DNA from: Chloroflexota bacterium
Lineage (GTDB): Bacteria; Chloroflexota; Dehalococcoidia; E44-bin15
Direction: 5' to 3'
Length of the DNA: 34,729 nucleotides
NCBI GenBank assembly: GCA_030626475.1
Contig: DAOUOW010000007.1
Span: 1 to 34,729, forward strand
The notes below the pieces were generated by a model, which worked only from the letters and a program-made list of their open reading frames with translations, did no database searches and was not told the origin of the DNA. Both the position numbers and the translations under genes were made by a program. Of this stretch, positions 1-34,729 are shown one piece after another. How positions within the stretch are numbered: position 1 is the first letter of the stretch; each line of letters opens with the position of its first letter.

Positions 1-54
1 CCCCGTGACCCCACCCCGCGCGACGGGATTGACAATTACCTTAGCGTGAGTCAT
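1..54 (-). CDS. N-terminal fragment of a putative diacylglycerol/lipid kinase (DAGK/YegS-like), runs off the window
   Basis: Minus-strand ATG at 54; reads MTHAKVIVNPVARGGVTG, resembling the DAGK-cat start (KVIVNPVAGxG). Only 18 aa visible. Confidence 0.45.
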   Translation of the reverse strand, partial: MTHAKVIVNPVARGGVTG

Positions 55-57
55 GGC

Positions 58-900
58 CTAACTCAGATCCAAAGCTTGCTCGATGGCGCTGAGCTCAGCA
101 GCAAGCTCAATGGGAGGCTCAGCACCCTTGATCGCCGTATCTGGGTCCTTGAGCCCAGCGCCAGTGATGATGCAAACCACCTTTTTGCCCTTGAGGCTGA
201 TACCCTGTCCCGCCACCTTGATCCCCTGCTCAATCCAAACAACCTCGGGGCGCGGAGTCATCACCTCACGAGCGCTGCGGTCGCCAAAATCGAAAACCTT
301 ATGCAGCATCTCCGCCTCAGCCTCCTCTACCGTCCCCTCCTCCTGCCCTACCGAGATCATGGTGCGGATCTCCTCCTCGCTCACCACCTCCTGAGGCACT
401 GCGGGCCTGCCCCCGGCCCCGGAGAGGGCGGAACCGAGCCAGCCAAGCCCAGTGGCTATCGGAGACACCACCCGGGTGATGGTCCCCAGAGGATAGACAT
501 AGAGCAGGGCCAATCTCTCCGCATGCTGGGTGGCAAAAGTCTTGGGGGTAACCTCGGCAAAGATGAGAAGCAGGATAGTTACCCCGATGGTGGCCACAAG
601 CAAACCTGGTTTATCACCAAAAACAGAAACGGCCACCATGGTGCCCAGAGCGGCAACAGCAACGTTGACAAAATTGTTGCACAACAGCACCGTGGCCAAT
701 AGCCTTTCTGGCCGCTCCGTCATCTGGGCTACCTTATCTGCTCCCATGACCTTGGTCTCCACCAAGTGCTTTACCCGCATCCGTTGCAGGGAGATGAAGG
801 CGGTCTCGGCACTGGAAAAGAAGGCCGATGCCCCCAGGCATACAAAGAGAAGCACTAAATATAACACATCGGTACTATCCACAGCATACCCCCTTTTCAC
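58..900 (-). CDS. CNNM/DUF21 transmembrane protein truncated at the start of its CBS region and fused in frame to the C-terminal ~50 aa of threonine synthase (chimera)
   Basis: N-term FFSSAETAFISLQRMRVKHLV...EVTPKTFATQHAERLA...SEEEIRTMISVGQEEGTVEEAEAEMLHKVFDFGDRSAREVMTPRPEVVWIEQG is CNNM; C-term GISLKGKKVVCIITGAGLKDPDTAIK...IEQALDLS resembles the ThrC C-terminus. Confidence 0.8.
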   Translation of the reverse strand: MKRGYAVDSTDVLYLVLLFVCLGASAFFSSAETAFISLQRMRVKHLVETKVMGADKVAQMTERPERLLATVLLCNNFVNVAVAALGTMVAVSVFGDKPGLLVATIGVTILLLIFAEVTPKTFATQHAERLALLYVYPLGTITRVVSPIATGLGWLGSALSGAGGRPAVPQEVVSEEEIRTMISVGQEEGTVEEAEAEMLHKVFDFGDRSAREVMTPRPEVVWIEQGIKVAGQGISLKGKKVVCIITGAGLKDPDTAIKGAEPPIELAAELSAIEQALDLS

Positions 901-964
901 CCCCTTCAGGGTGAATCCTCAAATTTCATTATATCATCCACTACCTCCCTGTCAAAATTCTTCG

Positions 965-1060
965 CTCTAGACGCTATGGTTTTTGCGCCCTTAGCACCTT
1001 TTCACTCTAGATGCTGTGGTTTTTTCGCCCTTGGCGCTTTTTTGCTCTATCCCCTGTGGT
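965..1060. repeat. Degenerate ~40-bp tandem repeat, about 2.4 copies
   Basis: ctctagacgctatggtttttgcgcccttagcaccttttca (965-1004) / ctctagatgctgtggttttttcgcccttggcgcttttttg (1005-1044) / ctctatcccctgtggt (1045-1060). Confidence 0.85.
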
Positions 1061-1167
1061 ATTGAGAAGCCCGCTGCTTTCGCTATCCATAGCCCGCTTG
1101 TCAATCCCAGCACCACAGTGCAACAAGCCTATTGCCTGAAAAAGAGGCATCTGCTATATTGAGAAAA

Positions 1168-2148
1168 ATGAAGCTCCTGGGTATCGAAACCTCCTGCGAT
1201 GAAACGGCAGCCGCAGTAGTGGAAGAGGGAAGGGAAATCCTCTCCAATATCGTTGCTTCTCAGGTGGACATCCACGCCCGCTATGGGGGAATTGTCCCCG
1301 AGGTTGCCTCCCGCCAGCACCTGATCACCGTCATCCCTATCATCCAAGAGGCCATGGCCCAGGCCCAAGCCCAGTGGCACGACCTGGATGGCATCGCCGT
1401 TACCATCGGGCCGGGGCTTGCCGGCTCCCTCCTGGTGGGGGTGAACATCGCCAAGGCCATCGCCCTGGCCCAAAACCTACCCCTTACGGGCATAAACCAC
1501 CTCGAGGGGCATATCTATGCCATCTGGCTTGAGGATAGAGAGCCGGATTTCCCCTGCCTGTGCCTGATCGTCTCCGGGGGACATACCGACCTCCTGCTGA
1601 TGAGGGGTCATGGCGATTACCTGCCCCTGGGACGAACTAGGGACGATGCCGCCGGGGAAGCATTCGACAAGGTGGCCAGGATATTGGATCTCGGCTATCC
1701 CGGCGGTCCCGCTATAGAGCAGGCAGCCCTCAGCGGCAACGACGCCCTCCACCCACTGCCCCGCGCCTGGCTCAAGGGCAGTGATGACTTCAGCTTCAGT
1801 GGGCTGAAGACCGCAGTGCTGCGCCTGGTGGAGGGAAAGCAAGACCTTTCCCCTGCTGATGTCGCTGCCAGCTTTCAACAGGCAGTGGTCGATGTTCTGG
1901 TCACTAAAACGATAGCAGCGGCAAAAAGGCTCGGCGCCAAGCAGATTCTCCTCGCCGGTGGTGTCGCCGCCAATCGTCTCCTGAGACAGACCCTAGATCA
2001 GCGTTCCCCCCTACCTGTCCTGGTTCCCACACCCCTCCTCTGCACCGACAACGCAGCCATGATCGCCAGCTGCGGTTACTTTCACCTCAAAGCGGGCCAC
2101 AGCACAGGATGGGACCTCGATGTAGCCCCCAACCTCAGGCTGCCCTAG
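1168..2148 (+). CDS. tsaD: tRNA N6-adenosine threonylcarbamoyltransferase TsaD
   Basis: [21 protein letters not shown]..., [23 protein letters not shown]; start set to the ATG at 1168. Confidence 0.97.
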
Positions 2149-2208
2149 AAAATCTTCCCCTTGAGCCGGGCGAAAAGATCCCCATAGATCGCTCCTTTGC
2201 CTCGCCAC

Positions 2209-3450
2209 TCACCCTCTCCCCAAGGGACAATTGAGGCAATCCCCATCGAGGCAAAGGCTGTAGTAAATATGGATCAGGCCCTGCTGGCGCCGCGCTGAAC
2301 TCACCACCATCGCGCCCTCCTCGGCAAAAAGCTGTCTTCGCATCTGCCTTGTTATCTGGTTTTCCTCCAGCTCGGGATAGTTTCTATAAAGCTCAAGGGC
2401 GCGATCCCTTAGCTCTGGCTCTGACTCCCTTTCACCCCAGGCAAAGGAAAACGGCAAAACGATGTTCACCACCATCTCCCTGGCTCTCCCCTGCCCGATG
2501 AGGGCGCTATTTGCCCCGTCACCTGTTACCAACATCCCTCGCTCCAGACTCCGATAACCTCTCTTCAGATCTGCCCCGCCGACCAGCTCCAGCACCCCGG
2601 AGGCAAGCCCCCTTTCTGTATAGCGGGCCAGCAGATAGCCAGCCCCCGCAATTCGTAGTTGTGGCCTATTTTGAGGGCGAAGTCCAGAGAGGTGCCATTT
2701 GGCCTGGCACAGAGGCTCAATCCCCTGTGAGGAAGGCGCTAGCCCGGCCCCGCTCAAGAGCGCCTGCTCCAGCACCAGCCCCCACCTGTGCCTGCTCTCC
2801 CGGCGAGCAATTCCCTGTAATGCCTTCAGCGGCAAGCGACGAGCCAGCTCCTGGAAGGGCTCCTTATTCCTGCTATAGCCCAACGCCCCCATCAAGCCCT
2901 CATAAAGTACCTGATCACCCTCCTTAGCAGCTAGCTCCTGCCGAAAATGGGCCGCTTTCAGCCCAAATCGCTCCTCGCCAGCCTCATCCAGTAGCTTCCC
3001 CACCGCAGCAACACCTAGCCGCGCCTGCAAATTATGGCACGGCTCATCATACTCATCAAAGGGAAAGGGGAGCCCATCCATCTCCATTGGCGTGAACTCC
3101 AAGTAAGGGTGTAGCGGGAGAACGGGCACCCTGTTGCCATTTTGAAGCACCGTATCCATGCCCTCGTCATCCCACATCACCACATGAAGGATGACCCCAT
3201 TATAGGCGGGATCCCGTTGGTGACCGTGACTGCGCCACTGGCTGGACCTAACATGAACCTCAACATCCCCTTTTACCACCCCCTTCCCCTCTATGGCGAT
3301 AATGGCATGGTGAAAGTCTGGGCCGCCGCCACCGTTCACCCACCCAGGATGGATAACTTGGAGTGCTTCTCCACCAGTGGTCACCAGCTCCCTCCCCCTC
3401 AGCATCTTGCTCCGCCAAACCCGAACCAAAATCTCTTCCTTCATTGCCCC
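2209..3450 (-). CDS. DUF2851 family protein
   Basis: MKEEILVRVWRSKML...HPGWVNGGGGPDFHHAII...GDVEVHVRSSQWRSHGHQRDPAYNGVILHVV; upstream in-frame starts are possible (ORF to 3540). Confidence 0.85.
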   Translation of the reverse strand, partial: GAMKEEILVRVWRSKMLRGRELVTTGGEALQVIHPGWVNGGGGPDFHHAIIAIEGKGVVKGDVEVHVRSSQWRSHGHQRDPAYNGVILHVVMWDDEGMDTVLQNGNRVPVLPLHPYLEFTPMEMDGLPFPFDEYDEPCHNLQARLGVAAVGKLLDEAGEERFGLKAAHFRQELAAKEGDQVLYEGLMGALGYSRNKEPFQELARRLPLKALQGIARRESRHRWGLVLEQALLSGAGLAPSSQGIEPLCQAKWHLSGLRPQNRPQLRIAGAGYLLARYTERGLASGVLELVGGADLKRGYRSLERGMLVTGDGANSALIGQGRAREMVVNIVLPFSFAWGERESEPELRDRALELYRNYPELEENQITRQMRRQLFAEEGAMVVSSARRQQGLIHIYYSLCLDGDCLNCPLGRG

Positions 3451-3505
3451 CTCTTGTGCCCCCCATTTTACGCCATTGCGCGTATAACAAAAAGCGTTGA
3501 TCCCT

Positions 3506-3943
3506 TTACCTTGGCTTTGGCACCCAGCTTCTGTTCTCATCTATGACATGGACCACCTGCCAGCCCTCCCGCTCCAGCTCCCGGCCAATAAACCTTCGGT
3601 GACAGCGCCAGGGGAAGCGCTCAGCGCAGAGAAAGGCCACCCTTCGCTCCCGTGCCAATTCCTCCAGCCGCTCAAGCCCGCGCTTGAACTCCCCCGTGCT
3701 CAGGTAAGACTGATATCCCCCGCTACGGTATCCTCCCAGCTCTTGCCCCAGATATATATAACCAAAACCCTCCCCCTCCAGCAGCATGACAAGCTCCTCC
3801 CTTTTGAAGTGCTGAAACCTGCTGCTGGGGAAGCGGCGCACATCCACCACTAGCTCAACATCGAGGCTTCGCAGCAAATCCAAAAACTCACCAGGAGTAC
3901 GATTGCTAGTTCCCAAGCTATAAATAACCTCGCCCCCCCTCAC
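3506..3943 (-). CDS. DUF488 domain-containing protein
   Basis: IYSLGTSNRTPGEFLDLL..VELVVDVRRFPSSRFQHF...VAFLCAERFPWRCHRRFIGREL. Confidence 0.9.
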   Translation of the reverse strand: MRGGEVIYSLGTSNRTPGEFLDLLRSLDVELVVDVRRFPSSRFQHFKREELVMLLEGEGFGYIYLGQELGGYRSGGYQSYLSTGEFKRGLERLEELARERRVAFLCAERFPWRCHRRFIGRELEREGWQVVHVIDENRSWVPKPR

Positions 3944-4431
3944 CCGGTTTCCTCCTTAACCAGCGCTTCAAACCTCAGGGCATCATCATACATGCTCAGG
4001 TTGAGGAACTTTCGCCCTATGGTGGTGAAGAACTGCCTCATATTAGCCACATTCCGTTCCTCCTCGCTAAAGCTGGGAGGGCACTGGAAAACAATAACCC
4101 TGGCCTGAAGCACCTCAGCGATCTCCTCGGTCCTGTGCCAAGCCGCCATCACCTCCTCGGTGGGCCTGAAGAAACCGTAGTTACCCTCCTTCCCCTCAGG
4201 GATGGTGAGCCTCGCCCTGCGGTAGGTGGGACTGGAAGCAGGATGAGTGATCACCTGCCAAGCCTTGACTGCGAATTCAAAGCCCGGAGGGGCTTACTCC
4301 CGCCACCTCAGGGCAGTATCGAGTCGGGGCGGCTGACAAAAGGTTCGCTGCACCTCCACCAGCCTGAACTGGGAGAGGTAATGCTTCATCCCCTTGGGAA
4401 AGCCACAGCAACCTATCTTAACCCGCTCCAT
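3940..4431 (-). pseudogene. DUF72 family protein, disrupted by an in-frame TAA and an internal deletion
   Basis: ATG at 4431 gives MERVKIGCCGFPKGMKHYLSQFRLVEVQRTFCQPPRLDTALRWRE then TAA (4296-4294), then in the same frame APPGFEFAVKAWQVITHPASSPTYRRARL...; the central region is missing between IGRK and FLNLSMYDDALRFEAL. Confidence 0.85.
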
Positions 4432-4503
4432 ATTAGGCCATAGCGCCAGAGGTCAAGTTGTCACCCCGGAGTACCCTTCGCCTTGCAGCCACAGCACAGC
4501 TAT

Positions 4504-4749
4504 TCAAAGCTTTCCCTGCTCCCCCTCCGAGGAATCAGCCTTATAGCTAAAGCTGGCCCGCTCGGCGATGATGGTAAGCAGCCGCGAGGAGGCGCCACGG
4601 GGCTGGTACATCCCGGTCTCCCACTCGCTAATAGTCTGCTGCCGCGTACCCAGCTCGTCAGCCAGCTCCCGCTGAGTGAGCCCTAAATGTCGCCTCAGGG
4701 CATGAATCCGGTCCTGATCCCAGTTTGCCTTTTTCCTTCTCCCTCTCAC
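4504..4749 (-). CDS. XRE-family HTH transcriptional regulator
   Basis: IHALRRHLGLTQRELADELGTRQQTISEWETGMYQP. Confidence 0.92.
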   Translation of the reverse strand: MRGRRKKANWDQDRIHALRRHLGLTQRELADELGTRQQTISEWETGMYQPRGASSRLLTIIAERASFSYKADSSEGEQGKL

Positions 4750-4826
4750 CCTCTCACCCTCCCACCGTCACGTTACACGTTTCAGTGTATAACGTCAAGG
4801 CCAGTTTCGGGGAGAAAAAACCATAC

Positions 4827-4855
4827 TTGACGGGCAATGGAGGAAATAATAGAAT
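4827..4855 (+). promoter_or_regulatory. Candidate distal sigma70-type promoter for groESL
   Basis: TTGACG (4827-4832), 17-nt spacer, TAGAAT (4850-4855). Confidence 0.5.
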
Positions 4856-4905
4856 ATAATTGTGCTTCAAGCCATGTCACCGACCATCAGGGGCGCTAGG
4901 CTCAC

Positions 4906-4934
4906 TTGCGATGCAGGGTAATCTGAGCTAATAT
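4906..4934 (+). promoter_or_regulatory. Candidate proximal groESL promoter directly upstream of CIRCE
   Basis: TTGCGA (4906-4911), 17-nt spacer, TAATAT (4929-4934); predicted start site falls in CIRCE. Confidence 0.5.
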
Positions 4935-4937
4935 AGC

Positions 4938-4964
4938 TTAGCACTCTCGCTGTGAGAGTGCTAA
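4938..4964. promoter_or_regulatory. CIRCE operator (HrcA binding site)
   Basis: TTAGCACTC-N9-GAGTGCTAA, exact consensus inverted repeat, upstream of groES. Confidence 0.97.
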
Positions 4965-4999
4965 AGATATTTGCAGTGTAAAATTCAGAGGAGGTTAAA

Positions 5000-5293
5000 G
5001 TGGTAGCTAAGTTGAAGCCGTTGGGAGATCGGGTCCTGGTGAAACCCATGGTTGAGGAAGAGGTAACCAAGAGTGGCATCATAGTGCCCGACACCGCCAA
5101 AGAGAAGCCGCAGCGGGGTGAGATCATCGCTGTCGGACCAGGAAGGCTGGATGAGCAGGGAAAGTATATCGCCATGGAGGTCAAAAAGGGCGACAAGGTG
5201 CTCTATGCCAGGTATGCCGGCACCGAGGTCAAGATCGACGACGATGAATATTTGATCCTGCGAGAGAGCGATATCTTAGCTAAGCTTACATGA
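5000..5293 (+). CDS. groES: Co-chaperonin GroES
   Basis: [48 protein letters not shown] start preceded by gaggaggt. Confidence 0.98.
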
Positions 5294-5306
5294 AGGCGAT
5301 AAATAG

Positions 5307-6929
<1,623 letters not shown>

Positions 6930-6956
6930 CACCTGAGCATAGACCCGCTTCTTTAT

Positions 6957-6986
6957 CGTAGCTGCGGTCACCAGGCCGTAGCTACG
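6957..6986. terminator. Stem-loop after groEL, possible terminator
   Basis: cgtagctgcgg (6957-6967) pairs with ccgtagctacg (6976-6986) with one wobble and an 8-nt loop; only a weak T stretch follows. Confidence 0.5.
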
Positions 6987-7033
6987 ACTTTCAACAAATC
7001 TCTTGGGCAATGATTGGATTAAGGAGGAGAGCG

Positions 7034-8170
7034 ATGCGGATTGCCCAGATAGCACCATTGGATTTGAGGGTGCCTCCCGCAGCATATGGAGGGACCGAGC
7101 TGGTGGTAAGTCTGCTGACCGAGGAGCTGATTAGGAGGGGGCATGAGGTTACCCTGTTCGCCAGCGGCGATTCGGTGACCGCGGCCTCGCTTCGCTCCGT
7201 TTGCCCCCATATGCTGAGGGGGTCAGCAGTAAACGCCCATGATGCTCTTATTTACCGCCTGTTGAACGCTATGTCCCCCTTCGAGCAGGCCCCTAACTTT
7301 GACATCATCCACAATCATACCTTTCCGGAAGGGATGGCGATGGCGAATCTAGCCGGGACACCTGTGCTAGCCACACTTCATGGCGGGCTTAGTGAGCCGG
7401 GCAGGGCGCTTCTCAGCGCCTACAAAGGCTATTATAATACCATTAGCAAATCGGCAAAGTCTCTGCTACCCGATAAGGAAGGATTTGTGGGGGTGATCTA
7501 TAACGCCATCAACTGCAAATCCTTTCCTTTCTCCGCCAGAGGGGGAGATGACCTCCTTTTCTTGAGCCGCATCAGCCAAGAGAAGGGTCCCCACATCGCC
7601 ATCGAGGTGGCTAAAAGGTTGGGGCGCAGGTTAATTATTGCCGGGAATGTTGATACAGTAGATGAGGAGTACTTCAAGCAAAGGATCATGTCCCAGGTAG
7701 ATAGTGATATCGTCCAGTATTTCGGTGAGGCAGGTTACGAGGAGAAGAGGGAGCTGTTCGCCAATGCCCATTGCCTCCTGATGCCGATAACCTGGCCTGA
7801 GCCCTTCGGGTTGGTCATGGTGGAGGCCATGGCCTGCGGCACGCCGGTGATTGCCTCTAACAAGGGCGCTGCGCCAGAGATCGTCCTCGATGGTGAGACC
7901 GGCTTCATTGTCGAGAATGTGGAGCAGATGGTGGAGGCGGTGGGCGAGGTTAATCGCATCGACCGCAGCAGGTGCCGGGAGCATGTGGAGCGAAACTTCG
8001 ATGTCCCACGGATGGTGGATGATTACCTCCGTGCCTATAACTGGATACTAGAAACCGGGGGAGGTAGAAGGGCCATCCCTGATATGCTGCCAAAGCTTGC
8101 CCCTTCCCTCACTTATCCTGGCAGGACCTCTGACCACAAAATCCCATCGGGGCCGATGTCGAAAAACTAG
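7034..8170 (+). CDS. Family 4 glycosyltransferase
   Basis: MRIAQIAPLDLRVPPAAYGGTELVVSLLTEELIRRGHEVTLFASGDS...PEPFGLVMVEAMACGTPVIASNKGAAPEIV; RBS aaggaggaga. Confidence 0.93.
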   Translation: MRIAQIAPLDLRVPPAAYGGTELVVSLLTEELIRRGHEVTLFASGDSVTAASLRSVCPHMLRGSAVNAHDALIYRLLNAMSPFEQAPNFDIIHNHTFPEGMAMANLAGTPVLATLHGGLSEPGRALLSAYKGYYNTISKSAKSLLPDKEGFVGVIYNAINCKSFPFSARGGDDLLFLSRISQEKGPHIAIEVAKRLGRRLIIAGNVDTVDEEYFKQRIMSQVDSDIVQYFGEAGYEEKRELFANAHCLLMPITWPEPFGLVMVEAMACGTPVIASNKGAAPEIVLDGETGFIVENVEQMVEAVGEVNRIDRSRCREHVERNFDVPRMVDDYLRAYNWILETGGGRRAIPDMLPKLAPSLTYPGRTSDHKIPSGPMSKN

Positions 8171-8185
8171 AGCAAAGGGGAAAAA

Positions 8186-10381
8186 TTGGAGCACTGCGTG
8201 CTAAAAGAAAATGAGCTGGTGATAGTGAGCGATGAGCTCGGAGATATGCCCCCGGTGCGGCGCAGGCTGGGACTGTACTACCGGGATACACGTTATCTCG
8301 CTTTGTTCCAAATGACCATCGATGGACAGCGGCCGCGGCTCCTCTCCTCTTCCAGCGAGCAGAATTATGTCTGCGACATCCAGCTGGCAAACCCCACCAT
8401 CGAGCTTCCCGATGGCAACACTGCCCTGGCCAGGACCATCAGCATCAGGCGCAGCCGCTTCCTCAAGGATGGGCTCCACGAGCGCATCAGCTTCTACAAC
8501 CATAATAGGTTCGCCGTTCCACTAAAGGTAACCATAACCTTAGGCAGCGATTTCTGTGATATCTTTGAGGTCAGGGGCTGGGACAGGGAGACGAGGGGAA
8601 CCATCAATCCGCCAACCTTCAGCGATTCCCGTTTGACCCTCAGCTATGAGGGATTGGATGGGGTGAAGCGGTACACTGAAATCCTGTTCGATGTGGCGCC
8701 ATCAAGGGTTGAGATTGAGGAGCGCCCCCCTGAGCCAGTGCTTCGCCGTTCCAGCACCTTCCTCCCCGAAGCCACAGATACCGCCACCATGACCGTTTAC
8801 CTCCCCAGCTCCGCCGTTTTGAGCTGGGATCTGACCCTGATGCCGGGGAGGGCTCACTCTATCAGCCTCCAGATTGTACCCGGAGAAGGGGAGCTGTCCC
8901 CTAGCATGGAACCGTTCAATAAGAGCCTGAGCCAATTGCGCAATTCCTATCAAGATTGGCTCAGCCAGTGCACCAAGCTGGAAACCGACAACGAGCTCTT
9001 CAATCGCTTGATGGAGAGAAGCGCCCGCGACCTCCGCCTGCTCCTGGAGTTCACCCCCGAGGGGCCGGTGCCCGCAGCCGGCATACCCTGGTTTGCCTGC
9101 ATCTTTGGCCGTGACAGCCTCATCACCTCCCTTCAGACGCTGATGCTCAATCCCCACATCGCCGTGAGCACGTTGCGCTTCCTGGCAAACCATCAGGGGA
9201 AAAAGGTAGACCCCTGGCATGACGAGGAGCCGGGGAGGATCCTTCACGAGATGCGCAAGGGGGAGATGGCAAAACTGGGAGAGATCCCCCATGACACCTA
9301 TTATGGCAGCGTGGACTCGACGCCTCTTTTCTTGATCCTCTTTGCCGAGACCATGAAGTGGCTGGACGACGACCACTTATACCAAGAGGTCCTTCCTGCA
9401 GCCAAGCTGGCACTGGAGTGGATGGAGCGCTATGGTGACCTCGATGGCGATGGCTATCTGGAATACCTTACCCGCTCTCCTGGCGGCATCAGAGACCAGG
9501 GATGGAAGGATGGCCACAGCGCGATAACCTATCCCGATGGCACCCCTGTGGATCCCCCCCTAGCTCTGGTGGAGGTGCAGGGCTATGCCTACAAGGCGAT
9601 GCGGGAGATGGCAGAGCTGCTTCACCACAAGGGGGAGGCCTCCTTTGCCCAGGAGCTAAGCCAAAGGGCTGCCAAGCTAAAGGAGAATTTCAATCGCGAC
9701 TTCTGGCTGGAGAACAAGCACCTCTTTGCCCAGGGACTGGACTCCAAAAAGAGACCCGTGGAAACCATGACCTCCAATCCCGGTCACTGCCTCTTCTGTG
9801 ACATTGTCGATGAGGACAAGGCACGGCATCTGGTGCTGCGCCTCACATCAACTGACATGGCCAGTGGCTGGGGAATCAGAACGGTGAGCAGCAGGACAGC
9901 AAAATACAATCCCATGAGCTACCACAACGGGAGCATCTGGCCTCACGATAACTCCCTTATCGTGGCCGGGATGAGGCGCTACGGTTATCACTGGGAAGCA
10001 GAGGAGATCACGACCCAGCTCTTCCAGGCCAGTCTTTTCTTTCCCTCCAGTCGTTTGCCCGAGCTCTTCTGCGGCTTCAGCCTCGACCGCGAGGCCCACT
10101 CCACCCCGGCAGAGTATCCAGTAAGCTGCAGTCCACAGGCATGGGCTGCGGGTAGCGCTATCCTCCTCTTCCAGTCGATGCTTGGGCTTCGGGTAGATGC
10201 CGCTTCAAAGAGGCTTTTTCTAACTCCAAAGCTACCGGAGTGGCTGGCACATGCCTCAGTGCGAAATCTTCGTGTTGGCCGGGGAACCATCGATCTCTAC
10301 TTTGAACGGCACGGGGAGGAAACCAGCTTCCAAATAACCGAAAACGCGGCTGGCTTTGAGGTCGTAATTCCCTCTCGCTAA
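8186..10381 (+). CDS. Glycogen-debranching-type amylo-alpha-1,6-glucosidase family protein
   Basis: N-term VSDELGDMPPVRRRLGLYYRDTRYLALFQM (debranching N-term domain); GIPWFACIFGRDSLITSLQTL...GIRDQGWKDGHSAITYPDGTP... catalytic region; TTG start. Confidence 0.88.
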   Translation: MEHCVLKENELVIVSDELGDMPPVRRRLGLYYRDTRYLALFQMTIDGQRPRLLSSSSEQNYVCDIQLANPTIELPDGNTALARTISIRRSRFLKDGLHERISFYNHNRFAVPLKVTITLGSDFCDIFEVRGWDRETRGTINPPTFSDSRLTLSYEGLDGVKRYTEILFDVAPSRVEIEERPPEPVLRRSSTFLPEATDTATMTVYLPSSAVLSWDLTLMPGRAHSISLQIVPGEGELSPSMEPFNKSLSQLRNSYQDWLSQCTKLETDNELFNRLMERSARDLRLLLEFTPEGPVPAAGIPWFACIFGRDSLITSLQTLMLNPHIAVSTLRFLANHQGKKVDPWHDEEPGRILHEMRKGEMAKLGEIPHDTYYGSVDSTPLFLILFAETMKWLDDDHLYQEVLPAAKLALEWMERYGDLDGDGYLEYLTRSPGGIRDQGWKDGHSAITYPDGTPVDPPLALVEVQGYAYKAMREMAELLHHKGEASFAQELSQRAAKLKENFNRDFWLENKHLFAQGLDSKKRPVETMTSNPGHCLFCDIVDEDKARHLVLRLTSTDMASGWGIRTVSSRTAKYNPMSYHNGSIWPHDNSLIVAGMRRYGYHWEAEEITTQLFQASLFFPSSRLPELFCGFSLDREAHSTPAEYPVSCSPQAWAAGSAILLFQSMLGLRVDAASKRLFLTPKLPEWLAHASVRNLRVGRGTIDLYFERHGEETSFQITENAAGFEVVIPSR

Positions 10382-11640
10382 AGCTGGAGCAGGCGGTGGA
10401 GGCGGTCCTCACCAGCGATGGGACCAACAATGGCGAGGTTAAGATTCTCGATAGTGAATAACTCTCGTGCCACCCGCTCCAGATCACCGAGAGCGATGGC
10501 ATCGATTATGGAAACAATTTCATCCACAGTGCGAATGCGCCCGGTCAAAAGCTCCTGACCCCCCAGCCAACTGGCGACACTCCTGGTGTCCTCCATCCGC
10601 AGCAGGAGACGTCCCTTGGCCATCTCCTTAGCCTTGACCAGCTCAACCTCAGGGACCCCATCCTTAAGCCGGCGCAGCTCCTCTAAAATGGCCTCGATTG
10701 CAGTATCGATACGCCTGAGGTCAACCCCAGCATAAATGGTTACCGCGCCTGAATCCAAGAAATGCTCTACATAGCTATGGATATCATAGGCCAGCCCCCG
10801 CTTCTCACGAATCTCCAAATACAGGCGACTGCTCATCCCCTCACCCAGGATCACGTTCAAAAGATCGAGGTTAAAGCGGTCAGGGTGAAGATAGGATAGT
10901 CCTCGCAGGGCAAAGCAGAGATGAGCCTGCTCCGTATCCCTGTGCTCCAAGCGCAGGCGGGGTGCCTCCTGGCTGTCCTGGGCCGGAAACCAGAGCCGGG
11001 GGGCGCCCTGAGCCCAGTCATCGAAGGCAGCGCTGACGCTGGCCAGGACCTCCTCATGACTGATATCGCCGGCAACGCTGACCACAGCATTGTTGGCCAC
11101 ATACTGGCGGGCGTGGTAGCCAAGAAGTGCATCTCGACTGAGAATGCTCACCGTCTCCTTGCTCCCGGCAACATCGCGCCCCAGGGGCTGGTCAGGCCAA
11201 AGCACCTCATCGATGAGCAAATTTACCCGATACTGAGGGGAATCCATGCTCATATTGAGCTCTTCGATAATCACCTGGCGTTCCCTCTCCATATCCTGGA
11301 CATCGAATTTGGAGTGCCTGAGCATATCGACCATTACATCCAGGGCAAGCGGGAAATGGGGACGGGCCACCTTGCACCAGAAGACGGTGAGCTCCTTATC
11401 GGTGCCCCCGTTGAGCATGCCACCAACCCCCTCGATAGCCTCCGAGACCTCCTTTGCTGTAGCTCGCCTTTCGGTGCCCTTAAAGCAGAGATGCTCGATA
11501 AAGTGAGAGGTCCCCGCCTCCTCCACCGTCTCGTAACGGGAACCAGCGCCGATGAAAATGGTGACACCCACCGAAAGGGTATGGGGCATGGAACTGGTGA
11601 TAACACGAAGCCCATTCTTGAGAACACTCTTCTGGTACAA
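10378..11640 (-). CDS. M16 family zinc peptidase
   Basis: LYQKSVLKNGLRVITSSMPHTLSVGVTIFIGAGSRYE...GTSHFIEHLCFKGTERR (HxxEH); TTG start at 11640 preferred over ORF start 11757. Confidence 0.92.
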   Translation of the reverse strand: MYQKSVLKNGLRVITSSMPHTLSVGVTIFIGAGSRYETVEEAGTSHFIEHLCFKGTERRATAKEVSEAIEGVGGMLNGGTDKELTVFWCKVARPHFPLALDVMVDMLRHSKFDVQDMERERQVIIEELNMSMDSPQYRVNLLIDEVLWPDQPLGRDVAGSKETVSILSRDALLGYHARQYVANNAVVSVAGDISHEEVLASVSAAFDDWAQGAPRLWFPAQDSQEAPRLRLEHRDTEQAHLCFALRGLSYLHPDRFNLDLLNVILGEGMSSRLYLEIREKRGLAYDIHSYVEHFLDSGAVTIYAGVDLRRIDTAIEAILEELRRLKDGVPEVELVKAKEMAKGRLLLRMEDTRSVASWLGGQELLTGRIRTVDEIVSIIDAIALGDLERVARELFTIENLNLAIVGPIAGEDRLHRLLQL

Positions 11641-11777
11641 CTTACACCTCAGGCAAATTCTAGCCACCTGCCCCCACCCTGTCAACTTGATTCCCCCGTG
11701 GTTGACTTTGATTGGCTCAGTTGCTAATATGCTAAGATAGCAATCCATTAGGCTCAAAGAACAAAAAGAGGCGGCAC

Positions 11778-12584
11778 TTGGAAATCATCCCTGGCGTTCA
11801 CTCTATTCCTGTGGGCAGCAGTCCTTTCATGGGCTTTTTCGCGCCCAACGTCTATCTTGTGGTCGATAGTGAGGGGGCGCTTATCGACTCAGGATATGGC
11901 GATGAGGAATCGGTGGGCTCCAGGCTGGATTATGTCAACAGCTTCGCCGAGCTCAGGCTAGCCTATATCCTCATCACCCACGCTCACCCCGACCATCTTG
12001 GCGGGGCAAGGAGGATCAAGGAGAGTACAGGGGCGCACATCGTCCTCCATCCCGCAGAGACAAGAGCTGCCGATGTCTCAGCAGACAAGCTTGTGGAGGA
12101 AGGCGATGTCTTGACTCTCGATGGCGCTAGCCTGGAGGTGCTCCACACCCCAGGGCACAGTCCGGGGCATGTCTGTTTTCTGCTCAAAGAAAAGAGGATT
12201 CTTTTCTCCGGGGATCATGTTCTGGGCATGGGCACCACCGCGATGAGTCCACCACAGGGCGACATGGCTCAGTATATCGATTCGCTACGGAAGCTCCTCG
12301 ATTACGATATTGAAATGATCTGTCCCGGACATGGACCTCCGATAACAGCGCCGCGGCAAAAGCTGGAGGAGCTGATCCAGCATCGCCTCGACCGAGAGCA
12401 GCAGGTGCTCAATGGATTGAGGCGAGGAAAGACAACGGTCAAGGAGCTTGTGGCTGCGATCTACCCCGAGCTGGATAGCCGCCTCCACCAAGCTGCCCAA
12501 GGACAGGTTCTAGCCCACCTGATAAAGCTGGAGCGAGAGGGTAAGGCGAGGCCACGGGAAAGCGCCGGTTACACCATCAACTAG
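11778..12584 (+). CDS. MBL-fold metallohydrolase
   Basis: ILITHAHPDHLGGARRI (HxHxDH), HTPGHSPGHVCF, LFSGDHVLG. Confidence 0.93.
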   Translation: MEIIPGVHSIPVGSSPFMGFFAPNVYLVVDSEGALIDSGYGDEESVGSRLDYVNSFAELRLAYILITHAHPDHLGGARRIKESTGAHIVLHPAETRAADVSADKLVEEGDVLTLDGASLEVLHTPGHSPGHVCFLLKEKRILFSGDHVLGMGTTAMSPPQGDMAQYIDSLRKLLDYDIEMICPGHGPPITAPRQKLEELIQHRLDREQQVLNGLRRGKTTVKELVAAIYPELDSRLHQAAQGQVLAHLIKLEREGKARPRESAGYTIN

Positions 12585-12615
12585 CCCCCAAATTAGCACC
12601 TAGAAAGAGATAGCA

Positions 12616-13920
12616 ATGGGCACGATTTCCTTATTCCCCCAGAGCGCCGAGGTCAATAGTGAAAATCATCTCCTCCTCGGTGGCTGCGACAGCATCAAGC
12701 TAGCTGAGGAGTTTGGCACCCCCCTCTATGTATTTGACGAGGCTGCCCTCAGGGAAAAGTGCGCCCAGTACCGGCAGGAATTTGGCCAGCGCTACCCCAA
12801 CACCCTGATCATTTATGCCTGTAAAGCATTTATCAACAAGGCGCTGGCGCTTGTCTTTATCGAAGAGGGCCTGGGGCTGGATGTGGTATCTGGAGGGGAA
12901 CTTGCCATCGCCAGATCGGTGGGCTTCCCCATGAAGAGGGTCTATTTTCATGGAAATAATAAATCGCGCTCGGAGCTGGAGCTGGCGCTCGAGTGGGGGG
13001 TGGGTCGCATTGTGGTCGACAACTTCAACGAGCTTGCGTTATTGAATGAGGTGGCAAAAAAGGCGGGGGCAAGCCAAGAAATCCTGCTCCGCCTCACTCC
13101 CGGGGTCGACCCCCATACCCATGCCTACACCACAACCGGGGCAGTGGATAGCAAGTTTGGCTTTCCTATCACTCAAGCTGAGGAGGCCATAAGTAGGGCG
13201 ATGTCGTCCTCTTTTTTGAACCTTATCGGACTTCACTTTCACATCGGCTCCCAGATTTCGGAGCTAGACCCCTATAGGGAGGCGATAGCGATCGTGCTCG
13301 GCTTCGCCGCCGAGATGAGAGCAAGATATGGTTTCGGGCTCAAGGAATTCAGCCCCGGGGGAGGGCTGGGCATCACCCATAGCCAGGATTCCCCCACACC
13401 CAGCATCGCTGATTTCGCCCATGCTATCACCTCCACCGTTCTCGATAAATGTAGCGAGCTAGGTCTGGAGCAGCCGCAGCTCATCGTGGAGCCGGGAAGG
13501 TCTATCGCCGGTCCGGCAGGGGTAGCCCTTTACACCGTGGGGGCGATAAAGGAGATCTCCGGGGTGCGAAAATACGTCTCCGTAGATGGGGGCATGGCGG
13601 ATAACATTCGCCCCGCCCTCTACGGCACCAAATATGAGGCGCTAGTGGCCAACAAGGTGGAAGGTAGTGAATTGGAGCGGGTCACCATCGCGGGCAAGTT
13701 CTGCCAATCGGGGGACATCCTGATCAGGGACATCGACCTGCCCACAGTTGAGCCTGGCGATATCATCGCCGTGCCCTGCTGCGGCGCCTATTGCCTTTCC
13801 ATGGCAAGTAATTACAACGCCTCCCAAAAGCCAGCTATCGTCCTGGTTAAGGGGGGAAGGGCACGGCTCATTCGGCGCCGCGAGAGCTACGAGGATTTGA
13901 TGAGCTACGATGTGGTATGA
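12616..13920 (+). CDS. lysA: Diaminopimelate decarboxylase
   Basis: EEFGTPLYVFDEAALREKC, YACKAF, HFHIGSQI, EPGRSIAGPAGVALYTVG. Confidence 0.96.
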   Translation: MGTISLFPQSAEVNSENHLLLGGCDSIKLAEEFGTPLYVFDEAALREKCAQYRQEFGQRYPNTLIIYACKAFINKALALVFIEEGLGLDVVSGGELAIARSVGFPMKRVYFHGNNKSRSELELALEWGVGRIVVDNFNELALLNEVAKKAGASQEILLRLTPGVDPHTHAYTTTGAVDSKFGFPITQAEEAISRAMSSSFLNLIGLHFHIGSQISELDPYREAIAIVLGFAAEMRARYGFGLKEFSPGGGLGITHSQDSPTPSIADFAHAITSTVLDKCSELGLEQPQLIVEPGRSIAGPAGVALYTVGAIKEISGVRKYVSVDGGMADNIRPALYGTKYEALVANKVEGSELERVTIAGKFCQSGDILIRDIDLPTVEPGDIIAVPCCGAYCLSMASNYNASQKPAIVLVKGGRARLIRRRESYEDLMSYDVV

Positions 13921-13929
13921 GGCAAAAAC

Positions 13930-14946
13930 ATGTGGCAGATAGTGGGACACGAGAGAGCGGTCAGCCTGTTGGATAACAGCCTAAAGGGTGAAAAACTCCC
14001 CCATGCCTACCTCTTTGTCGGTCCCAAGCATGTGGGGAAGATGACCCTGGCCATAAATCTGGCCCAGGCGCTCAACTGCGATGACGACGAAAAGCCCTGC
14101 GGCCAGTGCCGGCAGTGTCTCAGGATTTCCGCCGGGAGGCATGCCGACGTCCAGGTGATAGCCGTCAATGACAGGACGGAGATCGGGATCGACCACATCA
14201 GGGAGATGCAACATGAAGCCAGTCTCATGCCCTTTGAGGGTAGGAATCGTGTTTTTATCATCGATGGCGCCGAACATCTCTCCCATGAGGCCTCAAACTG
14301 TTTGCTCAAGACCCTGGAGGAGCCCCCACCCAATGTCAATATAATCCTGCTGACCGTAAATGAGAGGCTACTTCTGCCCACAGTGCTCTCCCGTTGCCAG
14401 AGGCTGGAGTTGAGACCCCTTTCCGCCTCTGTGGTGGAGCAGGCGCTCATCCATCGCTGGGGCGTCCCCCAGGAGCGGGCCGGGGTCTTTGCTCGGCTCT
14501 CATCGGGTTGCCTCGGTTGGGCGGTCGCCGCCGCCTCAGATGAAGGGCTCTTCAGCGAGCGAGGAGAGAGGCTGGCTACACTCATTCACCTCGCCACAGT
14601 GGGGCGAGGGGAGCGCTTCACCTATGCCGCCGAGCTGGCAAGGCAGTTCAGCAGTGACAGGGAATCAGTTCACGAAGTCCTCTCCCTATGGCTTGGCTGG
14701 TGGCGTGACCTGATGCTGACCAAAGGGGGAAGTGGCAATTTTATCACCAATGTGGACCGAGAGGAAATGCTTCATAGTGAAGCCAAGAAATATAGCTTGG
14801 CCAAGATCAAAGGCTTCATCCAGAGCCTAAACCAGGCAAAGGAGCAACTTGAGCATAACGCCAATCCTCGCCTGGTGCTGGAGGTTCTGATGCTCACCCT
14901 CCCCAGAGGAAAGGAGGCAAAGGAGATAACTCCTTCTAAGATATGA
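13930..14946 (+). CDS. holB: DNA polymerase III delta' subunit
   Basis: IVGHERAVSLLDNSLKGEKLPHAYLFVGPKHVGKMTLAINLAQALNC; Cys cluster CDDDEKPCGQCRQCL; LLKTLEEPPPNVNIILLT. Confidence 0.95.
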   Translation: MWQIVGHERAVSLLDNSLKGEKLPHAYLFVGPKHVGKMTLAINLAQALNCDDDEKPCGQCRQCLRISAGRHADVQVIAVNDRTEIGIDHIREMQHEASLMPFEGRNRVFIIDGAEHLSHEASNCLLKTLEEPPPNVNIILLTVNERLLLPTVLSRCQRLELRPLSASVVEQALIHRWGVPQERAGVFARLSSGCLGWAVAAASDEGLFSERGERLATLIHLATVGRGERFTYAAELARQFSSDRESVHEVLSLWLGWWRDLMLTKGGSGNFITNVDREEMLHSEAKKYSLAKIKGFIQSLNQAKEQLEHNANPRLVLEVLMLTLPRGKEAKEITPSKI

Positions 14947-15746
14947 AGGAAGTAGTTGGCGTTCGTTTCAAGCGAGCAGGACGGGTACATTATTTTGACC
15001 CCGCAGGCATTGAACTCAACGTGGGCGACTGGGTGGTGGTAGACACCGGGCGCGGCCTTGAGGTGGGCAAGGTGGTCATCGCCCCGAAGCAGGTGGTGGC
15101 TAGCGAGATAACAGAGCCCCTAAAACCGGTGCTACGCCAGGCAAGCGAGGAAGACCTGAGGCAGCAGGAGGAATTCAAGGCCAGAGAGAAGGAGACGCTA
15201 GAGCAAGGCCAGGAGATGGTCGCCCGAGCCAACTTGCCGATGAAGCTCCTCTCCGCAGAATACAACCTTGATGGCACTCGGCTCACCTTCTCCTTCAGTG
15301 CCGAGGGCAGAGTTGACTTCCGCGACCTGCTTAAGGAACTCACCACCACCTTCAAAACCCGCATCGAACTCCGCCAGGTGGGACCCCGGGATCAGGCAAA
15401 ACTGCTGGGGGGCTATGGTAGGTGCGGTCGCCCTCTATGCTGCACCACATGCCTCTCGGAGTTCAGACCCGTGACCATTAGAATGGCCAAGGAGCAGGAA
15501 CTGCCCCTCAACCCGATGAAAATCTCGGGGGTCTGCGGCAGGCTGGTTTGTTGCTTGAGCCATGAATGCGAGCAATATCGAGAAATGAAGCGCAAACTGC
15601 CCGCCGTTGGTCAGCGGGTCACCACCCCGATGGGGACTGCCTCGGTGGTGGGATCAAATCCACTAAAGGAGACGGTGCTGGTAAGGTTGGAGAGCGAGGC
15701 CACAGTGGAGCTGCCCGCCGCCGAGGTCAAGAGCGAGGAGGCCTAA
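14943..15746 (+). CDS. ricT: PSP1-domain regulatory protein RicT/YaaT
   Basis: VGVRFKRAGRVHYFDPAG...LLGGYGRCGRPLCCTTCLSEFRPVTIRMAKEQELPLNPMKISGVCGRLVCCL; 4-nt overlap with holB. Confidence 0.92.
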   Translation: MKEVVGVRFKRAGRVHYFDPAGIELNVGDWVVVDTGRGLEVGKVVIAPKQVVASEITEPLKPVLRQASEEDLRQQEEFKAREKETLEQGQEMVARANLPMKLLSAEYNLDGTRLTFSFSAEGRVDFRDLLKELTTTFKTRIELRQVGPRDQAKLLGGYGRCGRPLCCTTCLSEFRPVTIRMAKEQELPLNPMKISGVCGRLVCCLSHECEQYREMKRKLPAVGQRVTTPMGTASVVGSNPLKETVLVRLESEATVELPAAEVKSEEA

Positions 15747-16267
15747 TCTTCCTCCTCCCTCTGCCACAGAGGGAGGAACTGCTGCCACTCATTGTGTCGT
15801 CGCAGGTAATCAGGGGGGATAAAGTAGCCACTAACACGGGGGGTGAACGGCTGGCGGATGAGTTTCATCCCCGCCTCCTGGGGGGTGCGCGCTGCTTTGC
15901 GGTTGTTGCACCGGATACAGGCGCTGACCACATTGTCCCAGACATGCCTGCCCCCCTTATTGCGGGGGATTACATGATCCAGGGTGAGCTCTTTCGTCTG
16001 CCGGCCACAATACTGGCAGGTATATTCGTCCCGCCGCAACACCTCGAGGCGGGTGAGCTTCTTCTCCGGGCGAGGGCGCTTCACCATATAAACGATGCGG
16101 ATCACCGAGGGCATAGGGAAGGAATTATTTGCGGTATGGATCACCCCGCTGCCATTTTCCAGAGCCTCAGCCTTTCCCCGAAGCAGCAATACCACCGCCC
16201 GCCGCACCCGGGAGATATTGAGCGGCTCGTAATTCTGATTCAACACCAGGACCGGGGAATTTACCAT
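15743..16267 (-). CDS. HNH endonuclease
   Basis: MVNSPVLVLNQNYEPLNISRVRRAVVLLLRGKAEALE...CQYCGRQTKELTLDHVIPRNKGGRHVWDNVVSACIRCNNRK. Confidence 0.94.
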   Translation of the reverse strand: MVNSPVLVLNQNYEPLNISRVRRAVVLLLRGKAEALENGSGVIHTANNSFPMPSVIRIVYMVKRPRPEKKLTRLEVLRRDEYTCQYCGRQTKELTLDHVIPRNKGGRHVWDNVVSACIRCNNRKAARTPQEAGMKLIRQPFTPRVSGYFIPPDYLRRHNEWQQFLPLWQREEED

Positions 16268-16283
16268 CGGGAAATACCTCTGT

Positions 16284-17687
16284 TCACGAAATGCGGGGCC
16301 TCCTCCCCCTCTGGGGCATCGTCCTCTCCCTGGGGGCAAGATCGGAGCGATAGTCGGGGAGATCGATGTTAAATACTACGCTTATCTGCGGGTCTGCCAT
16401 CCGCGAGCTTATCCTGGTCTCAATCTCCTCCAGGGCGAAGCAACTGGTGATCACTGTGGGCAGCCGCGCATTGTAGCGATAGTTGATCACCTGATAAAGC
16501 TTCTCCTGCGCCCAGGGGGTGCCACTTTGCTCCCCGAAATCATCGAGGATGAGCAGCGGCGCCTTCTTCACCTTCTCAAAGAGCTCATCATAGGTCACCT
16601 TGCTCTCAGGACTGAAGGTGGAGCGCAGGTGGTCGAGAAAGTCGGGGACAACGACAAAGAAACTGGGCTTGCCCTCCCTTCGCCGGTAGTTGGCGATGGC
16701 AGCAGCAAGATGGGTTTTGCCACAGCCATTGGGACCCAAAAACACAAGCCAGCCCTCGGGAGCCTGAGCAAAGCGGCGTGCCAGCTTAAAGGCATCCTCC
16801 AGAATCCTCTGCTTCTCCACCGGCAGATTAAGCCGCCGCTTATCGAAATTCTCGAAGTTCATCTTGCTCAAGAGCTCAAGCCCCAGATCCCCGAACTCCT
16901 CAGCCGGCTCTTTTTGCGCCAGCAGATATACCTTGGAGAGATTATCATCGATGAGCCGGGTTAACAGCCGCTCATCCAGCTTCTCTAAAGGGGTGTTAGT
17001 AGTGATCACCGTGGGCAGGCGAGCATTATACCTATGATTGATGATCTGGTACAGCTTCTCCTGGGCCCAGGGGGTGCTGCTCTGGGTGCCGAGGCCGTCC
17101 AAAATCAGCAGCGGGACATTGCGCACCTGGTCGAAGAGTTCATCATAACTAATGTCGCTTGCCGGGCTAAAGGTGGAGCGCAGGTGGTCCAGAAGGTCGG
17201 AAACAACGATGAAGAAGACGGGGCGCCCATTTTGAATACAGTGATTGGCGATGGCGGCAGCGAGGTGAGTCTTACCACAACCGCTGACCCCGCAAAGCAC
17301 CTGCCAGCCCTGAGGGTCTTGAGCAAAGGCTTTTGCCCCCTCACACGCCTCGGCGAACCTTTCCTCACTGGCGGGATCGCCCGTCCTGCCCCTGGGATTG
17401 AGGTTATCGAAGGTGAGACGAGTCAGGGGACCGAGGTTGCTGTACCGCTGCAGCCGGGCGAGGCGCTCCTCAGCCAGTTCCTCTTCGGTGCACTCACAGG
17501 GTATCACCCTGGTGAAATCCACCTTCCCCGAGGGAAAACGAGGATGAACGAAGCCGGCTCCTTTGCACCGGGGGCATTCCTGCTTCCCGGCAATCTCTTC
17601 AGTCAATTCGGCGCCTGACCAGGTGCCCGTATCTTCCCTTGATATATTTGTCCCCGTCCGCTTTAAGATCTCTCCCAGACTCTCCAT
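16284..17687 (-). CDS. Tandem DnaC/DnaI/IstB-type AAA+ ATPase (two AAA+ domains in one chain)
   Basis: MESLGEILKRTG start; N-term CPRCKG...PCEC Zn-type cysteines; two Walker A (GVSGCGKTHLAAAI, GPNGCGKTHLAAAI) and two Walker B-like segments (LLILDGLG, LLILDDFG). Confidence 0.92.
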   Translation of the reverse strand: MESLGEILKRTGTNISREDTGTWSGAELTEEIAGKQECPRCKGAGFVHPRFPSGKVDFTRVIPCECTEEELAEERLARLQRYSNLGPLTRLTFDNLNPRGRTGDPASEERFAEACEGAKAFAQDPQGWQVLCGVSGCGKTHLAAAIANHCIQNGRPVFFIVVSDLLDHLRSTFSPASDISYDELFDQVRNVPLLILDGLGTQSSTPWAQEKLYQIINHRYNARLPTVITTNTPLEKLDERLLTRLIDDNLSKVYLLAQKEPAEEFGDLGLELLSKMNFENFDKRRLNLPVEKQRILEDAFKLARRFAQAPEGWLVFLGPNGCGKTHLAAAIANYRRREGKPSFFVVVPDFLDHLRSTFSPESKVTYDELFEKVKKAPLLILDDFGEQSGTPWAQEKLYQVINYRYNARLPTVITSCFALEEIETRISSRMADPQISVVFNIDLPDYRSDLAPRERTMPQRGRRPRIS

Positions 17688-18291
17688 AACCCTCACTCGC
17701 CCAGCGCTCAAGGATTTTTGAAATGTATCGCCAGCTACGCTTATTTCGAGTTACCGCCTCCTTGAACGCACTTTCAATCCAAGAGGCGGGATAAAGCCTC
17801 TCCGCCTCCTTCAACTCCTCAGCAATCATCGGGGTGAGCATACCGATATTATCCTCATAGAGGGTGAAGATGTTAAGCTGCTCCTCAGCCTGATATGGCT
17901 CCTTGCGGGGCAGAGCCCCGAGGGAAATCTCCCCGCTCTTGATCTTGGCTATCGCCTTCCTGTCCTCCTCGGTATTCAAGAAGTAGACGTCCTCCCTCTT
18001 TCCCTCCCGATCGAGGACGAGATGAAGAAGATTGCCCCGGCCTACGGCACGCTCCAAGCCATGATGCAGCGCCTGATCATCGCCGATGCCCACCATCAGC
18101 ACCTTATCACCAAGAAGCTCCCTCAGGGTGACAAATTTGGGGTAGCCCCTCTTGTGGTAAACCCTCCAGAAGATATGAAGGGTTGTTTTCAGCTCAGCGA
18201 GGTCATCGATTTTGGGCAAAAGCTGGCTAAAGAAGATGTTGGGCAACGGAGTAAAGCGCATCCTGGGCCCAGAACCGGGGGAAGGGTTCAT
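17599..18291 (-). CDS. DnaD-domain primosomal protein
   Basis: LNIFTLYEDNIGMLTPMIAEELKEAERLYPASWIESAFKEAVTRNKRSWRYISKILERWASEG; C-term DKYIKGRYGHLVRR. Confidence 0.9.
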   Translation of the reverse strand: MNPSPGSGPRMRFTPLPNIFFSQLLPKIDDLAELKTTLHIFWRVYHKRGYPKFVTLRELLGDKVLMVGIGDDQALHHGLERAVGRGNLLHLVLDREGKREDVYFLNTEEDRKAIAKIKSGEISLGALPRKEPYQAEEQLNIFTLYEDNIGMLTPMIAEELKEAERLYPASWIESAFKEAVTRNKRSWRYISKILERWASEGYGESGRDLKADGDKYIKGRYGHLVRRRID

Positions 18292-19646
18292 GTTCCTTGC
18301 TCCAGGCTGACGAATTTTACCGTCCTATCCAAGAAGCGCAAGTTGACCTGCCCCGTGGGGCCGTTGCGATGCTTGGAGACTATGATCTCAGCGATGCCTT
18401 TGGGATATTCGTTAGCCTCCTTATCCGGGTGCTGCCTGAGCCATTCATCCTTGGAATAGTGCATATCATCGCGATAGATGAAGATAACCACATCAGCATC
18501 CTGCTCGATGGAGCCGCTCTCCCTGAGGTCGAAAAGCTGGGGGCGGTGCGAGGCACGCCACTCCGGAGCCCGCGAGAGCTGAGAGACAGCGATCAGGGGC
18601 ACATCCAGCTCGCGGGCTAGTCCCTTAAGGGAGCGAGAGATCTCGGTGACCTCCTGGACGCGGCCCTCCCTGCCATCGCCCCGGATCAACTGCATGTAAT
18701 CCACAATCACGAGGTCGATGCCGCGCTCGAAGTGGAGGCGGCGCGCCTTGCTCCTGATCTCCACCATTCTCAGGATGGGCGAGTCATCAACAAAGATAGG
18801 GGCTTCGGAAAGGACGCCCGTAGCCTCCATCACCCTTCTCTCCTCGGCCTCCGTCTGCTCCCCCAGGCGCAGCCTCCTGGCATCGACACCGGACTCGCTG
18901 GCGAGCAGCCGCTGCACCAGCTGTTCCCGTGCCATCTCCAGGCTGAAGATGGCAACCCGAGCCTTCTGTTCTACGGCTGCATTCCTGGCGATAGTAAGTG
19001 CCAGGCTCGTTTTCCCCAGGCTCGGCCTGGCGGCAAGCACGATCATATCGGAGCGCTGCAGGCCGCCTAAGATCTCGTCCAGGGCAGGGAAACCAGTGCT
19101 CACCACTCTTCCTTCCATAGAGGGCAGGACAAGTTCGCTCTCCTCGAAGTATCGGTCGAGGACCTGGCGGATATGGAGGAAGTCTCGGCGGCTCTCGCCA
19201 CGGCGGAGGCGGAAAAGGGTATCCTCAGCCCTGCCCAGGGCGACATCGATGTCCGGTCCCGCCTCGTAGCCGATGGCAGCGATCTGCGATGAAGCACTGA
19301 TCAGGCCCCGCATCAGGAACAGGCGGTGCACCGTGTTGGCATAGTGTTCAATGTGCACCGAGGTCGGCACCATGGAGACCAGATGGCTTAAGTAGGCAGC
19401 CCCACCCGCAGCCTCCAGCCGCCCTAGCCGCCCCAGCTCATGAGCTACGGTAACTTGATCTATGGCTTCGTTTCTCTGATAGAGGGAAAAACAAGCTTCA
19501 GAGACCCACAGGTTCTTTTCCCGATAGAAGTCTTCAGGCTTGAGGAAAGTGGCAATCTTGTGGATGGCCTCACCATCGATGAGCAGAGACCCGAGCACCG
19601 CTTCCTCGGCCTCGATGTCATGGGGTGGCAGTTTCTCCTCAATCAC
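18288..19646 (-). CDS. dnaB: Replicative DNA helicase DnaB
   Basis: PPHDIEAEEAVLGSLLID, LAARPSLGKTSLALTIARNAA, VDYMQLIRG, SQLSRAPEWR. Confidence 0.98.
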   Translation of the reverse strand: MIEEKLPPHDIEAEEAVLGSLLIDGEAIHKIATFLKPEDFYREKNLWVSEACFSLYQRNEAIDQVTVAHELGRLGRLEAAGGAAYLSHLVSMVPTSVHIEHYANTVHRLFLMRGLISASSQIAAIGYEAGPDIDVALGRAEDTLFRLRRGESRRDFLHIRQVLDRYFEESELVLPSMEGRVVSTGFPALDEILGGLQRSDMIVLAARPSLGKTSLALTIARNAAVEQKARVAIFSLEMAREQLVQRLLASESGVDARRLRLGEQTEAEERRVMEATGVLSEAPIFVDDSPILRMVEIRSKARRLHFERGIDLVIVDYMQLIRGDGREGRVQEVTEISRSLKGLARELDVPLIAVSQLSRAPEWRASHRPQLFDLRESGSIEQDADVVIFIYRDDMHYSKDEWLRQHPDKEANEYPKGIAEIIVSKHRNGPTGQVNLRFLDRTVKFVSLEQGT

Positions 19647-19648
19647 AG

Positions 19649-20101
19649 CTAATCCTTCTCTTCGGTAACAACAACCTTTATTTTAGGCGCGATCTCCGTT
19701 GATAGTCTGACCAGGACCTCATATTCGCCCAGCTGGCGAATGGGTTCCTCAAGCTCTATCTTCCTCTTATCGATATCCTGCCCCGTGACCCGCTTAAGCT
19801 CTTCAGCAATATCACCGCTGGTAACGGCGCCATAAAGGCGCTCCTGGGCTCCCACTTTGGCCTTGAGCGTGATCTCCACCCCTTCCACGGTCTGCGACAG
19901 GCTCACCATCTCAGTCTCAAGCAGGGCTTGGCGCTTTTCCTCAGCCTCACGGATTTCCTCCACCCTCTTCATGGCGGCAGGGGTAGCAAATTCGGCCAGA
20001 CCCCTGGGGAGGAGGAAATTCCTGGCATAGCCGCTGGCCACATCCTTGACCTCCCCCGCCTTCCCCAGCCGCGGCACCTCCTGAAGCAGAACAACTCTCA
20101 T
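19649..20101 (-). CDS. rplI: 50S ribosomal protein L9
   Basis: MRVVLLQEVPRLGKAGEVKDVASGYARNFLLPRGLAEFAT. Confidence 0.98.
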   Translation of the reverse strand: MRVVLLQEVPRLGKAGEVKDVASGYARNFLLPRGLAEFATPAAMKRVEEIREAEEKRQALLETEMVSLSQTVEGVEITLKAKVGAQERLYGAVTSGDIAEELKRVTGQDIDKRKIELEEPIRQLGEYEVLVRLSTEIAPKIKVVVTEEKD

Positions 20102-20118
20102 TTTCGCTTTTTGCGCCC

Positions 20119-20188
20119 TTTTCGCCCTGGTTGCTATATTATAATCGACGCCGCTTTTTCGACCTGGTTGCTATATTATAATGGACGC
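20119..20188. repeat. 37-bp-period tandem direct repeat carrying TATAAT-like hexamers, upstream of rplI
   Basis: ttttcgNcctggttgctatattataatNgacgc at 20119-20151 and 20156-20188, two mismatches. Confidence 0.9.
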
Positions 20189-20232
20189 AGCATAAAATAA
20201 AAAGGGATTTTTCACTATTCCTTGCCCTAGAA

Positions 20233-20272
20233 CGAAAAAGCCCGCACCATTAAGAACAACTACTAGCACGGG
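20233..20272 (-). terminator. Rho-independent-like terminator for rpsU-yqeY
   Basis: Minus strand CCCGTGC...GTGCGGGCTTTTTCG; 7-bp stem with wobbles and T-run. Confidence 0.6.
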
Positions 20273-20310
20273 ACTGAAATAGACCTAAGATACCAAAAAG
20301 AGGACTTCAG

Positions 20311-20760
20311 CTATGAGCTGGCGAGCAACTCTGAAACAACTTCATTAATCTCACGCCCCTCGCCCTTGCCCTTGAGCTGGGGCATGAGCTGGGACATCAC
20401 CTTGCCCTTATCTCCCGGGCCCCTGGCCCCAACCTGCTCAATTACCTTGCGTGCCGCCTCTGCGATCTCCTCCCGGCTCAACTGCGGCGGCAGATACTCC
20501 AAGAGGATAGTGAGTTCCGCCTCTTCTTTTGCCACCAGGTCGTGGCGATTTCCCTTGCCGAATTCAGCGATACTCTCTCGGTGTCGCTTCACTTCCCTGG
20601 AAATAACATCAATGACGCCAGAATCATCTATGGGGGCACCTTTATCGATCTCCGTATTCTTAACCCCAGCCAGTACCAGACGAATCAACGACTTGCGGGT
20701 ATCATCGCTACTCTTCATCGCCTGCTTCAAGTCAGCCCTGAGTTTTTCCTGCAATGTCAT
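20311..20760 (-). CDS. yqeY: GatB/YqeY domain-containing protein
   Basis: MTLQEKLRADLKQAMKSSDDTRKSLIRLVLAGVKNTEIDKG...LEYLPPQLSREEI; start moved to 20760. Confidence 0.95.
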   Translation of the reverse strand: MTLQEKLRADLKQAMKSSDDTRKSLIRLVLAGVKNTEIDKGAPIDDSGVIDVISREVKRHRESIAEFGKGNRHDLVAKEEAELTILLEYLPPQLSREEIAEAARKVIEQVGARGPGDKGKVMSQLMPQLKGKGEGREINEVVSELLASS

Positions 20761-20799
20761 CTCTGCCCTGCTATCAAGACCTGTCTCCAAATCTCTTCT

Positions 20800-21012
20800 T
20801 CAACTACTGCGAGTACTGCTGCTTCTACTGCGAGTACTGCGAGCGGTCTTCCTTCTCTTGACTGCCGCTTTCTTTTTGCGCCTGATACAAGGCTTCTCGT
20901 AATGCTCCCGGCGCCGGAACTCAGAAAGGATGCCAGCCTGCTGCACCTTTTTATTGAATCTTCTGAGCAGATTCTCGAAGCTCTCCCTCTCATCAAGCAC
21001 TACATCAGTCAC
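20800..21012 (-). CDS. rpsU: 30S ribosomal protein S21 with Arg/Ser/Thr-repeat tail
   Basis: VTDVVLDERESFENLLRRFNKKVQQAGILSEFRRREHYEKP; GTG start at 21012 after an aaggggg RBS. Confidence 0.93.
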   Translation of the reverse strand: MTDVVLDERESFENLLRRFNKKVQQAGILSEFRRREHYEKPCIRRKKKAAVKRRKTARSTRSRSSSTRSS

Positions 21013-21080
21013 ATAATCCCCCCCTTCCAACAATGACAGCATTCACAACTTAACTATTCTAGACACTTCCAAGCAGCGTG

Positions 21081-21737
21081 TCAAGGGAAAGGAACGCTTC
21101 CCACGATCGGAAGGCAGATAGCACCCTCCTCCACATCGCCCACAACCTCTGCCTCGCCATGAGCATAGAGATAGGCAGTGTAGGCGGCAATCAGGGCATC
21201 GCAGAGGTCATGATTAAGCTGGGGCAAGTAAGGAGTAAGTTGAGGCATGAGCTGGGCAAGCCGCTCCCTGAGGAAAGAGATGCCCTCGGGCGTCGACTTT
21301 CGCGGTATTGGCTTTCCAAAAAGGGCCACCTTTGTGGCATAAGGATAGACCTCGATAACCTGGCAGCCTCGGGCAGCAATTTCACGCTTGAGGCCGATTG
21401 CCCGATAGACCATGTTTTTGATAATGGATTTCTTGGTGGTATAGTAGCAAGGGATTCCACGGCGGGAGAGCTCACGTTCACATATCCTCCCTTTTCCCGG
21501 CAACTGCGCCTGGCAAGAGCAGCTCTCTTCGAGACAGCACAGCCCCTTAGGCAAGCCAAGGGGGGCATCGATGGCAACAATGCCAGGGCGGTGACTCTCA
21601 ATAGCTCCCAAGATATCGCCATCACTTGACAGAAGTTCATAAAAGACGAGGCGTAACTTCTCATCCAGTCCAACACAGGCACTGGGTCTTTTGGGTGAAG
21701 ATGTAAGGTCGATACCGATGAAGTGGGCTCTTGCCAT
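21081..21737 (-). CDS. DUF429 domain-containing protein
   Basis: FIGIDLTSSPKRPSACVGLD...GIVAIDAPLGLPKG...VIEVYPYATKVALFG...CDALIAAYTAYLYAHG. Confidence 0.85.
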   Translation of the reverse strand: MARAHFIGIDLTSSPKRPSACVGLDEKLRLVFYELLSSDGDILGAIESHRPGIVAIDAPLGLPKGLCCLEESCSCQAQLPGKGRICERELSRRGIPCYYTTKKSIIKNMVYRAIGLKREIAARGCQVIEVYPYATKVALFGKPIPRKSTPEGISFLRERLAQLMPQLTPYLPQLNHDLCDALIAAYTAYLYAHGEAEVVGDVEEGAICLPIVGSVPFP

Positions 21738-23155
21738 TAGCTCTTGGCGCTAGATACGCCAGCTCTGTTCAAAACTCCCCTCGCTGCCACTACCCCTGAA
21801 GCCGATGCCTGGATCAGGCCACGGGTGACCCCGGCGCCATCCCCGGCAGCAAACATGTTCTTTACCTCGCTCTCCAGGTTCTGGCTGAGGACAAGACGTG
21901 AGGAATAGAATTTGACCTCGATGCCATAGAGCAGGGTGTGGCGCGAGGCTACGCCAGGGGCAAGCATGTCCATGGCTTCCAGCATCTCGATGATGCTCTT
22001 CAGGTGACGATAGGGGAGCACGAAACTGAGGTCGCCCGGGGTTGCGCTCTTCAAGGTGGGCTGGACGATGCCCCGCTTAATGCGCGCCTCTGTAGACCGC
22101 CGACCCTCCACCAGGTCGCCAAGGCGCTGGATGATTACACCGCCGCTAAGGATATTGGCCAGGCGGGCAAGATGGCGACCATAGGCAATGGGGTCGCGAA
22201 AGGGCTCGGTAAAGGTGGTGCTCACCAGAAGGGCAAAGTTGGTGTTATCTGTCTTGCCGTCAGCATAGCTATGTCCATTGACCGTAGTCACCGGGTCGCT
22301 GCCCCCGGTAGACTCCATTGTTACTTCCCCTGCCGGGCACATGCAGAAGGTCCTCACCCTATCATCAAAGGATTTGGAGAAGTACTCCAGCTTGCATTCA
22401 TATAAAGTGCTGGTCAGCTCCTCGAGGACGGCTTTGGGAACCTCCACCCTAACCCCAACGTCGATGGGATTGATCTCAAGGGTGAGCTTGAGGCGATTAC
22501 ACTCCTTAGTGAGCCAATCGACCCCCTCCCTGCCCGGGGCAACGATGAGATAGCGACACTCAAACCTGTCGCCATCCTTGGTCTCGATTCCCGTGACCAC
22601 CCCATTTTCGGTGAGGATGGTGCGAGCAGCGGTGTCCACCCTTATGTCAACCTTACTCCAGAGGAAGTCCCGCATCCCCCTGAGCACTGAGCGGGAGCGT
22701 TCCGTCCCCAGGTGGCGAACCGTCATCGGGATGAGTCGCAGGTCAGCGAGGCTTGCTTTGTGCTGTAGCGTCTCGACCTCCTCTCCGGTGCCATAAACCC
22801 TGTTCGTTCCCCCGAACCTGAGGAAGACGCTATCGACATAGTGAACCAGCTCCTCTGCCTCCTCCCCCCCGATGTAGTCCTTAAGCCTGCCCCCTATTTC
22901 GGTAGAGAGCGTCAGTTTGCCATCGCTGAAGGCACCAGCGCCACCCAGTCCGCTGACCAGGTCGCAGGGGGAACAGGGAGGACAGCTAATCCCCTGCCCG
23001 ATGAAGGGACAGTTGCGATCATCGATATCCTTGCCCTTCTCCAAGAGGAGGACGCTCAGGTCCGAGGCTTGAGACAATTCTAAGGCGGCGAAAATACCCG
23101 CAGGCCCGCCGCCAACAATGATGACATCGTATTTACTTGACAATCCTGCCTCCAA
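21737..23155 (-). CDS. FAD-dependent oxidoreductase with N-terminal Cys cluster
   Basis: YDVIIVGGGPAGIFAALELSQ...GISCPPCSPCDLVSGLGGAGAFSDGKLTLS...MFAAGDGAGVTRGLIQASASG. Confidence 0.92.
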   Translation of the reverse strand: MEAGLSSKYDVIIVGGGPAGIFAALELSQASDLSVLLLEKGKDIDDRNCPFIGQGISCPPCSPCDLVSGLGGAGAFSDGKLTLSTEIGGRLKDYIGGEEAEELVHYVDSVFLRFGGTNRVYGTGEEVETLQHKASLADLRLIPMTVRHLGTERSRSVLRGMRDFLWSKVDIRVDTAARTILTENGVVTGIETKDGDRFECRYLIVAPGREGVDWLTKECNRLKLTLEINPIDVGVRVEVPKAVLEELTSTLYECKLEYFSKSFDDRVRTFCMCPAGEVTMESTGGSDPVTTVNGHSYADGKTDNTNFALLVSTTFTEPFRDPIAYGRHLARLANILSGGVIIQRLGDLVEGRRSTEARIKRGIVQPTLKSATPGDLSFVLPYRHLKSIIEMLEAMDMLAPGVASRHTLLYGIEVKFYSSRLVLSQNLESEVKNMFAAGDGAGVTRGLIQASASGVVAARGVLNRAGVSSAKS

Positions 23156-23198
23156 GCAATTCTACATCGGGCTATAAGTATTGTCAAAGAGAAGCGAA

Positions 23199-24638
23199 TT
23201 ACTCCCCCTCAGCCAGCCTTCTCAGAATGTCCCAGAAGGCGCCGCGATAGCCCTTCTTGATCGCCTCTACCAGAACCATATTCTGGTTGTAATTGTAATC
23301 TCTACTGCCAGCGTCAGCAAAGCCGGAAAAGAAACGCTCATCCTCAGCGATGAGACCGGCCAGGTATTGAGCAGCATCCGCACCCAGGGCTGAGGAGAGA
23401 TAAAAGATGGGGGCAAAGAATTTCTCGTCCTTTGCGCCGTGGAGGTTGTGGTTTTCCCCTATCGGGCCTTCTTTTCGGACCAGAGATGCCAGCTTCGTTC
23501 CCGGGAAGACCCGCACCCCCATGCTGGCCCCCACCCGAGACGGGGCGAGCCTTTTCATAGTGTCAATGGTCTCCCGCAGCGACTCCCTCGTCTCCCCAGG
23601 TCCACCCAGAAGCAAGTCATACATGAAGACCAGGCCCTGACGGTGGCAAATCTGGGCAGTGCGAGCCAGGTCCTCCACGGTGAAATTGCGGCCCAGGGTG
23701 CGGAGCATAAAGTCAGTGCCGCTATCGGCGCCAAAGTCTATGCCAGCACAGCCCGCTTTTTGGAACAGGACAGCGAGCTCCTCTGAGAAGGGCGTAGGAC
23801 TACAGTAGGCATACCATCTCACCTTATCGCCCAGCCCCCTTTTTATTATTTCAAGGCAGATATCCCGGGCATGAGCCGGGGGGAGATTGAACTCGCTATC
23901 GCAGAGGTGGAAATGCTCGACCCCCATCTCCAGGAGAGCGGCGATCTCATCAGCAACGCTCTGAGGAGACCGAGAGCGAACCATCCTCCCCTTGCCCAGG
24001 GGGTCAGCGCAGTAGATACATTTCTGGGCACAACCCCGCTTGGTCTCGATAGCGCCCATACCCCCCTCTTCATGGTAGCGCCGATTGTCCAGGGTGCTGC
24101 GCTCCGGCGAGGGCATGTCTTCAAGCTTGAGGTATCTTGGGCGATTGCGGCTAAAACTTTCCCCCACCCGATAGACGAGGCCAGGAACATCGTGGTAGTC
24201 TTCTCCAGCGAGGATCCTCCTCAGCAGCAAAGGGAGAGAATATTCCCCCTCCCCCCAGATGCCGAGGTCAAGCCCGCAATACTCAAGAATGGCCTCAGGC
24301 ATGACGGAGAAACCCGCCCCACCAAGGATCAGGGAAGCAGATGTTTTTGCCTTGAGGCGATCGGTTATCTCTTTGAACCTGGGGATGAAGAACTCCTGAC
24401 CGCCAAAGTGGCAATCATCGGTGTTGCGCAGGGTGACGGCGATGGCTGAAACGCTGTTCTGAGCCAAGCAGTGATCAATATCGGATGCCAAGTCAGCGGT
24501 AAAGCAGAGGTCAAGGAGCTCGACCTCAAAGTGCTCCCTGCTAAGGGCACAGGCGAGGTAGTCCAAAGCAAGGGGTACTACCGGAGGTTGCATCTGGTTG
24601 GTATTGACCAGGAGCACTTTTACCAACTCTTCATTCAT
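23199..24638 (-). CDS. B12-binding-domain radical SAM protein
   Basis: N-term VLLVNTNQMQPPVVPLALDYLACALSREHFEVELLDL; KRGCAQKCIYCADP (CxxxCxxC). Confidence 0.93.
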   Translation of the reverse strand: MNEELVKVLLVNTNQMQPPVVPLALDYLACALSREHFEVELLDLCFTADLASDIDHCLAQNSVSAIAVTLRNTDDCHFGGQEFFIPRFKEITDRLKAKTSASLILGGAGFSVMPEAILEYCGLDLGIWGEGEYSLPLLLRRILAGEDYHDVPGLVYRVGESFSRNRPRYLKLEDMPSPERSTLDNRRYHEEGGMGAIETKRGCAQKCIYCADPLGKGRMVRSRSPQSVADEIAALLEMGVEHFHLCDSEFNLPPAHARDICLEIIKRGLGDKVRWYAYCSPTPFSEELAVLFQKAGCAGIDFGADSGTDFMLRTLGRNFTVEDLARTAQICHRQGLVFMYDLLLGGPGETRESLRETIDTMKRLAPSRVGASMGVRVFPGTKLASLVRKEGPIGENHNLHGAKDEKFFAPIFYLSSALGADAAQYLAGLIAEDERFFSGFADAGSRDYNYNQNMVLVEAIKKGYRGAFWDILRRLAEGE

Positions 24639-24697
24639 AAAGCGCTCCGTGACTTTTTGCCCCAGCTAGTTAAGGCTGTCCCCTGCTGGCATAGTGG

Positions 24698-25672
24698 CTA
24701 AGACTCCTTCTCCAGTTCAGCAAGCCAGGTCTGAAGCAGCGTCTTGTTGGTGAGGATCTCCAGGGATGCGGAATGAGGGTCCAGTTCCCCCCGCTCCACC
24801 TTTTCTAAGGCTGCCATAAGCTGGCCATCCTTTTCCACCAGTTGCAACAGCCGTGTCATGATCCCCTCTTCGATGCTGTGAACAAACTCCCCCCTCCGTT
24901 GCCCCTGGCGCCTGAGTGAGAGCTGACCCGTTTCTTGGAGCATCTTGCGATGCCTTTCGATCTGGTGATAAAGCTCTTCGATGCCGATGTTGTGGAGCGC
25001 CTGAGTGGTGACGATCGGGGGCTCCCACTCCGAGTCCCCAGGGCTCATGTGCAGCATTTGCTCCAGCGCAGTGACCAGATAATCGGCCCCCCCCCGGTCA
25101 GCCTTATTGACCACAAATATGTCGGCAATCTCCAGCAGTCCGGCCTTCAGCGTCTGGATGGCATCCCCGGCCTCCGGGACAAGAACCACCACCGTGGTGT
25201 CGGTAGCCTCCATAATGTCCAGTTCCGTCTGCCCCACGCCTACCGTTTCCACCAGCACAAAATCCTTGCCAAAGGCGTCGAGGAGCTTGATGACCCCTCG
25301 AGCTGCTCGGGGAAGGCCGCCACGACTGCCCCTGGTGGCCATGCTGCGGATAAACACGCCTTTATCCAGGTAGTGCTGCTGCATCCTGATTCTATCGCCA
25401 AGCAAGGCACCACCGGAAAAGGGGCTTGTGGGGTCGGCAGCCAGGATGCCCACCGAAAAATCCCCGCTCCGCATCACTGCGGTCAAGCGGTCCACCAGGG
25501 TGCTCTTACCCCCTCCCGGGGGACCGGTAATGCCGACAAGATAGGCACGGCCAAGATGGGGATAAATCAGGCTCATTATCTGCGGTACCTCAGGAGCTTC
25601 CCTCTCCACCATGGTGATGAGACGGGCCAGGGACTGAGTGCTCCCGGCAAGCATCTTTCGAACTAGTTCCAC
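24698..25672 (-). CDS. meaB: MeaB/ArgK-type G3E GTPase (methylmalonyl-CoA mutase chaperone family)
   Basis: YLVGITGPPGGGKSTLVDRL, LAADPTSPFSGGALLGDRIRM, VETVGVGQTELDIM, VVNKADRGGAD. Confidence 0.94.
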   Translation of the reverse strand: MELVRKMLAGSTQSLARLITMVEREAPEVPQIMSLIYPHLGRAYLVGITGPPGGGKSTLVDRLTAVMRSGDFSVGILAADPTSPFSGGALLGDRIRMQQHYLDKGVFIRSMATRGSRGGLPRAARGVIKLLDAFGKDFVLVETVGVGQTELDIMEATDTTVVVLVPEAGDAIQTLKAGLLEIADIFVVNKADRGGADYLVTALEQMLHMSPGDSEWEPPIVTTQALHNIGIEELYHQIERHRKMLQETGQLSLRRQGQRRGEFVHSIEEGIMTRLLQLVEKDGQLMAALEKVERGELDPHSASLEILTNKTLLQTWLAELEKES

Positions 25673-25747
25673 TATCTAGAAACCTCCAACTTGCCTCCGG
25701 CAAAGCAGCTCAACTATAGCATCGGCCTTTTTAACCTGTCAAGGAAA

Positions 25748-25781
25748 CTTGGGGCAGCACAATTAGCGGGCAAGGGCAGGG
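25748..25781. repeat. Copy A of a ~34-bp direct repeat; matches the dinB 3' end
   Basis: cttggggcagcAcaattagcgggcAagggcAggg; three mismatches to 26766-26799. Confidence 0.85.
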
Positions 25782-25972
25782 GTAATAGCTTTGTGCGAGC
25801 TAATGTTGGCTTGTTGCGAAACCAAGGTATCCTTCATCTAGTTTCTTGATATTGGACTGGAGAGGCTACACCTTTCTTTAGCTATTAGTCATGATATAAT
25901 AAAGGTCAGAAGACAAGAGAAGCTATTCATAATGCCTACTCTTGCATTACGCTTCTGTGAAAGGAGATGACT

Positions 25973-26671
25973 ATGTCAGCAGGCAGCAAAAGGTATGGGC
26001 GGTGGTTACTTGGCCTCCTGATGCTGTTTGTTGTTTTGGCTTGCGCTGGATGCCGGCCTTCGCTTGCGGGCGATTATGGGCAGTTCTTAGAAGGCGTGGC
26101 ATCCAGCTCCGGCTGGGTTGGAATTGAGGTCGATGGCCAGCTATTCAGCGTGGACGTTGAAACAGGAGACACCGCCGAGCAGATAGGCCTGCGGCTCACA
26201 GCGCTGATGAAAGCAGCAGGGCTTGTGGTGGATTGTGAAAGATATGATGGTGAGCGCTATACTTTCATCTTGAGAGACGTGGATGGACCACCCGAGGGCA
26301 AGCGAGAAGCCGCCTTCGGCATAACTATGGCCGCGGGGGGAGGCCCGATTCGAGACCACCCGGGAGGCATTAAGCTTGAAGCCAGGAGCTTTTTCGATGT
26401 CCTAAATGCCAATAATTTAACAGGGATGAGAAGGATGGCTACCCCTGAGTTCTACGAGCAGGTCTCAGACCTGATGGCATCAATGGCTGCTAGTGGTGAA
26501 CAGGTTTTCATAGAAAGTATGGAAGAACCGACGATAGGCTGCTACGAGGCTACCATTGGTTTGCACCTCGTGTGGGAGGCAGGCGCCGGACAGCAGCACG
26601 TAGACGGATACCTGACCCTGAGCAGGCATTCTTTCACCGGATGGCTGGTCTCGGGCGGTGTTATCCGCTAG
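25973..26671 (+). CDS. Hypothetical lipoprotein
   Basis: MSAGSKRYGRWLLGLLMLFVVLACAGCRPS: signal peptide plus lipobox-like Cys; RBS gaaaggag. Confidence 0.8.
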   Translation: MSAGSKRYGRWLLGLLMLFVVLACAGCRPSLAGDYGQFLEGVASSSGWVGIEVDGQLFSVDVETGDTAEQIGLRLTALMKAAGLVVDCERYDGERYTFILRDVDGPPEGKREAAFGITMAAGGGPIRDHPGGIKLEARSFFDVLNANNLTGMRRMATPEFYEQVSDLMASMAASGEQVFIESMEEPTIGCYEATIGLHLVWEAGAGQQHVDGYLTLSRHSFTGWLVSGGVIR

Positions 26672-26765
26672 TAGACATGGCAGCATAAACCAACGAAGCC
26701 CAACCTGTTTCCTGCATCCTCTGAAGCTGGCTGAATGCTCGTCAAACGTGGTATTGTGTCCTGCC

Positions 26766-26799
26766 CTTGGGGCAGCCCAATTAGCGGGCGAGGGCGGGC
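26766..26799. repeat. Copy B of the ~34-bp direct repeat, overlapping the dinB 3' end
   Basis: cttggggcagcCcaattagcgggcGagggcGggg-type match; contains the dinB stop codon (26781-26783). Confidence 0.85.
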
Positions 26800-27998
26800 G
26801 TGGGCAGAAGGTATTCGCCCTTTTCCCTGGGAAAGAAGTTGTTGAGGACCAGGGTTCGTCCCCTCTGGATGGCGGTAAAGCCATATTTTGCGCGGATGCA
26901 GTCAATAACCCGGTTCAGGCACTCCTCGCCTTGTGTCGAGGAATCAAGCAAGCTGAGCTGCCTGCCATCGCTGACCAGCCCTGATACCCCGATGCCAATA
27001 AGGCGCACCCGTTGCCGCCTGTAACCCAGCAACCTCTCCAGGCGCTCAAGCCCGACATCGAAGATGGTCTGGTCGGCATCCGTCGCCTCCCTCAGGGTGT
27101 GGCGGCGGGTAATGGTATGGAAATCGGCGTACCTCAGCTTCACGGTGACACATCTCGCCCTCTTTCCATCCCGGCGCAGTTCAGCGCCAACCCTTTCGCT
27201 AAGATAATACAGGGTGCCTCTAAGAAAAGGATAATCCAGGGTATCCCGGGCGAAGGTGGTTTCGCGGCTTATTGATTTGGCCGCCGCCGCAGGTTCAACC
27301 TTGCGCTCATCGACTCCGTTAGCATAGCCATGGATCACCTCCCCCAAGAGGCCGATGTTTGCTTTCAAAAGAGAGGGTGGCAAGCTGGCTAGCTGCCCGA
27401 TAGTTGTCACTCCCATCCCCCGCAGCACCTTCTCCGTCTTCGGCCCCACGCAGGGCAGCTTGGCAATGGGAAGAGGTGCCAGGAAAAGACGCTCCTCCCC
27501 AGGCGCTACCTCCAGCAGCCCATCCGGCTTTGCCACACCAGAGGCGACCTTAGCCACCACCTGCGAACTGGCGATGCCAATGGAGGCAGTGATCCCTATC
27601 TCGTCCTTTATCCTCCGTTTTATCCTTAGCGCCGTCTCCGAAGCAGGGCCGTAGAGGGATTCGAAGCCGGTGAGGTCGAGGTATGCTTCGTCAATCCCCA
27701 CAGGCTCAAGGTCAGGGGTGAAATCGCTCAGGATTCCCATGAACCTCTCCGAGGCCTCCTGATAGCAAGAAAAGCTGCCCTTGAGGAAGATGGCATGAGG
27801 GCAGAGGCGATGGGCTTGAGCCACGGGCATGCCGGCATGAAGCCCGTAGGCCCTGGCCTCATAGGAGGCAGAGGCAACCACCCCGCGCCGGCCGGGTTCG
27901 CCACCAACTACCACCGCCCTGCCTCTGAGCGCAGGATTCAACACCTGCTCTACGGAGACAAAAAAGGCATCCAGATCAACATGAAGGATTGTTGGCAT
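26781..27998 (-). CDS. dinB: DNA polymerase IV (Y-family)
   Basis: MPTILHVDLDAFFVSVEQVLNPALRGRAVVVGG...YEARAYGLHAGMPVAQA...SIGIASSQVVAKVAS; start moved to 27998. Confidence 0.97.
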   Translation of the reverse strand: MPTILHVDLDAFFVSVEQVLNPALRGRAVVVGGEPGRRGVVASASYEARAYGLHAGMPVAQAHRLCPHAIFLKGSFSCYQEASERFMGILSDFTPDLEPVGIDEAYLDLTGFESLYGPASETALRIKRRIKDEIGITASIGIASSQVVAKVASGVAKPDGLLEVAPGEERLFLAPLPIAKLPCVGPKTEKVLRGMGVTTIGQLASLPPSLLKANIGLLGEVIHGYANGVDERKVEPAAAAKSISRETTFARDTLDYPFLRGTLYYLSERVGAELRRDGKRARCVTVKLRYADFHTITRRHTLREATDADQTIFDVGLERLERLLGYRRQRVRLIGIGVSGLVSDGRQLSLLDSSTQGEECLNRVIDCIRAKYGFTAIQRGRTLVLNNFFPREKGEYLLPTPALAR

Positions 27999-28130
27999 TT
28001 TCGTCCTTAAGGCGAACATACGTTCTAGTCCAATTATACATAAGGGAAATCGCATTGTCAACAGGGCGAAAAGGGGATATTGATTTACAACGGGGGAACA
28101 GGTATACTAGCTCGAAAAAGGGGGGTTTTT

Positions 28131-28385
28131 ATGCCTGAAGAGGAAGTGGGCAGGGTAAGCGATTTCTTTGCCCGGCCGGTAGTGGCTGGCATCGAGCTCA
28201 CCGCTCCCCTGAAGGTGGGGGACAAGATCCACATCGCGGGGCACACCACCGACATGGAGTTGGCGGTGGAGTCGATGCAGATCGACAATGTCGATGTCGA
28301 AGAGGCAAAGCCAGGGGATTCGGTGGGAATCAAGGTCCCTGACCGGGTGAGGCGCGGCGATCGGGTATATAGGGTCACCGAGTAA
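28131..28385 (+). CDS. Stand-alone translation-factor domain-2-like beta-barrel protein
   Basis: [69 protein letters not shown]. Confidence 0.8.
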
Positions 28386-28845
28386 TATCTTGAGCCAGGT
28401 TCGCCATTTCTATGGCGCTCATTGCCGCCTGAAAGCCAGCGTTGCCCATCTTTGTTCCCGCTCGCTCGATGGCTTGCTCCAGGGTGTCTGCAGTGACCAC
28501 GCCGTAGATGACCGGAATGCCGGTCTCCAGGCCAACCGCAGCAATGCCCTTGGTCACCTCGGTGGCAATATAGTCAAAATGAGGCGTTCCACCGCGAATC
28601 ACGGCACCAAGACAGATAATGGCGGCATATTTACCTGATTGTGCCATCTTCTTAGCGATCAAAGGAATCTCAAACGAGCCCGGCGTCCAGGCAACCTCGA
28701 TATCGCCCTCTTTGACCCCGTGACGCAGAAGGGCATCCTCGGTCCCCTCAAGAAGCCTTCCCGTGATGAACTCGTTGAAGCGGGAAATCACCACCCCAAA
28801 CCTCAGCCCCTCGCCCAGAAGCGTGCCTTGATATTTTTTACCCAA
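28375..28845 (-). CDS. ribH: 6,7-dimethyl-8-ribityllumazine synthase
   Basis: [28 protein letters not shown]...[18 protein letters not shown]...[21 protein letters not shown]. Confidence 0.98.
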
Positions 28846-28909
28846 TATTTCCTCCTGTTAAATTTTAGGGGCAAAGCACAGATTCAACCCCTTAGCCCCC
28901 AAAAAGCTC

Positions 28910-30130
28910 TCACACTTCCTTTTCCCCAAGATCTAAGAGGTGCCCCATCTTCTTTTGCTTGGTCTCCAGGTAGTGAATGTTGGTTGGGTGGGGGGTAGTG
29001 ATGAGGGGCAATGTCTCCACCACACTGAGCCCGTAGCCCTCAAGGCCAACCACCTTTTTCGGATTGTTGGTCAGCAAGCGAATTTCCTTGAGGCCGAGGT
29101 CGGCCAGTATCTGGGCCCCGATGCCGTAGTCGCGAAGGTCGGCGGGGAAGCCCAACGATTCATTGGCTTCTACGGTGTCCAGTCCCTGATCCTGGAGGGC
29201 ATAGGCACGGAGCTTGTTGTGGAACCCAATCCCCCTGCCTTCCTGCCTCATATAGAGGAAAACGCCCCTGCCCTCGCTGGCGATGGCCTGCATGGCAAGG
29301 GCGATCTGCTCACCGCAATCGCAGCGCTGACTGCCGAAGATGTCTCCAGTGAGACACTCGCTATGCACCCGCACCAGCACCGGCTCCTCCCCTGATATAT
29401 CCCCTATCACCAGAGCCACGTGCTCATCGGGGTCGATGGTGCTCCTATAGGCAATGGCAACAAATTCTCCATACCTCGTGGGCAGATTTGCCTCAGCCAT
29501 GCGCTGCACCAGCTTTTCATGGCGCCTCCTGTAGGCGATGAGGTCGGCGACGGTCACTATCTTGATCCCGAATTGCTCCCCCATAGGCTCAAGCTCGGGG
29601 AGGCAAGCCATGGTGCCATCCTCGCTCATGATCTCGCAGATCACCCCTGCAGGATAAAACCCGGCCAGCCTTGCCAAGTCGATGGCAGCCTCGGTATGCC
29701 CCGCCCTCACCAGCACCCCCCCTTCCCTGGCTCGCAGAGGGAAGGTGTGCCCCGGACGAGCCAGGTCTTCAGGCCTGGTGCTGGGATCAAGCACTGCCCT
29801 GATGGTTGCCGCCCGGTCGTGGGCGGAGATGCCGGTAGTCACTTTTTGTTTGGCTTCAATGGAAACGGTGAACGCTGTTCCATGCTTCGAGGTATTATCC
29901 CCAACCATTATCGGGATTCCCAGCTCATCCAGCCTCTGTCCGATGATGGGGAGGCAGATGAGACCCCGAGCGTGTTTAGCCATAAAGTTAATCGCCTGCG
30001 GGGTTACCTTCTCCGCCGCCATGACGAGGTCGCCCTCATTTTCCCGATCCTCGTCGTCGACGATGATCAAGAACTTGCCTGCCCTTATGTCCTCAATCGC
30101 TTCCGGGATCGTTGCCAACCCCATCTCCAA
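28910..30130 (-). CDS. ribBA: Bifunctional 3,4-dihydroxy-2-butanone-4-phosphate synthase / GTP cyclohydrolase II
   Basis: [63 protein letters not shown]. Confidence 0.98.
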
Positions 30131-30212
30131 ACCTCCTTTTTCGAACTATAGGCTAGGTCTCTGATTATATCCCTTTTGCTTTCGATGACTGCGACAACGA
30201 TTGGTATGCATC

Positions 30213-30842
30213 TTACCGTGTCAGAAAGCCATGCTCAGCCAGGAATTCCTCAGTTATCGCCGAGCCTTTCTCCACTTTGAGTCGCTCCACATATTTGGCA
30301 ATGATATCCACCTCTATATTAACAAAATCCCCCACCCTTTTGCCACCCAGATTGGTATTTTCTAGCGTATAGGCAACCAAAGAGACCTGGAACGAGGTAT
30401 TGTCATGCTCAACCACTGTCAGGCTTACCCCATCGACAGCAATGAATCCTTTTCGAACTATATACCTCATCATCTCTTGAGTTGCGTCAAATCTTAAGAG
30501 AACGGCCTCACCTTCTCGTGTTGCCGAGAGTACCCTCCCCGTGCCATCGACATGACCCTGGACGAAGTGCCCTCCCATGCGACCGCCAACCGTAAGCGGA
30601 CATTCCAGATTCACCCCGTCCCCGGGGCGAAGCATTCCCAGGTTGGTGCGCCGTAATGTCTCGGGCATGACGTCTACAGAGAAGTAACCATCCCCGAGCT
30701 CAGTGATGGTGAGGCAGGCCCCGTTCACAGCGATGCTATCGCCTTTTTTCGTATTTTCAATAACTTTCTTTGCAGATATTGCCAGCTTGCCAGGTTGAGC
30801 TGCCTTAACGGTGCCTACCTCTTCAACGATTCCGGTGAACAT
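30213..30842 (-). CDS. ribE: Riboflavin synthase alpha subunit
   Basis: MFTGIVEEVGTVKA; VNGACLTITEL; GGHFVQGHVDGTGRV; VDGVSLTVVE. Confidence 0.98.
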   Translation of the reverse strand: MFTGIVEEVGTVKAAQPGKLAISAKKVIENTKKGDSIAVNGACLTITELGDGYFSVDVMPETLRRTNLGMLRPGDGVNLECPLTVGGRMGGHFVQGHVDGTGRVLSATREGEAVLLRFDATQEMMRYIVRKGFIAVDGVSLTVVEHDNTSFQVSLVAYTLENTNLGGKRVGDFVNIEVDIIAKYVERLKVEKGSAITEEFLAEHGFLTR

Positions 30843-31550
30843 TTAGCCTCCGTGAAGCTCCTTGCGCTGGACAAAGTTCAGCTTGCCCGGCGGGGTGATT
30901 ACCAGTATATCTATCGCCCCTCCCACGGTGGGAAATCTGGGCTCAAACCTCAAAGTATCAACGGTAGTCCGGATCAGGTGAATGGCGTAGTCGATAGCGT
31001 CCTGTAGGGGCATGGCATCCAATCGGGGCACAAAATCCTTGGAGATCAGCCTTTGAATCACAGAGGTCTCGCCACTGAAGGTCAGACCATACACTACGTT
31101 CCCCTGTGGATTGACATTTCTTCGCGCCGGCGATGTCTCTTTTACCGTGTGGCAGGTATAGATGTAAGGGGCGCTGATATTCTTCTCTACCTGATAACCG
31201 CAAACGTGGAAGCCCACGGGCACGTTGGGAAAGCGACTATTGAAGTAAGAAACCAGTTTCTCCGCCACCTGGGATACATTATCGCCTTTAGCCAGCGCCT
31301 GCTCGGCGAACCTCCTGATGTGGCTGTCAATAGGCTCATTATTGATTATGGCAGCATCAAAGCACGAGATGCCCACCGGCGCAGCATCCAAGGCTATCAC
31401 CTTGTAGCCATAATCCGAAAGCACCACCTGCTGTTCTCTTATTCTGGTTTGGTGCTCTTCCTTTTTCTCTTCCCTGCGGGTAGCAGTCACCCGGCTATCG
31501 CCAGCCATCACGATCCCGCTGGGAACATAAACCGTTACCACCAGTGACAT
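30843..31550 (-). CDS. Proteasome-like Ntn-hydrolase family protein
   Basis: MSLVVTVYVPSGIVMAGDSRVTATRR aligns with HslV/proteasome beta N-termini (xTIVxVxxxxGVVxAGDxRxT); then YKVIALDAAPVGISCFDAAI. Confidence 0.7.
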   Translation of the reverse strand: MSLVVTVYVPSGIVMAGDSRVTATRREEKKEEHQTRIREQQVVLSDYGYKVIALDAAPVGISCFDAAIINNEPIDSHIRRFAEQALAKGDNVSQVAEKLVSYFNSRFPNVPVGFHVCGYQVEKNISAPYIYTCHTVKETSPARRNVNPQGNVVYGLTFSGETSVIQRLISKDFVPRLDAMPLQDAIDYAIHLIRTTVDTLRFEPRFPTVGGAIDILVITPPGKLNFVQRKELHGG

Positions 31551-31552
31551 CT

Positions 31553-32641
31553 TTATCCCCCTACATAACCGCTGATCATGGCATCATCGCCAAAGCGCTC
31601 CACCTTTACCCGGCTCAACCTGAGCGCGTGGGCAATTCTCTCCGCCCCCTCGCCAGCGACAGCCGTCTTCGCCCCCCTGCCCCCGATGATTATGGGGGCG
31701 ATGAAGACAATGACTTTATCCACCAGCCCGTGCTTGAAAAAAGAGGCGAAAAGGGTGCTGCCGCCCTCCACCATAACGCTGATGATCTCCCTTCTCCCCA
31801 GTTCCCTGAGAAGCTGCTCAAGGTCTACCTGCCCCTCCCGGGAGAGAAGCTCCAGCACCTCAGCTCCGACCTCCTGAAATTCCCTCACTTTAGCCTGCGA
31901 CGCAGCCGAGGTTGTGGCCACCAACGTTCTTCCCGGCTCCCCAAATAGCCGCGCTGTAGATGGGGTGCGAGCTTCACTATCAACGATGACCCTGAGCGGC
32001 TGCCTCTCAAAGGGCTGCCCCTCCTCACTCCTTGCCGTAAGCTGGGGGTCATCGGCAAGCACGGTATTGACCCCAACCATGATGGCATCCACCTCGTGGC
32101 GCAGTTGATGAACGCATTTCCTCGACTCCTCGCCACTTATCCATCTCGAATCCCCCGTCCTGGTGGCGATCTTGCCATCCAGGCTGATGGCGAACTTGGC
32201 AGCGACGAAGGGCAAGCTGGTGGTGATGAACTTGATATAGGCTTCATTGAGCTGACGGGCTTCCTCTTCATGCTCGCCGAGGACGGTCTTTATTCCCCCC
32301 CGCTCCAGCTCCTCCTTCCCTCGGCCTGAAACCTCAGAATTGGGGTCCAGGGTGGCGATATGCACCTCAGCGATGCCACTTTCAATAATCGCCTCAGTGC
32401 AAGGAGGGGTGCGCCCGAAGTGGCAGCAGGGCTCAAGGGTGACATACATCGTGGCGCCACGAGCTCCATCCCCCGCCTGCCTCAACGCCTCCACCTCAGC
32501 ATGAGCCGAGCCCAGCGGCTGGGTATAGCCCTCAGCGATGATAGCACCATCCCTGACAATCACCGCCCCCACTGCCGGATTAGGACTGACATCGCCCAAG
32601 GCAAGCCTTGCCAGAGAAAGGGCACGTTCCATAAAGTCCAT
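31553..32641 (-). CDS. ribD: Bifunctional riboflavin deaminase/reductase RibD
   Basis: HAEVEALRQAG, TLEPCCHFGRTPPCTEAII; RibD_C VAAKFAISLDGKIATRTGDSRWISGEESR. Confidence 0.98.
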   Translation of the reverse strand: MDFMERALSLARLALGDVSPNPAVGAVIVRDGAIIAEGYTQPLGSAHAEVEALRQAGDGARGATMYVTLEPCCHFGRTPPCTEAIIESGIAEVHIATLDPNSEVSGRGKEELERGGIKTVLGEHEEEARQLNEAYIKFITTSLPFVAAKFAISLDGKIATRTGDSRWISGEESRKCVHQLRHEVDAIMVGVNTVLADDPQLTARSEEGQPFERQPLRVIVDSEARTPSTARLFGEPGRTLVATTSAASQAKVREFQEVGAEVLELLSREGQVDLEQLLRELGRREIISVMVEGGSTLFASFFKHGLVDKVIVFIAPIIIGGRGAKTAVAGEGAERIAHALRLSRVKVERFGDDAMISGYVGG

Positions 32642-32717
32642 TTTTCGCCCTTTTAGCCCGATGTGGTTCTCAAGATGAAGGTGTTTCCTCCCGTTCCTCA
32701 GGTAGCCGAATCCCTGC

Positions 32718-33491
32718 TTACCGCCAACCCTTCGGCCTGAATTGCGGAAGCTGCGTCAACTGAAAAATCTTCAACTTGTTCGCCTGATTCGGCTCCACCT
32801 CCCGATAGAACCAGTTCTCCACGGTTTTGAGTGTGACATTCAACGCCTCAGCAAAGAGCTTTACACTCCCGTGAAACTCGCCCTTTTTAAGCCATTGCCT
32901 AAGAGCGGCGTTGCTTCTTAGTGCTGCCTTATCAAAATATTGATAATACTTGCTAGGAGTGGGCTCTGTCTCGCCCTGGTATTTGCTTCTAAGAATTCTA
33001 GACCCGTAGGGATTTTCAACAGGAGAAGTCAAACGAATAAATGATATTTGTGCGATCCTCATCCCATAGTATAGTATTATCGGTAAGTTTACTGCATTAC
33101 TCAACTCCATAGTCAAGTGGCCTTGGTAGCCCGGGTCCACCCAACCTGCGGTAGCATGCACCAGGATTCCAAGTCGCCCAAGGGAGCTTTTACCGTCGAG
33201 CCTGCCTGCTATATCATCTGGAAGGGATATCTTCTCATAAACACTGGCAAGAGCGAAACTGCCCGGTTCCAAGACAAAAGGTAGAAGCTCGTCTATCTCC
33301 ACAAGTTTAGTGAGGTCTGGAGAATCAGTCCTGACATCAATGAAAGCGTCGCTGGTATTGGTAAACACTCGAAACTTCTTGCCGAGGCGCAAGTCTACAC
33401 TCGCCGGCTGAACCAGCGTCGGGTCAAAGGGCTCAATCTTTATTCTCCCACGGGCGATTTCCTCTTTGATATCTCTGTCGCTGAGCACCAT
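32718..33491 (-). CDS. dcd: dCTP deaminase (bifunctional DCD/DUT-like) with C-terminal HTH-like extension
   Basis: MVLSDRDIKEEIARGRIKIEPFD...QPASVDLRLGKKFRVF...DGKSSLGRLGILVHATAGWVDPGYQGHLTMELSN...SKYQGETEPTPSKYYQYF, then a 71-aa tail. Confidence 0.93.
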   Translation of the reverse strand: MVLSDRDIKEEIARGRIKIEPFDPTLVQPASVDLRLGKKFRVFTNTSDAFIDVRTDSPDLTKLVEIDELLPFVLEPGSFALASVYEKISLPDDIAGRLDGKSSLGRLGILVHATAGWVDPGYQGHLTMELSNAVNLPIILYYGMRIAQISFIRLTSPVENPYGSRILRSKYQGETEPTPSKYYQYFDKAALRSNAALRQWLKKGEFHGSVKLFAEALNVTLKTVENWFYREVEPNQANKLKIFQLTQLPQFRPKGWR

Positions 33492-33555
33492 GTTGAACCC
33501 CAGGCCGCTTAGTGTAGCAATTCTACCACCTAGCCTGGCAAAGTGCAACAAAGAC

Positions 33556-33583
33556 AAAGGGGGCAGGCAAGCCTACCCCCTTT
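33556..33583. terminator. Strong stem-loop between the SIMPL gene and dcd, likely terminator
   Basis: aaagggggcaggc-aa-gcctacccccttt, one mismatch, T-rich flanks on both strands. Confidence 0.75.
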
Positions 33584-33601
33584 TATCAACCAACCTATCG
33601 C

Positions 33602-34381
33602 CTACTCGATGGCGAAAGCCATCTGGACGGTGAGGGTGATTTCGGTCTCCCCGGGGCTGATAGGAGTGGGCGGAATGCCACCCCCCTCCATCATCGCATA
33701 ATCCCGATAGATAGGGACAAAGCCCCCGCTCTCAGAGATATAGAAGGGGCGGCCGAGATCAACTCCGGCAAGAGAGGCCAGGTGCTGTGCCCGGGCTTGA
33801 GCATCGGCGATAGCCTTAGCCCGCGCCTCGTTGTGATATCGTGACGGGTCGTCCAAGGTGAAGCTCACCCCATGAATTCGGGTGAGGTCTCCTCCGGCCT
33901 CAGCCACTCGGTCAATGATGCTACCCGTAGCCTCCACATCCCTGATCTTGGCGCTCACCATGTTCGTCACCCGGTAGCCAATGAGAACCTCTCGTTCATC
34001 ATCTACCCACCTTCTCACGGGATAGATATTGAACCACTGGGTCTGGATATCCCTTTCAGCCACCCCACTGGCGCGCAGGGCGGCGATAACACGCTCCATA
34101 GCAGTCGCCGCCTCAGCCATCGCCTGCTGCACTGTGAGGGCCTGGGCCTCGACCCCGAGACTGAGGATGGCGACATCGGGAACCACCGTTACCTTCCCCT
34201 GGCCTGTGACCCAGATCCCAGTGAACTGAGAATTGCAATGCCCCTCTGAATTTGGTACACTTTGTAGGGTTGCCTCCGCGGGCGTTGAAGGGGAAGCGCT
34301 TGCAAGCGGCGCAAAAGCCAGTCCCACTGCGCCTAAGAGGGCAACCCCTATCACTAGTGCTAATAGTCGACTTTTTCTCAT
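33602..34381 (-). CDS. SIMPL (DUF541) domain-containing secreted protein
   Basis: Signal peptide; ITVTGQG-like GIWVTGQGKVTVVPDVAILSLGVEAQA...AMERVIAALRASGVAERDIQTQWFNIYPV. Confidence 0.92.
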   Translation of the reverse strand: MRKSRLLALVIGVALLGAVGLAFAPLASASPSTPAEATLQSVPNSEGHCNSQFTGIWVTGQGKVTVVPDVAILSLGVEAQALTVQQAMAEAATAMERVIAALRASGVAERDIQTQWFNIYPVRRWVDDEREVLIGYRVTNMVSAKIRDVEATGSIIDRVAEAGGDLTRIHGVSFTLDDPSRYHNEARAKAIADAQARAQHLASLAGVDLGRPFYISESGGFVPIYRDYAMMEGGGIPPTPISPGETEITLTVQMAFAIE

Positions 34382-34382
34382 G

Positions 34383-34472
34383 TTAGCCTCCCTTCCTGCG
34401 CTTACGCCAGATATAGCCGCCGGTGATGGCGACTAACGATGCTAAACCGATGACCAGTAACCTGTTTCTCAT
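34383..34472 (-). CDS. Small 29-aa single-TM peptide
   Basis: gaggaggtcaaaATG; MRNRLLVIGLASLVAITGGYIWRKRRKGG; stop TAA 34385-34383. Confidence 0.55.
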   Translation of the reverse strand: MRNRLLVIGLASLVAITGGYIWRKRRKGG

Positions 34473-34477
34473 TTTGA
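34399..34477. repeat. Left arm of perfect 79-bp inverted repeat
   Basis: Exact reverse complement of 34651-34729 by base-by-base reading. Confidence 0.97.
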
Positions 34478-34487
34478 CCTCCTCTCT

Positions 34488-34650
34488 CTAGGCCTCGGTC
34501 TCAGTTATGTGAATAGTGAAAATCACCTTTTCGATGAAGCCCTCCTCCCAGCTCCTCTCATAGACCATCGTGATTTCAGTATCACCCTCCGCTAGCGCCC
34601 GAAACTCAAAACTCTCAACACCTCCAGCGCCAATGGCCTCTGAGGAGGGC
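34488..34650 (-). pseudogene. C-terminal fragment of a chagasin-like (inhibitor I42) protein, truncated at the inverted-repeat junction
   Basis: ...SSEAIGAGGVESFEFRALAEGDTEITMVYERSWEEGFIEKVIFTIHITETEA*; in-frame TAA at 34670-34668 inside the repeat arm. Confidence 0.7.
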
Positions 34651-34729
34651 TCAAAATGAGAAACAGGTTACTGGTCATCGGTTTAGCATCGTTAGTCGCC
34701 ATCACCGGCGGCTATATCTGGCGTAAGCG
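34651..34729. repeat. Right arm of perfect 79-bp inverted repeat, ending at the last base of the window
   Basis: tcaaaatgagaaacagg...ctggcgtaagcg equals revcomp of 34399-34477. Confidence 0.97.

Follow-up and report, generated by a model that had tools for sequence, protein, structure and literature searches.

The riboflavin operon of this Chloroflexota bacterium carries an orphan gene (hereafter X) between ribD and ribE, raising the question of what its product is and whether it serves flavin metabolism. The window, that is the whole 34,729-nucleotide stretch analysed, represents contig C58 in a MAG (G000) of 1.12 Mb that is 68% complete; a congener (G001) is 91% complete. X lies on the minus strand at 30843..31550, from an ATG at 31550 to a TAA at 30845-30843, and its 235-amino-acid product is predicted to be a proteasome-beta-like Ser-Ntn hydrolase on the basis of the reading frame, fold and conservation. 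The initial annotation had described it as packed tightly against ribD and ribE, 0-2 nt from each, and this proved correct: the stop of ribD (31553..32641, minus strand; TIGR00326, 3e-111) at 31553 leaves 2 nt before the X start, the ATG of the riboflavin synthase gene ribE (30213..30842, minus strand; NF006767, 8e-70, and TIGR00187) follows at 30842 with a gap of 0 nt, and both neighbors match their rib profiles. Genes for ribBA (28910..30130; NF006803) and the lumazine synthase ribH (28375..28845; TIGR00114) are found on the same strand. An Rfam search of the window gave no match, and thus no FMN riboswitch over the cut-off, and a scan for promoters and terminators gave no informative excess. 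Orthologues in the same ribD-ribE position share 53-91% identity with X, and dN/dS values of 0.19 against G001 and 0.13 against G004 reveal purifying selection as strong as that on ribE (0.19) and ribD (0.27). Because of these same-place orthologues and of dN/dS values like those of ribE and ribD, we consider X a real gene.

Searches with X alone against Pfam, NCBIfam and PDB sequences returned nothing over the cut-off. X fell below the gathering cut-off of the Proteasome family (PF00227), and its sole sub-threshold Pfam match was the connectase N-terminal domain (PF09894; 12.3 bits against a cut-off of 26.8, E 0.13). The best proteasome-family match in a profile search of the PDB (E 0.083) and an hhalign comparison with four HslV sequences (E 0.22) were not significant. 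No match to X was found in phage and plasmid record collections; among PHROGs, phrog_5990, of unknown function, matches the window X weakly (0.0015) and 30 of 31 family members. A literature search on Ntn hydrolases in the context of riboflavin operons or of Chloroflexi found no paper.

The relationship is seen in the predicted structure. An AlphaFold2 model built from 58 sequences (pLDDT 93.4, pTM 0.90; pLDDT 85.6 from nine sequences) has a confident proteasome-beta-like alpha-beta-beta-alpha fold, in which the strand order, helices H1 and H2 (residues 74-85 and 92-106) and helix H4 (182-200) are as in beta subunits. The top Foldseek matches of this model in the PDB are all 20S proteasome subunits, beta subunits being the best (E 2e-8, TM about 0.6-0.65), and the best match among viral models is a siphovirus protein annotated as a proteasome beta subunit (TM 0.77). 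The modeling thus supports the proteasome-like Ntn fold that had been proposed for X, and the comparison with known proteasome families holds at the level of fold, the match in sequence not being significant.

The initial annotation had further placed Ser2 at the nucleophile position from a gap-free N-terminal line-up with HslV. We recovered this ungapped alignment, from residue 1 to Asp17, with an HslV of the same class. Ser2 (codon 31545..31547, minus strand), which corresponds to proteasome Thr1, is the predicted N-terminal nucleophile after Met removal, and all 91 homologues starting with Met have Ser (82) or Thr (9) at this position. Asp18 (31497..31499, minus strand) and Lys50 (31401..31403, minus strand) align with proteasome Asp17 and Lys33 in the HslV alignment and in the proteasome beta profile alignment, where Lys50 falls on the S-x-x-x-K-[KI] motif. 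Both are invariant in 58 of 58 aligned homologues from several phyla, which also keep Ser/Thr2, so that the nucleophile assignment is supported and the expected conservation of Ser2 and of the catalytic Asp and Lys is seen among orthologues. Two divergent members of A2 carry Arg at the catalytic Lys position. In one genome (G208), an X with this Arg replacement (L064:5498-6322) also shows an internal near-repeat around helix H1 (FIEEELTVKND... / FIEEQLTTRDD...) and is possibly a decaying or modified copy.

X belongs with the uncharacterised proteasome-like homologues reported by Fuchs, Alva and Lupas (2021; PMC8665760), with which it shares the fold, the Ser/Thr1-Asp17-Lys33 triad, a distribution in prokaryotes and phages, and the lack of an AAA+ partner or of an informative genomic context. 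Within its class, 51 of 393 genomes match the X-family profile, the weakest of these matches possibly being other proteasome-like proteins. A GTDB-wide scan found 177 relatives, the best 80 of which come from Chloroflexota, Caldiserica, Bacteroidetes/Ignavibacteria, Cloacimonadota, Wallbacteria, Patescibacteria, Myxococcales and one archaeal MAG; viral and prophage-like contigs harbor additional relatives. The tree separates three architecture groups, several of its deep forks being weakly supported. The window clade has no insertions (H3-H4 linker of 13 aa, H2-S7 of 9 aa), clade B, which is related to it, carries an insertion in H3-H4 (26-28 aa in most members), and a partly viral sister clade has insertions in both H2-S7 (15-19 aa) and H3-H4 (38-44 aa). 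The two latter patterns recall the description of the PMI groups, for which H2 and H3-H4 insertions were reported (PMC8665760), and perhaps the X family corresponds to these groups, the likeness being drawn from the described insertion patterns rather than from reference sequences. The window clade has only its short linker where PMI-2 to PMI-6 have the H3-H4 insertion, and it differs from the homologues of that study in carrying neither insertion and in an acidic residue at position 65.

On three viral contigs of the sister clade (L009:5001-6482, L010:5001-6491 and L161:5001-6404), X is closely followed by a Pfam-confirmed toxin gene, either Fic/Doc (L009 and L010) or PemK/MazF-like (L161), and in L010 and L161 a small antitoxin-sized ORF lies between the two. 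Most of the other viral relatives show no such toxin. The adjacency may be due to chance or may reflect a proteasome-like protein tied to toxin-antitoxin turnover.

The initial annotation had seen neither HslU nor another ATPase partner near X, and this observation could be extended to the genome. No PF00227 protein was found in G000 or in G001, and no HslU over the cut-off in these two genomes or in G004, G005, G053 and G055, whereas two controls of the same class have HslU. The absence of HslU and HslV from G000 would alone be weak, because this genome is incomplete. X is thus set apart from HslV, and also by its N-terminal Ser, where HslV and 20S beta subunits have Thr, and by a longer S3-S4 hairpin. 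It resembles Anbu in being a stand-alone proteasome-like bacterial protein with no known ATPase, but the X model stops after the strand 223-228 and has no C-terminal helix H5, which Anbu possesses. Most likely, X is a stand-alone Ser-Ntn peptidase or amidase, whose independence of ATP and peptide-bond chemistry we infer.

Taken together, we favor, with a probability of roughly 0.68, the reading of X as a stand-alone proteasome-like Ntn hydrolase that has no dedicated ATPase and whose gene moves between housekeeping operons. A Ser or Thr in second place usually signals the removal of Met1 by methionine aminopeptidase, which would act likewise on X. The exposed Ser1 hydroxyl would then attack a carbonyl; the amino group of the same residue would serve as general base, and the equivalents of Asp17 and Lys33 would tune its reactivity. 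Judging from the conserved triad, the enzyme would cleave or transfer a peptide or amide bond. Lacking a dedicated ATPase, it is likely to have short or unfolded peptides, or a single specific substrate, as its targets, and it may work as a monomer or a homo-oligomer. The gene travels among housekeeping operons, and some Dehalococcoidia read it together with those of the rib operon. Against this reading stand the lack of a significant sequence match to known proteasome families and the acidic residue at position 65 of the window clade, discussed below.

Two other readings concern the chemistry of X, and we regard both as unlikely. X could be a connectase-like transpeptidase or ligase, in which an amine rather than water resolves the Ser-acyl intermediate and a long charged S3-S4 hairpin forms a substrate lid. 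Connectase belongs to the same proteasome-like family and also has extra residues between S3 and S4, and the 32-residue stretch of the X model from Ser19 to Lys50 sits where connectase has its specificity insertion (PMC8665760); the sub-threshold match to the connectase N-terminal domain points the same way. However, this match is far below the cut-off, no PF09894 protein over the cut-off was found among 151 genomes of the phylum, and the stretch in X consists of two long strands (21-31 and 34-45) instead of the two helices of connectase, which moreover lacks the helices H1 and H2 present in X. It is also conceivable that X has the proteasome fold without catalytic activity and serves in binding or assembly; proteasome alpha subunits provide a precedent. 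Residue 65 (codon 31356..31358, minus strand) lies near the expected oxyanion-hole glycine, its equivalence to proteasome Gly47 being uncertain by one residue; it is Gly in 48 of 58 homologues, Asp in the window X, and acidic (Asp or Glu) in nine relatives, each of them close to the window X in the tree, so that activity could be altered or lost in the window clade. Yet this clade, too, strictly retains Ser/Thr2, Asp18 and Lys50, which argues against a dead enzyme.

A third alternative, the one suggested by the locus itself, is a hydrolase dedicated to flavin metabolism, which would process or turn over RibD, RibE or a flavoenzyme, or supply a missing riboflavin step, and would for this reason be co-transcribed. 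Besides the tight gaps, the arrangement ribD-X-ribE is in its favor, being kept although X has drifted to 53-58% identity. It occurs in only five of the genomes examined (G000, G001, G004, G053 and G055), which represent three families (f1, f41 and f43). Since f1 and f43 belong to different orders, and G053 is the sole member of its order in the genome set, the link has some phylogenetic depth and cannot be put down to one accident. In another genome of the window's family (G005), the slot between ribD and ribE is filled by an NADPH-dependent FMN reductase-like gene (L170:2165-2890; PF03358), which also fits a flavin connection. Against it, ribE was found in 12 of the 14 genomes of this family and X stands beside it in only 3 of the 12; in G002, G003, G010 and G013, ribD directly adjoins ribE, with no X, and most genomes of the family whose rib operon is intact have no X. 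The X of G005 (42% identical) lies in a tpiA-miaA-dapF-X-aminotransferase-hflX cluster, a dapF-dapL context. Most relatives have X away from rib genes, as after ahcY in Caldiserica, divergent from corC in family f59, or after gpsA in rumen and related bacteria, and the tree shows at least ten changes in the genomic context of X. The rib-linked proteins need not be one clade, a constraint that the AU test leaves undecided (p 0.118).

Given the rib operons that do without X and its shifting contexts, X cannot be a required riboflavin enzyme. The neighborhood survey thus finds ribD-X-ribE conserved in a few lineages but absent from most relatives, and the functional tie to flavin metabolism put forward at the outset is not sustained. 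A missing phosphatase step, proposed at the same time, is unlikely from known Ntn chemistry and was rejected, the conserved residues being those of an Ntn amidohydrolase. We therefore consider X most likely a passenger in the rib operon and a flavin-dedicated hydrolase quite improbable, a lineage-specific accessory flavin role being conceivable. More speculative still, the window clade could be a distinct, insertion-free branch of proteasome-like enzymes whose oxyanion site is altered and whose substrate-facing hairpin is enlarged. Its members would then process or ligate specific substrates instead of degrading proteins, and in the rib-linked lineages a riboflavin-pathway or flavin-dependent protein would be one of these substrates.

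Around the same operon, three genomes (G009, G007 and G012; L167, L171 and L172) have a dCTP-deaminase-like gene upstream of ribE, without an intervening ribD. In the window, positions 32718-33557 encode a dCTP deaminase/dUTPase-like protein; by eye, its 60-70 C-terminal residues resemble an added helix-turn-helix domain.

The orphan gene X can now be placed in the proteasome-like superfamily, where standard profile libraries had missed it. It is a further member of a known, uncharacterised proteasome-like kind, and its place in the rib operon is peculiar to one bacterial lineage. That the slot between ribD and ribE is empty, filled by X or filled by an FMN reductase-like gene in close relatives calls for caution when inferring function from one tight operon, and a widespread family of bacterial proteins, possibly stand-alone Ser-Ntn hydrolases, has yet to be assayed.
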